64,000 nucleotides of DNA from Haloprofundus salinisoli (GTDB lineage Archaea > Halobacteriota > Halobacteria > Halobacteriales > Haloferacaceae). Positions 1 through 64,000 of the stretch are shown piece after piece; the stretch's first letter is position 1, and each line of letters opens with the position of its first letter. A program made the position numbers and the translations under genes. Below the pieces are notes generated by a model. That model did not search any database and was not told the origin of the DNA. It worked only from the letters and a program-made list of their open reading frames with translations. The DNA is taken from contig NZ_CP083663.1 of the NCBI RefSeq assembly GCF_020097815.1, positions 1,116,001 to 1,180,000 on the forward strand. The letters run 5' to 3'.

Positions 1-2
1 CC

Positions 3-212
3 GATCTGTTCGGTGCGGAGAACATCAACGTCGTCTTCGGTCTCGTCTCCGTCTCGTTCGCCATCTCGGGGCTCTTGGCCCCGCCGTCTGCGGGTCTCGT
101 CTACGACGCCTTCTCGAGTTACGCGCCCGCCTTCGTCGCCTCGGGGGTTCTCGGCGTCCTCGGCGCGGCGATGGTCGGCGTCGCCGACCGGTTGACGACG
201 GCCGCCTCCTGA
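3..212 (+). CDS. MFS permease, C-terminal fragment (partial)
   Basis: The frame is open from the left edge to a TGA at 210-212, so only the last 69 residues are present. They form two hydrophobic helices (around VVFGLVSVSFAISGLLAPP and VASGVLGVLGAAMVGVA) joined by a short loop containing GLVYDAF, as in the last pair of helices of major facilitator transporters of the oxalate/formate antiporter type. The substrate cannot be inferred. The gene converges on leuS with an 10-base gap. The real start lies outside the window. Confidence 0.6.
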   Translation, partial: DLFGAENINVVFGLVSVSFAISGLLAPPSAGLVYDAFSSYAPAFVASGVLGVLGAAMVGVADRLTTAAS

Positions 213-222
213 GTGTTCTACG

Positions 223-3135
223 TTATTCGATGTGAATCGCCGGGCGGAACGGCACCGCCGCCGACGCTCTGTCGCCGGGGTCGTAAGCGTCCTCGCCCTC
301 GGCGTACAGTTCGACGTCGGCGCCGAACTCGTGGGCGAGGAAGCCGGTCGCCTCCTCGTAGGCGGCGTACTCGTCCATCTCGGCCATCGCGTCGACCGTC
401 TCGTCGTCCCGGCCGCGGACGACCTCCACGAGGTCCTGCACCAGTTGGTTGACCTCGTTACCCTTCTCGCGCAGGTCGGGGTTCTGCATCACCTGTCCCA
501 TCACCGCGCCCACGTCGTCGCCGGCGTCGGCGACCACGTCGAACACCGCTCGCTTCCAGTCGGCGGCGACGTACACGCGGACCACCTCGGGGTCCGTCTC
601 GGTGACGCCGACGATGTCGCGCACGTCGTCGGTCAGGCGCTCGATCTGGCGCTCCTGAATCTCGACGTCGGGTCGAATCAAGTCCTCGTCCACCTCGGGC
701 CACGGCGCGTCCTCGGCGGCCGTGCCGGTCAACTGCTCGTGCAGTTCGTTGGCCATGAACGGGACGAACGGCGCGAGGAGGCGCAGGCGCGTCTCCAGCA
801 CCTTCCGGAGCGTCCAGCGCGCGCCCGGTCGGTCGGTGTCGGTCCGGCGGCGATACCAGCGCAGGTTCTCCTCGAAGCCGTAGAAGGCGGCCTGACTCGC
901 GCTGCGCGTCTCGGAGTTCTCCATCGACTCGGTGACGCTCTCGACGGTCGCCTGCAGTTTCGACAGCAGCCAGCGGTCGACGTGTTCGAGGTCCTCCTCG
1001 CCCTCGGGGCCGTCTCGCGGCCGTCCGCCGCTCGACCCTTCTTCTGACTGGGGTTCCGCGCTCTCGACGAGTTCTTGTGCGCGGTTCCAGAAGCGTTCCA
1101 ACTGGCTGCGGACGCTCTCGACCTGGTCGTCGCGCCAGTCGTAGTCCTGCCACGGCTCCGCCGAGTTGAGCAGGAAGAAGCGGACGGTGTCCGCGCCGTA
1201 GTTCTCGATGGCGGTGCCGGGGAGGACGACGTGACCCTTCGAGGAGGACATCTTCTGTCCCTCCAGCAGTCCCATCCCCATCACGACGATGCCCTGCGGC
1301 CAGTTCGGTTCGTCGAACAGCTCGGCGTGGTGGAACAGGTAGAACGTCAGGTGGTTCGAGATGAGGTCGTTCGCCGAGAAGCGGTAGCTCACGGGGTACC
1401 AGTAGTCCCACTCCTCGCGCAGTTCCAGTGCGCGCTCGTCGGGGTCGGAGACGGCCTCCGCGCCGTAGAACAGCGTGTCGAAGAACTCTCTGGTCAACTC
1501 CTCGGTCGGCACGTCCCGCAGGCGGTGGGCGACCGTGTAGTAGGACATGTAGATGGTCGAGTCCGACAGCGGTTCGATGACGAAGTCGGTGTCCCACGGC
1601 AGCCGCGTCCCCAGCCCGTAGTTGCGGATGCAGGGCCACTCGTTCAGCCAGTCGATGGTGTGGTCGTACTCGCCGCGGGTGTTCTCCGGGATGGCGTCCA
1701 TCCCGTCGACGACGCGCTTCGTCTTCGCCTTCCAGTCCTCGTCGTTGTAACGCAGGAACCACGTGTCTTGCTCGGCGACGACGACGTCGCCGCCGCAGCG
1801 GCAGACGACCTCCTCGGAGAACTCGTACATCGAGTCGAACGCGCCGGAGTCGCGGTAGTCCTCGCGGAACTGGTCGCGGATGTCCTCGACGACCTCGCCG
1901 GCGTACTCGCCGTACATGTCGAGCATCGCGCCGCCGTGGAACTCCTTGTTGTAGAGCTCCTTCGTCGCCTCCGCCAGCGCCGGATCGTCGGAGGACTCGA
2001 TTTCCCGGGACTCGACGGCGACCCGCGCGGGAATCTCGCCGTAGTCCTCGATCTCGAGGATGGGAACGGGGTCGATGGCGTCGACTTCCGCGGGGTCGAT
2101 TCCATACTGCTCCATCCGCTCGGCGTCGGCTTTCGCCTCCCGCAGCGCCACGTAGTCGTCCGGCGAGTGCGCGGGCACGGACATGACGACACCCGTCGCG
2201 TTGTCGGCGTCGACGAACGAGGCGGGCAGCACGAGCACCTCGTCGTCGGTGACGGGGTTGGTGACGCGCTTGCCGACGAGTTCCTCCCCGCTGACCGTCT
2301 CGTGTACCTCCACGTCGTAGGCTTGCAGGCGCAGTTTCTCGGCCGCTTCGGCGGAGACGAACCACGACTCGCCATTCACGTCGGCGACGACGTACTCGGC
2401 GTCGGGGTCGATGTAGGCGTTCGTGACGCCGTACACCGTCTCGGGGCGGAGGGTGGCCATCGGGGCGACGACCGTCTCACCGTCCCGCTCGAAGGAGAAT
2501 CGAACCAGCGTGTACTCCTGGTACTCGGCGGTTTCGCCCTCCAGCAGGTCGTGGGTCGTCACCGGCTGCTTCTCGTTCGTGCAGTACTTGACCGGGTGTA
2601 GGCCCTTCTCCAGCAGCCCGCGGTCTTTCAGCGTCTCGTACTGCCAGGTGATGAACTTCGAGTAGCGCTCGTCGTTCGTCGTGAACTCGCGTCGCCAGTC
2701 GACCGACAGGCCGAGCGACTTCATTCCCTTCTTGTAGTGCTGTTCGATGAAGTGGCGGGCGAAGCCCATCGGCGTCTCCAGTTCCTGCAGCGTCTCCTCG
2801 GGGACGTTGTACGTGTCCTTCAGGACGCTCAGTTGCTTCTCCTCGCCCTTCTTCAGACGCTCGACGGCACCGATGATGGGCGTGCCGGTGACGTGCCACC
2901 CCATCGGGAACAGGACGTTGTCGCCCTGCTGTCGTCGGTAACGGGCGTAGACGTCGGGGACGGTGTACGTCCGGGCGTGACCGATGTGCATGCCGCCGCT
3001 GGGATACGGATACGGCACCGTGATGAACGTCGTCTCCTCGTCGTCGGGGGCGTCGGCGGGGTCGGCCTCGTATCGGCCCGTCTCGGCCCAGCGCTCCCGC
3101 CAGCGCTCTTCGAGTTCCTGCGGGTCGTAATCCAT
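223..3135 (-). CDS. leuS: leucyl-tRNA synthetase
   Basis: This 970-residue class I synthetase charges tRNA-Leu in the cytoplasm. The HIGH signature appears as HIGH at residues 50-53 inside SGGMHIGHARTYT. The KMSKS signature appears as KMSSS near residue 628. Between them lie the inserted CP1 editing domain (APMATLRPETVYGVTNAY and SVPAHSPDDYVAL) and the WPxG-like zinc/catalytic region. The C-terminal third carries the anticodon-binding helices. Length and order match archaeal LeuRS. The ATG at 3135 is supported by a TATA-like box centred about 28 bases upstream, which fits a leaderless transcript. The protein is strongly acidic, as expected in a haloarchaeon. Confidence 0.98.
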   Translation of the reverse strand: MDYDPQELEERWRERWAETGRYEADPADAPDDEETTFITVPYPYPSGGMHIGHARTYTVPDVYARYRRQQGDNVLFPMGWHVTGTPIIGAVERLKKGEEKQLSVLKDTYNVPEETLQELETPMGFARHFIEQHYKKGMKSLGLSVDWRREFTTNDERYSKFITWQYETLKDRGLLEKGLHPVKYCTNEKQPVTTHDLLEGETAEYQEYTLVRFSFERDGETVVAPMATLRPETVYGVTNAYIDPDAEYVVADVNGESWFVSAEAAEKLRLQAYDVEVHETVSGEELVGKRVTNPVTDDEVLVLPASFVDADNATGVVMSVPAHSPDDYVALREAKADAERMEQYGIDPAEVDAIDPVPILEIEDYGEIPARVAVESREIESSDDPALAEATKELYNKEFHGGAMLDMYGEYAGEVVEDIRDQFREDYRDSGAFDSMYEFSEEVVCRCGGDVVVAEQDTWFLRYNDEDWKAKTKRVVDGMDAIPENTRGEYDHTIDWLNEWPCIRNYGLGTRLPWDTDFVIEPLSDSTIYMSYYTVAHRLRDVPTEELTREFFDTLFYGAEAVSDPDERALELREEWDYWYPVSYRFSANDLISNHLTFYLFHHAELFDEPNWPQGIVVMGMGLLEGQKMSSSKGHVVLPGTAIENYGADTVRFFLLNSAEPWQDYDWRDDQVESVRSQLERFWNRAQELVESAEPQSEEGSSGGRPRDGPEGEEDLEHVDRWLLSKLQATVESVTESMENSETRSASQAAFYGFEENLRWYRRRTDTDRPGARWTLRKVLETRLRLLAPFVPFMANELHEQLTGTAAEDAPWPEVDEDLIRPDVEIQERQIERLTDDVRDIVGVTETDPEVVRVYVAADWKRAVFDVVADAGDDVGAVMGQVMQNPDLREKGNEVNQLVQDLVEVVRGRDDETVDAMAEMDEYAAYEEATGFLAHEFGADVELYAEGEDAYDPGDRASAAVPFRPAIHIE

Positions 3136-3157
3136 ACCCGACCTTGAGGGAGGCAGA

Positions 3158-3167
3158 CTAAAATAAC
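3158..3167 (-). promoter_or_regulatory. TATA-like box of leuS
   Basis: On the minus strand the stretch reads GTTATTTTAG. Its centre is about 28 bases before the leuS ATG, the distance expected when transcription starts at the initiation codon. Confidence 0.5.
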
Positions 3168-3293
3168 TCCTATACTTGACTTGTGAGACTGTCGGATGGC
3201 GGCAAAAGTTGCGTCAGGAGCTAGCACGCGACGAACGGCGTCGTGGGGGGCCGAATCGGCCTCGGACGACCGGCGGCGTCGGGTCGTCTCGAA

Positions 3294-3764
3294 TCAGACC
3301 GTCTCGGTCTCGAACTCGCGGGCGACCGCCGACGGATGAACGTCGAGCGCGTACGGGATGGCGTACGCGGTTACGACCGCGAGGCCGTTTGCGACGACGG
3401 GCGCGAGCGCTTCCGCGACGGCAGCGCCGCCGACGGGCGTGTTCGAGACGAGGCCGAGCGCGACGACCTGGAAGCCGAAGCCACAGCCGACGAGCAGGAC
3501 GAGCGATTCGACGCGGCGTGCGTGCGCTCTGCGGTCGTGGGCCGCCGAAGGCGTCCGGCGGCGGACCCAGGCGACGCCGCCGACGAACGACGCGAGCGTG
3601 ACGACGACGAACGACGCGGTGGGGTCCGGTCTCGCGGCGACGCCGAGCGTTCGGAGTCCGGTCGAGAGACCGACGAACAGGAGCGTGAACAGGAACGCGG
3701 TCGTCGTCGCCCACTGGAGGCCACCGACGAGTGCGGTCCGTGGCGACGGGCGGTACGAAGTCAC
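3294..3764 (-). CDS. small four-helix membrane protein, unknown function
   Basis: The 156-residue protein has about four hydrophobic segments: residues 13-37, 48-66, 84-107 and 123-140. An Arg-rich cytoplasmic loop (RRRTPSAAHDRRAHARR) lies between helices two and three. The C-terminal tail is short and acidic. I recognise no domain. It stands alone between leuS and the Hsp20 genes, with short gaps on both sides, so the neighbours say nothing about its job. Compositional support is good: shadow frames on the other strand are Arg-rich and lack its hydrophobic periodicity. Confidence 0.6.
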   Translation of the reverse strand: MTSYRPSPRTALVGGLQWATTTAFLFTLLFVGLSTGLRTLGVAARPDPTASFVVVTLASFVGGVAWVRRRTPSAAHDRRAHARRVESLVLLVGCGFGFQVVALGLVSNTPVGGAAVAEALAPVVANGLAVVTAYAIPYALDVHPSAVAREFETETV

Positions 3765-3948
3765 GGAGACAGGTATGAGAAGAGTTCACTTATACCTCAC
3801 GGTTCGGAAAGTAGCGCCGAACGGACAGTCAACGCGACGAGAAAGCGCGCGACGGACCGAGGAGGGCGATTCGGCGTGAAGGACCAACACGGCAAAAACC
3901 GGAGAGAGAAACGGACGAGAACCGACAGTGACCGACCATCCGCGCGAC

Positions 3949-4392
3949 TCAGTCGAGGTCGATGCGGTGGGAGTCGTCTTCCTCGCCGACGGTGCGCTTC
4001 GGGAGGTGAACCGTGAGCACGCCGTTGGAGTAGGTGGCGTGCGTCTCGTCTTCGGAGACCTCCTCGGGGAGACGGATACTCCGGCTGACGGACTCACTGC
4101 GGCGCTCGCGGCGGATGTACTCGCTGGTGTCGTCGTCGCGGGCCATCTCGCGGGAACCGCTCAGCGTGAGGGTCCGTCCGGACAGCGAGAGGTCGATATC
4201 CTCCTTCTCGAAGCCGGGCATGTCGGCGGTGACGACGAACTCGTCGTCCTCGTCGGCGACGTCGACGGAGATGCCGGTGGTGTTCCACGTGGGGCGGCTC
4301 TCCTCGAACTGTCGGTTCATTCCCTCGAACTGCTTGCTCATTCGCTCGAACAGGTCTTCGAACTCGTCGAACGGGTTGGAACGTCGCATCAT
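3949..4392 (-). CDS. Hsp20/alpha-crystallin small heat-shock protein (copy 1)
   Basis: The 147-residue protein holds unfolding proteins in a refoldable state without ATP. After an N-terminal region starting MRRSNPFDEFEDLFERM, the alpha-crystallin domain runs from about residue 40 to 135. It contains DEFVVTADMPGFEKEDIDLS and the conserved SIRLPEEV and YSNGVLTVHLPK strands. Two ATGs lie in tandem (4392 and 4389), and either could start translation. Two TATA-like boxes lie upstream (minus-strand CTTATAG at 4411-4417 and CTTTATATT at 4428-4436), so the promoter may be dual. A second Hsp20 gene follows upstream on the same strand. Confidence 0.93.
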   Translation of the reverse strand: MMRRSNPFDEFEDLFERMSKQFEGMNRQFEESRPTWNTTGISVDVADEDDEFVVTADMPGFEKEDIDLSLSGRTLTLSGSREMARDDDTSEYIRRERRSESVSRSIRLPEEVSEDETHATYSNGVLTVHLPKRTVGEEDDSHRIDLD

Positions 4393-4528
4393 CTCTAATT
4401 CACCGACGCCCTATAAGGCGGCCTTCGAATATAAAGATTGCTGGATCGAAGATAGCAGTTCGCACGCTACGGGGCCCCTACTTCCTTTATTCTGCATTTT
4501 CCGAGAAATACGACGTGAACGAATGGAC

Positions 4529-4948
4529 TCACTCGATGTCGATTCGGTGCCCCTCGTCGTCGTCCGAACGGCGCTGCTTGGGCAGCCTGACGGTCAGGAC
4601 GCCGTGTCGGTACGAGGCGTCCGACGCCTCCTCCTCGACCGCCTCGGGCAGGTGGACCGTTCGGGAGGCGCTCCGACGAGTCCGCTCCCGTCGGAGGTAG
4701 GCGTCGTCGCGCTCCTCGGCGGTGTCCGCGTGTTCGGCGCGAATCGTCAACTGGCGGTCGCGCACCGAGAGGTCGATGTCCTCGGTTTCGTAGCCCGGTA
4801 AGTCTGCGGTGACGACGAACTCGTCGCCGCGCTCTTCGAGGTCGATGGAGATATCTCTGAGCCTCGACATCCCCGACGATTCGAAGTTTCGGCTCAGTTG
4901 GTCGAACAGGCGCTCGATCTCGTCGAACGGGTTGTTGCGGTCCGGCAT
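4529..4948 (-). CDS. Hsp20/alpha-crystallin small heat-shock protein (copy 2)
   Basis: The start is placed at MPDRNNPFDEIERLFDQL, which aligns with the N-terminus of the other copy; an in-frame ATG 18 codons further upstream has no counterpart there. This gives 139 residues. The alpha-crystallin domain has DEFVVTADLPGYETEDIDLS, the TVHLPEAV strand and HGVLTVRLPKQ. It is clearly paralogous to the copy at 3949-4392, with the same orientation and a 136-base gap. That gap carries TATA-like boxes for the downstream copy, so the two are probably transcribed separately. A TATA-like AATAATATT lies about 30 bases before this start. Confidence 0.92.
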   Translation of the reverse strand: MPDRNNPFDEIERLFDQLSRNFESSGMSRLRDISIDLEERGDEFVVTADLPGYETEDIDLSVRDRQLTIRAEHADTAEERDDAYLRRERTRRSASRTVHLPEAVEEEASDASYRHGVLTVRLPKQRRSDDDEGHRIDIE

Positions 4949-5020
4949 GACACGTGAGAGTCCGTCCGCCGACCGTAAGAATATTATTCCGCTCGGTGAC
5001 ACGCCGTCCGCTCGGAAGCG

Positions 5021-5827
5021 TCAGTACAGCACGTGACGGGTGTCGTACGACCCGAGTCGCCGCACCCACCCCTTCTTCGCTATCTCTTCGACGTCGGCGA
5101 CGGCTTCCTTCGCGCGCGCTTCGTACAGTCCGGCCTCGAAGTCGATGTGGAACAGGTAGTCGCCGAGGCGGTTGCCGCTCGGCCGCGACTCGATGCGCGA
5201 GAGGTTGATGTCTCGTTCGGCGAACGCTTCGAGCAGTTCGAGCAGGAGTCCCGGATAGTTCGCGTTCGGATAGACGACGAGCGAGGTCTTACCGCCGGCC
5301 TCCGAGCGCTCTTCGACGGGCGCGACGACCAGAAAGCGAGTCGCGTTCGAGGAGCGGTCCTGGATGTCCTCGGCGAGCACGCGGAGGTCCGACCCGGCCG
5401 TGTCGGGGTGGGCGATACCGGCGACGCGGGGGTCGTCGCGGGCGCGCTCGACGCCGCGGGCGGTGCTGGCGACGGCTTCGGCCGCCACGTCGGGGTAGTT
5501 CTCTTCGAGGTAGGTGCGGCACTGCGCGAGCGCCTGCGAGTGACTGGCGACCACGTCGAACGACTCACCCTGGGCGACGAGCGCGTGGCGAATCGGCGTG
5601 ATGAGTTCGCCGACGACGCTCACCTCGCGCTCGGCGAGCGCGTCGAGGCTCTCGGTGACGCTGCCTTCGATGCTGTTCTCGATGGGGACGACGCCGCGGC
5701 GGAACTCGCCGTCGGCGACGGCGTCGACGATGCTGGCGACCGACTCGCGGAACTCCACGTCGTCGGCGACGGCGCTGGCGGCGCGGTGCGAGTAGGTGCC
5801 CGCGGGTCCGAGGGTGACTGCCTGCAT
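5021..5827 (-). CDS. pheA: prephenate dehydratase
   Basis: This enzyme converts prephenate to phenylpyruvate in phenylalanine synthesis. The 268-residue protein starts with MQAVTLGPAGTYSHRAA, typical of the periplasmic-binding-like catalytic domain, and has GVVPIENSIEGSV and the NATRFLVVA segment with the catalytic Thr-Arg-Phe. From about residue 185 comes a regulatory ACT domain (NYPGLLLELLEAFAERDINL and ESRPSG, the phenylalanine-binding ESRP motif), so feedback inhibition is likely. There is no fused chorismate mutase domain. The gene stands alone between hsp20 and hisH. Confidence 0.96.
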   Translation of the reverse strand: MQAVTLGPAGTYSHRAASAVADDVEFRESVASIVDAVADGEFRRGVVPIENSIEGSVTESLDALAEREVSVVGELITPIRHALVAQGESFDVVASHSQALAQCRTYLEENYPDVAAEAVASTARGVERARDDPRVAGIAHPDTAGSDLRVLAEDIQDRSSNATRFLVVAPVEERSEAGGKTSLVVYPNANYPGLLLELLEAFAERDINLSRIESRPSGNRLGDYLFHIDFEAGLYEARAKEAVADVEEIAKKGWVRRLGSYDTRHVLY

Positions 5828-5889
5828 TGCCGGTTCGTTGTCGGGAACGGGGGAAAAACGCGTCGGGTACGGCGGAACTACCTTCGCGG

Positions 5890-6555
5890 CTACTGGTCGG
5901 CGCAGAACTCGACGAAGTTCCGCAGGATGCGAAGCCCCGTCTCGCCGCTCTTCTCGGGGTGGAACTGCGTGCCCATCACGTTGCCGTCCTCGTTGGCGAC
6001 GACCGCCGGGAACTCCACGTCGTAGTCGGTGGTGGCGACGACGGCGTCGTCGCTCTCGGGGACCGCGTAGTACGAGTGGACGAAGTAGGCGTACTCGCCG
6101 TTCACTCCCTCGACGAGCGGGTGGTCTCGCTCGACGGACAGCTCGTTCCAGCCCATGTGCGGCACCTTCTGGCCCTGCGAGAACCTGACGTTCGTCCCCG
6201 GGATGAACCCGAGGCCCTCCACGTCGCCCTCGCCGGCGTGCTCGGCTTCCTCGCTCGTCGTCAGAAGCATCTGCATCCCGAGACAGATGCCGAAGACGGG
6301 TTGCCCGCGGTCGTCGGCCGCTTCGAGCGCTTCTCTGTATGGGTCGGCGTTCTCCATCCCCTCGCGGAACGCGCCCACGCCGGGGAGGACGATGCCGTCG
6401 GCGTCGGCAAATCTCTCGGAATCGTCGGTGACGGTGACGTCCGCGCCCGCGCGTTCAAGGCCGCGGACGGCGCTGCGGAGGTTGCCGAGGCCGTAGTCGA
6501 CCACGACGACGGAGGCCAGCGCTTCCTCCGCGGGAGGTGGTGATGTCGTACTCAC
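5890..6555 (-). CDS. hisH: imidazole glycerol phosphate synthase, glutaminase subunit
   Basis: HisH releases ammonia from glutamine for HisF in histidine synthesis. The 221-residue protein shows the class I amidotransferase triad: Cys91 in GICLGMQM, His199 and Glu201 in GTQFHPEKSG. The oxyanion loop PGVGAFREGM is also present. A non-conserved, low-complexity stretch of about 14 residues precedes VVVVDYGLGNLRS, so the true start could be slightly internal, but no other ATG or GTG fits better. hisE lies about 9 kb away and the partner hisF is not in the window: the his genes are scattered, as is usual in haloarchaea. Confidence 0.96.
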   Translation of the reverse strand: MSTTSPPPAEEALASVVVVDYGLGNLRSAVRGLERAGADVTVTDDSERFADADGIVLPGVGAFREGMENADPYREALEAADDRGQPVFGICLGMQMLLTTSEEAEHAGEGDVEGLGFIPGTNVRFSQGQKVPHMGWNELSVERDHPLVEGVNGEYAYFVHSYYAVPESDDAVVATTDYDVEFPAVVANEDGNVMGTQFHPEKSGETGLRILRNFVEFCADQ

Positions 6556-6592
6556 ACTCGAACGTAGACGCCCCAGCGTGCAAGTGTGTTTC

Positions 6593-6654
6593 CGTCCGGG
6601 CGAAGATAACCGTCCGGGCGAACGTTGCCGTCCGCGCGAACGTGGCCGTCCGGA
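6593..6654. repeat. 18-bp tandem repeat, about 3.4 copies
   Basis: Three successive 18-base units begin at 6593, 6611 and 6629, each opening with CGTCCG and containing GCGAA. A fourth partial unit begins at 6647. Unit two reads cgtccgggcgaacgttgc. The repeat lies in the 138-base gap between hisH and phnE, about 40 bases beyond the phnE stop codon. No coding frame uses it. Confidence 0.75.
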
Positions 6655-6693
6655 CTGCGGTGAAGTGAGAAGAAAAGGAGATACGGAGCGACG

Positions 6694-7725
6694 CTACTTC
6701 GTCAGCGACTCGGCCATCCGGCGCGGGAAGCCCAGCAGCAGCGTGAGGAAGCCGTCGGGGCTCTCGTCGGCGCGGAGCCGCGAGCGGACCCGTTGGCTGA
6801 ACATCTCGACGCTAATGATGAGCAGGAGGATGACGAGAATGGTCGCCATCATGTTCGTGAACTTGAACAGCCCCTGCTGGACCGCCAGCACCTGCCCGAG
6901 GCCGCCGCCGCCGATGATACCGAGCGTGACGGCGATGCGGACGTTGATCTCGAAGATGTAGAGCGTCCACGCGATAAAGGGCGTGGTCACCTGACTCAGC
7001 ATCCCGAAGGTGATGGTCTGCGGACCGCTCGCGCCCGTCGTGCGCATCGCCTCGATGGGGCCGTCCTCGACCTCTTCGAGCTCGTCGGTGTAGAGGCGAC
7101 CGAGGTTACCGATGGTGTCGGTGGCGATAGCCAGCACTGCGGTGGCGGGTCCGAGACCGCCGAGGGGGACGTAGATAAGCGCCCACACCAGCGCCGGGAT
7201 GGCGCGAATCGCCGACATCATGCCGCGGAACACGAAGTTCAGCGGGAACGGGAGCACGCGCTCGGAGCCGAGGATGCCGAACAGCAGCGCGAGCGGGAAG
7301 CCGATGAGCGTACCCGCAAAGCCCATCGCGAGCGTGATTCCCGCTTCACCGAAGATGGCGAGCGGACCGCCGGTCTCGGGGTCCGTCAGGCTCGCCTCGG
7401 GGTCGAAGATGAGGTTTCGCTCCTCGATGAACGCCCAGTACTCGGCGAAGCCGCTCGGGTCGAAGAAGGGGAACGCCGAGAAGTCGAGGAACGGGAAGTA
7501 GTCGGTGAGCGCTTCGAGGAAGTTCGGGAAGTACCGCGTCAGATCCGCCTGGAACATCTCGACGGCGTACAGCGCGTTGTAGAAGAAAAACAGGACGACG
7601 GCGGCGGCGGCGGCGACGAGAAGCCACCGGATACGGCGTCCCCGTCGAATCTCGTCGAACTGCGCTTTGAGACGTGGGTCTCTCTCGACGCCGGTCTGCT
7701 GCTCCGAGGGCGTGTCGGTGCTCAT
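6694..7725 (-). CDS. phnE: PhnE-type ABC transporter permease
   Basis: This 343-residue inner-membrane permease belongs to a phosphonate/phosphate/phosphite-type importer. It has a cytoplasmic N-terminus, a first helix around LLVAAAAAVVLFFFYNAL, a long extracytoplasmic loop, and then the five-helix permease core. The ABC-contact (EAA) loop is around EAMRTTGASGPQTITFGML, with the conserved Gly. The ATG overlaps the phnC stop codon (ATGA), so the two are co-translated. It is the last gene of phnD-phnC-phnE. No C-P lyase or phosphonatase gene is visible, so the substrate cannot be fixed. Confidence 0.9.
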   Translation of the reverse strand: MSTDTPSEQQTGVERDPRLKAQFDEIRRGRRIRWLLVAAAAAVVLFFFYNALYAVEMFQADLTRYFPNFLEALTDYFPFLDFSAFPFFDPSGFAEYWAFIEERNLIFDPEASLTDPETGGPLAIFGEAGITLAMGFAGTLIGFPLALLFGILGSERVLPFPLNFVFRGMMSAIRAIPALVWALIYVPLGGLGPATAVLAIATDTIGNLGRLYTDELEEVEDGPIEAMRTTGASGPQTITFGMLSQVTTPFIAWTLYIFEINVRIAVTLGIIGGGGLGQVLAVQQGLFKFTNMMATILVILLLIISVEMFSQRVRSRLRADESPDGFLTLLLGFPRRMAESLTK

Positions 7726-8501
7726 TTCGTCACCGCCTGTCCGTCGGCGTCGTCGGCGCTGCTCGCCTCGAACATCCCCTCGGTGTCGATGTCGCCGTAG
7801 ATCTCATCGATGACGTCCATCGTGAACTCGTCGCGGTAGCCGTCGAAGACGAGTTCGCCGTTGCGAAGCCCGATGAAGCGCTCGCCGAACTTCCGGGCGA
7901 GATTCACCTGGTGGAGGCTGATAGCGGCGGTCAGCCCGCGCTCTTTGGCCGCTTGTCGGAGATACCGCATCACCTGCTGAGAGCTGCCCGGGTCGAGACT
8001 CGCCACTGGTTCGTCCGCGAGCAGGACGTTCGGGCGCTGGACCAGCGCGCGGGCGATACCGACGCGCTGTTGCTGGCCGCCGCTCATCTGTCGCGCTCGT
8101 TTGCGGGACTCGTCGAGGAGTCCGACGGTGTCGAGCGCGTCGAGTGCGCGGTACTTCTCCTCCGTATCTTGGAGTTGAAGGATGCTCTGGAGAAACCCGG
8201 TTCGGCTGAGCGACCCGGTGAGCGTGTTCGAGTAGGCGCTCATCTGCCCGATGATGTTGTGTTGCTGGAAAATCATCGCGATGTCTTTTCGAGGGCGGTC
8301 GACCGGCGTGCCGTCGATGCGGATTTCGCCGTCGGTCGGAGTGGTGAGTCCGTTCATACACCGGAGGAGCGTCGACTTCCCGGACCCGGAGACGCCCAAG
8401 ACGATGACGAACTCCCCCTCCGGCACGGAGAAACTGACGTCTCGCAGGGCGACGGTGTTGCCGAACTCCTTCGTAACCCCCTCCACAGTAATGTTGCTCA
8501 T
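7722..8501 (-). CDS. phnC: PhnC-type ABC transporter ATPase
   Basis: This 259-residue ATPase powers the importer. Walker A is GVSGSGKST, the ABC signature is SGGQQQR, Walker B is VLLADEP, and the H-loop is SLHQVN. The ATG giving MSNITVEGVTKEFG is chosen over a TTG four codons upstream. The stop codon overlaps the phnE start by four bases, and phnD ends 30 bases upstream, giving an operon in the order phnD-phnC-phnE. The family match to PhnC (a short ATPase without a C-terminal regulatory domain) is clear. The transported compound is inferred only from the family. Confidence 0.93.
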   Translation of the reverse strand: MSNITVEGVTKEFGNTVALRDVSFSVPEGEFVIVLGVSGSGKSTLLRCMNGLTTPTDGEIRIDGTPVDRPRKDIAMIFQQHNIIGQMSAYSNTLTGSLSRTGFLQSILQLQDTEEKYRALDALDTVGLLDESRKRARQMSGGQQQRVGIARALVQRPNVLLADEPVASLDPGSSQQVMRYLRQAAKERGLTAAISLHQVNLARKFGERFIGLRNGELVFDGYRDEFTMDVIDEIYGDIDTEGMFEASSADDADGQAVTK

Positions 8502-8531
8502 GGTGCTGGTCAAAAACAGTCGGCAGTCGGG

Positions 8532-9611
8532 CTACGACAGGTCCTCGAACTCGAGACCGAGTTCGTCGAGCACCTGCGCGATGGGTTCGTAGTCGTCGTG
8601 CGTGCCTTCCTTGACGCCGGTGAACCACAGCGGTTCGCCCTCGTAGTCGTCGCCGTGGCTGAGGTCCTCCTCGGTGACGTTCAGGATGGCCTGCTCGACG
8701 TCCTCGCGGACGGGGTCGTCCCAGTTGCTGCGCGACAGCAGCGGCGCGCGCGGCAGCGGGTCGGAGACGGCCAGCAGGCGGAGTTCGGGGTCCTCGGTGC
8801 CGGCGCGCTCGTACTCCGCGGAGATGTCGACGAACTCCTGCGACATCTCGTCGAACTGTTCGGCCGGGACGTGCGGGGCCGTCGAGAACGCGCCCGTCGT
8901 CGCGGCGGCGACGTCGTCGCGCTGAATCATCTGCTCTCTCGCCGTCGTGTGGTCGGAGTACTCCGCGTCGAAATCGACGGCGTCGCCGTCGGGGGCGTTG
9001 CCCACGTCGAGGCCGGCGTCCTGCAGCATCGTCAGCGGGACGAGCGTGCCGCTCACCGAGAGGATGTCGCCCATGTAGATCTGCTCGCCCTGCAGGTCCG
9101 AGAGCTGGCTGATGCCGCTGTCGGGCGTCGTCGTGATGAGCGAGAAGTACTGCGCCGCGCCGTAGGCGACGCGGATGCCGATGACGTCGGCGATGTCGCG
9201 TCCGGCGACGGCCGCCGAGGGCGAGGTGTCCGCGATCTCGCCCTGGTCGTTGCGAATCGCCTGCAGCGTCGCCGTGTAACTGGCCGCGCGCGACGGCTCG
9301 ACGGTGACGGAAGCCTCGGATTCGAGGTACTCGAACATCGGCTGGTACTGTTCGGTGATTTCGACGTCGGCCTCCGCGGGGTTCAGGAGGAAGCGGACGA
9401 CCGACTCCGAGTCGGCCTCACCCGTCGTCGTCCCCGTCGACTCCGAGTCGCCGCTCGTGTCCTCGCCGCCGGTGTCGCCTCCGCTCTGGTTGTCGCCGCC
9501 GGTTTCGTCGGAACCGCCGTCGGTACAGCCGGCGAGCCCCGCGATACCCGCCGCGCCGGTCGCTTTCAGAAACGTGCGTCGATTCGATGCCCAGCCGAAT
9601 TTGTCGGACAT
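8532..9611 (-). CDS. phnD: PhnD-type substrate-binding lipoprotein
   Basis: The protein captures the substrate outside the membrane for PhnCE. The N-terminus has a twin-arginine motif (NRRTFLKATG) followed by a lipobox-like GLAGC, so it is exported folded by Tat and probably anchored by a lipid. A Ser/Thr/Gly/Glu-rich linker of roughly 45 residues follows, common in haloarchaeal binding proteins. Then comes the type 2 binding fold (VVRFLLNPAEADVEITEQYQ, SAAVAGRDIADVIG, GALIPL-like SGTLVPLTMLQ). The start chosen gives MSDKFGWASNRRTF; an ATG four codons upstream (9623) is also possible. It is the first gene of the operon, behind an A+T-rich control region. Confidence 0.93.
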   Translation of the reverse strand: MSDKFGWASNRRTFLKATGAAGIAGLAGCTDGGSDETGGDNQSGGDTGGEDTSGDSESTGTTTGEADSESVVRFLLNPAEADVEITEQYQPMFEYLESEASVTVEPSRAASYTATLQAIRNDQGEIADTSPSAAVAGRDIADVIGIRVAYGAAQYFSLITTTPDSGISQLSDLQGEQIYMGDILSVSGTLVPLTMLQDAGLDVGNAPDGDAVDFDAEYSDHTTAREQMIQRDDVAAATTGAFSTAPHVPAEQFDEMSQEFVDISAEYERAGTEDPELRLLAVSDPLPRAPLLSRSNWDDPVREDVEQAILNVTEEDLSHGDDYEGEPLWFTGVKEGTHDDYEPIAQVLDELGLEFEDLS

Positions 9612-9655
9612 GAAAGACAGCATCGACTATCAGCATTTAGTAGTTTCTATGTGTT

Positions 9656-9687
9656 CTATATATTAGGAATTCGAAATAACCATATAG
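9656..9687 (-). promoter_or_regulatory. A+T-rich promoter/operator candidate of phnDCE
   Basis: The gap between phnD and the uracil-DNA glycosylase gene is strikingly A+T-rich for this genome. It contains CTATAT (9656-9661) and ATATAG (9682-9687) as outer inverted arms, around the palindrome TTCGAA (9670-9675). The left arm lies about 33 bases before the further phnD ATG and could be the TATA box. The nested symmetry suggests a regulator site, perhaps for phosphate or phosphonate supply; this is inference. Confidence 0.4.
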
Positions 9688-9711
9688 ACAATAATTATAG
9701 CAATCGTTCGC

Positions 9712-10320
9712 TCAGAACTCGCCGAGATTCGACTGTCCGCTTCCGCCGTCTGCGACACCGGCGATGTCGGCGGCCCGGGTGATGACTCGCTCGAACGTCT
9801 CCTCCTGACTCCGGTCGTATAGCGTCGCGGCGGGATGGACCGAGATGAGCACGCGGTACGGTCGGTCGCCGAACCGAACTTCCTCGATGGTCCCCGCTTC
9901 CTTCGTGACCGACGCCGAACGGTCCAGGAGGTGCTCGGTGGGAACCTTCCCCAGCGTCACCACCAGCGACGGGTCGACGCGCTTTATCTCCGTGTCGAGG
10001 TAGTCGCGGCAGTTCGCCAGTTCCTCCTTCGAGGGGTCGCGATTCTCGGGCGGTCTGCAGCGGACGCAGTTCGTAATCCGGACGTCCGCGCGCGCGAGGC
10101 CCACGTCGCGGAGCGCGTCGTCGAGGACGCTCCCCGACCGTCCGACGAACGGTTCGCCCTGATCGTCCTCCTGTGCGCCCGGCGCCTCGCCGACGAAGAG
10201 GATGTCCGCGTCCTCGGGGCCGTTTCCGTTGACGATGCGACTGCGCGAGTCGACGAGCGCTGAACAACGCGTGCACTCTTCGACGCACAGTCCTTCCATC
10301 CGTGCTCGTTCGTCGCCCAT
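9712..10320 (-). CDS. type 4 uracil-DNA glycosylase
   Basis: The enzyme removes uracil from DNA after cytosine deamination. The 202-residue protein has the family 4 motif GEAPGAQEDDQGEPFVGRSG near residue 45 and the second motif SVHPAA near the C-terminus. Cysteines for a 4Fe-4S cluster are in CTRC near the N-terminus and in NCVRCRPP and ANCRDYL in the middle. Length matches archaeal family 4 enzymes, with a slightly long C-terminal tail. It follows, on the same strand and 56 bases downstream, a DUF99 gene whose family includes endonuclease dU, so the two may belong to one deaminated-base repair operon. Confidence 0.93.
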   Translation of the reverse strand: MGDERARMEGLCVEECTRCSALVDSRSRIVNGNGPEDADILFVGEAPGAQEDDQGEPFVGRSGSVLDDALRDVGLARADVRITNCVRCRPPENRDPSKEELANCRDYLDTEIKRVDPSLVVTLGKVPTEHLLDRSASVTKEAGTIEEVRFGDRPYRVLISVHPAATLYDRSQEETFERVITRAADIAGVADGGSGQSNLGEF

Positions 10321-10376
10321 ACAGTACGTGCCGGACGGCAGCGGCTTAACTGTCGGCAGTCACCGCCGGCCGAGAC

Positions 10377-10931
10377 TCAGTCGATGCGCCACCGACGCGC
10401 CCCGCGGGCGGCGAGGCGCGCGACGCGTACGGGCTCGGGCCGCCCGCCGTCGAGCGTGAACGCGCGGACGGTCTCGGCTGCCTCGTCGTCGTCGCAGCCG
10501 ACGGCCCTGACGAACAGCGTCTCGTCGTCGACGACGACCCGGCGACGCGGCGGTTGGACGCGGTAGATTCGCCGTCGCTCGGCGAGTTCTTCGCCTGAAA
10601 AGTGCGTGCGGAGTACGTCGTCCAGTCCGGGACTTCGCTCGAAGGAGACCGACAGCACCGGACGGGAGACCGTTCCGTGGAGTACCCGAAGGTCGACGAG
10701 ATTGAACCACGCGGGTGCGATACCGGCGAGAACGAGAACGCGAACGTCTTCTCGGCCGAGCGACTCGAACAGCGAAACGACCGCCGACGTCGCGTCCGTC
10801 CCGCCGACCGCGCAGGTCTCGAATGCGACACCGTCGACGACGCCGTCGGCGCGCACGACGACGCCGCCGAGGACGCTCTCGTCGTCGCCGTCCGAGAACG
10901 CGACCCCGAGCGCTCGCGCGCCGCGTTTCAC
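10377..10931 (-). CDS. DUF99 family protein (endonuclease dU family)
   Basis: The 184-residue protein matches the UPF0215/DUF99 family: MKRGARALGVAFSDG, the ALGGVVVRADGVVDGV-like strand, LVLAGIAPAWFNLVDL and a C-terminal helix. From memory, members of this family have been described as deoxyuridine-specific endonucleases; that activity is inferred here, not seen. It starts with GTG at 10931, which overlaps the TGA of the small upstream gene (GTGA), so the two are translationally coupled. The uracil-DNA glycosylase gene lies directly downstream. Confidence 0.85.
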   Translation of the reverse strand: MKRGARALGVAFSDGDDESVLGGVVVRADGVVDGVAFETCAVGGTDATSAVVSLFESLGREDVRVLVLAGIAPAWFNLVDLRVLHGTVSRPVLSVSFERSPGLDDVLRTHFSGEELAERRRIYRVQPPRRRVVVDDETLFVRAVGCDDDEAAETVRAFTLDGGRPEPVRVARLAARGARRWRID

Positions 10932-11104
10932 TCGTCCTTGATGTCTTTAAGCGTGTTCAGGAGTTCCTCGTTCGACGCACCGATCTCGAATTCCACGCTC
11001 CCCTCGTGGGTGTTCTCACTGGTCGCAACGCCGTCTTCTTCGTCGAAGTCGGTGCTGTAGTCCTGGTTCTCTTGTTCAGATTCGTCGTAGCTCCCAAAGC
11101 CCAT
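10928..11104 (-). CDS. small acidic protein (DUF5786-like)
   Basis: This is a 58-residue, highly acidic protein, MGFGSYDESEQENQDY to LLNTLKDIKDE, with a predicted C-terminal helix (NEELLNTLKDIKD). It resembles a small conserved haloarchaeal family that I recall as DUF5786; its function is unknown. The frame continues open upstream, but ATG at 11104 is chosen because the residues before it are not protein-like. Its stop overlaps the GTG of the DUF99 gene by four bases. It is the first gene of the operon leading to uracil-DNA glycosylase. Confidence 0.75.
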   Translation of the reverse strand: MGFGSYDESEQENQDYSTDFDEEDGVATSENTHEGSVEFEIGASNEELLNTLKDIKDE

Positions 11105-11216
11105 GCATCTAAACCTTGCCGATTCAGCCTGAAAAAGCTCTCGGAAAGGTTGAGAAACAATGACAACCACGCCGCATTCACCGCTGTTTTTCACCGTCGA
11201 AACCGAGAGAGTCTGT

Positions 11217-11843
11217 ATGGAACCGATATGCGTCACCGCGGACGCCGAGGAGTTCACCTGTAACGCATACCTCGTTCTCGGCGACCACCCGACGCTCGTC
11301 GACGCGGGAACGATGCCGGGCGTCGTCGACGTGATTCGAGAACACACCGACGAACTCGACGCGGTCGTCCTCACCCACCAGCACACCGACCACATCGGCG
11401 AACTCGACGCGGTTCTCGACGCGTTCGACGCCGACCTCTACGCCTACGGCGACCACCCGCGCCGGACGCACGCGCTCGAACCCGACGAGCGGATACCCAT
11501 CGGCGACGAGACGGCCGAAGTCGTCTACACGCCGGGCCACGCCGCCGACCACGTCTCGTTCGTCAGCGAGACGAAACTGTACAGCGGCGACGTCGTCGTC
11601 TACAACGACGGCGCGTTCGACGACGGCAGTTTCGGCCGAACGGACATGGCCGGCCAGTCCCGCGAGCGCCTCATCGAGAGCCTCCACGACCTCCTCGAAC
11701 ACCTCCCCGAGGCGGTGACGGCGATGTACGCCGGCCACGGCGACGTGTTCGAGGCGGAGGAAGACGGCGACAGCGTCCGCGACGTCGTCGAACGAGCGTT
11801 GAAACGAGCGGAGCGCCGCGAGCCGAAGTACTCCGGGCGGTAG
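11217..11843 (+). CDS. MBL-fold metal-dependent hydrolase
   Basis: This 208-residue metallo-beta-lactamase-fold protein probably binds two zinc ions. It shows HQHTDH (HxHxDH), a following His in TPGHAADH, the metal-bridging Asp in YSGDVVVY and a final His in YAGHGD. The fold is glyoxalase-II-like, and the substrate is unknown. ATG 11217 (MEPICVTADAEEFTCNAYLV) is chosen over an in-frame ATG 19 codons upstream, because the family-like strand begins here. It is transcribed divergently from the small acidic protein at 10928-11104. Confidence 0.88.
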   Translation: MEPICVTADAEEFTCNAYLVLGDHPTLVDAGTMPGVVDVIREHTDELDAVVLTHQHTDHIGELDAVLDAFDADLYAYGDHPRRTHALEPDERIPIGDETAEVVYTPGHAADHVSFVSETKLYSGDVVVYNDGAFDDGSFGRTDMAGQSRERLIESLHDLLEHLPEAVTAMYAGHGDVFEAEEDGDSVRDVVERALKRAERREPKYSGR

Positions 11844-11906
11844 CGCACAGCAAGCCGTCTTCCGCCGACAACGGAGAGTTATGTCGTCGGAACACCAGTG
11901 TTGGAC

Positions 11907-12272
11907 ATGACGACCGTGCAGGTTCGAGATGCCGACGCTGCACCGCTGGGGAGAGTCCACTACACCGGTATCGCGCTGGCGGCGATTACGGGCGTTATCC
12001 ACCTCGCGCTCGGCATCCCGAACGTCCCGAGTACGCTCGGAATCCTGTTCGTGCTCGCGGGGCTCGGCTTTCTCGGCGGCGTCGCTCTCCTTATTGGCGG
12101 CGTCGCGCGCCGGCCGCTGTATCTCGCCGGCATCGTCGTCACCGTCGTCCAGATTCTCGCGTACGTTGCGCTCAACGCCGGAAATCTGTTCAGTCCGGTC
12201 GCCGTCGTCGACAAGGTCGTACAGCTGGCACTCGTCGGCGTGCTCGTGGTGCTGTATAGAAGAGAGACCTGA
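11907..12272 (+). CDS. four-helix membrane protein (DUF7475-like)
   Basis: The 121-residue protein begins MTTVQVRDADAAPLGRVHYT and has four hydrophobic helices (ALAAITGVIHLALGIPN, LGILFVLAGLGFLGGVALL, PLYLAGIVVTVVQILAYVAL and VVQLALVGVLVVLYRR). The pattern matches a conserved haloarchaeal membrane family of unknown function. GTG 11898 could add three codons. The stop precedes the converging L40e gene by four bases. Confidence 0.7.
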   Translation: MTTVQVRDADAAPLGRVHYTGIALAAITGVIHLALGIPNVPSTLGILFVLAGLGFLGGVALLIGGVARRPLYLAGIVVTVVQILAYVALNAGNLFSPVAVVDKVVQLALVGVLVVLYRRET

Positions 12273-12276
12273 CGAA

Positions 12277-12426
12277 TCAGGCGTTGCGCGGTTCCTTCGA
12301 CTTCGGGCGAAGGTGCTTGTAGCCACACTTGCGGCAGAAGTCGGTGCGCATCGGGTTACGGGCGTTACAGCGCATGCAAATCTGTTTTTCCAGCGTCCGG
12401 TTGACGGCGTGCTCGAAGCTAGGCAT
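12277..12426 (-). CDS. rpl40e: 50S ribosomal protein L40e
   Basis: This 49-residue zinc-ribbon ribosomal protein begins [20 protein letters not shown]. The four zinc ligands are Cys17, Cys20, Cys31 and Cys34 (CMRC and CRKC), followed by [14 protein letters not shown]. The basic, Cys-containing sequence and its exact length identify archaeal L40e, which belongs to the large ribosomal subunit. It converges with the membrane-protein gene at 11907-12272. Confidence 0.95.
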
Positions 12427-12536
12427 GCAACCTGCTTCCGGTGCGAGTCGTATAACGCTTGCGAGAACGCGCTACCGGGCGCGGAGCGTCGACTCCGCGT
12501 CGTCGCGCCGCCGTCGAGAAATCGAGTGAGCGTCGT

Positions 12537-12803
12537 CTACGCGCCCGCTTCCTGCAGCGCCGCCTCGATGTCCTCGCGCTGAGTGACGCCGACGAATCGG
12601 TCGACGACGCCGTCGTCGTTCTCGATGACGAGCGTCGGCAGCGAGCGGACCTGATACTGGTTGGCGACGTCCTGCTCCTCGTCGACGTTCACTTTCTCGA
12701 AGTCGACATCGGCGTAGTCTGTCTCCAGTTCTTCGAGAATCGGGTCCTGCGTCTTGCACGGTCCGCACCAGTCCGCATAGAAGTCCTTGAGTCGAACAGT
12801 CAT
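12537..12803 (-). CDS. trxA: thioredoxin
   Basis: An 88-residue single-domain thioredoxin carries the redox motif WCGPC at residues 12-16 (DFYADWCGPCKTQDP). The conserved cis-proline is in SLPTLVI, with a Gly near the end of the fold (DRFVGVTQ). It is shorter than bacterial thioredoxin (about 105) because the first strand and helix are missing, a form seen in archaea. The dithiol probably reduces cytoplasmic disulfides. No reductase lies nearby. Confidence 0.92.
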   Translation of the reverse strand: MTVRLKDFYADWCGPCKTQDPILEELETDYADVDFEKVNVDEEQDVANQYQVRSLPTLVIENDDGVVDRFVGVTQREDIEAALQEAGA

Positions 12804-12987
12804 GGTTTCCCGACACGGGGTTACCTATCGCCGCGCATAAGAGTTTCTCACCTGTTCGACGACCGCACCCGAGCGCGGCCGGCCGTCGATTCCGCCGACC
12901 GACTCGATTCTCCGACCCCTCTCGCCGCAGAAAGCGGTCAAAATCCGAGTCGAAACGTTTAGGCGGGCCACGGACAGAGGTGGCTCC

Positions 12988-13149
12988 ATGAGCAAGGGAG
13001 ACAACAGCGGCGGCCTGATGTCGAGTGCAGGTCTCGTCCGCTACTTCGACGCCGAGGACCGAAACGCCATCCGAATGAACCCCAAGACGGTGGTGGCGTT
13101 CGGCCTGCTGTTCGGCATCGGCGTCCTCGTGTTGAACCTCGTCGCGTAG
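12988..13149 (+). CDS. secG: preprotein translocase subunit Sec61-beta
   Basis: This 53-residue tail-anchored protein begins [20 protein letters not shown]. It has the family's conserved cytoplasmic stretch ([21 protein letters not shown]) and a single C-terminal helix ([17 protein letters not shown]). It is the small beta subunit of the archaeal SecYE-beta protein-conducting channel. pdxT follows 49 bases downstream on the same strand. Confidence 0.93.
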
Positions 13150-13198
13150 ACGGCGCTACAACGCGTTCTTTTTCCGCGACACCCCCCAACGGGAGCGT

Positions 13199-13795
13199 AT
13201 GCTCACCGCAGGCGTCATCGCCGTCCAGGGCGACGTGTCCGAACACGCCCGAGCCGTCGAGCGCGCCGCCCGCGCCCACGACGAAGACGCGGAACTCGTC
13301 GAGATACGCCACTCGGGGCTCGTCCCCGACTGCGACGTGCTCCTCATGCCCGGTGGCGAGTCGACGACCATCTCACGGCTGCTCCGGCAGGAAGGCATCG
13401 ACGAGGAGATCCGCACCCACGTCGCCGCCGGCAAACCCGTCCTCGCCACCTGCGCGGGCCTCATCGTCGCCGCGCGCGACGCGAAAGACGAACGCGTCCA
13501 CACTCTCGACGTCCTCGACGTGACCGTCGACCGCAACGCGTTCGGCCGCCAGAAGGATAGTTTCGAGGCCCCGGTCGATATCGACGGTCTCTCTGAACCC
13601 TTCCCGGCGGTGTTCATCCGCGCGCCGCTCATCGACGAGGTGAGCGGCGACGCGTCGGTGCTCGCGCGCTGGGACGGAACGCCCGTCGCGGTCAAGCAGG
13701 GGCCGGTCGTCGCAACCTCGTTTCATCCAGAGCTGACCGAGGACGTGCGGCTTCACCGGCTGGCGTTCTTCGAGCAGGCCGCGGCGTCGCAGTGA
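13199..13795 (+). CDS. pdxT: pyridoxal 5'-phosphate synthase glutaminase subunit
   Basis: PdxT hydrolyses glutamine to supply ammonia to PdxS in the DXP-independent vitamin B6 pathway. The 198-residue protein opens with MLTAGVIAVQGDVSEHARA, has LMPGGESTTI, nucleophile Cys85 in ATCAGLI, and His176 and Glu178 in SFHPELT. These form a complete class I amidotransferase triad. The partner pdxS is not in the window. The gap after Sec61-beta contains a T-rich stretch, so it may have its own promoter. Confidence 0.95.
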   Translation: MLTAGVIAVQGDVSEHARAVERAARAHDEDAELVEIRHSGLVPDCDVLLMPGGESTTISRLLRQEGIDEEIRTHVAAGKPVLATCAGLIVAARDAKDERVHTLDVLDVTVDRNAFGRQKDSFEAPVDIDGLSEPFPAVFIRAPLIDEVSGDASVLARWDGTPVAVKQGPVVATSFHPELTEDVRLHRLAFFEQAAASQ

Positions 13796-13861
13796 AAAAA
13801 AGTGGCGGAAATTTCAGCTGAGACGACAGTTTAACTACGGTGAGTGTGTCTGCGCTGATAC

Positions 13862-15730
13862 ATGTCAGGCGATACGCTGCTGAAGGAGTTGGTGGGTCTC
13901 CCCGAGATAGTCAGACCGAGTGCCTCGCCGGACGGCGGGCGCGTCGCCTTCTACTACAACGGTACGAGTCGCAACGAGATTCACGTCCTCGATGTCGAAA
14001 CCGGCGAATCGGAGCAGTGGAGCGACGGCGGAGTTCCCCGACAGACGTGGTGGCCGCTCTCGTGGTCGGCCGACGGGGAACGGATATTCTTCCACCTCGA
14101 CGCCGACGGCGACGAACAGAACGACATCTACGCGCTCGAAAGCGACGGAGCAACCGAACCGGTCGTCGAGACCGAGGGCCAGACCAACCTCCACGCCGTC
14201 GGCGACGACGGCGAGACGCTACTGCTAACCTCGAACTACGAGGGGCAGATGGACCTCTACCGTTATCTGTTCTCGGACGGCGAGATGGTGCGACTCACCG
14301 ACCACGACCAAATCTGGGAGGCCTGTCTCTCGCGCGACTGCGAGCGCGTCGCCTACGCGGCGAACGAGTCCGGCGACTCGGATAACAGAGACACGTACCT
14401 CGTCGATATCGACGGCTCCGGGCGGCGGAAACTCAACGTCGGGACGGTGGGGTCACACACGGACCCGTACGACTGGGGACTCGACGGCGACCGACTACTG
14501 ATTTCGGACAACACCGAGGAGTTCGCTCGCTGTGGCGTCTACGACCTCGTTTCCGACGAGGTCAGATGGTACGGCGACCTCGACTACGAGGAGTCGCCCG
14601 CGTGTTTCACTGCGGACGGAACACGATTTCTCGCGGAACGCGTCCGCGACGCCGCCGTCGTCCCCGTGGTGTACGACGTCGAGACCGGTGACGCCCGCGA
14701 GTGTCCGCTCGCCGACGGCGTCGCGGAGTTCGGATGGCGAAGCGCGAACCTCCTCGTGAACGATCGGGCACTGCTCTCCTACACGACGCCGGTCCGTCCA
14801 ACGGAACTCGTCACCTTTGACCTCGACACAAACGACACCGAGACGCTGTTTCGGCCCGACTACGGCCGCTTCTCGCTCGACGACTTCGTCGACGCCGAGT
14901 ACCTCACCGTCGCTTCCGACGGCGTCCCCGAGACGCGGCAGGCGGCGGTCGAACACGACCCGTACGAGACGCTCGACGTCGGCGCGCTGTTCTACGACTC
15001 CGGCGAACGTCCGTCGCCACTCTTGGTCAACCCTCACGGCGGGCCACGCCGCGCCGACCGGAAGTGGTTCCACTACCGGACGCAGTACCTGCTCGCGCGC
15101 GGCTACTCGATTCTCCAAGTGAACTTCCGCGGGTCGAGCGGCCGCGGCCGCGAGTTCGCCCAGAAACTCGTTGGCGACTTCGGCGGGGCCGAACAGGGCG
15201 ACATCGCCACCATCACCGAGCACGTGCTCGAAACGCGCGACTGGCTCGACGAAGAGCGCGTCTGCGTCTTCGGCGGGTCGTTCGGCGGCTACTCGACGTA
15301 CTGGCAGATGGTCCAGTATCCGGAGCTCTACGCGGCCGGGGCTCCCGTCGTCGGTTTTACCGACCTCGAACTGATGTACGAGGAGGCGATGCCGCAGTTT
15401 CGAACCGGGTTCATGGAAAAGTATCTCAGCACGCCCGAGGGGAATCCCGAACTCTACCGGGAGCGAAGTCCCGTCACCCACGCCGGAAACCTCGACGCGC
15501 CGCTGATGATGGTCCACGGCGTCAACGACCGCCGCGTTCCGGTGTTGCAGGCGCGGGTGTACCGCGATGCGCTGGAAAAACACGGCTACGAGGAGGGCGA
15601 GAACGGCGAGTTCGAGTACCACGAAATCGAGAAACGGGGCCACAACACCGCCGACGTGGACCTGCGACAGTACACGTTGGGGCTGCTTGAATCGTTTCTG
15701 GACCGTCGTCTCGGGACCTCGAAGCGGTAA
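13862..15730 (+). CDS. S9 family prolyl oligopeptidase-like peptidase
   Basis: A 622-residue serine peptidase. The N-terminal half is a seven-bladed beta-propeller of WD-like repeats (RPSASPDGGRVAFYYNG, WSADGERIFFHLDADGD). The alpha/beta-hydrolase half starts near residue 380 (LLVNPHGGPRRAD). The catalytic triad is Ser473 in GGSFGGYS, Asp556 in GVNDRR and His594 in RGHNTAD. There is no signal peptide, so it is cytoplasmic and probably trims short peptides (acylaminoacyl-peptidase type). A TATA-like GTTTAACTA at 13829-13837 lies about 28 bases before the ATG and supports a leaderless start. Confidence 0.93.
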   Translation: MSGDTLLKELVGLPEIVRPSASPDGGRVAFYYNGTSRNEIHVLDVETGESEQWSDGGVPRQTWWPLSWSADGERIFFHLDADGDEQNDIYALESDGATEPVVETEGQTNLHAVGDDGETLLLTSNYEGQMDLYRYLFSDGEMVRLTDHDQIWEACLSRDCERVAYAANESGDSDNRDTYLVDIDGSGRRKLNVGTVGSHTDPYDWGLDGDRLLISDNTEEFARCGVYDLVSDEVRWYGDLDYEESPACFTADGTRFLAERVRDAAVVPVVYDVETGDARECPLADGVAEFGWRSANLLVNDRALLSYTTPVRPTELVTFDLDTNDTETLFRPDYGRFSLDDFVDAEYLTVASDGVPETRQAAVEHDPYETLDVGALFYDSGERPSPLLVNPHGGPRRADRKWFHYRTQYLLARGYSILQVNFRGSSGRGREFAQKLVGDFGGAEQGDIATITEHVLETRDWLDEERVCVFGGSFGGYSTYWQMVQYPELYAAGAPVVGFTDLELMYEEAMPQFRTGFMEKYLSTPEGNPELYRERSPVTHAGNLDAPLMMVHGVNDRRVPVLQARVYRDALEKHGYEEGENGEFEYHEIEKRGHNTADVDLRQYTLGLLESFLDRRLGTSKR

Positions 15731-15811
15731 GTCACCGAGAGACGACCCCACCGACGCGGTGACTCGCGCCGAAACGCACGCTTTTCACCGCCGGCGCGCG
15801 TCCGCCCGGAT

Positions 15812-16141
15812 ATGAGCGACACGGACTCGGAAGCGGACGCGACGAAAACGGACCCGGAGGACATCCTGGACGACCTCTTCGAACTCGTCGAACAGCGCAG
15901 AGCGGAACTGCCCGAGGGCTCCTACACCACGTCGCTTTTTACCCACGAGAAGGGCGAAAACGCCGTGCTCGAAAAGTTGGGCGAGGAGTCCACCGAGATT
16001 ATCCTCGCCGCGAAGGACGACGACAACGACGAGTTGGCCCACGAGAGCGCCGACTTCGTCTACCACCTGCTCGTACTGCTGTCGATGAAGGGGATGACGC
16101 TTGACGAGTTGCGAGAAGAACTCGCCGCGCGGTTCGGTTGA
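15812..16141 (+). CDS. hisE: phosphoribosyl-ATP diphosphatase
   Basis: HisE hydrolyses phosphoribosyl-ATP, the second step of histidine synthesis. The 109-residue all-alpha protein shows the family pattern LPEGSYTTSLF, the metal-binding helix KLGEESTEIILAAKD and the second acidic helix LAHESADFVYHLLVLL. The stand-alone form (not fused to HisI) is usual in archaea. It converges with the gene at 16142-16552, and the two stop codons abut. Confidence 0.95.
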   Translation: MSDTDSEADATKTDPEDILDDLFELVEQRRAELPEGSYTTSLFTHEKGENAVLEKLGEESTEIILAAKDDDNDELAHESADFVYHLLVLLSMKGMTLDELREELAARFG

Positions 16142-16552
16142 TTAACCGTCGACGAACTGCGCCAACTGCGGGCGACGCCGGTCGATGTCGAAGTGCGGTT
16201 GGACCGACCCGGAGGCGGCGATGCGGTCGAGCGTCAGCATCGGGTCGCCGCCTGCACGCTCGGTTTCGTCGTACAGCGTCTCGATAGCGGCACGCTCCAG
16301 TGCGAGCGAGTCGAGTTTTCCGAGCAGCAGCGCGAACGCGACGCCCGCGCGGCCGTCCGGGAACGAGTCGAGCACGCGTGAGAAATCCGCCGCGTCGGCC
16401 GGAGTAGCCGAATCGGTAGCCGACTCGCTCGCCTGCGTGCGCAAACAGACCATGCAGAGCTCGGCGACGTCGCTGCGCCCGGGCGCGTACTTGCGGAGGT
16501 CTTCGGGAACAGCGAACGAAACCGTCGGCGACTCGCAACTCGAACAGACCAT
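16142..16552 (-). CDS. conserved haloarchaeal protein (DUF6276-like)
   Basis: The 136-residue protein begins MVCSSCESPTVSFAVPEDLR. It has two CxxC pairs (CSSC and CMVC, about 30 residues apart) that could bind zinc. A helical region follows (ALLLGKLDSLALERAAIETL), and then a C-terminal GSVQPHFDIDRRRPQLAQFV. I recall this family as DUF6276; function unknown. It converges with hisE. No catalytic motif is visible. Confidence 0.75.
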   Translation of the reverse strand: MVCSSCESPTVSFAVPEDLRKYAPGRSDVAELCMVCLRTQASESATDSATPADAADFSRVLDSFPDGRAGVAFALLLGKLDSLALERAAIETLYDETERAGGDPMLTLDRIAASGSVQPHFDIDRRRPQLAQFVDG

Positions 16553-16712
16553 GGTCGAAGGGAGGATACGAGACCCGAAAAGCGCGTGGCTCCCGGCATG
16601 CGAGACGCGGTCCCGTCGCGTAGTCTTGCTGATACGGCGAGGCGGACGGACGCGGGCTGGGAGGAAACGGAGATGAGAGTGGGAGAAAACGACGCGTCGC
16701 GTGCGTCGACGC

Positions 16713-17408
16713 TCAGTCGGCCGTGACGGTGCCGGGCTCCTTCGCGGCGGCCTTCTCGGCTTCTTCCTTTTCGGCCTTCTCCTCTTCTTCCTTCTTCGCT
16801 TTGATCTTCTTCATGCGGAAGATCTCCTCGCGCTCCTGTTCTTCGAGCTTCTGCTCGATGTACTCCTCGGCGTCGTAGAGGTCCGGAAGCACCTTGAACT
16901 CCAGCGCGTTGACGCGGCGCTTCGTCGTCTCGATCTCGTGGAGCATCTTCTTCATCGCCGTCTCGACTTCGGCGGCGAGGATGATGGATTCGAGGAGTTC
17001 CTCGTAGGCGTCGGCGGCCTCGTCGATGCGGGCCGAAGAGCCGAGGAGACCGTAGCCGCGCTGGTCGAGGCTCTTTCTCACCCGGCTGGACTCGATCTGC
17101 GGGACGACGACGCCCATGATGTTCTTCGACTGCGTCGTGATCTCGGGGTGCTCTTTGAGCGCCGCGGCCGCGCCGCGGACGGCGACGTCGCCCTCCATCG
17201 CGCGCGCCATGTTGATCTTGTGCTGGGCGCGCTCGTAGTCGTCGGACAGGCCCGACCGCACGTCCTGCGCCTGGTCGAGGATGTCCATGAACTCCATGAT
17301 GAGACCGTCGCGCTTCTGTTCGAGCGTGTCGTGACCTCGCTCGGAGAGTTCGATGCGGTCCTCGATCTCCATGAGGTTCTTCCGGGTTGGTTTGACGTCT
17401 TCGGCCAT
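16713..17408 (-). CDS. atpD: A-type ATP synthase subunit D
   Basis: The central-shaft subunit D links the catalytic head to rotor parts F and C. The 231-residue protein starts [19 protein letters not shown] and is almost all coiled coil (residues 10-75 and 115-205), with the central [15 protein letters not shown] basic and acidic low-complexity tail with [15 protein letters not shown] ends the chain. It is the last gene of the operon, separated from atpB by 117 bases. That gap contains A-rich runs on the minus strand and could hold a separate weak promoter. Confidence 0.95.
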
Positions 17409-17525
17409 CTCTTGTCGGGAGGTTGCGGATGGAGGCGGTTAACCTTTTTCTGTTTTTCCCGCCGTCGACGGAGTCGAGAGTCGCCGCTCGTTGGGCGGAT
17501 AAACGGAGGGAGAGAGATATCGAGA

Positions 17526-18950
17526 TTAGTCCGCGGCGACTTCTTCGGCGGGTTCCTCGCCGACGTCTTCGCGGTAGTACTTCTCGATGAGGTCCTCGTC
17601 GATACGGTTCAGTTCCGGCTTCGGGAACATCGACAGCAGGTCCCAGCCGATGTCGAGGGTCTCCTCGATGGTTCGGTTGGTGTCGAAGCCCTGGTCGATG
17701 AACTCCTCCTCGAAGCGGTCCGCGAAGTCGAGGTACTTGTTGTCGCGTTCGCTCAGCGCCTCGCGGCCGACGATGTTCACCAGGTCGCGGAGGTCCTCAC
17801 CCTCCGCGTATGCGGCGTACATCTGGTCGGAGACGTCCGCGTGGTCCTCGCGGGTGAGGCCCTCGCCGATACCGTCGTCCATCAGCCGAGAGAGGCTGGG
17901 GAGCGGGTTGATCGGCGGTTCGATACCCTGCGAGTTGAGGTTCCGGTCGATGTAGATCTGTCCCTCGGTGATGTAGCCGGTCAGGTCCGGAATCGGGTGG
18001 GTGTCGTCGTCACCCGGCATCGTGAGGATGGGAATCTGCGTGACCGAGCCCTCGCGGCCCTCGATACGACCGGCACGCTCGTAGAGCTGTGCCAAGTCGG
18101 TGTACATGTAGCCGGGGTAGCCACGTCGACCCGGCACCTCTTCGCGCGCGGCACCGATCTCGCGCAGCGCCTCGCAGTAGTTGGTCATGTCCGTGAGGAT
18201 GACCAGCACGTGGTAGTCCTTCTCGAAGGCGAGGTACTCGGCGGTCGTCAGCGCCATGCGCGGCGTGACCGTCCGCTCGACGGCGGGGTCGTCCGCGAGG
18301 TTCATGAAGACCACGGAGCGCTCCAGCGCGCCGGTGCGCTCGAAGTCCTCCATGAACTCGTTGGCCTCTTCGGCGGTGATACCCATCGCGCCGAAGATAA
18401 CGGCGAACTCGCTGGCGTCTTCGCCCTCGTCGGTCGCCTCCTCGGGCACCGTCGCCTGACGGGCGATCTGCAGCGCGAGGTTGTTGTGCGGCAGGCCGGA
18501 CGCCGAGAAGATGGGCAGTTTCTGCCCGCGGACGAGCGTGTTCATCCCGTCGATGGCGGAGACGCCCGACTGGATGAACTCCTCGGGGTACTCCCGGGAG
18601 AACGGGTTGATCGCCTCGCCGATGATGTCGTGGCGCTCGTCGGGGACGATCTCCGGGCCGCCGTCGATGGGCTGGCCGGAGCCGTCGAGAACCCGCCCGA
18701 GGAGGTCCTCGGTGACGGGCATCTTCAGCGTCTCGCCGAGGAAACGGACGGACGCGTTCTGGTCGATACCGGTGGTCCCCTCGAACACCTGGATGGCAAC
18801 GAGACCTTCCGAGGATTCGAGAACCTGGCCGCGCTTCGTCTCGCCGTTCGGCGTCTCGATCTCGACGATCTCGTCGTAGCCGACGGGTTCGTCGACTTCG
18901 GCGAACACCAGCGGACCGCTGATTTCGGTGATGGTTTGGTACTCTTTCAT
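17526..18950 (-). CDS. atpB: A-type ATP synthase subunit B
   Basis: This is the non-catalytic nucleotide-binding subunit of the A1 head, 474 residues from [20 protein letters not shown]. The true P-loop is absent, as expected. The family region [40 protein letters not shown] and [20 protein letters not shown] are conserved. The ATG is placed at 18950 because it overlaps the atpA stop codon by one base (TAATG); the in-frame upstream extension lies inside atpA. The order A-B-D is standard for archaea. Confidence 0.97.
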
Positions 18951-20710
18951 TAGTAGAGCTCCCGGAGCTGTTCGGCGATGTCGTCTTTCAGGTCGGCGAT
19001 GTACTCCTCCCACTCCTCCTGGACGCCGACGCGGTTGATGCGCGGTGCGGCGTCGATGGCCGTGATCTCCTCGACGGGGACGCCGGCTTCGAGCGCCTTG
19101 AACGCCTCGTCGTGGTAGTGGTGGATGGCCGTCAGGAGCAGGTACGTCTTCTTCGGCGGACAGTAGGTGTCCGTCGGGTGGAACGCGTTCTGCTGGAGGT
19201 ACGCCTCGCGCAGGTAGCGCGCGACGTCGAGCGTCAGCTGCTGGTCCTCAGGCAGCGCGTCCTTACCGACCAGCTGAACGATCTCCTGCAGTTCGCCCTC
19301 CTCGTCGAGCACGTCGACGCCCCACTGGCGCTCCTCGGGCCAGTCGTCGGCGACGTTCTCGACGAACCAGGGGTCGAGCTGGTTCTTGTACAGCGAGTAC
19401 GACTCGCTCCAGTTGATCGCCGGGAAGTGTCGCCGTTCGGCGAGGTCGGCGTCCAGCGCCCAGAACGTCTTCACGATGCGAAGCGTGTTCTGGGTGACCG
19501 GCTCGGAGAAGTCGCCGCCCGGCGGCGACACCGCGCCGATAGCCGAGACCGAGCCTTCCGTGCCGTTGATGTTCTCGAAGTAGCCGGCGCGCTCGTAGAA
19601 CTGCGAGAGGCGCGCGGCGAGGTAGGCGGGGTAGCCCTCCTCACCGGGCATCTCCTCCAGCCGGGAGGAGATCTCGCGCATCGCCTCGGCCCACCGCGAG
19701 GTGGAGTCGGCCATCAGCGCGACGTCGTAGCCCATGTCGCGGTAGTACTCCGCGATGGTGATGCCCGTGTAGATGCACGACTCGCGCGCGGCGACGGGCA
19801 TGTTCGACGTGTTGGCGATGAGCGACGTCCGGGCCATCAGCGGGTTGCCGGTCGTCGGGTCCTCCAGTTCGGGGAAGTCCTCGATAACCTCGGTCATCTC
19901 GTTACCGCGCTCGCCGCAGCCGACGTAGACGATGATGTCCGCGTCGGCGTACTTGGCGAGCTGGTGCTGGGTGACCGTCTTCCCGGAACCGAACGGCCCC
20001 GGAATCGCGGCCGTCCCGCCTTTGGCGATGGGGAAGAGGCCGTCGAGGATGCGCTGTCCCGACACGAGCGGGATGCGCGGGGTCTTCTTCTCCTTGGAGG
20101 GGCGGGCCTGACGGACCGGCCACTCCTGGTGCATCGTGATCTCCTCGCCGTTGTCGAGTTCGACGACCGTCTCCTGGACGGTGAACGAACCGGCCTCGAT
20201 GGCGGCGACTTCGCCGCCCTCGGAGTTCGGCGGGACGAGCACCTTGTGGTCGATGGTGACCGTCTCCTCGACGGTGCCGACCACGTCACCGGGGGCGACT
20301 TCGTCGCCCTCCGAGACTTCGGGTACGAACTCCCACTCTCTGTCCATCTCGATACCGGGCGCGTCGACACCGCGGTCGAGGAAGGCGCTGTTCATCTTCT
20401 CTTCGAGCACGTCGAGCGGTCGCTGGACGCCGTCGTAGATGGTGTCCAGCAGGCCGGGACCGAGGTCGACGGTCAGCGGCTCGCCCGTGTTCTCGACGGG
20501 TTCGCCCGGGCCGACGCCCGAGGTCTCCTCATACACTTGGATGGTCGTGGTGTCGCCCTCGATCTCGATGACTTCGCCCATCAGCCCTTCGTCACCGACG
20601 TACACGACGTCGTTCATCCGGGCGTCGAGGTCGACAGCGGTCACGACCGGACCACTCACGCTCTGAATTCGGCCGTCCTCTCGGACGGTCTCTTGTGTTG
20701 CTTGGCTCAT
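18950..20710 (-). CDS. atpA: A-type ATP synthase catalytic subunit A
   Basis: This is the catalytic subunit of the A1 head, 586 residues, with Walker [10 protein letters not shown] near residue 240. The family-specific non-homologous insert lies before it (residues about 115-200). The arginine-finger region and [20 protein letters not shown] are conserved, as is the C-terminal helical domain ending [10 protein letters not shown]. No intein is present, although some archaeal A subunits carry one. The start ATG overlaps the stop of atpF by four bases. Confidence 0.98.
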
Positions 20711-21039
20711 TGGTTCTCGTCCTCCATTAGGTCGATACCGATCGCTCGTTTGATCTGGTCACGCAGTCCGCCGCCGCCCGCACCGCCCGCACCGAGCGTG
20801 ACGAGCGTCGGTTCGATGCTCTGCTCGACGGACTTTCGGACGTTGCGCGAGAGGTGCGCGAGGTCCTCGTCGTGCATCACGATGATGCCGACGTCGCCGT
20901 CGGCGAGCGTCTCTTCGACGGCGGCGTCGAGACGCTCGTCTTTCTCCGCCTCGGGGACGTTCTGGAACTTCCGAACGCCCGCGAGGCGGAAGCCGGTGGT
21001 GAAGTCGGGACTGCCGATGACGGCTATCTCCTGACTCAT
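20707..21039 (-). CDS. atpF: A-type ATP synthase subunit F
   Basis: This 110-residue rotor subunit begins [20 protein letters not shown], the classic Rossmann-like start of V/A-type subunit F. It continues [13 protein letters not shown] and [19 protein letters not shown]. The N-terminal ATG (21039) is chosen because the open frame upstream lies inside atpC. Both ends overlap neighbours by four bases, pointing to coupled translation of C-F-A. Confidence 0.95.
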
Positions 21040-22082
21040 AGTATCACCAGTTCGTCTTCGATTTCGTCCTCGGAGAGCCCCGCCTCGCGTGCACGGGCGA
21101 TGGCGCGGATGTTCTCCACTTCCCGCTCCTTGGCGAGAATGTAGGAGATGATCAGCGACACCGACAGCGGGAACACGTGGCCGAGGCTCTCGGAGTACTC
21201 CAACAGCGCCGCTTCGAGCGCGCGCTCGAAGCCGATGAGGCTGTCGGCGCGTTCGAGGTCGGTCAGCGCCGCCGAGAGGCGGTCGCCGTAGACGCTCTCG
21301 CGGATACGGGTCACGAGCTCCTCCGGACTCGACGCCAGCTGCGACAGCTCCGTCGCGCTGAACAGGCGGCCGCCGTCGATGTAGTACTCCGAGGGGTCGA
21401 TGTTCGCCCCGCTTCGGGCGAGACGAAGCGCGTTCCGCGCGTTGCGGAAGTCGATTTCGGCGTGCAGGAACTCGCGGTACTGCTCGGTCGACTCGTTCGT
21501 GACGAGGCCGCTGAGCAGGTTCTCGTAGAACGCGCGGTCGACGGCGTTCTCCAGCGGGACCAGCACGCCCGACTCCTCGTAGTCGTCGTACGCCGCCCGC
21601 AACGGCGGGCCGTAGATGGTGCCGCTCAGTCGGTCGACGACCTCCTCGATGGTGGTCGCTTCGAGCAGCCGTTCGATGAGACGGTCGTCGAACTCGCCGG
21701 CGCGGATGAGGTCGGTCTCGACCTCCTCGCGCGGCGTGTCGGCGTAGATGCCGCGGATGACCGTCTTGACGTTCCACGCGTCGAACTTCCGGAGGTAGCG
21801 TGCGATGAGGTCGTACAGTCGCCCGTCGGCCCAATCGAGGATGTCGTTGAACTGCTTTGCGAGGCTGCGGTTCAGCGCGTACTCGATCAGGTCGACGCCC
21901 GAAAAGCGGGCCCCGAGGGCGTTTATCTCCTCTTCGTACGTCGACTCCTCCATGAAGCGAGCGATCTCGGCGGGGCCCATCCGGAGGAGTTTGCGGTAGT
22001 CCTCGTCGTCGTACAGTGCGCCGCGTCGCGCTCTGACGCGGGCGTTGACGTACTCCGGATTCGAGCTGCCGGTTGCGCTCAT
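21036..22082 (-). CDS. atpC: A-type ATP synthase subunit C
   Basis: Subunit C (the yeast Vma6/d equivalent) couples the central stalk to the membrane K ring. The 348-residue helical protein begins MSATGSSNPEYVNARVRARR. It shows the three-fold repeat of C subunits (YRKLLRMGPAEIARFMEEST, YYIDGGRLFSATELSQLA, YILAKEREVENIRAIARARE). It overlaps atpE and atpF by four bases each. Confidence 0.95.
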   Translation of the reverse strand: MSATGSSNPEYVNARVRARRGALYDDEDYRKLLRMGPAEIARFMEESTYEEEINALGARFSGVDLIEYALNRSLAKQFNDILDWADGRLYDLIARYLRKFDAWNVKTVIRGIYADTPREEVETDLIRAGEFDDRLIERLLEATTIEEVVDRLSGTIYGPPLRAAYDDYEESGVLVPLENAVDRAFYENLLSGLVTNESTEQYREFLHAEIDFRNARNALRLARSGANIDPSEYYIDGGRLFSATELSQLASSPEELVTRIRESVYGDRLSAALTDLERADSLIGFERALEAALLEYSESLGHVFPLSVSLIISYILAKEREVENIRAIARAREAGLSEDEIEDELVIL

Positions 22083-22660
22083 TGTTCGAACAGTCGGGCG
22101 CTCACGTCCTTTAAGTTGTCCTCCCAGACGGCGTCGAGGACCGAATCGAACGTGTTGTTCACCCGAACGCGGGAGTTTCGTCCCTCGACGACGACGCCGC
22201 CGAGACAGGCGCGGTCGCCCGCGAACTCGTAGCCGTCGTAGTCGGCGAGAATCTCGGCGATGAGCGCCTCGTCGTCGGCGCGTCCGTAGACGAACACTTC
22301 GTCCTCGTCTTCGAACTCCGTCGACGCCGCGTCGAGCAGCTCACGGGTGAGCTCCTCGCGGTCGGCACCGTCGAGAGCGACCAGTTCGGCCTCGACCCGC
22401 TCGTAGACGTCTTCGAGCACGTCGCGGCGGGCTTCGAGGCGCTGCTGTTTCGCCTGCAGTTTCGCGCTGGAGAGCGACTGTTCGCGCTCCTGGGCGATCT
22501 TTCGCTCGACGGCGCGTTCGCGCTCTTCGAGCAGTTCCTCTGCGTCGGCTTCGGCTTCGGCGACGATCTCGTCGGCACGCGCTTGGCCCTCCTCGCGGAT
22601 GTTCTCCGCACGTGCGCGGGCGTCGTCCCGAATGTCCTCAACGACAGTATCCAAACTCAT
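22079..22660 (-). CDS. atpE: A-type ATP synthase subunit E
   Basis: Peripheral-stalk subunit E, 193 residues. The N-terminal half is a long charged coiled coil (residues 1-95, including EDIRDDARARAENIREEGQA). The C-terminal half is the globular head with VRVNNTFDSVLDAVWEDNL. It pairs with subunit H of the same operon to form the stator stalk. It follows atpK by 20 bases. Confidence 0.95.
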   Translation of the reverse strand: MSLDTVVEDIRDDARARAENIREEGQARADEIVAEAEADAEELLEERERAVERKIAQEREQSLSSAKLQAKQQRLEARRDVLEDVYERVEAELVALDGADREELTRELLDAASTEFEDEDEVFVYGRADDEALIAEILADYDGYEFAGDRACLGGVVVEGRNSRVRVNNTFDSVLDAVWEDNLKDVSARLFEQ

Positions 22661-22680
22661 GGTGGAAAGAGAGAGGTGGT

Positions 22681-22944
22681 TTAACCGAGGATGAACACGA
22701 CGACGAGCGCGAGAATGACGAGCGTCTCCGGCAGGACCGTCAGGATGAGGCCCTGAACGAAGAGGCTGTCGTCCTCGGCGAGAGCGCCGACGGCGGCGGC
22801 ACCGATGCCACGCTCCGCGTAGCCTGCGCCGAGTGCGGCGAGACCGACCGCGAGACCGGCGGCGGCGGCGCCGTCGAGCGCCGGGCCGTTGGATCCTTGA
22901 GCCTGCAGTGCAACGTTAGCGACTTCGGGTAGGGTTTCGATCAT
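22681..22944 (-). CDS. atpK: A-type ATP synthase membrane subunit K (rotor ring)
   Basis: The proteolipid of the membrane rotor has 87 residues and a single helical hairpin: AAAGLAVGLAALGAGYAERG and GLILTVLPETLVILALVVV. The ion-binding Glu is in LPETLVI in the second helix. The Gly/Ala-rich first helix is typical of c-type rings. A 183-base gap separates it from atpI, the longest gap within the operon, and contains a promoter-like site. Confidence 0.95.
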   Translation of the reverse strand: MIETLPEVANVALQAQGSNGPALDGAAAAGLAVGLAALGAGYAERGIGAAAVGALAEDDSLFVQGLILTVLPETLVILALVVVFILG

Positions 22945-22992
22945 GGTGGGTAGGTATGGTTCCGGTTAGTCGTCTCCGAACAGTTGGTAGTT

Positions 22993-23014
22993 GACCGCAC
23001 TGCGGTCATAAAAC
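22993..23014 (-). promoter_or_regulatory. TATA-like box with adjoining palindrome upstream of atpK
   Basis: GACCGC-ACT-GCGGTC (22993-23007) is a perfect inverted repeat. It abuts and partly overlaps a minus-strand TATA-like GTTTTATGA (23006-23014). From this box a start near 22983 would give a leader of about 40 bases before atpK. The palindrome lies between box and start, where a repressor would act. Confidence 0.4.
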
Positions 23015-23127
23015 TTCCCAAAACAGACGGCCAAACCGCCCGCTACGGCGTTTGCTACCCGGTGTCACAGACTGGAGAAAATTGTCGTCAGCAGAAGAGA
23101 GAACCGAAGTCGAACGCCGCGGGGCGG

Positions 23128-25350
23128 TCAGTCTTCGGTGGTGTACTTGCGGTCGTAGCCGAACGGTTCGTACTCGCGGCCGCCGCCCTCGTAGAACTTG
23201 CCGAAGAACTCGACGTACTCGAGACGGACCGCCTGCAGACCGGCGCTCGTGATACCGAGCGTCAGCACCAGCGCGTGGCCCAGGATGAGCACGACGATGC
23301 CCACGAGGAACAGCGCCGCCCCGCCGTGGAACAGGCCGCCGAACATGATGGCCTCCGCGCCGTAGTGTTCGACGACCCACTGCGGGCCGTGGTCGATGAG
23401 GAAGTGAATCTCACCGTCGTGCTGATACGCGCCGAACACGAGCAGGTTGACCGCGAGCGCCATCCCGGCCTTCGCGAGCAGCACTGCGCCGATACGGGCG
23501 TACGAGAGCACGTTCACGAGCACGTTGAGGAACTCGACGACCTCCGCGAGGTCGGCGATGGCCAAGAGGACGAATCCGACAGCGAACGCCCCTAAGCCGA
23601 CGAGACCGACCGTCGCCGGGAACCCGTTGAAGCCGAGCTCGAACATCGCCTGCATGTACTGCTGGTTCGACTCTGGCGCAGCGCCGGTGCCGTCGAACAG
23701 CGTGAACAGGAACGCGGGTTTTGCGCTCGCGACGTGCTGGCTGAAGATCCAGACCCACAGCCCGTTCATCATCAGCAGCCACGAGCCGCTCTCGAGGACG
23801 GCGTGCTTCAGGTCGTGGTGTTCGGCGACCTCGAAGAAGTCGAGAATCCACCCGATGTTGAGGTGGACGATGCCGACGAAGATGCTCACGACGAGCCAGC
23901 CGATAGCCCAGCTAATGCCGGCGGGCGAGAGACCCTTCTCCATCGGCGGGTGGCCGCCCCAGATCAGCGCGCCGAGCTGGTGCAGCCCGAATATCTCGCC
24001 GTAGAGGATGCCGAACAGGATGGTGAACGCGCCGGCGAACAGCGTGATGCCGCCCATGCTCCTGAAGGCCGGACGGTCCTCGAACCGGCTGTAGAGATAG
24101 TACCCGATAGCGGTGTAGATGATCCCGTAACCGAGGTCGCCGATCATGAACCCGAAGAAGACGGGGAACGTCAGGAAGACGAACACCGACGGGTCGAACT
24201 CGCTGTACTTCGGTCGGCTGACCGCGTTGACCAAGACCTCGAACGGCTTGACCGCGCCGGGGTTGTCTTGGACGACCGGCGGGTCGTCGTTCTTCGTGAC
24301 GACGCTTCCCCCGTCGGCGCGCGCTTCCGGTTCGTCCGCGCCGCCGTCGGCGGCGGTCGGTTCCCCGCCGGTGCCGCTCGGCACCTGTTCGCGGGTGGCC
24401 TCCTGCCCGTCGCTCGTGAAGCTCGCGCGCTGGATCTCCTCGACTTCGACGTGTTGACCGACGTCGTCGCGGAGCGCGCTCGCAAACTGCGTGTATCGTT
24501 CGGTCGGAATCCACCCCTCGGCGACGAAGGCGTTCTCCGTCGTCGCAAACGAGAGCGGCGCTTCGGTCTTCTGGACCTCGATGGAGAGCTGTTCTTCGGC
24601 GGCGAGCAGAAAGCCCGCGGCGTCGATTTTGACCTCTTCGAGTTCGTCGTCGACCGTCGTCAGCCGCGACTCGAGTTGCTGTTTGCGGTGGCGGAGTTCG
24701 CCGACGTACTCCTCGGGGCTCGACTGCGATTCGGGAACGTCGTACGTCGAGAAGTCGGTGCCGACGAGCGCCTCGTCGAGCGCGTCTTCGCCCGCGCCGT
24801 CTGCGGGGTACGCGAAGACGGCGAACACGTCGTCGCCCTCGTGAATCTCGAACGCTTCGACGCTGTCGGCGGCGACGAGCGAGTGTTCGACGTCGTCGCG
24901 GTCACCTTCGCCGACCGCGACTTGCAGCGTGTCGTAGCCCGACAGCAGGTCGAGGTCGATGCCGAGGTCCGCGAACGGTTCGACGGCGTCGATATCCTCC
25001 TGGATGCTTCGCAGTTCGTCGCGGAGTTCGTCGCGGCGGTCGTCGAGTTCGTTGACCTCCGCGCGGACCTCCGCGAGCTCGGCTTCCAGCGCTTCGTCGG
25101 TGACGATGCGGGTCGGTCCCGCGTCCTCCTCGTCGACGTCGAGGATGCTTTCGAGCGAACGGACCGTCACGAGTTTGTCGGAGGCCGTCTCCGCGCCCTC
25201 GACGGGCGTCCCCTGTGAGAACCCCTCCCAGGAGCCGTCGTAGTCGGAGACGTCCAGCAAGTTCAACTCGTGGGTCGCCTCGATGACGTCGTCCATGAAC
25301 CGTTTGGCCCCGGTAACCGAGACCTTGCTCATCTGCTCAGGTCTGAGCAT
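23128..25350 (-). CDS. atpI: A-type ATP synthase subunit I (stator membrane subunit)
   Basis: Subunit I (the a-subunit) forms the ion path beside the K ring and anchors the stalk. The 740-residue protein has a soluble N-terminal half with coiled-coil stretches (ELAEVRAEVNELDDRRDELR). An acidic linker rich in Glu/Ala/Gly, near residues 330-355, follows. The C-terminal half has about seven or eight membrane helices, starting around FVFLTFPVFFGFMIGDLGYG. The conserved arginine helix is in the LNVLVNVLSYARIGAVLLAK segment. ATG 25350 overlaps atpH by 14 bases; an internal ATG at 25332 is an alternative. Confidence 0.95.
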   Translation of the reverse strand: MLRPEQMSKVSVTGAKRFMDDVIEATHELNLLDVSDYDGSWEGFSQGTPVEGAETASDKLVTVRSLESILDVDEEDAGPTRIVTDEALEAELAEVRAEVNELDDRRDELRDELRSIQEDIDAVEPFADLGIDLDLLSGYDTLQVAVGEGDRDDVEHSLVAADSVEAFEIHEGDDVFAVFAYPADGAGEDALDEALVGTDFSTYDVPESQSSPEEYVGELRHRKQQLESRLTTVDDELEEVKIDAAGFLLAAEEQLSIEVQKTEAPLSFATTENAFVAEGWIPTERYTQFASALRDDVGQHVEVEEIQRASFTSDGQEATREQVPSGTGGEPTAADGGADEPEARADGGSVVTKNDDPPVVQDNPGAVKPFEVLVNAVSRPKYSEFDPSVFVFLTFPVFFGFMIGDLGYGIIYTAIGYYLYSRFEDRPAFRSMGGITLFAGAFTILFGILYGEIFGLHQLGALIWGGHPPMEKGLSPAGISWAIGWLVVSIFVGIVHLNIGWILDFFEVAEHHDLKHAVLESGSWLLMMNGLWVWIFSQHVASAKPAFLFTLFDGTGAAPESNQQYMQAMFELGFNGFPATVGLVGLGAFAVGFVLLAIADLAEVVEFLNVLVNVLSYARIGAVLLAKAGMALAVNLLVFGAYQHDGEIHFLIDHGPQWVVEHYGAEAIMFGGLFHGGAALFLVGIVVLILGHALVLTLGITSAGLQAVRLEYVEFFGKFYEGGGREYEPFGYDRKYTTED

Positions 25351-25669
25351 GCACCGCCTCCTCGAACCGCTCTACCGTGTACTCCACCGCCTCCTCGACG
25401 TTCGACTGCGCCTCGGAGACGAGCTCCTCGCGAGCGCGTTCGCCTTCTTCGATTATCCGCTCGCGTTCGGCCTCGATATCTTCGCGAGCCTCCTCGAGGC
25501 GGCGCTCCTCCGTCTCGGATGCCTCCGCTTCTGCCTCGGCCCGAATCTGCTCGGCGCGATCGCGGGCGTCGGAGATCAGTTCGTCGCGCTCGCGCTCAGC
25601 CTGCGCGATGATGTCGCCGGCGTCGGATTCGGCCGACTTAATCCGTTCGAGAACCTCTGGTCTCGGCAT
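25337..25669 (-). CDS. atpH: A-type ATP synthase subunit H (peripheral stalk)
   Basis: This 110-residue, nearly continuous coiled coil (MPRPEVLERIKSAESDAGDI to RFEEAVHAQT) pairs with subunit E in the stator stalk. Heptads with alternating Ala and charged residues run through the whole chain. The start is ATG 25669, since the upstream in-frame extension passes through the promoter. It is the first gene of the operon H-I-K-E-C-F-A-B-D. Confidence 0.92.
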   Translation of the reverse strand: MPRPEVLERIKSAESDAGDIIAQAERERDELISDARDRAEQIRAEAEAEASETEERRLEEAREDIEAERERIIEEGERAREELVSEAQSNVEEAVEYTVERFEEAVHAQT

Positions 25670-25702
25670 ACTCACTAATCGTTGGAACGTTGCACCACGG
25701 CC

Positions 25703-25710
25703 GTATAAGG
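25703..25710 (-). promoter_or_regulatory. TATA-like box of the ATP synthase operon
   Basis: The minus strand reads CCTTATAC about 37 bases before the atpH ATG, which would give a leader of about ten bases. It lies in the gap shared with the divergent methyltransferase gene at 25855. Confidence 0.45.
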
Positions 25711-25854
25711 TGTTTGCGGAAGCAATCGGGCGATTCGGCGGACGCACATAGCTGTTCCGGGGCCGCGGCGACACGCGACGCCGCCTGGGACCGTCGAACC
25801 CGTCGGTATCGGAGAATCCGCAGGATTATGCCCACCGAGTCCGAACCGCCGGCA

Positions 25855-26478
25855 ATGGGTATCCTCGAGGACAAAGGACGGGCGCGGCTGTTCTACAAGT
25901 ACCTCTCGAAGGTGTACGATCAGGTCAACCCGTTCATCTGGAACGAAGAGATGCGCGCGGAAGCGCTGGCACTTCTCGACATCGAACGGGGTGACCGCGT
26001 TCTCGACGTCGGCTGCGGCACCGGGTTCGGCACCGAAGGCCTGCTCCAGCACACCGACGACGTCCACGGTATCGACCAGAGCATCCACCAGATGGAGAAG
26101 GCGTTCCAGAAGTTCGGCAAGCGCGACAAGGTCAAGTTCTACCGCGGCGACGCCGAGCGGCTTCCGTTCAGAGACGACAGTTTCGACGTCGTCTGGTCCT
26201 CCGGGTCCATCGAGTACTGGCCGAACCCGGTCGACGCGCTCGAAGAGTTCCGTCGCGTCGTCAAACCCGGCCAGCAGGTGCTCGTCGTCGGCCCGAACTA
26301 CCCGAAGACGACCGTCATGCAGAAAGTCGCCGACTCCATCATGCTGTTCTACGACGAGGAGGAGGCCGACCGGATGTTCGAACAGGCGGGCTTCGAGGAC
26401 GTCGAACACGTGCTGATGGGGCCGTCGTACGACCCCGACATCGCCATCACCACGGTCGCTCGCGCACCCGAAAAGTAG
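25855..26478 (+). CDS. SAM-dependent methyltransferase (quinone-type, plant MPBQ methyltransferase-like)
   Basis: The 207-residue class I methyltransferase has motif I LDVGCGTGFGTEG near residue 50, VHGIDQSIHQME (motif II) and WSSGSIEYWPNPVDAL (motif IV/post-II). The IEYWPNP segment, the start MGILEDKGRARLFYKYLSKVYD and the end resemble 2-methyl-6-phytyl/solanyl benzoquinol methyltransferases and UbiE/MenG-like enzymes. A role in menaquinone methylation is therefore plausible but inferred. ATG 25855 is preferred to one nine codons upstream because the conserved N-terminus begins there. It is divergent from the ATP synthase operon. Confidence 0.82.
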   Translation: MGILEDKGRARLFYKYLSKVYDQVNPFIWNEEMRAEALALLDIERGDRVLDVGCGTGFGTEGLLQHTDDVHGIDQSIHQMEKAFQKFGKRDKVKFYRGDAERLPFRDDSFDVVWSSGSIEYWPNPVDALEEFRRVVKPGQQVLVVGPNYPKTTVMQKVADSIMLFYDEEEADRMFEQAGFEDVEHVLMGPSYDPDIAITTVARAPEK

Positions 26479-26574
26479 CGGCGAGCGACGACGGCAGCTC
26501 CGAGCGACGAGACTGCTCGACCGACTTTTCCACGGAGCCTCGTTCGTCGGGCGAGCGCCGTTTCGAACTGCCGC

Positions 26575-27045
26575 TCATCGAACGGCTGCCGAGAGCGTGA
26601 CGAGCGGTCGGCCTGCGTACCGCACGCCGACGGTCACCGACGACCCGACGGGTAGTTCCGGGTCGTTCGTCCCGGCGACGGTGACCGATGCCGTCTCGCC
26701 GGCGCGCCACTCGGGGCTTGCGGCGGCGTTGAACGGGCCGGTCGGCCCGGGACGAAAGCCGTCCGCGGAGAAGAACGGAACCGGCGGATGGTGGTCGAGC
26801 GGCCTCCCGTCGACGCGAACCCGGAGGTCGAGTCGCCGCACGTCCAGCGTCTCGCCGCCCCGATGGACGAACTGCAACGTCTCGCCGGTGGCGGTGAGCG
26901 ACAGCGCCGCCTGCGTTCCGCCGTCGGCGGTGGTCTCGGCGTGTTCGAGTGCGACGGCCCCGACGCTGGCCGCGAGGCCGACCAAGAGCAACAGCAACAG
27001 CGCGGTTCCGACGGTAGAAACCGAGGCGCGGGCGCGAGTCGACAC
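26575..27045 (-). CDS. pilin-like / type IV pilin N-terminal domain protein
   Basis: The 156-residue protein starts with GTG (MSTRARASVSTVGTALLLLL). A short basic stretch precedes a hydrophobic helix (residues 12-34), as in archaeal type IV pilins and pilin-like proteins processed by PibD. The remainder is a beta-rich exported domain (VDVRRLDLRV-like strands, VTVAGTNDPELPVGSSVTV). The canonical SPV-type motif after the cleavage site is replaced by SVSTVG. No pilus assembly gene is adjacent, so a role in adhesion or as a cell-surface protein is only a guess. Confidence 0.6.
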   Translation of the reverse strand: MSTRARASVSTVGTALLLLLLVGLAASVGAVALEHAETTADGGTQAALSLTATGETLQFVHRGGETLDVRRLDLRVRVDGRPLDHHPPVPFFSADGFRPGPTGPFNAAASPEWRAGETASVTVAGTNDPELPVGSSVTVGVRYAGRPLVTLSAAVR

Positions 27046-27174
27046 GCGACGGGGTAGCCTGGCTCTCGGTGATAAATGTACGCAGCGCCGAGCGCCGATG
27101 GCGGCGGCGACTCGACTGCGCCGACGAGAAGCGGAAACCGGAGGGGTTCGATGGAGTGACGCGTCGACTCGGAA

Positions 27175-28479
27175 CTACGCGTCGGCCACGGTGCGGGCGT
27201 CCGTCGGCGGCGCGAGCGAGTCGTTCGGGTCGCCGACGTTCATCGGGTCGTCGGGCGTGAGTTCGATGGAGACGAACGAGTTCCCCCGAATCGCCTGGAC
27301 GACGAACCCGTCGTCGGGGGCCGTCGTCCAGAGGACGCCGTCGGCGTTAGTGCGGCCGAGGAACGTCGGTTGTTCGTTGCTCTCGGGTCGGCCGATGCTG
27401 ATGTTTCCTTGGACGGGGTCGCCGGTGGCGGCGTTGACGAGTTCGATGCGGAGCGGCCCGCCGGCGTACGTCGGATTGACGCGGAGTTCGAGCCCCGAGC
27501 GGGTGCCGTTGGTCGACTGCGCGACGTGGACGTTGTCGAGACGGATGCGCTGTATCTCTCTGAACACTCGTCCGTCGTGGCCGCGGTCGACGTACGCGGT
27601 GAGGTCGCCGCCGGCGTACCGAACCTTCCCGACGAAGATGTTGCTGGCCTGTACACCCGTCGGACTGTTGAACTCGCCGCGTTGCATGATGGCCGGGTAC
27701 GCCCGTTCCATCACGTCGGGGAGTTCGCCGACCGTGATTCGGCCGGACGCACCGGAGGTGCGCTTCGAGGCGTCGTACACCTCGCGGACGTAGACGCCGT
27801 CGTCGATCATCGAGAGGACGACGCCGTTGGCCGTCGTCTGTACGTAGGTCCGGACGGGGTGGGCGCCGCCGCGGAGGGCGGCGGCGGCACGCTCTCGAAT
27901 CGGTCCGCGCATCGTCTGGAGCTCGAGTTGTACCGACCCGACCCGCCCGTCGATAGAGAAGCCGTCGATGCCGTCGGCGGTCCGCGCGAGCATCGTGGCG
28001 TTCGCTCGGAGCTCGGCCGCTTCGGTGTGGACGTGCGCCAACCGAACCAGCAGTTGCGCGGCCGTAATCTCGCCGTCGGTGTGGGCGGCGAGGGCCGCTC
28101 GCTCCTCGGATCGGAGGTCGTCGACGCGGATTTCGAGCTCGGTCAGCGCTCGCAACACGGCCTTGCGGCGCTCGTTTTCGTTCTCCATCGCGGCGAATCG
28201 TTGTTCGGTCGTTCGCGTCCCGAGGTCGGAGCGAACCCGCGTCTCTCGAACGGCCAACGAGGCGCTCAGGTTCGCCGACGACGCCCCGAACGCCGCGTTG
28301 GAATCGTCTTCGTCCAGCATCAGGACGCTCGTCTCGTTGTCGATCTCGGCGAGCGACGGTTCCGGCTCCGTGGCGAGGGACGTCGATGACTCCGCGGCGG
28401 GCGGCGTTGCGACGGCGACGCCGCCGACAGACGAGATGAGGAGGAGAAGGGCAGTGAGCAAAGCGGCGGGCTGTCTCAT
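27175..28479 (-). CDS. secreted haloarchaeal protein (DUF7096-like)
   Basis: The 434-residue protein starts MRQPAALLTALLLLISSVGG, a Sec-type signal peptide ending near VAVATPPA. A helical region (residues about 60-170, with MENENERRKAVLRALTELEI) follows. The C-terminal half is beta-rich (NIFVGKVRYAGGDLTAYVDR, LELRVNPTYAGGPLRIELV). I recall the family as DUF7096. ATG 28479 is chosen because a TATA-like box sits about 27 bases upstream; longer versions would begin inside or right at that box. The gene is divergent from the membrane-bound winged-helix protein at 28767. A role at the cell surface is likely, but the function is unknown. Confidence 0.75.
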   Translation of the reverse strand: MRQPAALLTALLLLISSVGGVAVATPPAAESSTSLATEPEPSLAEIDNETSVLMLDEDDSNAAFGASSANLSASLAVRETRVRSDLGTRTTEQRFAAMENENERRKAVLRALTELEIRVDDLRSEERAALAAHTDGEITAAQLLVRLAHVHTEAAELRANATMLARTADGIDGFSIDGRVGSVQLELQTMRGPIRERAAAALRGGAHPVRTYVQTTANGVVLSMIDDGVYVREVYDASKRTSGASGRITVGELPDVMERAYPAIMQRGEFNSPTGVQASNIFVGKVRYAGGDLTAYVDRGHDGRVFREIQRIRLDNVHVAQSTNGTRSGLELRVNPTYAGGPLRIELVNAATGDPVQGNISIGRPESNEQPTFLGRTNADGVLWTTAPDDGFVVQAIRGNSFVSIELTPDDPMNVGDPNDSLAPPTDARTVADA

Positions 28480-28502
28480 CAACGGCGCGTACACAGTCAT
28501 CA

Positions 28503-28510
28503 TATTAAAA
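28503..28510 (-). promoter_or_regulatory. TATA-like box of the DUF7096-like gene
   Basis: The minus strand reads TTTTAATA, centred about 27 bases before ATG 28479. This sets a leaderless start and argues against the upstream in-frame ATGs at 28500 and 28503. Confidence 0.55.
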
Positions 28511-28766
28511 CCGGTCGCTGTCCGACACGCGACGGTTCGTCGACAGGAAGCGGCGGCGAGCCAGCGCCCGAATCCGACGACGTCGACTGGTGCCGAAGCG
28601 TAGTGAGCGCTACCTCCGAGCCTACGAGCGGGTGTCGGCGACGGTCGTCGGAACAGATGCCGCCGTCGTGCGGCGACGCTCGTCGCGTGGCGACGTCCGG
28701 CGCAGAGCGCCTGTCGGCCATCCGATGGAAAGCGTTTTGACATCCCCCCGAGAGTTGGTGAACTGT

Positions 28767-29912
28767 ATGCGGTATGCCGCCCTCGTGCTCGCCTTCCTCG
28801 TCTTCTCAGCCGGCTTCGCTCCACCGGCCGCTGCCGTCGTCGATTCCGACGACGGGCAAAGAGCGACGCTGCTACAGGCCGAAGAACCGCCGGACACGGA
28901 ACTCGTCATCGCCATCAAGCGCAACGGCGACGCAAGGTGGTCGGTCATCACGCGGTATCCGCTGAGCGACAACACCAGCAGCGCAGCGTTCGAGCAGTTC
29001 GTCTCGGACCTCCGCGCGGGCGAGGCCAATGCGACCCTGGACGAGCGGACGTTCGAGCAGTTCGCCGCGCTCTCGTCGGAGGCGACGGGCCGTGAGATGG
29101 AGATTCGAAACGTCAGTTACCGAGGCACCGTCGAGAACGACACCGGCGTGCTGAACATGACGTTCACGTGGACGAAGTTCGCCTACCGGGGCGACCAGGA
29201 CCTCAGAGTCGGCGACGCGTTCGAGACGCCCGACGGCGGGACGTGGTTCCCCCGTCTCGAAGCGGACCAGCGGCTCATAATCGAAGCACCGGACGGCTGG
29301 AACTCCCAGGACGTGAGCTTCCCGGCTCGCACCCGCGACGGCACCACTGTCATCGTCGACGGTCCCCGAGAGTTCACCGACCGCTCCGGAGACGGCAGCG
29401 TCATCGACATCTCGTACGACTCACCGGGGTCGGGACGGTTGACACCGGGAGGAGACGGCTCGGGTGACCTCACGCTCATCGCGGGCGTCGGCGCGGTGCT
29501 CGTCTTCGCGGCGATGCTCGCTGCGGTCGTCCTCCGACGCCGGCAGGGGTTCGAGGAGGTCGACGGGGAGGTAGTCACCGTCGACGGGCCGACGACGACA
29601 CCACCGCCGCGCGCGACCGGCGGCGGTGCGTCAGTCGCCGATCCGCCGTCGGAGGAACCGGAGGAGGACGACGACGTCGACCTCTCGCTGCTCTCGGACG
29701 GCGAACGGGTCGAACACCTTCTCGAACGCAACGGCGGTCGGATGCGACAGACGAACATCGTCGCCGAAACCGGCTGGTCCGACGCGAAAGTGTCACAACT
29801 GCTCTCCTCTCTGGCCGAGGAGGGACGAGTCGAGAAGCTCCGCCTCGGCCGCGAGAATCTGATTTCGCTGCCCGGCGAGCACGGAAACGGGAACGGCGAC
29901 GGCGAGAACTGA
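28767..29912 (+). CDS. membrane-anchored winged-helix protein (DUF7345/DUF7343-like)
   Basis: The 381-residue protein begins MRYAALVLAFLVFSAGFAPP, a signal peptide. An extracellular domain of about 210 residues follows, with EIRNVSYRGTV and FTWTKFAYRGDQDLRVGDAF, then a membrane helix (LTLIAGVGAVLVFAAMLAAV). An acidic Pro-rich linker comes next. The last 70 residues form a cytoplasmic winged-helix domain (ERVEHLLERNGGRMRQTNIV, ETGWSDAKVSQLLSSLAEEG, KLRLGRENLISLP). The topology suggests a one-component sensor that reads an external signal and binds DNA at the membrane. ATG 28767 lies about 27 bases after a TTTTGA box. The family numbers are from memory. Confidence 0.78.
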   Translation: MRYAALVLAFLVFSAGFAPPAAAVVDSDDGQRATLLQAEEPPDTELVIAIKRNGDARWSVITRYPLSDNTSSAAFEQFVSDLRAGEANATLDERTFEQFAALSSEATGREMEIRNVSYRGTVENDTGVLNMTFTWTKFAYRGDQDLRVGDAFETPDGGTWFPRLEADQRLIIEAPDGWNSQDVSFPARTRDGTTVIVDGPREFTDRSGDGSVIDISYDSPGSGRLTPGGDGSGDLTLIAGVGAVLVFAAMLAAVVLRRRQGFEEVDGEVVTVDGPTTTPPPRATGGGASVADPPSEEPEEDDDVDLSLLSDGERVEHLLERNGGRMRQTNIVAETGWSDAKVSQLLSSLAEEGRVEKLRLGRENLISLPGEHGNGNGDGEN

Positions 29913-30023
29913 GACGTCGTCCGCAGCTCGTACTCGAAGACGAGTGAGAATTTGTCGTACGTCGTCACGTACCGCCCTCTCGTTCCGAAAACGTTTACCG
30001 GCGAGTAGAGGTAGTGGTTGATG

Positions 30024-30818
30024 ATGAAGATTCTCGTAACCGTCAAGGAAATCGCCGAAGTCGAAGACGACTTCGAGATCGACGGGCTCGGAATCGACGA
30101 GGCGTACCTCGAGTACGACCTCAACGAGTGGGACGACTACGCCGTCGAGGAGGCGGTTCAGATAGCGGAGGCGGGCGACGACGTCGAGGTCGTCAGCGTC
30201 ACCATCGGCCCCGAACGCAGCGAGGAGACGATTCGGATGGCGCTCGCCAAGGGTGCAGACCGCGCGATTCGCGTCTGGGACGACGCCTTCGAGGACGTCC
30301 AACTCCTCGACGTGGCCGCGAAGACGCGCCTTTTCGCCGCCGTCGTCGAACAGGAACAGCCGGACCTCGTGCTGACGGGCGTCCAGGCGTCCGACGACGG
30401 CTTCGGTGCGACGGGCGTCTCCGTCGCCGACGAAGTCGGCTTCGAGTGGGCCGCCGTCGTCAACAAGCTCGAATTAGACGCCGACAGCGGCGTCGCCAAC
30501 GTCCGCCGGGAACTCGAAGGCGGCGTCGAGGAACTCACCGAAGTCGACCTCCCCGCGGTGTTCACCATCCAGACGGGTATCAACGACCCCCGCTACGCGA
30601 GCCTTCGCGGCATCCGCCAGGCCCAGCGCAAGGAGATCGCTCCAATGGGCCTCGCCGAGCTCGGACTCGACGCCTCCGCGCTCGACAGCCCCATCGAACT
30701 CACGGGAATGAGCGAACCCGAGAGCGAATCGGACGCCACCATCTTCGAGGGTGACGCCGAGGGGGCGGCGGCTCAACTTGCGGAGATCCTCCGCGAGAAG
30801 GGGGTGGGCGCACAATGA
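30024..30818 (+). CDS. etfB: electron transfer flavoprotein, beta subunit
   Basis: The 264-residue protein (MKILVTVKEIAEVEDDFEID) is an ETF beta/FixA protein. It has the conserved YDLNEWDDYAVEEAVQIAE, the VSVTIGPERSEETIRMALAKGADRAI region and the signature VLTGVQASDDGFGATGVSVA. Two tandem ATGs (30021 and 30024) could start it. Its stop overlaps the etfA start by four bases. ETF passes electrons from acyl-CoA or other dehydrogenases toward the quinone pool. The TATA-like ACGTTTACC near 29990 is well placed. Confidence 0.95.
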   Translation: MKILVTVKEIAEVEDDFEIDGLGIDEAYLEYDLNEWDDYAVEEAVQIAEAGDDVEVVSVTIGPERSEETIRMALAKGADRAIRVWDDAFEDVQLLDVAAKTRLFAAVVEQEQPDLVLTGVQASDDGFGATGVSVADEVGFEWAAVVNKLELDADSGVANVRRELEGGVEELTEVDLPAVFTIQTGINDPRYASLRGIRQAQRKEIAPMGLAELGLDASALDSPIELTGMSEPESESDATIFEGDAEGAAAQLAEILREKGVGAQ

Positions 30819-31762
30819 CGGTCCTCGCCGTCGCCGACCACCGCCGCGGTGACCTCCGCGACGTGAGCTACGAACTCGTTACCGCGGGCCGCCAAGTCGC
30901 CGACGCGACCGGCGGCGACCTCCACGTCGCGGTCATCAGCGGCGACATCGACGGGTTCGCCGAGAACCTCAACCTCGCGGGCGTCGACACCGTCCACACC
31001 GTCGAGAACGGCGAGGAGTTCAATCACGACGTGTACGCGGGCGCGGTCGAGGCGCTGTACGCCGACGTCGAGCCCACAGTCCTGTTGATGCCAAACAGCG
31101 TCAACGGCCTCGACTACGCACCGGCGGTCGCCAACGCGCTCGACCTGCCGCTCGTCTCGGATGCGGTCGACTTCGACTACGACGACGGGCTCACCGCGAC
31201 CCGCGAGATGTACGGCTCGAAGGTCGAGACGACCGTCGACGTCGACGCCGAACGCGTCGCCGTCACGATTCGCGGCGGCGAGTGGCCCGCCGCCGTCGAC
31301 GCCGGCGACGCCGAGATCTCGGCGTTCGACTACAGTCCCGACGGCGAACTCGGCTCTCGCGTGCTCGGCTTCGAGGAAGTCGCCGGCGGCGACGTCGACA
31401 TCACCGATGCAGACGTCTTGGTCTCTGTCGGCCGCGGTATCGAAGAGGAGGAGAACCTCGAGCTCGTCGAGGAGTTGGCCGACGCCCTCGGTGCGACGCT
31501 CTCCTCGTCGCGCCCCATCGTCGACGCCGGGTGGCTCCCGCCGAACCGGCAGGTCGGCCAGTCCGGTAAGGTCGTCACCCCCGACGTCTACCTCGCGGTC
31601 GGCATCTCCGGAGCGGTCCAGCACGTCGCCGGGATGAAAGGCTCCGACACCATCGTCGCCATCAACACCGACCCGAACGCGCCCATCTTCGACATCGCCG
31701 ACTACGGCATCGTCGGCGACCTCTTCGACGTGGTGCCGGCGCTCATCGAGCAGTTCTCCTGA
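30815..31762 (+). CDS. etfA: electron transfer flavoprotein, alpha subunit
   Basis: The 315-residue partner of EtfB has an N-terminal domain ([20 protein letters not shown]). The C-terminal FAD-binding domain carries [55 protein letters not shown] and [18 protein letters not shown], the standard FAD-site motifs of EtfA/FixB. It overlaps etfB by ATGA. No fixC or fixX follows; instead comes a hairpin-rich intergenic region. Confidence 0.96.
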
Positions 31763-31782
31763 ACCCCGACCTTTTGCGCTGC

Positions 31783-31900
31783 GGACCGCCTCCGGCGGCC
31801 CTCGGCAAAATCTCGACCAAAAGCACTCCTCACTCATTTCAGCGCGGCAAGCCGCGCTTCCATTCGTTCGTCGGCCGAAAATCGCTCTGCGATTTTCGCA
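31783..31900 (+). repeat. multi-hairpin intergenic element downstream of etfA
   Basis: Three inverted repeats lie in tandem. They are CCGCC-TCC-GGCGG within 31783-31801, AGCGCGGC-AA-GCCGCGCT at 31841-31858, and GAAAATCGC-TCT-GCGATTTTC at 31877-31897. Between the first two lies the core ctcggcaaaatctcgaccaa (31801-31820). A related element with the same core lies downstream of tRNA-Pro (53700-53775). No ORF is supported here. It may end etfBA transcription or be a dispersed structured repeat. Confidence 0.65.
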
Positions 31901-32041
31901 CGCGACGGGACCGCGTCCTGTGAATGGCCTCGGTCGCGGACCAATCCCACGTGAAATCGGCCGAGGAAAGACACCAAGTGGCGACCTCCTTTTCTCCGTG
32001 TTTCGGTACGTACTTCCCTGACCGTCCCTACCCGTCCGATA

Positions 32042-32884
32042 ATGGAGTATTTGGAGCGCCGGGTCGCGATGGTCAACGACCGCCTCGAAGCGGTCGTCGA
32101 GTCGGTCGAACCCGACGAGTTGGCCGGGCAGCTCGGCCACGTCTCCCTCGCGGGGGGCAAACGCGTGCGACCCACGGTGACGCTCCTCGTCTGCGAGGCG
32201 GTCGGCGGCGACCCCGCCGACGCCGTCGACTTCGCCGTCGGCGTCGAGCTCGTCCACAACGCTTCACTCGTCATCGACGACATCATCGACCGCTCGGACC
32301 TCCGCCGAGGGACGCCGAGCGCGTGGGCCGAGTACGGCTACGGGACGGCGATTCTCGCCTCCGACGGCCTACTCGGCGAGGCGTTCGCACTCTTTTCGAC
32401 CGAGGAGCAAGCGATGCAGATCGTCGCCGAGTCGATGGTCGAACTCGGCGAGGGCGAAGCGACCGAACTCGTCGCCCAACCGACGAACGAAGAGGAGTAC
32501 ATGGAACTCGCACGCCGCAAGACGGGCGCGCTGTTCCGCGCCGCCGCCGAGGTCGGCGCGGTGGCGGGCGGGGCCGACCCGTTCGCCGTCGAGTCGTTCG
32601 GCGAGTACGCAGAGCGCGTCGGCATCGCCTTTCAGATTCGTGACGACGTGCTGGACGCGACGGCCGACGCCGACGACCTCGGCAAACCCGCCGGTCAAGA
32701 CGAGGTGATGGAACGCCCGTCGCTCGTCCAGATTACGGACATGACGCCCGAGGAGGCCGACGGTCGTGCGCACGCGCAGTCGGAGGCGGCGCTGGACGCA
32801 CTCGACGCGACCGACGTACCCGACTCCGCCGCGCGCGAGTACCTCCGCGACCTCGCGGAGTTCGTCGTCGTGCGCGAGCGCTGA
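32042..32884 (+). CDS. polyprenyl (geranylgeranyl-type) diphosphate synthase
   Basis: The 280-residue trans-prenyltransferase makes the isoprenoid chain for ether lipids, carotenoids or quinones. The first aspartate-rich motif is DDIID (residues 79-83, followed by RSDLRRG), and the second is DDVLD (201-205). Residues four and five before the first motif are small (Ser, Ala), which suggests a product of C20 or longer. It is shorter than many bacterial homologues (about 330). The closest chain-length assignment cannot be made from sequence alone. It has its own upstream region, separate from etfBA. Confidence 0.93.
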   Translation: MEYLERRVAMVNDRLEAVVESVEPDELAGQLGHVSLAGGKRVRPTVTLLVCEAVGGDPADAVDFAVGVELVHNASLVIDDIIDRSDLRRGTPSAWAEYGYGTAILASDGLLGEAFALFSTEEQAMQIVAESMVELGEGEATELVAQPTNEEEYMELARRKTGALFRAAAEVGAVAGGADPFAVESFGEYAERVGIAFQIRDDVLDATADADDLGKPAGQDEVMERPSLVQITDMTPEEADGRAHAQSEAALDALDATDVPDSAAREYLRDLAEFVVVRER

Positions 32885-32894
32885 TTCTCGACGC

Positions 32895-34052
32895 TCAGGC
32901 GGGTTCGGCCCCAGTCGGGTACTTCGACTCCGCGATGGCGAAGGTGAGCGTGCTCAACACCCCGAGGAGCGTCCCCGCCGTGAGCGCCAGCGCGAGATCC
33001 GTCAACGAGAGCGTCCGGACCAGCGCCACCGACTCGCCGGACGGGAACAGTCCCGAGAGGAAGAAACCCGACAGGGCGTACAGCACGAGTGCGATGGCGA
33101 CGACGTAGAACGGCGCGTTGAGGTAGCGCCACTTGAACTCGTCGACGAGATACTCGTCGGTCACCTGCCCGAGGCTGCTTGTGATGCCCGCGGCGGCGAA
33201 CCACTGCACCGCCCCGTGGACGAACGCCGCGAGCAGCGCCGGTACCGTGAGCGACCCGCCCACGGCGCTTTCGACGGCCCGTATGGTTTCGACGCCCTGC
33301 GCACCACCGACGATGATGAGGGCCGCGGCGACCACGTACGTGATGAGCGTCACCCGTCCGGCGTACAGGATGTTGCGCGCACGCGCCGCGGCGTCGTCGA
33401 CGAACCGCTCCATTCCGAGTCCCCGAAAGAGGACGTAGAGTCCCAGCAAGGCGGAGATGAGGCCGAGCACGGTCGCCCCCTCGATGTCGAACAGCGTCGC
33501 AATGGTGACGAACGGGTAGATGAGCAGGAGAATGCCGAGAGGGACGAGAATCGTCCCGCGGGTCTCGGGGTCGTCGAGCACCTGCTTGATGGTGTAGTAC
33601 ATCGACTCCAGGTCCTGGGCCTGCCGGACGACGACGCGGCGGACGCTGTCGATGGGGACCCGCGAGCGGATGACCGGCAGCACGGACTCGTCCTGTGCGC
33701 CGTCGGTGATGACGACGGCGCGGACGTTCTCGCCGGTCTGGAGGCTCGCCAGCACCTCGTCGACCTCCTCGCCGACGGCGCGGTTGGCCTTCACGTCGTT
33801 GCCGTTGAGGCCGGTGACGGCGGCGACTTCGACCTCCTCGGCGTCCTCCGGGGCGCCGTCTTCGAACTCCGCGAGGAGGTCGTCGTGGACGTGGATGCCC
33901 TGGAACAGCACGTTCACGTCGGAGTCCTCCGGGTCGGCGGTTGCGAGCGCCACCGCGGCCTCCTCGACGGCCTCTCGGCCCACAACCGGCGTCTTCATAC
34001 CGGTCTTGCGGCCGAGGTCGTCGTCGAGGTCGACACAGAGGACGAGCAGCAT
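32895..34052 (-). CDS. DUF373 family membrane protein
   Basis: The 385-residue protein has an N-terminal soluble domain (MLLVLCVDLDDDLGRKTGMK, IHVHDDLLAEFEDGAPEDAE, VVITDGAQDESVLPVIRSRV). About six membrane helices follow from residue 165 on (GTILVPLGILLLIYPFVTIA and others). This matches the archaeal DUF373 family, whose function is unknown. The TATA-like box at 34074-34082 is about 27 bases from ATG 34052. It converges with the prenyl synthase gene and ends 10 bases from its stop. Confidence 0.85.
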   Translation of the reverse strand: MLLVLCVDLDDDLGRKTGMKTPVVGREAVEEAAVALATADPEDSDVNVLFQGIHVHDDLLAEFEDGAPEDAEEVEVAAVTGLNGNDVKANRAVGEEVDEVLASLQTGENVRAVVITDGAQDESVLPVIRSRVPIDSVRRVVVRQAQDLESMYYTIKQVLDDPETRGTILVPLGILLLIYPFVTIATLFDIEGATVLGLISALLGLYVLFRGLGMERFVDDAAARARNILYAGRVTLITYVVAAALIIVGGAQGVETIRAVESAVGGSLTVPALLAAFVHGAVQWFAAAGITSSLGQVTDEYLVDEFKWRYLNAPFYVVAIALVLYALSGFFLSGLFPSGESVALVRTLSLTDLALALTAGTLLGVLSTLTFAIAESKYPTGAEPA

Positions 34053-34073
34053 CGTCAGCGGCTACGCCAGCAT

Positions 34074-34082
34074 GCTATATTT
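34074..34082 (-). promoter_or_regulatory. TATA-like box of the DUF373 gene
   Basis: On the minus strand the stretch reads AAATATAGC, centred about 27 bases before the ATG at 34052, as expected for a leaderless transcript. Confidence 0.5.
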
Positions 34083-34327
34083 GTTTTCGGGAGCGTGGGT
34101 GGTCTCCGGTCGGCCGGTTATCGGCGTTCGAGGGGCAAGAGCGCTCCTCGGAGTCGGCAGCGGTTCGACAGAGACGAGCGCCACCGGCGACGAGAAAGAA
34201 CACGCCGATGCCGACGAATAGCGGTCACAGAGCGAAGGACGCGCCGAATGGGAACACGCAGCACACGCAGTCGAGAGACGAGTCGCACGCCTTTTGACGC
34301 TGCGCCGAATACACCGCTAACAAGCGA

Positions 34328-35323
34328 ATGATTTCGAAGGGCTGCGAACAGTGCGCTATGGGAGGCAAGATGGTGCTCTTCGTCTACGGGTACTGTGACC
34401 AGCGGGACTGTTTCTACTGCCCTCTCGGCGAGAACCGAAAGAACGTCACCGACGTGTACGCAAACGAGCGTCTCGTCGAGGAAGACGAGGATATCGTCCG
34501 CGAGGCCAAGCGGATGGACGCGCTCGGTACCTCCATCACAGGCGGCGAACCGCAGGAGGCGCTCGACAAGACCTGTCGGTACCTCCGCCTGCTGAAATCG
34601 GAGTTCGGCGAGGACCACCACACCCACCTCTACACGGGCATCACGGGCGGCCGCGAGAACATGCGCCGCCTCTCGGAAGCCGGCCTCGACGAGATTCGGT
34701 TCCACCCGCCGCTGGAGCTGTGGGGCGAGATGCACGGCACCGAATGGGAGGAGATCCTGTACATCGCCCGCGAGGAGGGGCTGACGCCCGCCTTCGAGAT
34801 TCCCGGTATCCGCGCCGAGGAGGAGTTCCTGGAGTTCCTCGACGAGGGCGCGGCCGACTTCTGCAACATCAACGAGTTCGAGATGTCCGACGGAAACTAT
34901 CGCCGGATGCAGGAGAAGGGCTACGAACTCCAAGAGGGTCACATGTCGGCCGTCGACGGCTCGAAAGAGGCGATCTTGGACGTGATGGGCGACCACGAGC
35001 GCGTCTACTTCTGTACCTCCGTGTTCAAGGACGCCGCCCAGCACAGAAACCGCTTGAAGCGGATGGCCCGCAACATCCGCCGGGAGTTCGACGAGATAAC
35101 CGACGACGGCACCCTCGTCTACGGCAAGACGTGGGAGCCCGAAGCGCGCCTCCGGGAACTCGGCGTCCCCGAGGAGTTCTACACCGTCAAGTCCGACCAC
35201 GTCGAACTCGCGTGGTGGCTGCTCGAAGAGATGGTTCAGGAGGGCGACGTGGAGAAAGGCGAAATCGTCGAGCAGTATCCGACCGTCGACGGTACCGTGG
35301 TCGAGCGGACGCCGTTGGCGTAG
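34328..35323 (+). CDS. radical SAM protein (COG2108-like)
   Basis: The 331-residue protein begins MISKGCEQCAMGGKMVLFVY. Its cluster-binding cysteines are in GYCDQRDCFYCPLGE, with spacing CX4CX2C instead of the usual CX3CX2C. The GGEP-like motif follows as SITGGEPQEAL. An N-terminal CEQC pair may bind an extra metal. The barrel continues with TGITGGRENMRRLSEAGLDE and EIRFHPPLELW. A C-terminal region of about 100 residues has no recognised domain. Similar archaeal proteins are annotated as related to pyruvate formate-lyase activase. The substrate is unknown. Confidence 0.85.
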   Translation: MISKGCEQCAMGGKMVLFVYGYCDQRDCFYCPLGENRKNVTDVYANERLVEEDEDIVREAKRMDALGTSITGGEPQEALDKTCRYLRLLKSEFGEDHHTHLYTGITGGRENMRRLSEAGLDEIRFHPPLELWGEMHGTEWEEILYIAREEGLTPAFEIPGIRAEEEFLEFLDEGAADFCNINEFEMSDGNYRRMQEKGYELQEGHMSAVDGSKEAILDVMGDHERVYFCTSVFKDAAQHRNRLKRMARNIRREFDEITDDGTLVYGKTWEPEARLRELGVPEEFYTVKSDHVELAWWLLEEMVQEGDVEKGEIVEQYPTVDGTVVERTPLA

Positions 35324-35347
35324 ATTCGGTCGAGGGGCTCCGGGTTC

Positions 35348-36034
35348 TCAGACGTACTCCACGGTGAGCGCGTAGTACGCACTCGGGCCGAACACGAGCG
35401 CCGCTGCGACGACGACCCACTCGTCGAGCGTCACGCCGAGCACGCTGCCGGCGGCGAGCAGACAGACGCCCGCGGCGACGCCGCCGAAGATCAACAGTCG
35501 GCGGGTCGACGGCGACGGAACGACGCCCTTACGAGCGGCGTACAGCGCGCCGGTGAGCGAGACGAGGAGCGCGTCCGCCGTCGCGTACAGCACGGTGTCG
35601 GCGAAGGAGCCGACCGCGAGAAGTCCGACGGCGAAGCCGAGACAGCCGAACGCGGTTCGTGCGGGCGAGAGCGGGTTCAGCGGCGACCCGTACCGAAGAT
35701 AGTAGGCAAGCGGCGGTAACAGCGCCAAAAGCGCCAGTAGCACGCCGAACGTGACTCCCGCCACCGGCGTCAACGCCCGAACGCCGCCCAGCGTCGCCTC
35801 ACCGAGGAGGACGAGGCCGACGAGCCCGCCGAGCGCGAGTACGGCCGTCGGCGGGAGGACGTTCGTCGGGTCCTCGTCGTGGACGACGGCGTAGGCGGCG
35901 AACGGGTAGCCGAGGGCGACGGCGGCGAGCGTCGACCGCAGCACGTCGCCGGAGAGGACGAGCGACGAGACGAGAAGCGACAGCGAGAGAAACGCCCCGG
36001 CGACGAGCGCGAACTCCGGGACGCGTCGGCTCAT
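35348..36034 (-). CDS. multi-helix membrane protein, unknown function
   Basis: The 228-residue protein (MSRRVPEFALVAGAFLSLSL) has about eight hydrophobic segments separated by very short loops, some with single His or Asp (AVVHDEDPTNVLPPTAVLAL). It is conserved-looking but carries no motif I recognise. ATG 36034 is used; an earlier in-frame start at 36106 would add 24 residues that do not look like part of the protein. It is transcribed convergently with the radical SAM gene and divergently from the TRAM gene. Confidence 0.65.
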   Translation of the reverse strand: MSRRVPEFALVAGAFLSLSLLVSSLVLSGDVLRSTLAAVALGYPFAAYAVVHDEDPTNVLPPTAVLALGGLVGLVLLGEATLGGVRALTPVAGVTFGVLLALLALLPPLAYYLRYGSPLNPLSPARTAFGCLGFAVGLLAVGSFADTVLYATADALLVSLTGALYAARKGVVPSPSTRRLLIFGGVAAGVCLLAAGSVLGVTLDEWVVVAAALVFGPSAYYALTVEYV

Positions 36035-36123
36035 GGGGCGGCGTTCGGTCGGAGCGGCAAAACGGGTTTCGACCCGGAGGGCGATACACAAGCGTTTAGA
36101 CCGCACCCTGAGTAGTTACGTCC

Positions 36124-36558
36124 ATGCCGGACTGTCCACTGGCCGACGAATGCCCGAGTTTTTCAGAGCGAATCCAAGGGATGGGATGTCAACACTACGG
36201 TGACCGCGGCGGGGCCGAGTGGTGCAACCATTACAGCATGCCCATCCGCGACCTGAAGCAACAACCCGTCAAACCCGGTGAGGAGGTCGTCGTCGAAGTG
36301 ACCGACATCCACGAGAGCGGCGCGGGCGTCGGGCGGACCGAAGACGGGTTCATCGTGTTCGTCGACGGGATTCTCCCCGACGCGCGAGCGCTGGTGAAGA
36401 TCACGAAGGTGAAATCGAGTCACGCCCGCGCCGACGAGGTGGAGCGACTCCCGATGGACCCCGAGGAGGAAGAGCCGGAGCCCGAACGGAGCGGCGACGA
36501 CGAGGGGCCGAAGCGGCCCACGGCGCTCGGCAGCCGCGACAACTTCTGGGGCTCGTAA
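36124..36558 (+). CDS. TRAM domain protein with N-terminal Cys cluster
   Basis: The 144-residue protein has Cys4, Cys10, Cys22 and Cys34 (MPDCPLADEC, GCQHYG, EWCNHY), which probably bind zinc. A TRAM domain follows (residues about 45-108: VKPGEEVVVEVTDIHESGAG, GFIVFVDGILPDA, KVKSSHARADEV), a beta-barrel that binds RNA in MiaB/TrmA-type enzymes. The C-terminal tail is acidic. The stand-alone TRAM plus Cys layout is common in haloarchaea and suggests an RNA-binding factor. Its target is unknown. Confidence 0.85.
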   Translation: MPDCPLADECPSFSERIQGMGCQHYGDRGGAEWCNHYSMPIRDLKQQPVKPGEEVVVEVTDIHESGAGVGRTEDGFIVFVDGILPDARALVKITKVKSSHARADEVERLPMDPEEEEPEPERSGDDEGPKRPTALGSRDNFWGS

Positions 36559-36648
36559 GCAGCGCTCGCCGCCGACGCGGCACCCACGGACAGTTCCGAC
36601 TTTCGGTTTTTCTGTACCCTTTTTCACGACGGCGTTCGACGCACGCGT

Positions 36649-37110
36649 ATGGACGAACAGGACGTGACCGAGATACTCCAACAGGCGGGCTTTGCGCCCG
36701 ACGAGAGCGTCCTGACGCAGCGACAGGCCGAGGTGCTCGCGCTCCGCGAGCGCGGCGTCCGCCAGTCCGACATCGCGGAGTTTCTCGGCACTTCGCGCGC
36801 GAACGTCTCCAGCATCGAAGCAAGCGCCCGCGACAACGTCGAGAAAGCCCGCGAGACGGTGGCGTTCGCCGAGGCGCTGACCGCCCCAGTCCGCGTGGAA
36901 GTCCCCGAAGGAACCGACCTCTACGACGTCCCGAAGCGGGTGTACGACGCCTGCGACGCCGCCGGCGTCAAGGTGAACCACACCGCACCGGATCTGATGA
37001 AGATCGTCAGCGACGCCGCGGGCGACGCCATCCGCGGGCGTGAGGTTCGAGTGCCGCTTCTCGTCGGCGTCACGAGCGAAGGCGCGGTTCGGGTTCGGCG
37101 GTCGGCGTAA
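36649..37110 (+). CDS. Tfx family DNA-binding protein
   Basis: The 153-residue protein has an N-terminal helix-turn-helix (LTQRQAEVLALRERGVRQSD, IAEFLGTSRANVSSIEASAR) and a C-terminal effector-like domain (VRVEVPEGTDLYDVPKRVYD, VNHTAPDLMKIVSDAAGDAI). This pattern matches Tfx, first described as a regulator of the molybdenum formylmethanofuran dehydrogenase operon in a methanogen. That operon is not expected in a haloarchaeon, so the target here must differ. No obvious target gene is adjacent. Confidence 0.85.
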   Translation: MDEQDVTEILQQAGFAPDESVLTQRQAEVLALRERGVRQSDIAEFLGTSRANVSSIEASARDNVEKARETVAFAEALTAPVRVEVPEGTDLYDVPKRVYDACDAAGVKVNHTAPDLMKIVSDAAGDAIRGREVRVPLLVGVTSEGAVRVRRSA

Positions 37111-37203
37111 GCGACCGAGAGACGAACGCGCGAAAACGGACGACACTCACGGGGGTTGCCGACTTAGGAGACGCTTTCTGTGTGGGGCCACCTCCCACAC
37201 AAC

Positions 37204-37989
37204 ATGGATCTCGGAGTATCCGGAGACGTAGCACTGCTGACGGCGAGTTCGAGCGGTCTCGGTAACGCGAGCGCCGAGTCGCTGGCGGCGGAGGGCGCAC
37301 ACGTGGTCATCTGCGGCCGCGACGAGGAGCGCCTCGACGCGGCGGCCGAGGAGCTCGACTCCGTCGGCGACGGCGACGTGCTCGCGGTGCCGACGGACCT
37401 CACCGACCGCGACGACGTCGCGGCGCTCGTGGAGGCGACCGTCGAGGAGTTCGGCCAACTGGACCACCTCGTCACCTCCGCGGGCGGTCCGCCGAGCGGC
37501 AGTTTCGACGACACGTCCGAGGAAGACTGGTACGACGCGTACGACCTGCTCGTGATGAGCGCCGTCTGGACCGTCAAGGAGGCCGAACCCCACCTGAAGG
37601 AGAGCGACGCGGGCACCATCACCTGCATCACCTCGACGAGCGTCCGCGAGGTCATCGACGACCTCATCCTCTCGAACAGTGTCCGCCGCGGCGTCATCGG
37701 CCTCGTCAAATCGCTCTCGCGGGAGCTCGCGCCGGACGTCCGAGTCAACGCCGTCTTGCCGGGCGCACACGAGACCTCGCGCGTCGAGGAACTGGTCGAA
37801 GACGCCGTCGAACGCGGCGACGTCGACAGCTACGAGGAGGGGCTGCAGGGCTGGTCCGACGGCATTCCGATGGGTCGCATCGGCAAGCCCGAGGAGTTGG
37901 GCGATACCGTCGCGTTCCTCGCCAGCGACCGCGCGAGTTTCGTCAACGGCGTCGCGCTCCCCGTCGACGGCGGAAAGATGCGCTCCTGA
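37204..37989 (+). CDS. atypical SDR family oxidoreductase
   Basis: The 261-residue protein has the Rossmann fold of short-chain dehydrogenases (MDLGVSGDVALLTASSSGLG) with a TGxxxGxG-like ASSSGLG turn at residues 14-20 and LVTSAGG (the NNAG position) near residue 90. The catalytic Ser is in CITSTS. The expected Tyr-x3-Lys is replaced by Ser157-NSV-Arg161 in LILSNSVRRGVIG, so normal hydride-transfer catalysis would not work as usual. A divergent bacterial and archaeal SDR subgroup shares this change. ATG 37204 follows a promoter-proximal leader. Confidence 0.9.
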   Translation: MDLGVSGDVALLTASSSGLGNASAESLAAEGAHVVICGRDEERLDAAAEELDSVGDGDVLAVPTDLTDRDDVAALVEATVEEFGQLDHLVTSAGGPPSGSFDDTSEEDWYDAYDLLVMSAVWTVKEAEPHLKESDAGTITCITSTSVREVIDDLILSNSVRRGVIGLVKSLSRELAPDVRVNAVLPGAHETSRVEELVEDAVERGDVDSYEEGLQGWSDGIPMGRIGKPEELGDTVAFLASDRASFVNGVALPVDGGKMRS

Positions 37990-38001
37990 GCGCTCCGAGC
38001 G

Positions 38002-39012
38002 TCAGAACCGCCCTTCTTCCTTCAACACCGAAACGACCTCCCGAACGCGCTGTGCCCTTCCCTTCGACACCACGAGCACCCGGTCGTCGTAGGCGACGAC
38101 GGCCAGTCCCTCCACACCCACCAAGGAGACGTGTTTGTCGTCGCTGGCGACGACGTTATCCGCGGCGTCGATGGCGAGGTAGTCACCGAGCGCGACGTTG
38201 CCGTCCTCGTCCGCGTCGAACACGCGCTCCAGGGCGTCCCACGACCCCAAGTCGTCCCAGTCGAAGGTGGCGGAGACGACGGCGGCGTGGTCGGTGCGTT
38301 CCATCACCGCGTAGTCGACGCTCACGTCGTCGACGGCGGCGAATCCCCCCGCTGCGTCGCCGTCGTCGAGCGCGTCGACGAGCGGCGCGAGTTCGGTGTC
38401 GCGGGCGGCGGTGAGGAACGCGTCGGGCGTCCACGCGAAGATACCCGCGTTCCATAGGTACCCCGCGTCGACGTACTCGGACGCGGTTTCGGCGTCGGGT
38501 TTCTCGTGAAACGCCGCGAGTTCGGCGTGCGGTTCGGGTTCTTCTCGCTTCTCGCCGGGTTCGATGTAGCCGTACCCCGTGTCGGGGCGCGTCGGTTCGA
38601 CGCCGAAGGTGACGAGCGCGCCCGTCTCGGCGGCGACGCGAGCACCCGCGCGGGCGACGGATTCGAAGTTTCCGGAAACCGTGTGGTCGCTCGGGAGCAC
38701 GAGCACGACGCAGTCGCCGACTTCCTCGCGGATTCGGTGGGTTGCGTACGTCAGCGCCGGGCCGGTGTCCTTCCCCTCGGGTTCGACGAGGACCGTCGCC
38801 TCGGGGGCGTGCTCGGGAATTTCGTCGGCGAAGTCGGCGCGGGTACAGACGAATAGGTCGTCGGCGAAACTCGCGCGTTCGGCCGTCTGCGAGAGCAGCG
38901 AGTCGTCGCCGGTCACGGAGAGAAACTGCTTGGGGCGGTGGCTCCGGCTGGCGGGATACAGTCGGGTGCCGGTGCCGCCTGCGAGCACGAGCGCGACGAG
39001 CGGTCTGTCCAT
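38002..39012 (-). CDS. mannose-1-phosphate guanylyltransferase
   Basis: The 336-residue nucleotidyltransferase makes GDP-mannose, used in protein glycosylation. It starts MDRPLVALVLAGGTGTRLYP with the Rossmann-like nucleotide-binding LAGGTGTRL. It continues SRSHRPKQFLSVTGDDSLLS (the ManC substrate motif), VEPEGKDTGPALTYATHR and SATFDWDDLGSWDALERVF (the conserved DWxDLGSW-like strand). No C-terminal isomerase domain is fused. It is the only sugar nucleotide gene seen in the window. Confidence 0.93.
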   Translation of the reverse strand: MDRPLVALVLAGGTGTRLYPASRSHRPKQFLSVTGDDSLLSQTAERASFADDLFVCTRADFADEIPEHAPEATVLVEPEGKDTGPALTYATHRIREEVGDCVVLVLPSDHTVSGNFESVARAGARVAAETGALVTFGVEPTRPDTGYGYIEPGEKREEPEPHAELAAFHEKPDAETASEYVDAGYLWNAGIFAWTPDAFLTAARDTELAPLVDALDDGDAAGGFAAVDDVSVDYAVMERTDHAAVVSATFDWDDLGSWDALERVFDADEDGNVALGDYLAIDAADNVVASDDKHVSLVGVEGLAVVAYDDRVLVVSKGRAQRVREVVSVLKEEGRF

Positions 39013-39065
39013 GGGCTACGGACTCGGGCGGGGAGCAAAACTACCGGGGAGTCGAGCGACAGAAC

Positions 39066-39347
39066 TCACCACGTCTCGACGACGCCCGCGCGGACGTCTT
39101 CGGCACAGCCCTGACAGTCGGGGTGGTCGGCGTCGAAACAGGAGGGTCGACCCTCGTCGTCGATGCCGACGGCTCTCCGCTCGGCGTAGCGGCGGCAGAC
39201 GAGTTTGGCACGGCCCTCCTCGTCGACGGGGAGCGCGTCGGGGACGCCGCCGGACTGTCCCTCGCGGTAGGCGCGTTTCGACTCGGCCCACTGCCGACCC
39301 GCCTTGCGGAACGTCTGCCGGACGAATCGTTCGAGGCGCGGGTCCAT
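39066..39347 (-). CDS. small Cys-rich conserved protein (DUF7091-like)
   Basis: The 93-residue protein begins MDPRLERFVRQTFRKAGRQW. Its C-terminal half has CRRYAERRAVGID and PSCFDADHPDCQGCAEDVRA, so four Cys could bind a metal. ATG 39347 is chosen since the residues before it are not protein-like. The family (recalled as DUF7091) occurs widely in haloarchaea with no known function. It lies upstream and divergent from the RPA operon. Confidence 0.72.
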   Translation of the reverse strand: MDPRLERFVRQTFRKAGRQWAESKRAYREGQSGGVPDALPVDEEGRAKLVCRRYAERRAVGIDDEGRPSCFDADHPDCQGCAEDVRAGVVETW

Positions 39348-39554
39348 GCGCTCGGATTGCGGCCGAGCGGTAATAATCCTCGTGGAGTCGATGCGTTCAC
39401 TTTCGCTCGTCGAACGGACGACCGGCGATTGTCGGCAAAAGTACCCGCCAAAACGGCCGAATTCGAGCGCCCAGCGTGTCAGACGCGCGTCCGACGCAGA
39501 GCGGCGAGAGAAGCCGCCAACCACCGGTCTTCACTTTCATTGCGGTGCCGGAAC

Positions 39555-39562
39555 TTTTTATA
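39555..39562 (+). promoter_or_regulatory. TATA-like box of the RPA operon
   Basis: TTTTTATA lies in the divergent gap. Its centre is 26 bases before ATG 39584, which begins a short leader ORF, and not before the rpa3 ATG (39625). The transcript therefore probably begins at the leader ORF. Confidence 0.55.
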
Positions 39563-39583
39563 CCAGTAGGAGCCAACGGGCGT

Positions 39584-39628
39584 ATGCCTCTCATAGAAAA
39601 CCAGAGAAGAGGCAGTGAGACCACATGA
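39584..39628 (+). CDS. 14-codon leader ORF coupled to rpa3
   Basis: The peptide is MPLIENQRRGSETT. Its TGA overlaps the ATG of the RPA gene by four bases (ATGA at 39625-39628). A TATA-like box 26 bases upstream places the transcript start at its ATG, so it would be read as a leaderless ORF and hand ribosomes to the RPA gene. A weak Shine-Dalgarno-like GAGGCAGTGAG lies before the RPA ATG. Whether the peptide itself matters, or only translation through it, cannot be told. Confidence 0.45.
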   Translation: MPLIENQRRGSETT

Positions 39629-40560
39629 CAGATTTGCGTACACACGCAGCGGAGATTGCGGAACAGTTCTCGGACCACCTCGACGTGGACGAAGACGACA
39701 TCGAAGAGCGACTGGACAACCTCGTCAACGAGTACAAGGTCCCCGTGGACGAAGCGCGACGGAGCGTCGTCAACCACTACCTCGACGAGGCGGGACTCGA
39801 ACGCGACGCGATTCGCTCCGGCGGCGGCGGGAGCCAGGCCGTCCAGGTGTCGGACATCGACGAGGACGAGCAGTGGGTCGACCTCACGGTCAAACTCGTC
39901 GAACTGTGGGAGCCGCGCAGCGACTCCATCTCGCAGGTCGGCCTGCTGGGCGACGAGTCCGGCACCATCAAGTTCGTCTCGTTCACCACGTCAGAGCTTC
40001 CGGAACTGGAGGAAGGAGCGGTGTACTCGCTTCAGAACGTCGTCACCGACGAGTACCAGGGTCGGTACTCGGTGAAGCTCAACCGGACGACGACCATCAC
40101 CGAACTCGACGAGGAGATCGAAGTGGGCGACGACTCGGTGAGCGTCGAGGGCGCCTTCGTCGACATCCAGAGCGGGTCGGGACTCATCAAGCGCTGCCCC
40201 GAGGAGGGCTGCACGCGCGTGCTCCAGAACGGCCGGTGTTCGGAGCACGGTAACGTCGAAGGCGAGTTCGACCTGCGCATCAAGGGCGTCCTCGACGACG
40301 GCAACGAAGTCCAGGAGATCATCTTCAACAAGGAGATGACCGAGGAACTCACCGGCATCGCGCTGGAGGAGGCCAAACAGATGGCGATGGACGCGCTCGA
40401 CACGACCATCGTCGCCGACGAGATGGCCGAGGACGTGCTCGGACGCTACTACCGCGTCTCCGGGCCGACGCTCGGGCGCTACGTGCTCGTCAACGAGTTC
40501 GAACAGCTCACCGGTCCGGTCGACGCCGAGGCCGTGCTCATCAAAGCGAGGTCGATGTAA
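39625..40560 (+). CDS. rpa3: single-stranded DNA-binding protein, RPA large-type subunit (Rpa3-like)
   Basis: The 311-residue protein binds ssDNA during replication and repair. An N-terminal helical part (MTDLRTHAAEIAEQFSDHLD) is followed by an OB-fold (VKLVELWEPRSDSISQVGLL, IKFVSFTTSELPELEEGAVY). A zinc motif comes next (CPEEGCTRVLQNGRCSEHG, with a CX4C-x8-CX2H pattern), then a second helical region ending in ITTKARSM-like KARSM. Length and the downstream partner match Haloferax Rpa3, not the longer Rpa1. It is followed one base later by its partner gene. Confidence 0.9.
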   Translation: MTDLRTHAAEIAEQFSDHLDVDEDDIEERLDNLVNEYKVPVDEARRSVVNHYLDEAGLERDAIRSGGGGSQAVQVSDIDEDEQWVDLTVKLVELWEPRSDSISQVGLLGDESGTIKFVSFTTSELPELEEGAVYSLQNVVTDEYQGRYSVKLNRTTTITELDEEIEVGDDSVSVEGAFVDIQSGSGLIKRCPEEGCTRVLQNGRCSEHGNVEGEFDLRIKGVLDDGNEVQEIIFNKEMTEELTGIALEEAKQMAMDALDTTIVADEMAEDVLGRYYRVSGPTLGRYVLVNEFEQLTGPVDAEAVLIKARSM

Positions 40561-40561
40561 C

Positions 40562-41155
40562 ATGAGTCAATCCGCACCCACCCGCGAAGTCGCCCGACGC
40601 GTCTTCGCCCAAGAGTTCAACGACGCTGCATACACGTTCAAAGAGTCCGACGACGAGCGCGCGCCCGTCTACCTGCTTCTGCCCTCGGGCGCGCAGGCGA
40701 ACCGCGTGTTCCTCGTCGGCACGCTGACCGAGAAAGAAGACGTCGGCGAGGACAACGAGTACTGGCGGGGCCGTATCGTCGACCCCACCGGGACGTTCTT
40801 CGTCTACGCCGGGCAGTACCAGCCCGAAGCCGCGAGCACGCTCCGCGACCTCGACGCGCCCGCGTACGTCTCCATCGTCGGCAAACCGCGGACGTACGAG
40901 ACCGACGACGGGACAGTGAACGTCTCGGTCCGTCCCGAGTCCATCAGCGAAGTCGACGCCGCGACGCGCGACCGCTGGGTCGTCGAAACCGCAGAGCGCA
41001 CGCTCGAGCGCGTCGAGCGCTTTGAGGAGGAAGGCAACGAGTACGGCCGGATGGCCCGCGAGCAGTACGACCTCCCGGTCGACAGCTACCGCCAGACCGC
41101 CATCGCCGCGCTCCAGAGCCTCGAGACGACCGACGAACTGGAAGCCGAAGCGTAA
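40562..41155 (+). CDS. rpap3: RPA-associated protein (Rpap3-like)
   Basis: The 197-residue partner begins MSQSAPTREVARRVFAQEFN. It has an OB-like core with RGRIVDPTGTFFVYAGQY and YVSIVGKPRTYETDDGT, then a helical C-terminus with EYGRMAREQYDLPVDSYRQT. This matches the COG3390 family always encoded next to RPA in haloarchaea. The gene starts one base after the RPA stop codon, so the two are co-expressed. It probably forms a complex with Rpa3 in ssDNA handling. Confidence 0.9.
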   Translation: MSQSAPTREVARRVFAQEFNDAAYTFKESDDERAPVYLLLPSGAQANRVFLVGTLTEKEDVGEDNEYWRGRIVDPTGTFFVYAGQYQPEAASTLRDLDAPAYVSIVGKPRTYETDDGTVNVSVRPESISEVDAATRDRWVVETAERTLERVERFEEEGNEYGRMAREQYDLPVDSYRQTAIAALQSLETTDELEAEA

Positions 41156-41428
41156 TCGCCTAGTCGCCTAGTCGGCTGCCATCGCAAGCGACACACCACC
41201 GACCACGCTCCGGACCGAGTGCGCGCACGCATTCCCCCGGCGCGTCCGGTTCGGAGCCGCGGTCGTAACGCGGTGGTCCGGTCGGACTGGAACCTGACGA
41301 GGAAGTCGCACGGAGAGCGACGGCTACGAAGAGGATCGACGACAGAACGCCGCCCGGCACGGCGCGAACGGAAACGCGTCGGGTGTTGCAGCACCCGGAC
41401 GCCGGGCATCCCTACCACGGAAAGCCCA

Positions 41429-41650
41429 GTGAGCACTGATTGCCCACTCTCACAAGAAGCTACGGAAAGCGAGCACCGAACACAGAACGTCACCGGACCG
41501 CACCGCGCCTACGACGACCACGGCCGCCTCGACCATCGCTACTGGCGGTGCGAGCGTTGCGGGTTCGAGAGTGTCGACCCCCGACTCCGCGGCGGTTGTT
41601 TCCGCTGCACCGCGGCGCAGGCGGACGAGGGAGGCGGCGATGCCGACTGA
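41429..41650 (+). CDS. small zinc-ribbon-like protein
   Basis: The 73-residue protein starts with GTG (MSTDCPLSQEATESEHRTQN). The C-terminal YWRCERCGFESVDPRLRGGC with FRCTAA contains a CX2C...CX2C ribbon. The upstream open frame is not protein-like, so the GTG is chosen. It overlaps the next gene by 11 bases. The family is not recognised. A compact zinc finger without enzyme motifs suggests a nucleic-acid or protein adaptor, but this is a guess. Confidence 0.6.
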   Translation: MSTDCPLSQEATESEHRTQNVTGPHRAYDDHGRLDHRYWRCERCGFESVDPRLRGGCFRCTAAQADEGGGDAD

Positions 41651-41852
41651 CCGCGACTCGCCGAGCGCCGACTGGCGGCGCGTGTACGAGGCGATGGGCG
41701 TCGACGACGAGGAGGAGAACGCCGAAGAACGCCTCGACGACGCGCGAATCGACGCCTACGCGGAGGAGGCCGACTCGAAGGAGTCCAACGGCGACGAAGC
41801 GACCCCGCCCGAGTCCGAGAACGGGCCGACCCGTCGGGAAGGCCACGCCTGA
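41640..41852 (+). CDS. small acidic protein overlapping the zinc-ribbon gene
   Basis: The 70-residue protein (MPTDRDSPSADWRRVYEAMG) is rich in Glu, Asp, Ala and Ser and has no hydrophobic core beyond DWRRVYEAMGVDD. It starts 11 bases inside the preceding gene and is in a different frame. No family is recognised. The strong overlap suggests co-translation with the zinc-ribbon protein. A disordered haloadaptive protein is likely. Confidence 0.5.
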   Translation: MPTDRDSPSADWRRVYEAMGVDDEEENAEERLDDARIDAYAEEADSKESNGDEATPPESENGPTRREGHA

Positions 41853-41952
41853 GTCGGAGCCCACACCTGACCCGACGGCGTCGCAATCCGGTCCCTGCTG
41901 ACCGCCGGCCCCGCCACTGATACGCCCCGCGACCGTATCCTCCACAGCCGCC

Positions 41953-43305
41953 ATGCGAGAGCCGCCAGCTACGCCCGCCGTCGATTCGCCCGAACCCTCC
42001 GAGTACGACACCGTCGTCGACGCCGTCGACGCGGGGGCCGACCCAGACGGTGAGAGACCGTTCGACGTTGCGCCGCACCTCGACGACGACACGCTCGTCC
42101 GCTTTTCGCCCGGCACGTACCTGCTCGAACCAGTTTCGAAGCAAGGACTTTCGAACGCGGCGCTGTACGCACCCGACGGCGCGACGCTCGTCTCGAACGG
42201 CGCGGGTCTCCACGACGTGATTCAGCTCCGCGACGCCAGCGATGTCCACGTAGAGGGGTTCGGACTCGAACAGAGTGCAGAGAACCCCGCGCGGACGAAA
42301 CTCGTCGTCGACGGCGGGACGAACTGTCTGCGCGACTACCGCGTCGTCGGCGCGTACGACCCAAACGACTACTCGGGAGACAGTCGCTCCGGCGATCAGA
42401 CGCGGAATCAAGCCGTACTCCTCGAATGTGCCGGCGAGTCGACCGAACTGCTGGTCGAGCGCGTGGACCTGCGCGACGGCGGGACGGCGTCGGCCGTCTT
42501 CGTCGACCCGACGCTCGAAGCGAGCGACGACTTCCGGCCCGGCGGCACCGTCGCGTTCGTCGACTGCCGGGTGGAGGGATGGACCGAAGGGCTGTATGCC
42601 AGCGCCCACGCCGGACCGCTCGTCGTCCGCGGCGGGCGGTACGCGAACAGCAACATCGCGCAGGTTCGGACGGGCGGACCGAACGCGCTGGTCGAGAACG
42701 TCGAGGTGGCGCTCGACGACCCGGCGGCGGTTCCGGACGAGTCGACGACGCGAGGCATCTGGGCGCGCGAAGGCGAGTTCACGCGCGTCGTCGACTGCGA
42801 CGTGCTCGTCGGCGACGCGTTCAGTGACGGAGAAAGGAAGTCAGACGCCGTACCGAGCGTCTCGGGTGCCATCGTCCACGGCGCGAAAGCGGGTCGACTC
42901 CGCGTCGAAGAAACGAACGTCTGCGTCGACGCCGACGGTGTCAACGCGGTGCGGTCGCTGGCGGCGAAAGACGGGCAGTTCTACGCACCGTCGATGGTCG
43001 AGCGCGGCGAGACGGTCGACTCGTCGACGCTCGACCGGCGACTCGAACTCGTCGGCGTAACGGTTCACGGCGACGCGACGGGGGTCGGGACGTTCGGCCG
43101 GATGGCCGTCGACGTGCGGAACCGGCGACACGATTCGACGCTCCGAGACTGTGAGATTCGACAACCGGGACCCGGGCGCGACGGAGTGCGCGTCGTCGCC
43201 TCCGACCGCGTCAGCGTCGTCGATTCCGTCGTCGACGTGACCGGCGTGCAGTTCGACGTCGACGACCGCAGTGCGGAGACGTTCACACGGTCTGGCACGG
43301 GGTGA
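41953..43305 (+). CDS. right-handed parallel beta-helix protein
   Basis: The 450-residue protein has repeating short beta segments with Asp/Gly turns (DVIQLRDASDVHVEGFGLEQ, LLVERVDLRDGGTASAVFVD, LVVRGGRYANSNIAQVRTGG, GRLRVEETNVCVDADGVNAV). This is the coil pattern of pectate-lyase-like beta-helices. The first 20 residues (MREPPATPAVDSPEPSEYDT) are not a signal peptide, so it appears cytoplasmic. No catalytic residues are obvious. It could be a structural or carbohydrate-related protein. The neighbours give no clue. Confidence 0.75.
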   Translation: MREPPATPAVDSPEPSEYDTVVDAVDAGADPDGERPFDVAPHLDDDTLVRFSPGTYLLEPVSKQGLSNAALYAPDGATLVSNGAGLHDVIQLRDASDVHVEGFGLEQSAENPARTKLVVDGGTNCLRDYRVVGAYDPNDYSGDSRSGDQTRNQAVLLECAGESTELLVERVDLRDGGTASAVFVDPTLEASDDFRPGGTVAFVDCRVEGWTEGLYASAHAGPLVVRGGRYANSNIAQVRTGGPNALVENVEVALDDPAAVPDESTTRGIWAREGEFTRVVDCDVLVGDAFSDGERKSDAVPSVSGAIVHGAKAGRLRVEETNVCVDADGVNAVRSLAAKDGQFYAPSMVERGETVDSSTLDRRLELVGVTVHGDATGVGTFGRMAVDVRNRRHDSTLRDCEIRQPGPGRDGVRVVASDRVSVVDSVVDVTGVQFDVDDRSAETFTRSGTG

Positions 43306-43405
43306 CGAGTAGTCGACGACAGGGTTCGGAACGTGACGTACAGCCGAACGGACTGGTTACTCGTCTGACGAACGATTAAGTATCACGAAGCCCCAACCTC
43401 AGAAC

Positions 43406-43822
43406 ATGGGCAACAAGAACAAGACCATCTCGTTTCGCGTCAACGAGGACGCGTTCGAGACACTCCGCGAGATCGCCGAGGAGCGAGATATCTCGCTCTC
43501 GGCGGTGTTTCGTGACTACGTAGACACGCTCGTTGCCCACGACGGCCAGGTGCGAGTCGTCCCCGAAAACGAGTTAGAACGGAGTCACGACGACGGCACG
43601 ACCAGTTTCCCGCCGACAGTCGAGGTGCCAAAGAGCTTCATCCGCGAGCACGAGCGCCTCGAACTGGAGACCGAACACCTCCGCGAACAGCTGGAGGAAC
43701 ACAAACGCTACGTCAACTACCTCCGCGAGCAACTCGAAGAGCTCGACGGCGACGACGAGGACGTCATCCAGTTAGAGGAGTTGGACGGCGAACGCGACGA
43801 CCAGCCGTTCCGACTCGGCTGA
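43406..43822 (+). CDS. ribbon-helix-helix (CopG-like) DNA-binding protein with coiled coil
   Basis: The 138-residue protein starts MGNKNKTISFRVNEDAFETL, a typical ribbon-helix-helix strand followed by two helices (LREIAEERDISLSAVFRDYV). A linker leads to a coiled coil (residues about 78-112: SFIREHERLELETEHLREQL, EEHKRYVNYLREQLEELDG). The last residues are acidic. It probably binds DNA as a dimer of RHH domains and dimerises further through the coil. It stands alone. Targets are unknown. Confidence 0.85.
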   Translation: MGNKNKTISFRVNEDAFETLREIAEERDISLSAVFRDYVDTLVAHDGQVRVVPENELERSHDDGTTSFPPTVEVPKSFIREHERLELETEHLREQLEEHKRYVNYLREQLEELDGDDEDVIQLEELDGERDDQPFRLG

Positions 43823-43849
43823 GGGTCTCCGGATGTTCCGTCTCCTCGC

Positions 43850-44305
43850 TTACCGCGTCAGCGACCGCTTCGCCTCGGCGGATTGCTGCTGCATCTCCCG
43901 GTTGCCGTCGACGGCCGCGAGTGACTCCACTGCTTCGAGGGTGCGCACCGACTGATCGAGAAACGAGAGGACGTCGCCGGGATACGCGTACAGCATGTAG
44001 TCGTCGGTCATCACGTCGACGATGGCGTCGGGGCCGAGTCCCTGCGCGCGGAGGTCCAAGAGGTAGCTGACGAACTTCCGCTCGGGGTGGCCGCAGTAAG
44101 GGTTCGTGTCGCAGTCGCAGTCGAGAAAATCCTGCGCGAAGTCCAGCACGCGCTCGCGGGTCGCCTCGTCGAGTTTTTCGAGGCCGTCGCCGGTGTAGAG
44201 CACGTCCAGCGTCGCGCCCTTGAACGCTCCCTTCGGGATGCTCGTCTCCAGTTGGGAGGCGATCTGGCGGTGGTTCTTCAGGTAGATTTTGTCCGTGATG
44301 GCCAC
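43850..44305 (-). CDS. conserved haloarchaeal protein, unknown function
   Basis: The 151-residue protein starts with GTG (MAITDKIYLKNHRQIASQLE). It has FKGATLDVLYTGDGLEKLDE, a Cys-containing segment DFLDCDCDTNPYCGHPERKF (three Cys, one His, possibly metal-binding) and a helical C-terminus (DQSVRTLEAVESLAAVDGNR). The GTG is chosen because the frame extends far upstream with no good start and the conserved-looking sequence begins here. I do not recognise the domain with certainty. It is divergent from tRNA-His. Confidence 0.68.
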   Translation of the reverse strand: MAITDKIYLKNHRQIASQLETSIPKGAFKGATLDVLYTGDGLEKLDEATRERVLDFAQDFLDCDCDTNPYCGHPERKFVSYLLDLRAQGLGPDAIVDVMTDDYMLYAYPGDVLSFLDQSVRTLEAVESLAAVDGNREMQQQSAEAKRSLTR

Positions 44306-44447
44306 TGTTAGGCGGTGATAGTCGGGTCGGCCCCAAAAGCGTCTCGGCTCTCGGAGCGGAGCTGCGTAGGCGTGCGCCCTGTCGTCGGATGGCGAATCTC
44401 CAGCAAGTCGTAACGTATTTGAGTCACAGCGAAGTACGAGTGGGTGT

Positions 44448-44521
44448 GTCCGGGTTGGGGTAGTGGACCATCCTTCAGCCTTGTGGAGGCTGAGACGCGG
44501 GTTCGATTCTCGCACCTGGAC
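44448..44521 (+). tRNA. tRNA-His (GTG)
   Basis: The gene folds as a cloverleaf with an acceptor stem in which G-1 (44448) pairs with C73 (44521), the histidine-specific extra pair. It has a seven-base-pair stem below, the anticodon loop TTGTGGA (anticodon GTG) closed by CAGCC/GGCTG, and the T-arm GCGGG-TTCGATT-CTCGC. No intron and no encoded CCA are present. Downstream lie extra copies of its 3' end. Confidence 0.93.
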
Positions 44522-44795
44522 CTTTCTGACGGGAACTACCACACGAGCGACTGCGCTCGAAGAGCGCGTCGCGAGTATCCGTGAACGTCGACAGTCCGAC
44601 AGAGAGAATCGAATCAGGGAGTGGAGCGAACGGAGCGAGCGGAACGACCGTGGTTCGATTCTCGCACCTCGACTGTTCTGTCTCCGAGCAAAGCGAGGAG
44701 ACGAAGGTCTATCGGAAGAGAGCGAACCACGAGAGTCGCAGCGCGACGGAGTGAGCGACCGTCTCTCGGTGGTTCGATTCTCGCACCTGGACCTT
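44500..44795 (+). repeat. tandem copies of the tRNA-His 3' end (attachment-site-like)
   Basis: The tRNA 3' half (T-loop plus acceptor strand, 44500-44524) recurs at 44771-44795 with 25 identical bases. It recurs more weakly at 44652-44673, where 18 bases match exactly and the acceptor strand carries a C for G change. Copies are spaced 152 and 119 bases apart. All are in direct orientation and downstream of the gene. This is the pattern left by integration of mobile elements at a tRNA gene, followed by loss of the inserts. No integrase is visible between them. Confidence 0.75.
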
Positions 44796-44894
44796 CTTCC
44801 GAGCGTTTCCTCGTGAGCGTGTGCTCGCGTCAGCGAGCACCGCGAACGAACGCGGAGCGTGGGGAAGTCCGACGAGAGACAGCGAGCCGAGAGC
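44522..44894. other. non-coding region after tRNA-His
   Basis: This 373-base stretch has no convincing gene. It holds the two extra tRNA-His 3' copies (44652-44673, 44771-44795), a low-complexity stretch of repeated GAGCGAACGGAGCGAGCGG type near 44624-44642, and a perfect hairpin GTGCTCGC-GTCA-GCGAGCAC at 44821-44840. Open frames through it are Arg/Ser-rich shadows. It reads as eroded mobile-element scar DNA. Confidence 0.6.
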
Positions 44895-45086
44895 TCAGTA
44901 CCCGCCCCCGTCCTCGAAGCAGCGCCCACACCGCGATGCGCCGCCCTCGTCGACGGCGTCCGTCAAATCGACAACGACCGTCGACTTCTCGGAGACGTGA
45001 AACAGCGCCCCGCAAGCGGCGAGTCGGTAAGCGTGGTCGTTTGGTTTGTGAACGGTCTTCGTCTGTTCGTTGAGTACTCCGCGCAT
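44895..45086 (-). CDS. small Cys-containing haloarchaeal protein
   Basis: The 63-residue protein begins MRGVLNEQTKTVHKPNDHAY and ends SRCGRCFEDGGGY. One Cys sits in LAACGALF and a CX2C pair near the end, so a zinc site with three Cys and a nearby His is possible. Similar short proteins with a terminal CGRCFEDGGGY-type ending occur across haloarchaea, often near mobile regions; their function is not known. ATG 45086 is chosen over an upstream ATG because the family-like sequence begins here. Confidence 0.6.
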   Translation of the reverse strand: MRGVLNEQTKTVHKPNDHAYRLAACGALFHVSEKSTVVVDLTDAVDEGGASRCGRCFEDGGGY

Positions 45087-45185
45087 AACTCCTAGCGACG
45101 GGGTGTACACGGTAAAAGACAGTACCAATTCACTACGGGTACCCGGCGTTCAGCCGACACGTCTCGGAGGGACCGGCACCTCGAA

Positions 45186-45845
45186 CTACGCGGTGGTTCG
45201 CCTCGCGACTACCGCGTAGAACGGGTCCGTTCCCGCCTCGACCGCCGAGACGACGCGGCGGTCGTCGAATCCGCCGACTCGCTCGACGTACCGTCGGACC
45301 AACGCCGCCCGTCCGTCCATCGACGCGGTTCGCCACGCGCGAATCGCCTTCCGAGCGAACATCCGGTTCGAGAAGGAGACGACGCAGACGCCGCCCGGGC
45401 GGAGAACGCGCCGAATCTCGGCGAAGACGGGACCGGGATACTGGAGATACTGTACCGACACCGCGAGGAGGACGGCGTCGACCGAGGCGGGTTCCACCGG
45501 AAGCGAAGGGGTTTCGTTGAGATTTCGGACGAAGAACTCGTCCAACCGGGGATTTTCGGCTAACTCGTCGCAATTCAGTCCGTGGCCGACGACGCGGTCG
45601 TACTCGGCGTCGGCCGGGAGATGCGACACCCAACTGCTCATCAGATCGAGGACGGTGTCGTCGGGGTCGAGTTCCCGTCGGTACAGTTCGGTCAGTTTCG
45701 TTCGGAACGGCTCGTCGACGTGGTGGACGAACCGAGACGAGGCGTAGAAGCGGGCGTCGTCTCCGGAATCGAGTTTTGAGCGCTCGACCGGCGAGAGCAG
45801 CGTCGGCGCGTTCGGTCCGGCCGGCGTTCCGGAGTCGTCGGTCAC
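45186..45845 (-). CDS. class I SAM-dependent methyltransferase
   Basis: The 219-residue protein starts with GTG (MTDDSGTPAGPNAPTLLSPV). Motif I appears as DTVLDLMSSWVSHLP near residue 65, motif II region VVGHGLNCDELAENPRL, and the acidic motif IV VDAVLLAVSVQYLQYPGP. The following FAEIRRVLRPGGVCVVSFSN is characteristic of small-molecule methyltransferases. Motif I lacks the usual GxGxG, having LMSSW instead, which suggests a divergent family. The substrate is unknown. It ends beside no partner; the upstream site-2 protease gene is one base away on the same strand. Confidence 0.78.
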   Translation of the reverse strand: MTDDSGTPAGPNAPTLLSPVERSKLDSGDDARFYASSRFVHHVDEPFRTKLTELYRRELDPDDTVLDLMSSWVSHLPADAEYDRVVGHGLNCDELAENPRLDEFFVRNLNETPSLPVEPASVDAVLLAVSVQYLQYPGPVFAEIRRVLRPGGVCVVSFSNRMFARKAIRAWRTASMDGRAALVRRYVERVGGFDDRRVVSAVEAGTDPFYAVVARRTTA

Positions 45846-45846
45846 C

Positions 45847-47022
45847 TCAGAGCGACCCTGGCGGATTCGAAGAGCGGAGCGACCGAATGGAGTCGGGCGA
45901 ACCGCTGGTCTGGATGATGTTGAACGCGGTCATCAGATCCGTCCGCGAGACGATCCCGACGATGTCGCCGCTGGCGTCGATGACGGGCAGACGGCCGACG
46001 CCGTTCTCCTGCATCATCTGTAGCGCCTCCATCGCGTCGAGTTCGGGGGTGACGCTGGCGATGTCGCGCGACATTACGTCCTCGACCCGGTAGGCGTCGC
46101 GTTCGACCTCGTCGACCGAGCGGGCGTCGTTGAGCGTCACCATTCCGGTGAGGCGGCCGTCCCGCAGTACGGGGTAGCCCGTGTGTCGCTCGGTGAACAT
46201 CCGGTTCATCAGTTCGGCGATGCTCGCGTCTTCTTCGACGGTGTGGAGGTCCTCCTTGTCGGTCATGATGTCGCGGACGGTCACGTCCTGGAACGCCGCC
46301 TTCATCACGGTCTGTTGGGCCTCGCTGGACGCGCCGATGTAGATGAAGAACGCGAGCGCGACGAGCCACAGATTGGCGAAGAGCCCGAAGAGACCGAGCA
46401 GGAACGCGAACCCCTTGCCGACTTCGGCCGCGATCTGGGTCGCTCGGGCGTACGACCGCGAGCGGGCCAAGAGCGCGCGGAGGACGCGACCGCCGTCCAT
46501 CGGGAACCCCGGGAGCATGTTGAACACCGCCAGAAGCACGTTCGTCAGCGCGAGGTAGCCGAGCACGAACTTGAGGGCGTCGAGACTCGACGGAAGCGCG
46601 AGAAACCCGACGTACGAGATGACGCCGAGGGCGACGCTGACGATCGGACCGGCGAGCGCGACGTTGAGTTCCTGCTTCCAGTTCTCGGGAATCTCGGTGA
46701 AGCGGGCGACGCCGCCGAACAACCAGAGCGTGATGGATTCTATCTCGTAGCCGTACCGGAGCGCGACGAGCGAGTGACCGAACTCGTGGAGGAGGACGCA
46801 GGCGAACAGTCCGATGGCAGCGGCGCTGCCGAGTAGCCACGGCATCGGTCCCGCCGTGAGCGCGTCGGCGTCGAGCGACGATCCGAACAGGTTGTTGACC
46901 GTCCCCACCAGCGAACCGACGTCGAGTCCGATGAGATACGCAAAAAGCGGTAGCACCAGCAGGAACGTGAAGTCCAACAGGATGGGGATGCCGAAGGCGC
47001 TCCCGATTCGAATGCCTCGCAT
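45847..47022 (-). CDS. site-2 protease family (M50) with CBS domains
   Basis: The 391-residue intramembrane metalloprotease has the zinc motif HEFGH at residues 79-83 and the third ligand region FPMDGGRVL with Asp176. It has about six membrane helices between residues 12 and 240. Two CBS domains follow (VRDIMTDKEDLHTVEEDASI, DRVM-like VEDVMSRDIASVTPELDAME, GVGRLPVIDASGDIVGIVSR), which probably bind a nucleotide and control the protease. Likely substrates are membrane-anchored factors, but none is known. It is followed one base downstream by the methyltransferase gene. Confidence 0.92.
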   Translation of the reverse strand: MRGIRIGSAFGIPILLDFTFLLVLPLFAYLIGLDVGSLVGTVNNLFGSSLDADALTAGPMPWLLGSAAAIGLFACVLLHEFGHSLVALRYGYEIESITLWLFGGVARFTEIPENWKQELNVALAGPIVSVALGVISYVGFLALPSSLDALKFVLGYLALTNVLLAVFNMLPGFPMDGGRVLRALLARSRSYARATQIAAEVGKGFAFLLGLFGLFANLWLVALAFFIYIGASSEAQQTVMKAAFQDVTVRDIMTDKEDLHTVEEDASIAELMNRMFTERHTGYPVLRDGRLTGMVTLNDARSVDEVERDAYRVEDVMSRDIASVTPELDAMEALQMMQENGVGRLPVIDASGDIVGIVSRTDLMTAFNIIQTSGSPDSIRSLRSSNPPGSL

Positions 47023-47114
47023 ACGACAGGTTAGGGTCCGGACGTTCTTAAACTCGGGCGTGGCTCCGATGCGTGTCGGGAAACGCTTACGCCCCGGAGG
47101 TCGTAGACGCGGAT

Positions 47115-47504
47115 ATGGAGTCCAGTAACGTCGGCGACGGAGGGGCGGTCGTAAAGCGTGAGTCGGACGTCGAGTACGAATCCGTCGGCGCGGCCGAGGG
47201 GATGAACAAAGGCGTGCTTCTCAGCGATGCCGACGGCGCACCACACTTTGCGATTCGACGGTTCACTCTCGATCCGGGAGCTTCGGTACCGAAGCACACC
47301 AACGAGGTCGAACACGAGCAGTACGTCCTCGACGGCGCGTACACCGTCGGTATTGGCGGCGATGAGTACGAGGTGTCGGCGGGCGACTCGCTTCTCATCC
47401 CCGCGGGCGCCGTCCACTGGTATCGAAACGAGAGCGAGGAGGCGGGCGCGTTCCTCTGTGCGGTGCCGAACGGCGACGACAGCATCGAGTTGGTCGAGGA
47501 GTAG
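47115..47504 (+). CDS. cupin domain protein
   Basis: The 129-residue single-cupin protein has the first cupin motif HTNEVEHEQYVLDGAYTVGI, a G-x5-like turn (IGGDEYEVSAGDSLLIPAGA) and the second motif AVHWYRNE. Metal ligands are probably the two His and Glu of the first motif and the His of the second. The first 30 residues are family-specific. ATG 47115 is chosen since the upstream extension is not protein-like. The substrate is unknown. It is divergent from the site-2 protease gene. Confidence 0.85.
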   Translation: MESSNVGDGGAVVKRESDVEYESVGAAEGMNKGVLLSDADGAPHFAIRRFTLDPGASVPKHTNEVEHEQYVLDGAYTVGIGGDEYEVSAGDSLLIPAGAVHWYRNESEEAGAFLCAVPNGDDSIELVEE

Positions 47505-47630
47505 CCGAGAGTCGAGTCGTCGAGAACCGAGACAGAGCCGTTCCGGAACCGGCGGCCGGATCGGCGTCGCTTCGGAGCGTCGCTTCCGAGAGTCGAATCC
47601 CTGAAATACCTCGTTCTCGTACCACTCGAC

Positions 47631-49691
47631 GTGTCTCAGCAGGTCGCCCACGTCGACACGCTGTTCCTCCACGAGAGCGGCGGCCGCGACGACTACACCG
47701 TCGTCGCCACCCGCGACGACGACCGCCTCTTCCGGGGCCGACTCGACCTTAAGGAGACGAACGCCGGTCCCCGACCGGGCAAGTTCCGCATCGTCGACGG
47801 CTCCAACGAGGAACCGCGAAGCCCCGACCAGTTCGTCGAACTGGCCCGCCGAGCGTCGCGCATCCGCATCTCCCAACAGACCTCGCGCAGCGGCCGGAGC
47901 GAGCTACAGGAGATGCTCGACGGCTACCAACTCGACGCGCTCGTCGTCCGGACCTGTCGGTTCTGCGCCTCCGGCAGCCGCTACTCGCCCATCACCGAGG
48001 AGACGGCTATCAAGATGGACAGGGAGTACATCTGTCCCGACTGCGCGATTCGCGAACTGGAGCGCGAGCTCTCGTTCAAGGGCAACCTGACCGCGGCGGC
48101 GCAAGAGCGCCTCGAAGAGCTCCTCCTCGATGTCCAAGACCTCGACCGCATCACGAACCTGCTACAGGGAAATCTCGACCCCGACCTGACGAAATTCGAC
48201 GAGATAAGCGCCACCGTCGAGGACGTCGACCCGGTCCCGACGAGCAGTCTGGACCTGCACCCGAAACTACAGGGGATGACCGAGGAGCGGTTCGACACGC
48301 TCCTGCCGGTCCAGAGCCTCTCGGTCAAAAACGGCCTACTCGACGGGCAGGACCAACTCGTCGTCAGCGCGACGGCGACCGGAAAGACGCTCGTCGGCGA
48401 ACTCGCCGGGCTGAACCGCGTCTTGGAAGGGAAGGGGAAACTGCTGTTTCTCGTTCCCCTCGTCGCGCTCGCCAACCAGAAGTACGACGACTTCAGAGAG
48501 CGATACGGCCACCTCGCGAACGTCACGATTCGGGTGGGGGCGTCGCGCATCAACGACGACGGCAACCGCTTCGACCCGAACGCCGACATCATCGTCGGCA
48601 CGTACGAGGGGATCGACCACGCGCTGCGGACGGGCAAAGACCTCGGCGACATCGGCAGCGTCGTCATCGACGAGGTGCACACGCTGAAGGAAGACGAGCG
48701 CGGCCACCGCCTCGACGGGCTCATCTCGCGGCTGAAGTACTACTGCGAAGATCGGTCCGAGCGCCGCGAGAACTACGAGGGTGCGCAGTGGATCTACCTC
48801 TCTGCGACCGTCGGCAACCCCGAGTGGCTGGCGCGGCGACTGGCGGCGACGCTCATCGAGTTCGAGGAGCGGCCCGTCCCCATCGAACGGCACCTCACGT
48901 TCGCCGACGGCCAGGAGAAGGTCAGAATCGAGAACAAACTCGTGCGCCGCGAGTTCGACACCAAATCCTCGAAGGGCTACCGCGGCCAGACCATCATCTT
49001 CACCAACTCGCGGCGGCGCTGCCACGAGATCTCGCGGAAACTGGAGTACGACGCCGCGCCGTATCACGCCGGGCTCGACTACAGGCGGCGGAAGACGGTC
49101 GAACGGAAGTTCGCGAACCAGGACCTGGCCGCCGTCGTGACGACGGCGGCGCTGGCGGCGGGCGTCGACTTCCCCGCCTCGCAGGTCGTCTTCGACTCGC
49201 TGGCGATGGGCATCGAGTGGCTCTCCGTCCAGGAGTTCAGCCAGATGCTCGGCCGCGCCGGACGGCCGGATTACCACGACAAGGGGAAGGTGTACATGCT
49301 GGTCGAACCCGACGCCGCCTACCACGGGTCGATGGAGATGAGCGAGGACGAAGTCGCGTTCATGCTCCTGAAGGGCGAGATGGAGGACGTGTCGACCCTC
49401 TACGACGAGTCCGCCGCCGTCGAGGAGACGCTGGCGAACATCACCGTCGCCGGCAAGCGCGCGAAGCGACTGAACGACCGAATGCTCGGCGAAATTCCGA
49501 CGAAACACGCCGTCGGCAAGTTGTTGGAGTGGAAGTTCATCGACGGCTTCGACCCGACTCCACTGGGCCGAGCCATCACGCGGCACTTCCTCGCGCCCGA
49601 CGACGCGTTCCGGATTTTGGACGGGGTACGCAACGGACTGGACCCCTACGCCATCGTCGCCGAGATGGAACTGGCCGAGGACGACCTCTGA
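47631..49691 (+). CDS. Ski2-like DEAD/DEAH helicase with DUF5814-type N-terminus
   Basis: The 686-residue protein starts with GTG. The N-terminal about 200 residues (MSQQVAHVDTLFLHESGGRD) contain a zinc-finger-like CRFC and CPDC pair 40 residues apart and match a region I recall as DUF5814. The helicase core shows motif I SATATGKTLVGE, motif II DEVHTLKE, motif III YLSATVGNPEWLA and motif VI QMLGRAGRPDYHDK. A C-terminal winged-helix-like part follows. This organisation fits archaeal Ski2-like RNA or DNA helicases. The substrate is unknown. Confidence 0.92.
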   Translation: MSQQVAHVDTLFLHESGGRDDYTVVATRDDDRLFRGRLDLKETNAGPRPGKFRIVDGSNEEPRSPDQFVELARRASRIRISQQTSRSGRSELQEMLDGYQLDALVVRTCRFCASGSRYSPITEETAIKMDREYICPDCAIRELERELSFKGNLTAAAQERLEELLLDVQDLDRITNLLQGNLDPDLTKFDEISATVEDVDPVPTSSLDLHPKLQGMTEERFDTLLPVQSLSVKNGLLDGQDQLVVSATATGKTLVGELAGLNRVLEGKGKLLFLVPLVALANQKYDDFRERYGHLANVTIRVGASRINDDGNRFDPNADIIVGTYEGIDHALRTGKDLGDIGSVVIDEVHTLKEDERGHRLDGLISRLKYYCEDRSERRENYEGAQWIYLSATVGNPEWLARRLAATLIEFEERPVPIERHLTFADGQEKVRIENKLVRREFDTKSSKGYRGQTIIFTNSRRRCHEISRKLEYDAAPYHAGLDYRRRKTVERKFANQDLAAVVTTAALAAGVDFPASQVVFDSLAMGIEWLSVQEFSQMLGRAGRPDYHDKGKVYMLVEPDAAYHGSMEMSEDEVAFMLLKGEMEDVSTLYDESAAVEETLANITVAGKRAKRLNDRMLGEIPTKHAVGKLLEWKFIDGFDPTPLGRAITRHFLAPDDAFRILDGVRNGLDPYAIVAEMELAEDDL

Positions 49692-49706
49692 AGCGGCGCG
49701 CCGGAC

Positions 49707-51602
49707 TCACGCGCCCCAGAAGAGCGCGATACCGCCGACCGTCACGACCGAGAGGAGCAGCTGTAGCGGTGCGCCGACGCGGGCGTAGTCGGTGAACCGG
49801 TAGCCGCCGGGACCGTACACCATGAGATTCGTCTGGTAGCCGATGGGCGTCGAGAAGTCGGCGCTGGCGGCGAACGTCACCGCGAGGACGAACGGGAACG
49901 GGTCGACGCCGAGCGTCCGCGCCGCCTCGACGGCGACCGGAATCATGAGCACGACACTCGCGTTGTTGCTGATGAGCGCCGTCACGAGCACAGTCACGGC
50001 ATAAAACACCCAGAGCACGCCCACCGGGGGGAGAAACGCCGCCGTCGAGGCGACGAGTGCGCCGATGAAGTCCGCGCCGCCCGTCTGTTCGAGCGCGATG
50101 CCGAGAGGGATGACGCCCGCGAGCAGGAAGATAACGTCCCAAGGAACGGAGTCGTACAGCTCGCTCGGGTGGACGACGTCCGCGAGCACCATCGCGACGA
50201 TACCGCCGAACGCCGCGACGAGGATGTCCAACACGTCGAACGTCGCGAGACCGACGACGGCGACGACGATGGCGACGGCGACGGGAATCTTCGACGTTCG
50301 GTACGACTTCTCTTCGACTTCCCGAAGCAGGATGAAGTCGCGGTTGCTCGCCAGCCGGTCGATGGCGCTCTCGGACGCCCGTAGGAGCATTGTGTCGCCG
50401 CTGCGGAGTCGCATTCGGTCAAATCGCTCGTTGACGACATCCGGGCCGCGGCGAATCGCGAGCACCGTCGCGTCGTAGCGCTCGCCAAACGTCGAACTCG
50501 CCAGCGTCTCGCCGACGAGCGCCGACCACGACGGGACGACGACTTCGACCAGCGACTGCTGCGGGAGTTCGGCCTCGATGGTCTGCGTCTCGGCCGTCGG
50601 CGACGCGGTCCCCACCGCGCTACTCGTCTCCGGGACGAGCGAGACGCCTTCCATCGCCATGAGCATCCGGAGTGTGTCGAGGTCCGCGCGGACGAGCAGC
50701 CGGTCCCCCGGGTGGACGACGGCGTCTGTCAGCGGCGGCGAGAACGACTCGCCGTCGCGGAACAACTGTACGACATCGACGTCGAGCGGCGTCTCGTCGA
50801 GCGCCGAGCGGACCGTCTGACCGGCCATCGGCGAGTCGGCGTCGACGACGACTTCCGTCAGATACGCCCCGAGGTCGTACTCCTCGACGTAGCCCTCGTC
50901 GGCCGAGATGCGCTCCGGGACGAGTCGCCGGCCGACCGTGAGCAGGTACAGCGTTCCAGTGACGAAGACGAGGAGACCCAAGTGGGTGAACTCGAACATC
51001 GAAAACGGGCGGTCGATGAGGCGCGCGGACACCTCGCTCGCGAGGATGTTGGTGGAGGTCCCGATGAGCGTGAGCATCCCGCCGAACATCGACGCGTACG
51101 ACAGCGGGATGAGTAGCTTCGACGGGGAGACTCGGCTGTCGCGCGCGAGATCGGAAACGACGGGGATGAGCATCGCGACGATGGGCGTGTTGTTGAGAAA
51201 CGCCGACGGAATACCCGCGACACCCACCGTCGCGAGCAACTGTCTGCGCTCGTCGGTCCCGGCGAATACCGCCATCTTCGACCCGAGAATCTGGACGATA
51301 CCGGTCCGCTGGACTCCGTTGCTGATGATGAGCATCGCCAACACCGTCAGCGTCGCATCGTTCGCAAAGCCCGAGAACCCCTCTTCGACCGACACGCCCG
51401 TCACCGGACCGAGCACGACAAGCGTAACCATCGACATGATGGCCGTTATATCCGCGGGGAGCGCCTCCGTGACGAAGAGCACGAACGTGGCCACGACGAC
51501 GAGAAAGACCACGGCCATCTCTAGCGTCACCGGCGGCAGCGACGCGACGCCCGTCTGGAGCGCCGCGACGCTTGCGACCATCGGGGTCAGAGGATGAGCC
51601 AT
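49707..51602 (-). CDS. SLC13-family permease with TrkA-C domains (copy A)
   Basis: The 631-residue permease has about 12 membrane helices in two halves. The signatures AFLNNTPIVAMLIPVVSDLA and SNNASVVLMIPVAVEAARTL are characteristic of the DASS/SLC13 family. Between them, residues about 210-415, lie two TrkA-C (RCK_C) domains (MAGQTVRSALDETPLDVDVV, GDRLLVRADLDTLRMLMA; GDTMLLRASESAIDRLA). They probably sense a regulator. It may import sulfate, dicarboxylates or other anions, but no neighbour points to the substrate. It is divergent from its paralogue at 51706, with 103 bases between the starts. Confidence 0.9.
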   Translation of the reverse strand: MAHPLTPMVASVAALQTGVASLPPVTLEMAVVFLVVVATFVLFVTEALPADITAIMSMVTLVVLGPVTGVSVEEGFSGFANDATLTVLAMLIISNGVQRTGIVQILGSKMAVFAGTDERRQLLATVGVAGIPSAFLNNTPIVAMLIPVVSDLARDSRVSPSKLLIPLSYASMFGGMLTLIGTSTNILASEVSARLIDRPFSMFEFTHLGLLVFVTGTLYLLTVGRRLVPERISADEGYVEEYDLGAYLTEVVVDADSPMAGQTVRSALDETPLDVDVVQLFRDGESFSPPLTDAVVHPGDRLLVRADLDTLRMLMAMEGVSLVPETSSAVGTASPTAETQTIEAELPQQSLVEVVVPSWSALVGETLASSTFGERYDATVLAIRRGPDVVNERFDRMRLRSGDTMLLRASESAIDRLASNRDFILLREVEEKSYRTSKIPVAVAIVVAVVGLATFDVLDILVAAFGGIVAMVLADVVHPSELYDSVPWDVIFLLAGVIPLGIALEQTGGADFIGALVASTAAFLPPVGVLWVFYAVTVLVTALISNNASVVLMIPVAVEAARTLGVDPFPFVLAVTFAASADFSTPIGYQTNLMVYGPGGYRFTDYARVGAPLQLLLSVVTVGGIALFWGA

Positions 51603-51705
51603 CGGCGGGGTGGCTACAGAACCGACGCGGAAATACGTTCAGCCGACCCCCGCGCCTCCTTGCGAATACCTCACTCTTTTGCCGGCGGAGACCGTCTGAG
51701 GGCGC

Positions 51706-53556
51706 GTGGCAGCGATAACACCGGGAATTGTCTTCGTCTTTCTCGTCATTCTCGTTGCGCTCGTCCTCTTTGCGACGGAACCGGTTCCAGTCGACGTGAC
51801 CGCGCTCGGGATAATGGTGACGTTGATGCTCGTCCAGCCGGTGACCGAAGCGCTCGCGTCGGCCGGACTGCTCGCCGCACCGATTGTGATGATTTCGGTC
51901 GAGCAGGGACTGTCGGGGTTTGCGAGTCGAGCGACGCTCACCGTGCTGGCGATGTTCATCCTCAGCGAGGGCGTCCAGCGGACCGGTGTCGTCCAGATAC
52001 TCGGTGCGAAAATCGCGGCAATCACCCGTGAGAGCGAGAGCCGCCAGCTGGGTGCCGTCGTCGGCCTCGTCGCCCCGATCTCGGGGTTCATCAACAACAC
52101 CGCGGCCGTTGCGATTCTCCTCCCGATGGTGACCGACCTCGCCGAGCGCGGTCGGACCTCGCCGTCGAAACTGCTGCTGCCGCTATCGTACGCGTCGATG
52201 TTCGGGGGTACGCTCACGCTCATCGGAACGTCGACGAACATCCTCGCGAGCGACATCTCGGCGCGTCTCGGCGTCGGCGCGTTCTCGATGTTCGAGTTCA
52301 CCGGACTCGGAATCGTGGTGACCCTCGTCGGCACCGCGTACTTACTCACGGTCGGCCGGTATCTCACCCCCGCGCGCATCAGACCGCAGTCGGACCTCAC
52401 AGAGGAGTTCGAGATGGCCGAGTATCTCACCGAAGTGCTCGTCCGAGAGAACTCCCCCCTCGTCGGCCAGCGAGTGCAGGACGCGCTCGTCGAAACCGCA
52501 CTCGACGTGGACTTGCTCCAGTTGATTCGTGACGGCGAGGTGTTCCTCGAACCGCTCGGGCCGAAAGAGATTCAGGCGGGCGACGCGTTCGCCGCCCGGA
52601 CCGACCGCGACACCCTGATCGAACTGTTGGACGTGGAGGGACTGGACCTCGTGCCGGTCCGCGTCGACGAGGAGACGCTGGAGGCCGGCGAGTCCGGACA
52701 GAACCTCGTCGAAGTCGTCGTCGCCCCGCAGTCGGCGCTCGTCGGCGAATCGCTCTCCTCCATCGGCTTCCGACAGCGCTACGACGCGACCGTGTTGGCG
52801 CTGCGGCGCGGCGGCGAACTCATCCGCCGGCGGATGGACGACGTCGCGTTGCAGGTCGGCGACACGCTGCTCGTGCAGGCGTCGAGCGATAGCGTCGAAC
52901 GTCTCGACCGCAACCGCGACTTCATCGTCGCCCAGGAGATACAGCGCCACAACTTCCGCGAGTCGAAGATTCCGATCGCCGTCGGGATCGTCGCGCTCGT
53001 TGTCGCCGTCGCGGCGCTCACGCCGATCGAGATCGTCGTCGCGGCGCTGGCGGGGTCGCTGGCGATGGTGGCGACGCGGTGTCTGAAGCCGACCGAGATT
53101 TACGACGCCGTGCAGTGGGACATCATCTTCCTGCTCGCGGGCGTCATCCCTCTCGGCGTCGCCATGCAGGAGACGGGTGCGGACAGGTTGCTCGCCGACG
53201 CCGTCGTCGCCAGCGCCACGACGCTCCCCATGCTAGGGGTGCTCGCGCTGTTCTACGTCGTGACGGCGCTTCTGACGAACGTCATCTCGAACAACGCCAG
53301 CGTCGTGCTCATGGTTCCGGTGGCGGTGGAGGCCGCGACGCAGATCGGGGCGAATCCCTTCTCGTTCGTCATCGCCGTGACGTTCGCAGCGTCGACGGCG
53401 TTCATGACGCCCGTCGGCTACCAGACGAATCTGTTCGTCTACGGTCCCGGCGGCTACAAGTTCACCGACTACGTCCGCGTCGGTGCACCGCTACAGTTGC
53501 TGTTCGCCGTCGTCACGACACTCGGTATCACGGTGTTTTTCCCCGTCACGGGGTAG
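51706..53556 (+). CDS. SLC13-family permease with TrkA-C domains (copy B)
   Basis: The 616-residue paralogue starts with GTG (MAAITPGIVFVFLVILVALV). It shows the same two-half layout: GFINNTAAVAILLPMVTDLA, ISNNASVVLMVPVAVEAATQ, and central TrkA-C domains (LVGQRVQDALVETALDVDLL, GDAFAARTDRDTLIELLDVE, GDTLLVQASSDSVERLDR). It is clearly homologous to copy A along its whole length, so the pair arose by duplication and inversion. Different loop residues may give different substrates. tRNA-Pro lies 49 bases downstream. Confidence 0.9.
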   Translation: MAAITPGIVFVFLVILVALVLFATEPVPVDVTALGIMVTLMLVQPVTEALASAGLLAAPIVMISVEQGLSGFASRATLTVLAMFILSEGVQRTGVVQILGAKIAAITRESESRQLGAVVGLVAPISGFINNTAAVAILLPMVTDLAERGRTSPSKLLLPLSYASMFGGTLTLIGTSTNILASDISARLGVGAFSMFEFTGLGIVVTLVGTAYLLTVGRYLTPARIRPQSDLTEEFEMAEYLTEVLVRENSPLVGQRVQDALVETALDVDLLQLIRDGEVFLEPLGPKEIQAGDAFAARTDRDTLIELLDVEGLDLVPVRVDEETLEAGESGQNLVEVVVAPQSALVGESLSSIGFRQRYDATVLALRRGGELIRRRMDDVALQVGDTLLVQASSDSVERLDRNRDFIVAQEIQRHNFRESKIPIAVGIVALVVAVAALTPIEIVVAALAGSLAMVATRCLKPTEIYDAVQWDIIFLLAGVIPLGVAMQETGADRLLADAVVASATTLPMLGVLALFYVVTALLTNVISNNASVVLMVPVAVEAATQIGANPFSFVIAVTFAASTAFMTPVGYQTNLFVYGPGGYKFTDYVRVGAPLQLLFAVVTTLGITVFFPVTG

Positions 53557-53605
53557 AAAGGAGGAACGAAACGCTTTACACTGGATGCCGATTCTGTACT
53601 GATGC

Positions 53606-53678
53606 GGGACCATGGGTTAGCCTGGTATACTTCGGGCCTTGGGTGCCCGTGACCCCGGTTCGAATCCGGGTGGTCCCA
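53606..53678 (+). tRNA. tRNA-Pro (TGG)
   Basis: The 73-base gene folds with the acceptor stem GGGACCA/TGGTCCC, the anticodon loop CTTGGGT (anticodon TGG) closed by CGGGC/GCCCG, and the T-arm CCCGG-TTCGAAT-CCGGG. The discriminator is A78 (53678). There is no intron and no encoded CCA. A short T-run follows. Confidence 0.93.
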
Positions 53679-53685
53679 TCCCACC

Positions 53686-53691
53686 TTTTTT
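53686..53691 (+). terminator. T-run after tRNA-Pro
   Basis: Six T residues lie 7 bases after the mature tRNA 3' end, a usual archaeal transcription stop. Confidence 0.5.
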
Positions 53692-53699
53692 CCGCCTCG

Positions 53700-53775
53700 G
53701 GGTCGCGCTTCGCGCGACCCGCTCGGCGTGAAAATCTGGACCAAAAAGGCCGCGACTCGCTTAGCTCGTCGCGGC
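53700..53775 (+). repeat. multi-hairpin intergenic element downstream of tRNA-Pro
   Basis: The hairpin GGGTCGCGC-TTC-GCGCGACCC (53700-53720) is followed by the core ctcggcgtgaaaatctgga and ccaaaaa (53722-53747). A second hairpin is formed by GCCGCGAC (53749-53756) and GTCGCGGC (53768-53775). The order hairpin, CTCGGC-AAAATCT-GACCAAAA core, hairpin matches the element after etfA at 31783-31858, although the stems differ in sequence. This argues for one family of structured repeats. Confidence 0.65.
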
Positions 53776-53832
53776 ACAGTGTCTTCGACGGCTTCGGATA
53801 GAGTTATCGGCGTGTCTGAGATAACGTGGACG

Positions 53833-54381
53833 ATGACCGAAGAGCCCTCTCCATCCGTCTCCGTGATTGTGGAGTACGGCGAACGGTTTCGAAGGCAGGT
53901 CGTCGACGCGGACCAACCTAGTCCGGACCCCCTGATGGCGATGAAGATAGTCGTCGACGGAGAGTACCTGATGGGGAACTCGAAACCGGGCCACGGCGCA
54001 GGCGGATACATGACCGACGTGTTCGGCCAGTATCTCGCAGTGGTTGAGGACCTCCACACGGGAGAAGGATACGTTCCACTCGGTGGGTTCGATTCCGTAG
54101 ACCGATACGTGGTCGAGCATTGTGACGGCCCGACGTGGACCACCATCGAACCGCGAGTTGACCACGTGGAACTCGCGCACTGTCTCACCGTAGAGGGTGT
54201 ACGAAGCCCCGAAAAACGATTGTCCTCCGTCAGGGCCGTGACCGTTCCAGTGGACAGCTGGACCGAAGCGGTCGTTGACGCGGCGACTGAATACTATCGA
54301 CGGATGGTCGACTCGAATCCGCCACTGCGCTCCGACTCTGAGCTACAATCGTTGCGGACAACACTCGACTCTCTCGATTGA
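53833..54381 (+). CDS. orphan protein, unknown function
   Basis: The 182-residue protein (MTEEPSPSVSVIVEYGERFR) has no motif I recognise and no membrane helix. It contains VVEDLHTGEGYVPLGGFDSV, DGPTWTTIEPRVDHVELAHC and a C-terminal helical stretch. By eye its codon and base use looks less G+C-rich than its neighbours (not counted). ATG 53833 is chosen as the first good start after the hairpin element. Its place next to tRNA-Pro and a structured repeat fits a later arrival, but no integrase or repeat of the tRNA end was seen. Confidence 0.6.
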   Translation: MTEEPSPSVSVIVEYGERFRRQVVDADQPSPDPLMAMKIVVDGEYLMGNSKPGHGAGGYMTDVFGQYLAVVEDLHTGEGYVPLGGFDSVDRYVVEHCDGPTWTTIEPRVDHVELAHCLTVEGVRSPEKRLSSVRAVTVPVDSWTEAVVDAATEYYRRMVDSNPPLRSDSELQSLRTTLDSLD

Positions 54382-54425
54382 TTAAGCGAGCCGGTCTTCG
54401 GAGCGGACACCCCGAAGAATCGCTC

Positions 54426-55196
54426 TCAGTGCCCTCCACCCGTCTGCGCGCCCACCTTGAACTCGGGAGCGATATCGTCCCACGCGACGCGACCGACTTC
54501 GACGATACGCTCGGGATCGAGCGCCGGCGCGCGCAGTACACTCGCGCCGAGATCGGTGGGCGGGTACAACGTCGCCCCGTCGAGTTCCTCGGGCGGCGTA
54601 ATCGGTTCCGTCCCCGGTCCGGTCGCCGCACCGCAGACGATGCGCATAACCATGCCGAGGAACTCGTGCGGCAGACACATCAGGTCGTAGACGCCCTCGT
54701 GCTCGAACGTGTAGAGGAAGTACGTCTGCGGCCAGAGAACCGGCGACGAAATCACGGGTTCGGCCCTCGGGGTACGGAGTTTGTAGCCGAACACCGGATG
54801 GTACGACGACACCGTGTGAATCTCGCGCTGGACGGTGAACCGAACCGTCTCACCGGGTTGGATGTACAGACCGGTCGGGTCGAAGAACCACTCGCCCTGC
54901 GTGAACGTTTCGGAGGGGGCGCGAACGGTCAACACGACTTCGTGGTCGGGTTCGACGGGTGGGTCCCTCCTGGAGAGGTCCGCATACCCGAAACCGGGTC
55001 GGACGGGTGTGGTGTCGCTCTGGGGCGACTGCGCGAACGCGGAACCGGTCGTTGCCGTGAGCGCGGTCCCAGCGCCGAGGAGCTTCATCACTGTGCGTCG
55101 ACGCAGGGCGGGTAACTGATAGTCGACTACCTCGGGTCCTCCCCGAGGAGTCGAGTCAGCAGAGGAGTATGGTGTCTGATTGACGTCTGTCGTCAT
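54426..55196 (-). CDS. Tat-exported cupredoxin (halocyanin-like)
   Basis: The 256-residue protein carries a twin-arginine motif (RRRTVMKLLG) after about 30 N-terminal residues, so it is exported folded. The cupredoxin domain has the copper ligand pattern with His in EIHTVSSYHPVFG and Cys-x2-His-x4-Met in MCLPHEFLGM. It probably carries a type 1 copper centre and shuttles electrons at the membrane surface. The sequence around HTVSSYHP also resembles cytochrome-oxidase-like copper proteins, so the precise subfamily is uncertain. It sits beside an orphan ORF and a rhodanese fusion, not beside a respiratory complex. Confidence 0.82.
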   Translation of the reverse strand: MTTDVNQTPYSSADSTPRGGPEVVDYQLPALRRRTVMKLLGAGTALTATTGSAFAQSPQSDTTPVRPGFGYADLSRRDPPVEPDHEVVLTVRAPSETFTQGEWFFDPTGLYIQPGETVRFTVQREIHTVSSYHPVFGYKLRTPRAEPVISSPVLWPQTYFLYTFEHEGVYDLMCLPHEFLGMVMRIVCGAATGPGTEPITPPEELDGATLYPPTDLGASVLRAPALDPERIVEVGRVAWDDIAPEFKVGAQTGGGH

Positions 55197-55325
55197 CGAA
55201 CACTAGATATAGATGCAAGCAGAGATATTCATTTTCACACGCTGTCACGACGGTCCAGTTCTCGCTACAACAGTGCTGCCAGCACTGTCGCACCGATCGA
55301 AAAACAGCGACTGGTTTTTAGAAAC

Positions 55326-56474
55326 CTACGCCGCGCAGTTGTTCGCACCCGTCTCCAGCATCTCCGCCTCGCGGTCGCTCCCGACCGACTCGACCCCGCG
55401 ATTCAGTCCGATGATGGTCCCGTAGTTGTCGGGTTTCTCGGGCGTGTTCTCGACCATCCGCTCGACGAACTCGTCGCGCCCCAACCCGACTAGCGAGAGC
55501 GACTCCCGAACGTCCGAGAGCGACGCTTCGACCGGTTCGCCCGGCGACCCGTGCTCGAAGCGGCCGTCGTTCGTCACCGTCACGTGACCCGGCAAAACCG
55601 TAATCTCGTCGGACAGCGACAGCAGCGTCTCGTGGAGCGTGTCGTACGCCATCTCGGCGCCTTTCGTCGCGTCGTCATCGCCGAACTCCAGTTCCGTGCG
55701 GCCGAGCGAGTCCAGAAACAGCGCGTCGCCCGTCAGCACCGCCTCGTCGCCGACGCGGTAGACGACCATCTCGGAGGTGTGACCGGGCGCGTGCAGCGCC
55801 GTCACGTCGAGGTCGCCGAGCGAGATCGACTCGCCGTCTGCGAGCAGGTCGAATTCGAAGTCGAGGTCGCGTTCCGCCGCCTGTTCGCCGAGGTGATAGG
55901 GCACGTCTAGCGCCTCGGCGAGCGCGCGGCCGCCGGAGATGTGGTCGGCGTGGACGTGCGTGTCGAGGACGTGCGTAATCTCCAGATCGAGTTCGGCGGC
56001 CGTGACGACGTACTGGTCGGTGTGCTGGGTCGCGTCGACGACGACGGCTTCGCCCGCACTCCGTGACCCGACGAGATAGCTCAGACAGCCCTTCGCGCGG
56101 CGCTGGAACTGGACGACGACCGGGTCGTCGTTTCCCGTCTCGACGGGCGCGCGTTCGTACAGCGCGTTCCAGTCGCGCATTCCCCCTTTGACGACCGACA
56201 CCTCGTCGTAGCCGCTGGCGTCGAGTTCCGACGCGAGCGTCGTCGACGTCGCCCCCTTCCCGCAGATAGTGACGATGGGTCTCCCGTCGGCCCAGTCGTC
56301 GATGGTTCGCTCGACTTCCTCGTCGAGCGTCTCCGCCGGACCGAAGGGGAGGTTCTCCGCGCCTTCGACGTGCCAGGCGACGTAGCTGTCTTCGGGCCGT
56401 GTGTCGACCAGGAGATACTCCTCGCCGTGGTCTTGCTTTTCGGCCAGTTCGCGGGCGGTGATCTGGGTGAACAT
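55326..56474 (-). CDS. rhodanese-MBL fusion, persulfide dioxygenase-like
   Basis: The 382-residue protein has an N-terminal rhodanese-like domain (MFTQITARELAEKQDHGEEY, YVAWHVEGAENLPFG, VTICGKGATSTTLASELDAS with the active Cys). From about residue 120 comes a metallo-beta-lactamase domain (LDTHVHADHISGGRALAEAL, PGHTSEMVVYRVGDEAVLTG, LPGHVTVTNDG). This combination resembles persulfide dioxygenases/sulfurtransferases that handle glutathione- or protein-bound persulfide. ATG 56474 is used; a GTG three codons earlier is possible. No other sulfur gene is adjacent. Confidence 0.88.
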   Translation of the reverse strand: MFTQITARELAEKQDHGEEYLLVDTRPEDSYVAWHVEGAENLPFGPAETLDEEVERTIDDWADGRPIVTICGKGATSTTLASELDASGYDEVSVVKGGMRDWNALYERAPVETGNDDPVVVQFQRRAKGCLSYLVGSRSAGEAVVVDATQHTDQYVVTAAELDLEITHVLDTHVHADHISGGRALAEALDVPYHLGEQAAERDLDFEFDLLADGESISLGDLDVTALHAPGHTSEMVVYRVGDEAVLTGDALFLDSLGRTELEFGDDDATKGAEMAYDTLHETLLSLSDEITVLPGHVTVTNDGRFEHGSPGEPVEASLSDVRESLSLVGLGRDEFVERMVENTPEKPDNYGTIIGLNRGVESVGSDREAEMLETGANNCAA

Positions 56475-56597
56475 GGGCCTCACGGTCGTCTACGCATCTA
56501 CGACTGTTAACAGTTCTCAGAGGCGTCCGCATCAACCGGCGATCACTTCCGCCCCAAGGCGATACTTCTTACAGGGGGAGGGTCTAAGCCTGTGTCA

Positions 56598-58703
56598 ATG
56601 GCGCAGGCATCGAATCAGGAGTTGACCGAGCGGTTCATCCAGTTCTACCGCAACTACTATCGGGACCGCATCGGCCAACTCGCCCAGAACTACCCCAACG
56701 AGCAGCGCTCGCTCCTCATCGACTACGACGACCTCTATCGGTTCGACCCGGATCTCGCCGACGACTACCTCTCGCACCCCGAGCAGATGCAGGAGTACGC
56801 CGAGGAAGCCCTCCGCCTCTACGATCTCCCCGCAGACGTCAGCCTCGGCCAGGCGCACGTCCGTCTCGACAACCTCCCCGAGAGCATCGCGATTCGCGGT
56901 ATCCGCGTCCACGACGACCACGTCGGGAAGATGGTGAGCATCCAGGGCATCGTTCGCAAAGCGACCGACGTTCGGCCGAAAGTAACGCAGGCGGCGTTCG
57001 AGTGCCAACGCTGCGGGACGATGGCGTACATCCCGCAGTCCGACGGCAGTTTTCAGGAACCGCACGAGTGTCAGGGCTGTGAGCGACAGGGACCGTTCAT
57101 GGTCAGTTTCGACCAGTCGGAGTTCATCGACTCACAGAAGCTTCGAATCCAGGAGAGTCCCGAGGGTCTCCGCGGCGGCGAGACGCCCCAGAGCATCGAC
57201 ATCAACGTCGAAGACGACATCACGGGGAAGGTGACCGCCGGCGACCACGTCACCATGGTCGGAGTGCTCCACATCGAGCAGATGAAAAACGGCCAGGAGA
57301 AGTCGCCCATCTTCGACCTCTACATGGACGGGGTTTCGGTGACCATCGAGGACGAGGAGTTCGAGGACATGGACATCACCGACGAGGACAAACAGGAGAT
57401 CATCGAACTCTCCTCGCACCCGAACATCTACGACGAGATGGTCGCCTCCGTCGCGCCCGCCATCTACGGCTACGAGAAGGAGAAACTCGCCATGATCCTC
57501 CAACTGTTTTCGGGCGTCACCAAACATCTGCCCGACGGCTCTCGCATCCGCGGCGACCTCCACATGCTTCTCATCGGCGACCCCGGTACCGGGAAGTCGC
57601 AGATGCTCTCCTACATCCAGAACATCGCGCCTCGCTCCGTCTACACCTCGGGCAAAGGGTCGTCCTCGGCGGGTCTCACCGCCGCCGCCGTCCGTGACGA
57701 CTTCGGCGACGGCCAGCAGTGGTCGCTCGAAGCCGGCGCGCTCGTGCTCGCGGACAAAGGCATCGCGGCGGTCGACGAGTTGGACAAGATGCGCCCCGAG
57801 GACCGCTCGGCGATGCACGAAGCGCTCGAACAGCAGAAGATTTCGGTGTCGAAGGCGGGCATCAACGCGACGCTCAAATCCAGATGTTCGCTGCTCGGCG
57901 CGGCGAACCCGAAGTACGGTCGCTTCGACCAGTACGAATCCATCGGCGAGCAGATCAACCTCGAACCGGCGCTCATCTCGCGGTTCGACCTCATCTTCAC
58001 CGTCACCGACCAGCCCGACCCCGACCACGACAGCAAACTGGCCGAACACATCCTGCAGACGAACTACGCGGGTGAATTGAACACCCAGCGGACGAACCTC
58101 ACGACCTCGAACTTCACTCAGAAGGAAGTCGACGCGGTCACCGAGGAGGTCGCTCCGGCCATCGACGCGGACCTGCTGCGAAAGTACATCGCGTACGCGA
58201 AGCGCAACTGTTACCCGACGATGACCGACGTCGCGATGCAGACGATTCGGGACTTCTACGTCGACCTGCGCGCGAAAGGCGCCGACGAGGACGCCCCCGT
58301 CCCGGTCACCGCCCGGAAACTGGAGGCGCTCGTGCGCCTCGCGGAGGCGAGTGCGCGCATCCGACTCTCCGACACAGTCGACGAAGAGGACGCAGAACGC
58401 GCCGTCGAACTCGCTCGTTCGACGCTACAGGACATCGGTGTCGACCCCGAGACGGGGCAGTTCGACGCCGACGTCGTCGAGACGGGGCAGTCGAAGACCC
58501 AGCGCGACCGGAAGATGAACCTCCGGAAACTCATCGGCGACATCGAAAGCGAGTACGACGGCGGCGCGCCGGTGGAGGTCATCCTCGAAGAGGCGGAAGA
58601 GAAACTCGGCATCAGCGAACAGAAGGCCGAACAGGAGATAGAGGGGCTCAAACGGAAGGGCGAACTGTACGAACCGACGCAGGGCCACCTCCGGACGACG
58701 TGA
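56598..58703 (+). CDS. mcm: MCM replicative helicase
   Basis: The 701-residue helicase unwinds DNA ahead of the fork. The N-terminal domain holds a zinc ribbon (CQRCGTMAYIPQSDGSFQE, CQGCERQG). Walker A is GDPGTGKSQM, Walker B ADKGIAAVDELDKM, sensor/arginine-finger region SRFDLIFTVTDQPDPDHDSK, and a C-terminal winged-helix region (residues about 620-700). No intein interrupts the Walker or sensor motifs, although haloarchaeal mcm often carries one. ATG 56598 is preferred over a GTG two codons earlier. It is followed by a cluster of haloarchaea-only genes. Confidence 0.97.
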   Translation: MAQASNQELTERFIQFYRNYYRDRIGQLAQNYPNEQRSLLIDYDDLYRFDPDLADDYLSHPEQMQEYAEEALRLYDLPADVSLGQAHVRLDNLPESIAIRGIRVHDDHVGKMVSIQGIVRKATDVRPKVTQAAFECQRCGTMAYIPQSDGSFQEPHECQGCERQGPFMVSFDQSEFIDSQKLRIQESPEGLRGGETPQSIDINVEDDITGKVTAGDHVTMVGVLHIEQMKNGQEKSPIFDLYMDGVSVTIEDEEFEDMDITDEDKQEIIELSSHPNIYDEMVASVAPAIYGYEKEKLAMILQLFSGVTKHLPDGSRIRGDLHMLLIGDPGTGKSQMLSYIQNIAPRSVYTSGKGSSSAGLTAAAVRDDFGDGQQWSLEAGALVLADKGIAAVDELDKMRPEDRSAMHEALEQQKISVSKAGINATLKSRCSLLGAANPKYGRFDQYESIGEQINLEPALISRFDLIFTVTDQPDPDHDSKLAEHILQTNYAGELNTQRTNLTTSNFTQKEVDAVTEEVAPAIDADLLRKYIAYAKRNCYPTMTDVAMQTIRDFYVDLRAKGADEDAPVPVTARKLEALVRLAEASARIRLSDTVDEEDAERAVELARSTLQDIGVDPETGQFDADVVETGQSKTQRDRKMNLRKLIGDIESEYDGGAPVEVILEEAEEKLGISEQKAEQEIEGLKRKGELYEPTQGHLRTT

Positions 58704-58705
58704 GC

Positions 58706-58987
58706 ATGGACCGAATCTCCGCACTCCGAAACGTCGAGGAGGCGCTTCGAGCGTTCGAAGAGGGCGAAGTCGATCTGGCGAGCGCCGAACGCCGTGTCGT
58801 CACCGTCCTACGAACGTACGCGACCGAGTTCGAGGTCGACGGTCTCTCGGCGTACCGAGCGCGCGGCGACGACCGGGCGGACGGTCTCGTCGTCGTTGCC
58901 GACTCCGAACGCGAAGCCGAAGAACGGATTCGGACACTGCTCGACGGCGGGAGCGGTCTCACGTTCGAGGTCGTCGAGACGGACTGA
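58706..58987 (+). CDS. small acidic protein (DUF7854-like)
   Basis: The 93-residue protein (MDRISALRNVEEALRAFEEG) begins two bases after the mcm stop codon; a GTG four codons-equivalent upstream would overlap it. It has a helical N-terminus and a beta-like C-terminus (LTFEVVETD) and a central VLRTYATEFEVDGLSAYRAR. Its conserved place after mcm suggests co-expression. I recall the family as DUF7854; no function is known. Confidence 0.72.
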   Translation: MDRISALRNVEEALRAFEEGEVDLASAERRVVTVLRTYATEFEVDGLSAYRARGDDRADGLVVVADSEREAEERIRTLLDGGSGLTFEVVETD

Positions 58988-59093
58988 CCGCCGAGATGCG
59001 GCGAACGGGGAGAGAGCCGTGAGACCGATGTGCAAACACTTTAGTCTGTTGCGGCGATACATCAAAAAGACAACGTGAGGAAGGTACCCAGTC

Positions 59094-59714
59094 GTGACAG
59101 GTAAGGAGACGCCCATGGAGACCGTGTTCGACGAAGCGTCGAGCATCCTCCTTTTATCCCCGTCGCTCGGTGAAGGCGAGAGCGACACGTGTATCGAGCT
59201 GTTACACCCCGACGACGTCGACAAGAACGCGCTGTGGGTGTCGTACACGAAGTCGCCGGACGCGCAACTGCGCCGGTGGCGAACCCACAGCGAGCACCCG
59301 CCGGCGAGCGTCGGCGTCGTCAGCGTTGGCGACTCGATGCGCTCTGTCAGCGCACCGGCCCCGGCGGGAGCGGGCGACCAGGAACTCAACGCGGGCGTCG
59401 AAACCGTCGCCAACCCGAACGACCTCACGGGACTCGGCATCAGCATCACCGAGCATCTGAGTCGCTGGGAGGACAACGGCAACCGGACCGTCGTCTGCGT
59501 CGACTCGTTGACGGCGATGCTGCAGTACGTCGAGCTCCAGACGGCCTACGAGTTCCTCCACGTCCTCACCGGTCGACTGTATGCCACCGGCGCCGTCGCG
59601 CACTTCCACATGGACCCCGGCGCACACGACGAACAGACCGTCGAGAGCATCGTCTCGCTCTGCGACGCCGTCGTCGAGCTCCGCGACGGCGGCCGACACG
59701 TCAGGTGTCGCTGA
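59094..59714 (+). CDS. RecA/KaiC-like protein with degenerate P-loop (DUF7504-like)
   Basis: The 206-residue protein starts with GTG (MTGKETPMETVFDEASSILL); an ATG at 59115 is an alternative. The fold has the RecA pattern, but the Walker A position (residues 22-30) reads SPSLGEGES with no Gly-Lys-Thr/Ser. Walker B is kept as VVCVDSLTAM near residue 135. ATP hydrolysis is therefore unlikely, although nucleotide or protein binding may remain. This matches a haloarchaeal family recalled as DUF7504 (HTR-like). It belongs to the run of uncharacterised genes behind mcm. Confidence 0.78.
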   Translation: MTGKETPMETVFDEASSILLLSPSLGEGESDTCIELLHPDDVDKNALWVSYTKSPDAQLRRWRTHSEHPPASVGVVSVGDSMRSVSAPAPAGAGDQELNAGVETVANPNDLTGLGISITEHLSRWEDNGNRTVVCVDSLTAMLQYVELQTAYEFLHVLTGRLYATGAVAHFHMDPGAHDEQTVESIVSLCDAVVELRDGGRHVRCR

Positions 59715-59723
59715 CTCCGAAGG

Positions 59724-59734
59724 TTTTAATTTTA
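59724..59734 (+). promoter_or_regulatory. TATA-like box upstream of the gene at 59755
   Basis: TTTTAATTTTA is centred about 28 bases before GTG 59755. It supports this GTG as a leaderless start and indicates a second promoter inside the mcm-linked cluster. Confidence 0.5.
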
Positions 59735-59754
59735 CGACGGATACAGCGGTATCC

Positions 59755-60093
59755 GTGCTGCTGGTCGTCACGTACTCACAGGCCGCGCGAGCGACACTCC
59801 GGAACGTCTGCCAAAGTCACGAGACGGTCGTCGTCAGGCGGTTCGGCCGCGCGGCGCTGTTCGCGGCGACCGAACTGGGCGCGTTTCTCGCACTCCGACT
59901 GCGCGCGAAACACGGCGGCGACGTGCAACTGTCACAGACCGAACCGTTCAACGAGTTCACCGAGGTGGACGAAGAGATACGCGAGGCCGCGATGGCCTAC
60001 GAGGCCCGCGATTCGCCGAGCACGCCGTACGCGAAGTTCGCGACGGGAACCGACTATCCGAGCCCCGAGCGGATGCGCGACCGAGAGCTGTGA
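59755..60093 (+). CDS. conserved haloarchaeal protein (DUF7855-like)
   Basis: The 112-residue protein starts with GTG (MLLVVTYSQAARATLRNVCQ). It contains RRFGRAALFAATELGAFLAL, LSQTEPFNEFTEVDEEIREA and FATGTDYPSPERMR. No catalytic motif is recognised; the sequence is helical in the middle. The next gene starts four bases before its stop codon, so the two are coupled. The GTG is placed by an upstream TATA-like box. The family is recalled as DUF7855. Confidence 0.72.
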   Translation: MLLVVTYSQAARATLRNVCQSHETVVVRRFGRAALFAATELGAFLALRLRAKHGGDVQLSQTEPFNEFTEVDEEIREAAMAYEARDSPSTPYAKFATGTDYPSPERMRDREL

Positions 60094-60932
60094 GCGTCGT
60101 GACGGTTCGCGTGGGGACGAGGGCGTACAGCGGCCGGGGAGTCGACCTCCGGGCGGAGAGCGTCGCGCCGGCGGCCGTGTACGAAGCCGCCGCGATGGGG
60201 GACGTCAACGATCGCGTCGTCGTAGAGAGCCCGAAACCGAGCGAGGGCTACGAGACGCTGTGGTGTATCCGCGGGGAACCCACGACCTCCGTCGTGCGCT
60301 CGCTGGAGGCGGCGGCGCGGTCGCGCGGGCAGGCCACACCCGAAGACGACGAACGGGCGAGCGTCGAAGCGGCGCTCGCGGAACTCGACGTGCCGACGGT
60401 CGAGACGACCGCGGCCCGTCGCCGCGTCGCCCGCGTCGGTGCGGACGAAGAGCGCCTCCGAGAGCGCGTCGCCGAACTTCGAGGTAGGCTCCAAGCCCGC
60501 CGAGAGGCGGGCGCGAGCGTCGACAGCGTCCGGCAGACGCTCTCGGAGACGGCCGGGCGACTCGCCGAAGTCGAAACGGAACGAATCGCTGCCGAACAGG
60601 CGCTCGAACGCGCCGAACGCGAGGCGGCCGCCGCGCGAGACGCTCGCGAACGACGACTCCGACTCGAGGACCGTGCGGCCAACCTCGCACGCGCGGCCCG
60701 CCGCCGTCTCGCCGAGAGCGTGTACAACGAGTTCGCGTCGGCGCTGCGGTCGCTACCCGGCGAAGCCGAACCGGGTTCGACGCCGGGGGAGTTCCGCGGC
60801 GACCCCGTGAGCGCCCGACTCGCCGCGGTTCGCGTCGCCGACCTCGACGCGCCCGTCGTGCTCTGCGTCGACCGGTTCGACGACGCCGACGCGGCCGCGG
60901 ACGCCCTCGACGCACCCGTCGTCCGGATTTAA
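60090..60932 (+). CDS. coiled-coil protein (DUF7856-like)
   Basis: The 280-residue protein starts with GTG (MSVVTVRVGTRAYSGRGVDL). A beta-rich N-terminal part (residues 1-90) precedes a long coiled coil (residues about 105-215, with RVAELRGRLQARREAGASVD and RIAAEQALERAEREAAAARD). A C-terminal domain ends in DAPVVLCVDRFDDADAAADA. The layout recalls small SMC/Rad50-like linkers, but there is no P-loop. It is coupled to the preceding gene by GTGA and lies just upstream of a MinD/ParA ATPase gene. Confidence 0.72.
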   Translation: MSVVTVRVGTRAYSGRGVDLRAESVAPAAVYEAAAMGDVNDRVVVESPKPSEGYETLWCIRGEPTTSVVRSLEAAARSRGQATPEDDERASVEAALAELDVPTVETTAARRRVARVGADEERLRERVAELRGRLQARREAGASVDSVRQTLSETAGRLAEVETERIAAEQALERAEREAAAARDARERRLRLEDRAANLARAARRRLAESVYNEFASALRSLPGEAEPGSTPGEFRGDPVSARLAAVRVADLDAPVVLCVDRFDDADAAADALDAPVVRI

Positions 60933-60957
60933 ATACGGTCACGCGGCAGACCGGCGT

Positions 60958-61695
60958 ATGGAACTCACCTGGAGCGTCGACCACGCCGACGGTATCTCGT
61001 TCGTGACCGTCCGAGTGACAAACGACAGGGGTGCCGACCGACGTGTCCGCGTCGAGAACCGACTCGCCGGGCCGGTGTTGCCGCCGCGGCGTGCGGGCGT
61101 TCCGGAGGCCGGATGGGACGATACCGGGTACGAGACGGTCGTCCCCGCCAAAGAGTCCGCTTCGGTGGGCTACGCCTGTCCGGCCGCCGCCGACGAACCG
61201 CCGGTCGAACTCGTCTCTGCGGGTCGTGCAGACGGACCGGAGCGTCGAGACGCGACGCCGACGGCCGAGGACGCCCTGAGACGGTGTGGCGTCGCACGCC
61301 CGCCGCGGGAAGCCCTCGCGTATCCCGAGTCGGGCGACGAAGGCGGCAGCGGGGACAGAACCGACAGCCGCGAAAGCGGGAGTCCCGAACGGGACGACGA
61401 CCGCGTCCGAACGGAACGTCGGGCGGAACCGGCCGAGGTTCCCCAGTCGGTCGACGCGTGGTTCCACGAGGTTCGAGGCCGCGTCGACCAGGCGGAGACG
61501 CTCACCGACGCGTCCGTCGCGGAGGCGACGACGGCGCTCGAAGCGCTCGGCGGCCTCGGTGCAGCGGAGCGACTACCCGCGCGACTCGAACGCGACGCCG
61601 CGGCGCTCCACGCGGTTGCGGCGAGCGCCGAACGACTCGCCGACCGGGTCGAGTCGACGGACGTTCCGGTCGACGCCCTCCGGAGGCTCGCGTGA
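60958..61695 (+). CDS. conserved haloarchaeal protein (DUF7857-like)
   Basis: The 245-residue protein begins MELTWSVDHADGISFVTVRV. An immunoglobulin-like beta domain (residues 1-75, with VRVTNDRGADRRVRVENRLA) is followed by a Pro/Arg/Ser-rich disordered linker and a C-terminal helical part (SVDAWFHEVRGRVDQAETLT, ATTALEALGGLGAAERLPAR). No enzyme motif is seen. Its stop codon overlaps the GTG of the MinD-like gene by three bases, so they are translated together. The family is recalled as DUF7857. Confidence 0.72.
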   Translation: MELTWSVDHADGISFVTVRVTNDRGADRRVRVENRLAGPVLPPRRAGVPEAGWDDTGYETVVPAKESASVGYACPAAADEPPVELVSAGRADGPERRDATPTAEDALRRCGVARPPREALAYPESGDEGGSGDRTDSRESGSPERDDDRVRTERRAEPAEVPQSVDAWFHEVRGRVDQAETLTDASVAEATTALEALGGLGAAERLPARLERDAAALHAVAASAERLADRVESTDVPVDALRRLA

Positions 61696-62372
61696 TTCTC
61701 GCCGTCGTCGGCGGGAAAGGCGGCGTCGGCAAGTCGACAGTCGCGTACAACCTGGCCGCGGCCCTCGACGAAGGTGGCGAGCGGAGACGGAGTATCGTCG
61801 TCGACGCGGACCTCGGGATGGCCGACCTCCCGTCGAAGCGGGGCCCCGACCTCCACGACGTGCTGGCGGGACGCGCCGCGCCGCTCGAAGCGGTTCGACA
61901 CGGACCGGTCGACGCACTCGCGTGCGGGCGGTCGCTGGCCGGCGCGCGGGCGGCGGACCTCACGTCGTTGGCGGCGGCGCTGGACCCTATCGAGCGGGAG
62001 TACGAAACGGTCGTCGTCGACTGCCCGGCGGGGATGCGCGCCGATGTCGGCGTTCCGCTGGCGCTGGCGGACGCGTGCGTCGTTGTCGCCTCGCCGAAAC
62101 CGTTCGCGCTCGCCGACGCGGTTCGGAGTCGGGAACTCGCCCGCGAGCTCGATTCGGGTCTCGTCGGCGTCGTGTTGAACCGCGTCGTCGACGACGCCCC
62201 CGAACGCACCGTCAGCCGAGCGCTGGGCGCGCCGACCGAAACCGTCCGCGCGGACCCGCGAGTCGGCGAGTCCGTCGAAGACGAGCGTCCCGTCGTTACC
62301 GCCGCTCCCGGGAGCGAGGCGGCAGCAGCGTTCCGGCAGGTCGCGGCGGCGGTTCGCGTCTGTGAGCGGTGA
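61692..62372 (+). CDS. MinD/ParA-like ATPase
   Basis: The 226-residue protein starts with GTG. The deviant Walker A KGGVGKST sits at residues 9-16 (VVGGKGGVGKSTVAYNLAAA). Switch I and the sensor region appear as VVDADLGMADLPS, and Walker B as VVVDCPAGM. The end carries no clear membrane-targeting helix. MinD/ParA proteins position cell-division, chromosome or flagellar structures; which of these applies is unknown. Its GTG overlaps the DUF7857-like gene, and it closes the block of genes behind mcm. TFB follows on the opposite strand. Confidence 0.88.
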   Translation: MILAVVGGKGGVGKSTVAYNLAAALDEGGERRRSIVVDADLGMADLPSKRGPDLHDVLAGRAAPLEAVRHGPVDALACGRSLAGARAADLTSLAAALDPIEREYETVVVDCPAGMRADVGVPLALADACVVVASPKPFALADAVRSRELARELDSGLVGVVLNRVVDDAPERTVSRALGAPTETVRADPRVGESVEDERPVVTAAPGSEAAAAFRQVAAAVRVCER

Positions 62373-62394
62373 GGTCGAGGGAGAAAGAGTCCGC

Positions 62395-63258
62395 TCAGTC
62401 GCGCAGGTCGTAGTAGGTGCTCCGGAGCGTGACGGGCGTGACACCCGCGGTGTCGGCCGCCTCCTGTTGGGTCACCGCCGCGTCGAGTTCGCGGGCGGCC
62501 GCGTAGAGACAGGCGGCGGCGACGCCGCTCGGATTTCGACCCGACGCGAGGCCGCTGTCGTGGCTCTCGGCGGCGAGTTCGCGGGCGCGGCGTTCGACCG
62601 AGGAGTCCAAATCGAGCTCGCTCGCAAAGCGCGGGACGTACTCGGCCGGTGAAACGGGCCCGACCGGAAGCCCCAGGTCGCGGTTGAGCGCGTCGTACGC
62701 CGCGCCGTGTTCGTTCTCCGTCGCGCGGGCGACGTCGAGCACCTCGTCGACGGTCCGCGAGACGCCGGCGACGCGGCAGGCGGCGTAGACGCACGCCGAG
62801 GAGAACCCCTCCAGCGAGCGTCCGCGGAGTAGGTTCTCGTTCTGCGCGGAGCGAAGCAGCGAACAGGCGTGGTCGCGCACGCGGTCCGGCAGCGACAGCG
62901 CGCCGGTCAGTCGGCGGATTTCGGTGAAGGCGTACACCTGGTTTCGCTCGCGCTTCGAGGAGATGCGCGCGCGGTTGTGCTGGCGGCGCATCCGCGCCAA
63001 CCGGCGGCGCTTGCGTCCTTTGACACGGGTCGACCGACCGATCTCCGTCGAGAGACCGCGGTCGTGCCGCGAGCGCGTCAGCGGTGCGCCGGTCCGTTCG
63101 GGGTTCGTCTCGTCGTCGGCGAACGAGCGCCACTCGGGGCCGTGGTCGATGTGGTCGGCGGCGACGACGAGGCCACAGTTCGCACACACCGTCTCGCTGC
63201 TATCTTTCCGGAGTCGGCCGTCGCATTCGGGGCAACCGGTCGCCTGTGTCTTGCTCAT
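62395..63258 (-). CDS. tfb: transcription initiation factor TFB
   Basis: The 287-residue TFIIB homologue recruits RNA polymerase to TBP-bound promoters. The N-terminal zinc ribbon is CPECDGRLRKDSSETVCANC near residues 14-33. A linker leads to two cyclin-like repeats (RAVVSSKRERNQVYAFTEI-like region, RGRSLEGFSSACVYAACRVA; GRNPSGVAAACLYAARELD). Haloarchaea carry several TFB paralogues, and this is one of them. It is slightly short compared with the usual 300-320, mainly at the C-terminus. A TATA-like TTTAAATA box lies about 28 bases before ATG 63258. Confidence 0.95.
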   Translation of the reverse strand: MSKTQATGCPECDGRLRKDSSETVCANCGLVVAADHIDHGPEWRSFADDETNPERTGAPLTRSRHDRGLSTEIGRSTRVKGRKRRRLARMRRQHNRARISSKRERNQVYAFTEIRRLTGALSLPDRVRDHACSLLRSAQNENLLRGRSLEGFSSACVYAACRVAGVSRTVDEVLDVARATENEHGAAYDALNRDLGLPVGPVSPAEYVPRFASELDLDSSVERRARELAAESHDSGLASGRNPSGVAAACLYAAARELDAAVTQQEAADTAGVTPVTLRSTYYDLRD

Positions 63259-63282
63259 ACTCGAAACTCGGTCCCGATGAAG

Positions 63283-63290
63283 TATTTAAA
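63283..63290 (-). promoter_or_regulatory. TATA-like box of tfb
   Basis: The minus strand reads TTTAAATA, centred about 28 bases before the tfb ATG at 63258, as expected for a leaderless transcript. Confidence 0.55.
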
Positions 63291-63427
63291 CACGGGAGAA
63301 ATCGCCGGAAATCCGGGTGTGAGGGCCGGGAGAGCGTATCGGTCACCGATACGTTCTCGTTGTTCGTCGTTGGATATTCTTCTCTGTCGATAACTTTTAG
63401 TGCGAAGGGGCGGCACCTCGGATTCGT

Positions 63428-63943
63428 ATGGGACTGGCCGACATCGCCGCGGGCATCGAGGTGACCGCCGAACAGGAGACGCGCGGCGTTCCCACCGTCG
63501 ACGACACCGGCGTCGCACTCCGAGAGCGGTTCGACGCGCACGCGGAGGCGCTCCCGTGCGAGGCCGACGCGGCCGCGACCGTGTTCGACGCGTACGCGGG
63601 CGGCGCGAGCGTCGGCGAGAGCGCACGCGAGGCGGGCGTCGCCCCGATGACCGCCGCGAAGGCGCTGCACCGCTGCGGCGTGACGGGCGTGACGCCGCTG
63701 GGTCCGACGGCGCGCGAGATTCTTCGGGACTGGCTCGACGGCGAACTCCCCCGAACCGAAGCGCGGACGCTCACCGGCGTCTCGAAGACGGAGTTCGCGC
63801 TCGCGGCGTACGTCGAGACGCACGAGCCCATCGAGGAACTGACCGACGCGACAGCGGGCGAGCTAACGCCCGGCACGAACGCGACGGTGGCGAAACGGGA
63901 TGCGCTGGCGGAGACGATGAGCGACCCCAGCGAGTTTTTCTGA
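63428..63943 (+). CDS. helix-turn-helix-like conserved protein (DUF7858-like)
   Basis: The 171-residue protein begins MGLADIAAGIEVTAEQETRG. It has two HTH-like helical stretches: residues about 55-80 (DAYAGGASVGESAREAGVAP, then MTAAKALHRCGV) and residues 90-125 (REILRDWLDGELPRTEARTL, TGVSKTEFALAAYVETHEPI). This suggests nucleic-acid binding, but it could also be a structural helical protein. It is transcribed divergently from tfb. A TATA-like AACTTTTAG lies about 32 bases upstream. The family is recalled as DUF7858. Confidence 0.72.
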   Translation: MGLADIAAGIEVTAEQETRGVPTVDDTGVALRERFDAHAEALPCEADAAATVFDAYAGGASVGESAREAGVAPMTAAKALHRCGVTGVTPLGPTAREILRDWLDGELPRTEARTLTGVSKTEFALAAYVETHEPIEELTDATAGELTPGTNATVAKRDALAETMSDPSEFF

Positions 63944-63947
63944 GCCG

Positions 63948-64000
63948 CTACTTCGTCAACCGCCGCAGCGACGACGGAAGATAGCCGTCGACGCTGTCGA
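63948..64000 (-). CDS. C-terminal end of an unknown protein (partial)
   Basis: Reading the minus strand in from the window edge gives DSVDGYLPSSLRRLTK and then a stop codon (63948-63950). The frame is plausible, but only 16 residues are visible, so the product cannot be named. It converges with the gene at 63428-63943. Confidence 0.35.
   Translation of the reverse strand, partial: DSVDGYLPSSLRRLTK

Follow-up and report, generated by a model that had tools for sequence, protein, structure and literature searches.

What are the two hairpin-rich stretches behind etfA and behind a tRNA-Pro gene, and how did they come to lie there? Both are found in the window analyzed here, a stretch of 64,000 nucleotides (C1:1116001-1180000) of a haloarchaeal chromosome of 3.42 Mb (G000; G and L numbers are our handles for genomes and loci). 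The original prediction described two related regions with a shared core, three stems at 31.8 kb, and a structured repeat family that may act as terminators, RNA-stability elements or remnants of small mobile elements. The core, AAAATCT[C/G]GACCAAAA, is present at 31807-31822 and 53731-53746, and the three stems are visible in the sequence. With up to 2 mismatches allowed, the core has no third match in the window (shuffle mean 0.01). What had been described is the right half of a quasi-palindrome, whose left half, beginning at 31767 in copy 1 and at 53681 in copy 2, was overlooked. The whole pattern, ACCTTTT...AAAATCTNNACCAAAA, matches the window twice (31769-31822 and 53683-53746) and the shuffled sequences never. 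The layout obtained from aligned copies is NN-ACC-T(3-7)-hairpin-A(3-7)-[T/G]CT-N'N'-ACC-A(3-7), and the window contains the following parts.

31767 to 31822, plus strand: element copy 1, F orientation, behind etfA; NN=CG, ACCTTTT, hairpin, AAAATCT, N'N'=CG, ACCAAAA (core and whole-pattern matches)
31841 to 31858, plus strand: accessory hairpin 2 of the longer (B-type) form (perfect 8-bp inverted repeat)
31877 to 31899, plus strand: accessory hairpin 3 of the B-type form (10-bp inverted repeat; equivalent hairpin position in L403 and L028)
53681 to 53747, plus strand: element copy 2, F orientation, behind tRNA-Pro; NN=CC, ACCTTTTTT, hairpin, AAAATCT, N'N'=GG, ACCAAAAA (core and whole-pattern matches)
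53750 to 53774, plus strand: HP1 hairpin (CCGCGAC...GTCGCGG), adjoining the ACCAAAAA end of copy 2 (from the sequence; many copies have a similar hairpin there)

Copy 1 starts 4 nt past the stop codon TGA (31760-31762) of etfA, a gene identified by its Pfam ETF_alpha match, and copy 2 starts 2 nt past the mature 3' end of tRNA-Pro (53606-53678). In both, NN is complementary to N'N': CG (31767-31768) with CG (31814-31815) in copy 1, and CC (53681-53682) with GG (53738-53739) in copy 2. The inter-hairpin linkers of copy 1 are found again in other B-type copies.

Both window copies are members of a haloarchaea-wide structured repeat family, whose elements are short (about 55-150 bp) and non-coding. 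The loose pattern found 13 copies in the G000 genome, against 0 for the reversed-pattern control. Copies are present in 54 of 99 related haloarchaeal genomes, and in 51 of the 78 good ones, with the control at 0 throughout. The predicted repeat family was thus borne out, with many copies, compensatory changes in the outer pairs and a spread over many haloarchaeal genera; the outcome named in advance as contrary to it, a lack of both further copies and compensatory changes, did not arise. The family seems unpublished, as far as open-access papers show: that literature on haloarchaeal repeats yielded no description of it, the only related papers being those on SMR/PATE, REP and terminators, and a search of open-access papers with core sequence strings found nothing related.

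The compensatory changes were counted with a regular expression that makes no demand on pairing, which gave 65 matches in 305 records. NN is fully complementary to N'N' in 54 of these, one pair is formed in 5, and none in 6; these six come from the pattern scan, have AT-rich inserts and do not belong to the genome set L001-L065. The combinations CC/GG, GC/GC, CG/CG and GG/CC occur. In a set of 90 elements, selected with at least one NN/N'N' pair required, 86 are fully paired (permuted mean 60.3, highest 69), and folding beats mononucleotide shuffles on both strands (mean z -3.3 and -3.5). However, this covariation need not reflect RNA, since three elements at gene ends have NN entirely or partly within the stop codon and yet keep a complementary far partner (L403, GA/TC; L470 and L476, GG/CC). 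NN also lies wholly or partly in the stop codon in L422 and L425, where the partner is unreadable. The three complementary cases suggest that the outer pairs are copied from the host flank, for example by palindrome correction. Nor is covariation proof of an RNA function, because there is no clear strand bias of G-U pairs; an RNA-strand bias was considered and set aside as weak (54 G-U pairs on one strand vs 36 on the other). At the gathering threshold, Rfam reported two tRNAs alone in the whole window, and at 31750-31950, with E up to 1, it gave one sub-threshold match (18.3 bits vs 38 for gathering). Thus no known Rfam family matched the element, copy 2 being searched at the gathering threshold and copy 1 also at E up to 1. 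ARAGORN placed a 95-nt tRNA-Arg (CCT) at window positions 173-267, which Rfam did not report at threshold and which is perhaps intron-containing or atypical.

In F orientation, the NNACC end mostly lies 0-5 nt past a stop codon or tRNA end, and the hosts include EtfA, PanB and RadA. In R orientation, the stop codon of the gene comes first and the element next, with its TTTTTGG side facing the gene. Pfam-based hosts in R orientation include IlvD, MaeB (PTA_PTB domain), PheT, a GatA-like amidase, ornithine carbamoyltransferase, an ArgZ-like enzyme, PurH, thiolase, M29 peptidase, HMG-CoA synthase, diphthamide synthase and molybdopterin oxidoreductase. Two further hosts we take from their sequences to be IleRS and PolD, for which Pfam gave DUF5915 and nothing, respectively. 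Placement was also compared between the 51 elements without and the 39 with a duplication of the gene end. Among the former, a stop codon lies at most 13 nt from the NNACC end in 29, and at 0-5 nt in 28; 6 have a gene on the R side only and 16 on neither side, tRNA ends explaining some of them. Among the latter, 36 have a recognizable gene ending just upstream, in R orientation, and in none of the 39 does a stop codon lie 13 nt or less from the NNACC end. By comparison, a T4 run at most 10 nt past the stop codon is found in only 2 of 50 window genes. Behind tRNA-Arg or tRNA-Pro, L054 (1196-1600), L060 (1196-1600) and L433 (1501-1800) contain hairpins in which a fragment of the tRNA 3' end is inverted; a direct copy of the tRNA end follows and adjoins CCACC and the element. 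These arrangements resemble fold-back or nested insertions. At the tRNA-Pro of G001 and G003 (L433 and L434), other hairpins interrupt the element between ATCTG and TGGACC, which makes the palindrome a target in its own right.

The original prediction overlooked the gene-end duplications that many relatives carry. Behind 39 of the 90 elements, upstream sequence is directly duplicated (local score of at least 14); several of these loci are orthologous, and the independent duplication events therefore number fewer than 39. The order in R orientation is gene end, stop codon, sometimes HP1, TTTTTGGTNNAGATTTTT, hairpin, AAAAAGGTN'N' and a second copy of the gene tail. This second copy repeats the final ~30-100 bp of that gene, ending near the stop codon, and starts exactly at the foot of the element. 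In controls, mismatched pairs reached a score of 15 in 1.6%, and 2 of 75 window ORF ends showed a downstream duplication scoring at least 14, both of them weak, at 126 and 214 nt. Neither of the window copies, both in F orientation, shows a detected duplication. A head of 3-5 nt stands between the element and the aligned copy at 20 of the 35 listed junctions, and comprises three bases agreeing with the triplet that precedes the copied stretch in the target, followed by 1-2 extra bases, mostly C or T. Over these 20 junctions, which include related ones, the head triplets match the target at 39 positions out of 60 (mean 17.7 and maximum 32 in 10,000 permutations). The remaining junctions have no head (8), 2 nt (1) or longer altered patches (6, one of them an unread N).

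Tandem arrays exist, young copies carry tails identical to that of their host, and some tails carry small indel differences (L001, L324). Purely foreign gene ends were considered and rejected: the tails of a glutaredoxin-like gene in G001 agree with each other and differ from those of congeners, and Haloferax maeB tails agree within species and differ between them. Since tails are alike within a genome or species and unlike between them, gene conversion or unequal crossover must act. Differences between tail copies fall on the three codon positions as 9/6/41 (34 loci), which is compatible with either history and is not taken as proof.

Relatives provide occupied and element-free sites for the same genes. 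The glutaredoxin-like gene, named from its sequence, carries the element and the duplication in G001, with the spare copy continuous with the DNA of the downstream gene; the orthologs in G000, G002 and G004 run straight into that same gene. A second match nearby suggests that the G003 ortholog may also be occupied. The maeB site is occupied in G000 and G004 and empty in G001 and G002, and Haloferax species have their own common junction there, with one tandem array. In both of these genes, the congeners without duplication are also without the element. The same gene may have different junctions in different genera, as in maeB and the polD large subunit. In the latter (29 of 30 loci read), the R elements of G000 and G002 have a common junction, which differs from that of the R elements in G025 and G070. 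F elements occur in G010, G017, G028 and G061, G031 has a variant array, and many other genomes have no element there. For etfA (27 of 30 loci read), the F form is found in G000, G001, G070 and G076 and the R form, together with a duplication, in G023 and G028; other genomes retain decayed or truncated remnants. In all five congeners, panB has an element or element-like hairpin a few nt from the stop codon; the hairpins differ and two are degenerate. A variant family, TTTTTCCTCCAGGTTTT...AAAAAGTGG, occupies the same polD and etfA places (L465, L469, L405 and L414), in L465 in tandem with a duplicated gene tail. In G066 (L491, C1:2581800-2586300), the polD large-subunit gene is separated from a second copy of its 3' end by about 2.2 kb of DNA containing a long reading frame, and the divergent C-terminus (DKNRPSTIADFM vs DKNKQSGIADFM) is encoded by the copy on the side of the gene. 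Larger DNA uses this kind of site as well. Overall, the element-free comparisons favor insertion without proving it, because clean deletion between direct repeats also yields empty sites.

Our preferred explanation, which we regard as slightly on the probable side, is a transposase-free, REP/SMR-like mobile palindrome that duplicates gene ends. The element would insert at gene 3' ends. In R orientation, insertion would directly duplicate the target tail: the host gene would retain its full end, stop codon included, and the spare tail would be placed on the far side of the element. An F-oriented element would come to lie directly behind the stop codon or tRNA end. Recombination between the direct copies could then produce tandem arrays, homogenized copies and clean deletion of the element. 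The T-runs on both strands should end transcription, which may be why the element is tolerated or kept. We infer that the duplications were made by insertion and not by duplication at a pre-existing hairpin, and that the element is mobilized in trans by an enzyme; for the two window copies, insertion would follow from the behavior of the family. Points against this explanation are the wide variation of tail lengths, which is unusual for a transposase, the 51 of 90 elements, both window copies included, that show no duplication, and the negative results for Y1 transposases and viral contigs given below. Among the functions first offered, the small mobile element is the best supported; the original interpretation as a whole is partly supported.

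Two candidates for movement were rejected. RAYT is one branch of the Y1 transposases, and a Y1 (RAYT-like) mover does not co-occur with the element in present-day genome content: G000 has 11 strict copies and 0 Y1 matches, and across 79 genomes the Spearman correlation is 0.10 (p 0.36). For viral carriage, the core alone matches many viral contigs among the matches listed, and the full two-part pattern has 0 matches in the viral contigs scanned.

The surprising part of the finding is the duplication with its junction scar. We tentatively consider it possible that this is an insertion process of haloarchaea not described before, in which a tiny palindrome enters the coding tails of housekeeping genes and tRNAs, rebuilds the end by a ~30-100 bp duplication with a constant scar (3 target bases and 1-2 added, mostly pyrimidine), and spreads as a harmless mobile bidirectional terminator cassette. 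If this is true, haloarchaea own a class of non-autonomous repeats that is harmless by construction, since the gene that is hit is regenerated, and the element may reset transcript ends in many genomes. The puzzle would then be which enzyme or replication process makes such duplications with a constant scar. Furthermore, duplicated tails behind haloarchaeal genes would not necessarily be traces of viruses or plasmids, and covarying hairpin arms may originate at the DNA level without any RNA function.

Template switching at an older terminator would explain the start of the second copies exactly at the element foot, but we consider it unlikely. The replication fork would stall at the foot of the hairpin, jump back and recopy the gene tail, giving gene, hairpin, tail and sometimes a second hairpin. 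Tandem and half-deleted second elements (L062, L042, L128, L372), the resemblance of the inverted tRNA-end fragments to fold-back synthesis, and NN overlapping the stop codon while its partner stays complementary, as palindrome correction would give, are consistent with it. However, it predicts genes with a hairpin and no duplication, and in the two genes compared the relatives lack the hairpin too; most R-orientation cases are also without a second element behind the spare tail.

Site-specific recombinases of viruses and plasmids that use gene or tRNA 3' ends leave those ends with a duplicated tail, and the duplicated ends observed here match that outcome. The elements would then be minimal remnants or circles integrated as attachment-site cassettes, to which the 2.2 kb stretch in G066, with its divergent copy on the gene side, and the small tail indels of L001 and L324, as if of foreign origin, would also conform. 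This is distinctly improbable, as 60-150 bp is too small for an integrase, many targets that are unrelated to each other carry the same element, the viral collection contains no full-pattern match, and young copies have tails identical to the host's own. Ordinary bidirectional terminators, alike merely through shared function, are very improbable. In their favor, T-runs directly follow stop codons and tRNAs, T-stretches act as terminators in Haloferax volcanii (PMC7237163), and the panB position is kept in five congeners while its hairpins change. The long shared core, fixed layout and paired NN speak against them, T-runs near the stop are not the usual gene end in the window, and the tail duplications require another cause.

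The mobile palindrome proposed here may be compared with several known systems. MITEs make a fixed short target duplication, whereas that of the element varies from ~30 to ~100 bp. Integrative elements of site-specific recombinases are bordered on both sides by the duplicated 3' end of a gene or tRNA, as 39 of the 90 elements are, but encode the recombinase, which inserts of ~55-150 bp do not. REPs cluster just behind stop codons. As described in the accessible text of PMC3733652, REP/BIME sequences are, like the element, short extragenic palindromes with many copies, single and in arrays, and without their own transposase. In that same text, REPs have a GTAG or CGTC tag at the foot and are moved by RAYT, CGTC REPs being without a dedicated transposase; the element has feet of NNACC and N'N'ACC with no such tag, shows no link to a Y1 transposase, and makes gene-tail duplications, which are not among the REP features described there. 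The SMR and PATE of Haloquadratum walsbyi are likewise haloarchaeal, non-coding and about 50-110 bp long (accessible part of PMC3119063). SMR have inverted ends, as the element does, and a mover given there as unknown; PATE are IS605-derived palindromes without inverted ends, with the palindrome near the end. By these partial descriptions (PMC3119063), SMR and PATE cause no target duplication, which sets them apart from the element, and SMR-A enter other mobile elements, whereas the element lies at gene ends. A bacterial-type intrinsic terminator was rejected, as the T-run precedes the hairpin on both strands. Archaeal T-stretch terminators have T-runs a few bases past stop codons, as the element has, and in Haloferax volcanii T-stretches terminate transcription, 95% at a T5C site (PMC7237163). 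A termination role would fit the T-runs and placement of the element, which differs from these terminators in its T-run before the hairpin on both strands, its long conserved core and its tail duplications.

Follow-up and report, generated by a model that had tools for sequence, protein, structure and literature searches.

The window analysed here, a 64,000-nucleotide stretch of DNA from Haloprofundus salinisoli, was found to carry a block of six genes on the + strand directly behind mcm (56592..58703, +). The block begins 2 bases past the mcm stop with the gene for a small acidic protein of 93 aa, DUF7854 (58706..58987; Pfam PF25252, E 1.5e-37), and continues with a RecA/KaiC-like protein with a degenerate Walker A, DUF7504 (59115..59714; Pfam PF24336, E 2.5e-40), which additionally matches DUF7090 in Pfam. 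These are followed by DUF7855, a protein of 112 aa with a GTG start (59755..60093; Pfam PF25253), DUF7856 (60090..60932; Pfam PF25254), DUF7857, which has an ATG start (60958..61695; Pfam PF25256), and MinD1, a deviant Walker A ATPase of 226 aa (61692..62372) with MinD-type matches in Pfam and NCBIfam. All six proteins score above the Pfam cut-offs. The co-oriented reading frames described in the initial annotation were recovered at identical coordinates, as were the 4-base GTGA-type overlaps at 60090-60093 and 61692-61695. Downstream lie a convergent gene for a TFB, a TFIIB-like protein (62395..63258, - strand), which is conserved in most loci, and a gene for a DUF7858 protein (63428..63943, +), a conserved downstream neighbour.

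MinD1 carries the motifs GGKGGVGKS, VDADLG and DCPAG, which correspond to the deviant Walker A KGGxGK[ST], the Walker A' aspartate and the Walker B, respectively, and place it among the MinD/ParA ATPases. GKGGVGK[ST] is found in 111/113 of its homologues and a D-x-P-A-G-type motif in 108/113. The archaeal MinD structure 1g3q was matched with an E of 2e-20, and FleN structures were also among the matches. MinD1 reaches 131.3 bits against the NCBIfam family minD_arch (TIGR01969), below the curated cut-off of 201.75 bits, and is therefore a relative rather than a member by that cut-off. Inspection by eye of its tail, ...AAAFRQVAAAVRVCER, showed no obvious bacterial-type membrane-targeting sequence. 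By position, MinD1 is the equivalent of Haloferax volcanii HVO_0225.

With regard to DUF7504, the reading as a RecA-like protein that has lost its Walker A was confirmed: the functional Walker A GxxxxGK[ST] of RecA/KaiC ATPases is lacking, and in an alignment of 38 sequences GK[ST] is not among the residues commonly seen at this position, while the Walker B is retained. The coiled coil proposed for DUF7856 was also found, AlphaFold2 predicting a globular head and a confident hairpin of helices 106-140 and 145-210 (mean pLDDT 96.9). An assignment of this protein to the SMC/Rad50/RecN-type ATPases was rejected, as neither an ATPase family match nor a Foldseek match below E 1e-3 was obtained; the likeness to SMC/Rad50/RecN heads with coiled coils is weak (best E 6e-3, TM 0.24-0.41), and the sole SMC-related signal in the profile searches is a weak coiled-coil match. 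DUF7857 had been described as a beta-plus-disordered protein. Its AlphaFold2 model does contain an Ig-like beta sandwich (residues 1-90, with Ig-like matches in Foldseek) and a disordered linker, but the helical C-terminal domain (residues 163-244) had been overlooked.

Two promoter-like sites were observed on the + strand of the block, defined as a stretch of 6 or more consecutive A/T bases at -36 to -18 before the start codon. The TATA-like box reported at 59724..59734, about 27 bases upstream of the DUF7855 GTG, is a putative leaderless-type promoter; its position is conserved: of 80 loci, 74% have an A/T run ahead of DUF7855, compared with 6% in neighbouring windows. A second TATA-like box (ATTTAAATA, 60927..60935), missed in the first reading, overlaps the DUF7856 stop and lies 23-31 bases before the DUF7857 ATG. 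At this site the A/T content peaks at -30 to -26, and 43% of 63 loci show the run, compared with 0% in neighbouring windows.

The gene order after mcm is conserved across Halobacteria. Among 80 named haloarchaeal loci retrieved via DUF7855, mcm is near the block in 75 and the order is the same, an arrangement far beyond chance. The initial annotation made too much of the unity of the set: DUF7504 is optional (roughly half of the syntenic loci lack it) and the block consists of two inheritance modules, 7854/7855/7856 and DUF7857 with MinD1, each of which sits behind one of the conserved TATA-like sites. In a survey of 145 Halobacteria genomes, DUF7854 was detected in 89, DUF7855 in 92 and DUF7856 in 88, DUF7855 being present in 88/88 of the latter. 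DUF7855 is strongly conserved, with a mean column identity of 79% in the alignment. DUF7857 is the constant partner of MinD1: both occur in 100 genomes, neither in 40, and 5 are discordant. The initial description was borne out in that the set is haloarchaea-specific and co-inherited, and combines a MinD/ParA ATPase and a coiled-coil protein with a RecA-like protein that lacks Walker A. Our literature search found no work on HVO_0221-0224 or DUF7854-7857.

The DUF7857-MinD1 pair also occurs at loci away from mcm, and its inheritance is strongly linked to a type IV pilus. In the H. salinisoli genome this pilus is encoded by a cluster (L154) with the order DUF7310-DUF7311-PilB-TadC-DUF7283-...-DUF7286, comprising a T2SSE ATPase that scores best against the TadA family and a TadC-like protein with a weak T2SSF match. 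A divergent cetZ gene adjoins the cluster, as it does most clusters of the mcm-locus type. With its PilB-type ATPase, TadC-like protein and adjacent cetZ, the cluster belongs to the pilB2/C2 regulon described beside cetZ2 (Brown and Duggin 2023, PMC9856176), on which paper the naming of the adjacent CetZ as CetZ2 rests. The CetZ gene is thus a feature in common with that regulon, whereas the mcm-locus block as its partner is new here; MinD is unmentioned in the text of that paper. DUF7311, our marker for this pilus type, lies at C1:673,853 and the block at C1:1,174,700-1,178,370, about 500 kb apart in the same genome. Identification of the partner ATPase as PilB1 (HVO_0620) was rejected because the PMC6491452 primers find no match in the clusters of other Haloferax species; as the species differ, this mismatch is only suggestive.

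Across the 145 genomes, DUF7311 and MinD1 are both present in 100, both absent from 38 and discordant in 7 (Fisher 2e-27); for DUF7311 and DUF7857 the corresponding numbers are 103, 38 and 4 (Fisher 3e-30). The association with DUF7311 persisted in a within-genus permutation (p<=5e-6, 8 varying genera). DUF7125 was dropped as a pilus marker because it is nearly universal (140/145) and then served as a negative control, showing no association (p 0.61). Pagel tests against DUF7311 were run on an MCM tree of 94 genomes enriched for negatives, so that one gene fragment stands for the species tree; they gave LR 85.7 for MinD1 and 90.4 for DUF7857, with 21-22 parsimony changes per trait, and 37.7 for DUF7856. 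The controls remained far lower, with 4.8 for a second MCM copy, at most 14.5 for 12 simulated independent traits and 5.9 for ArlH, and the archaellum was accordingly rejected as the MinD1 partner.

Copy number, location and phylogeny are consistent with this association. Two DUF7857-MinD1 pairs were found in G057 and G140 only, and these are also the only genomes with two DUF7311 above the cut-off. In one MinD1 clade (18 rows, support 99/97), the pair is located within or next to pilus clusters that encode ParA-DUF7125, a DUF7382 pilin-like protein, DUF7311, the T2SSE ATPase and the TadC-like protein; because the pair entered the pilus cluster once on the MinD1 tree, this linkage does not amount to many independent observations. 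These loci lack DUF7854/7855/7856 and have a ParA-DUF7125 fusion and membrane proteins in their place. The trees of MinD1 and of the pilus ATPase (the latter leaving out G116, G140a and G023) have their deepest split in common, which in either tree separates the two sets of G057, and the partial correlation between the trees is 0.66 with MCM distance removed (p 2e-4). In G124, mere stubs remain of the pilus cluster and of DUF7855. Counting against the pilus reading, G099 has deleted DUF7857/MinD1 and kept the pilus marker, four Natronomonas-like genomes have DUF7857 and the pilus without MinD1, G044 has the pair without DUF7311, and the MinD1 tail shows no clear membrane-targeting sequence. 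The pilin or prepilin peptidase genes found close to the relocated pairs of G013 and G141 were set aside as probably incidental, because no pilin is present at the related loci of G064 and G096.

Given that DUF7857 and MinD1 are gained and lost with one type IV pilus, the block most likely serves the pilus rather than replication or segregation. We consider it probable that the block is a cytoplasmic accessory set, with MinD1 and DUF7857 as its core, for a Tad-like pilus of the PilB2/PilC2 type beside cetZ. On a cellular surface, MinD1 would alternate between a monomer and an ATP-bound dimer, with DUF7857 as its adaptor or effector acting through the Ig-like domain. The two may set the place or time of PilB2/PilC2 motor assembly or activity, in the way that TadZ/CpaE acts for Tad pili and FlhG/FleN for flagella. 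In the majority version, DUF7854, DUF7855 and the DUF7856 hairpin could couple MinD1 to the pilus, and DUF7504 may serve as an optional, non-hydrolysing RecA-like adaptor, mcm being a mere neighbour. More speculatively, the block might represent a new type of archaeal positioning system for surface machines, in which a MinD ATPase, with DUF7857 as Ig-like cytosolic adaptor and DUF7855/7856 as coiled-coil platform, joins a CetZ tubulin and the Tad-like pilus in one cytoskeleton-guided secretion or adhesion machine.

Bacterial TadA-family pilus systems use the MinD-type protein TadZ. Like MinD1, TadZ/CpaE of the bacterial Tad (type IVc) pili is a MinD/ParA-type ATPase paired with a TadA-like ATPase and a TadC-like membrane protein. 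Its gene may lie within or adjacent to the pilus cluster, an arrangement shared by the pilus-linked MinD1 clade only. In contrast to TadZ/CpaE, MinD1 has no N-terminal receiver-like domain, its Walker A beginning at residue 8; its gene usually sits next to mcm, a long way from the pilus genes, and DUF7857 accompanies it as a constant Ig-like partner. FlhG/FleN belong to the same ATPase superfamily. Members of the arCOG00589 FleN/MinD family, often encoded at a distance from the pilus, have been put forward as regulators of archaeal T4P in general (Makarova 2016, PMC4858521), but the available part of that paper names neither a DUF7857 partner nor a pairing of the MinD1 paralogue with one pilus system; the pairing of DUF7857-MinD1 with a pilB2/C2-type pilus is a new link. 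In H. volcanii, the haloarchaeal paralogues MinD2 and MinD4 exert control over CetZ1 and a surface machine (archaellum, chemotaxis arrays) but not over division, whereas MinD1 has a different locus and different partners, HVO_0225 has no described function, and archaellum genes do not track MinD1.

The same co-inheritance data would fit a role in which MinD1-DUF7857, rather than positioning the PilB2/C2 pilus, regulates its assembly, activity or expression, for instance as an assembly checkpoint or via the neighbouring TFB. FleN/MinD, KaiC ATPases and TFIIB homologues are proposed as T4P regulators in PMC4858521, and the TFB gene was lost along with the block in two congeners, G055 and G099. 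Nevertheless, this gene is convergent and absent beside several relocated pairs, and nothing shows transcriptional regulation; we regard this role as unlikely. An indirect association, in which pilus and block act in separate processes and are both maintained by a trait of lifestyle or habitat such as surface growth, cell shape or CetZ use, appears less plausible still. The cetZ gene beside the pilus (PMC9856176) and the action of other MinDs on CetZ1, cell shape and archaella speak for it, but the archaellum lacks such an association, and the matched copy number and the location in or beside the pilus cluster favour a direct link.

The initial annotation had proposed a haloarchaea-specific machine that would place or segregate structures of replication or of the chromosome; in it, MinD1 would be a ParA-type segregator, the coiled-coil protein a scaffold and the RecA-like protein an adaptor. 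Although ParA/MinD ATPases are known to segregate chromosomes and the position behind mcm is widely kept, this is very improbable, as the pair also occurs away from mcm, in or beside pilus clusters, the weak SMC likeness of DUF7856 is not significant, and MCM is present in 145/145 genomes while the block is confined to about two thirds, so that a functional replication link was rejected and the linkage to mcm looks positional. In PMC11588486/PMC11312570 and PMC11621097, deletion of all four H. volcanii minD genes, MinD1 included, left growth and division unaffected, and swimming equalled that of the minD2/4 double mutant; the portions seen report no adhesion or PilB2 assay of minD1 mutants, and the MinD1-pilus link is drawn from genomes. 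If the pilus reading is true, it would explain why minD1 deletion has no division or motility phenotype, the assays being blind to the PilB2/C2 pilus. Linking MinD1, a haloarchaeal MinD still lacking an assigned function, to the PilB2/C2 surface system beside cetZ2, with DUF7857 as its constant partner, unites four uncharacterised families and an orphan ATPase under one hypothesis that can be tested in the genetically tractable model H. volcanii. The block has been lost repeatedly across Halobacteria, and at two deletion scars a 3' stub of DUF7858 was left.

This study revealed that the gain and loss of MinD1, a MinD/ParA ATPase and positional orthologue of Haloferax HVO_0225, and of DUF7857 are strongly correlated with one type IV pilus system. 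Upon re-examination of the window, all gene coordinates, overlaps and protein descriptions of the initial annotation were borne out: mcm (56592-58703) is followed by six co-oriented genes ending at 62372, which encode DUF7854, the RecA-like DUF7504, DUF7855, the coiled-coil protein DUF7856, DUF7857 and MinD1. Downstream lie a TFB gene (62395-63258, minus strand), convergent to MinD1 as in most loci, and DUF7858. DUF7504 has kept Walker B and lost Walker A across the whole syntenic family. DUF7856 yielded a confident head-plus-hairpin model (pLDDT 96.9), with no significant match among solved structures. DUF7857 is now seen to consist of an Ig-like sandwich and a helical C-terminal domain, joined by a disordered linker (AlphaFold2, mean pLDDT 87.5); its Ig-like Foldseek matches have a probability of 1.0, yet an E of only ~1e-3.

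The conserved block is composed of two modules. Wherever the genes are present, their order, mcm-7854-(7504)-7855-7856-7857-MinD1, is maintained among 80 named haloarchaeal loci, of which 75 have mcm nearby and about half contain DUF7504. Of the 145 genomes of the class, 80 carry DUF7854, DUF7855, DUF7856, DUF7857 and MinD1, 32 carry none of these, and 19 only the last two. DUF7857 is the constant partner of MinD1 (both present in 100/145, both absent in 40/145), and the relocated pair is still adjacent in G013, G064, G135, G141, G096 and the pair-only genomes, at 135, 170 and 757 kb from other block genes in the first three. As the pair moves as a unit and can occur alone, we distinguish a 7854/7855/7856 module from a 7857/MinD1 module. 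This split fits the two internal leaderless-type TATA sites, conserved in position ahead of DUF7855 and DUF7857; the same comparison revealed none upstream of DUF7854, DUF7856 or MinD1.

Two species of the window's genus carry different deletion scars, both ending inside DUF7858 and removing DUF7857, MinD1 and TFB. G055 retains mcm and DUF7504, followed by a DUF7858 stub (L116 2743-3813), and in G099 residues 1-152 of DUF7856 are directly joined to the stub (L122 3767-4375). Two Natronomonas loci (L070, L075) represent a natural MinD1-less version, in which DUF7857 is retained and TFB comes directly after it. Since MCM is present in 145/145 genomes, the block is not needed by mcm. The previously proposed role in chromosome or replication placement finds support neither in the block's distribution nor in the published minD deletions.

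The lead to function came from the pair-only genomes, in which most pairs lie in or next to a type IV pilus-type cluster; DUF7311, which marks the pilB2/C2-type regulon, was then taken as pilus marker. These variant clusters, whose completeness differs between loci as judged within the fetched stretches, comprise ParA-DUF7125, two membrane proteins, DUF7857, MinD1 and a secreted CARDB protein, and further a DUF7382 pilin-like protein, a HerA-like ATPase, a coiled coil, DUF7311, a T2SSE ATPase and a TadC-like protein. The ParA-DUF7125 fusion, CARDB, DUF7382 and HerA-like components occur in L134, L135, L136, L143, L145, L150 and L151, and we came across no description of any of them.

DUF7311, present in 106 of the 145 genomes, is distributed almost exactly as the pair (MinD1: 100 both, 38 neither, 6 and 1 discordant; DUF7857: 103, 38, 3 and 1). 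In genera with variation, the two agree in 38/41 genomes (permutation p<=5e-6), and for the nearly universal DUF7125 no association emerged (p 0.61). Two pairs occur solely in G057 and G140, the same two genomes that alone carry two DUF7311 above the cut-off. In G124, DUF7855 and the pilus cluster are both reduced to stubs; the decaying cluster (L159 10244-10824, minus strand) has been pared down to the DUF7310 coiled coil and what remains of DUF7311, and the mcm block is decaying too.

With 94 genomes, including all negatives, placed on an MCM tree, the dependent model was better than the independent one, with LR 85.7 for MinD1 and 90.4 for DUF7857 (21-22 parsimony changes per trait) and 37.7 for DUF7856. 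Controls gave LR 4.8 (second MCM copy, p 0.31), 5.9 (archaellum marker ArlH, p 0.2) and at most 14.5 (12 traits simulated as independent). The pair and pilus loci are joined in one clade: a single MinD1 clade holds every pilus-linked copy (99/97) and groups with the mcm-locus copies of G136, G086 and G056 (100/99). Among rows in both, the PilB and MinD1 trees share their deepest split, although MinD1 and the pilus ATPase gene are unlinked in G136 and G056, and their distances are correlated (partial correlation 0.66, p 2e-4). The weakest points are the species tree built from a single gene, the entry of the pair into the pilus cluster by one insertion rather than many, and G099 and the four genomes of the Natronomonas-like group g32, which keep the pilus without MinD1.

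These patterns suggest that the block proteins act on this pilus. They may control its positioning or assembly, by analogy with TadZ/CpaE, FlhG and haloarchaeal MinD2/MinD4.

The pilus cluster of the window genome (C1:673-683 kb) lies 500 kb from the block, indicating an association beyond simple linkage. It encodes a DUF7310 coiled coil, DUF7311, a PilB-type ATPase with a cysteine-containing N-terminal extension, most closely resembling the TadA family, a TadC-like protein, DUF7283 and DUF7286. It matches the pilB2/C2 regulon that Brown and Duggin reported next to cetZ2 (PMC9856176), as well as a halobacterial T4P of clade 4 in Makarova et al. (PMC4858521). A divergent CetZ gene adjoins it (L154 8200-9280, minus strand), as in most genomes of the mcm-locus type; the pilus-linked variant loci showed none. 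Several pilus clusters (L143, L148, L151, L158, L159) also have TFB genes nearby, a proximity to T4P loci noted earlier by Makarova et al. (PMC4858521).
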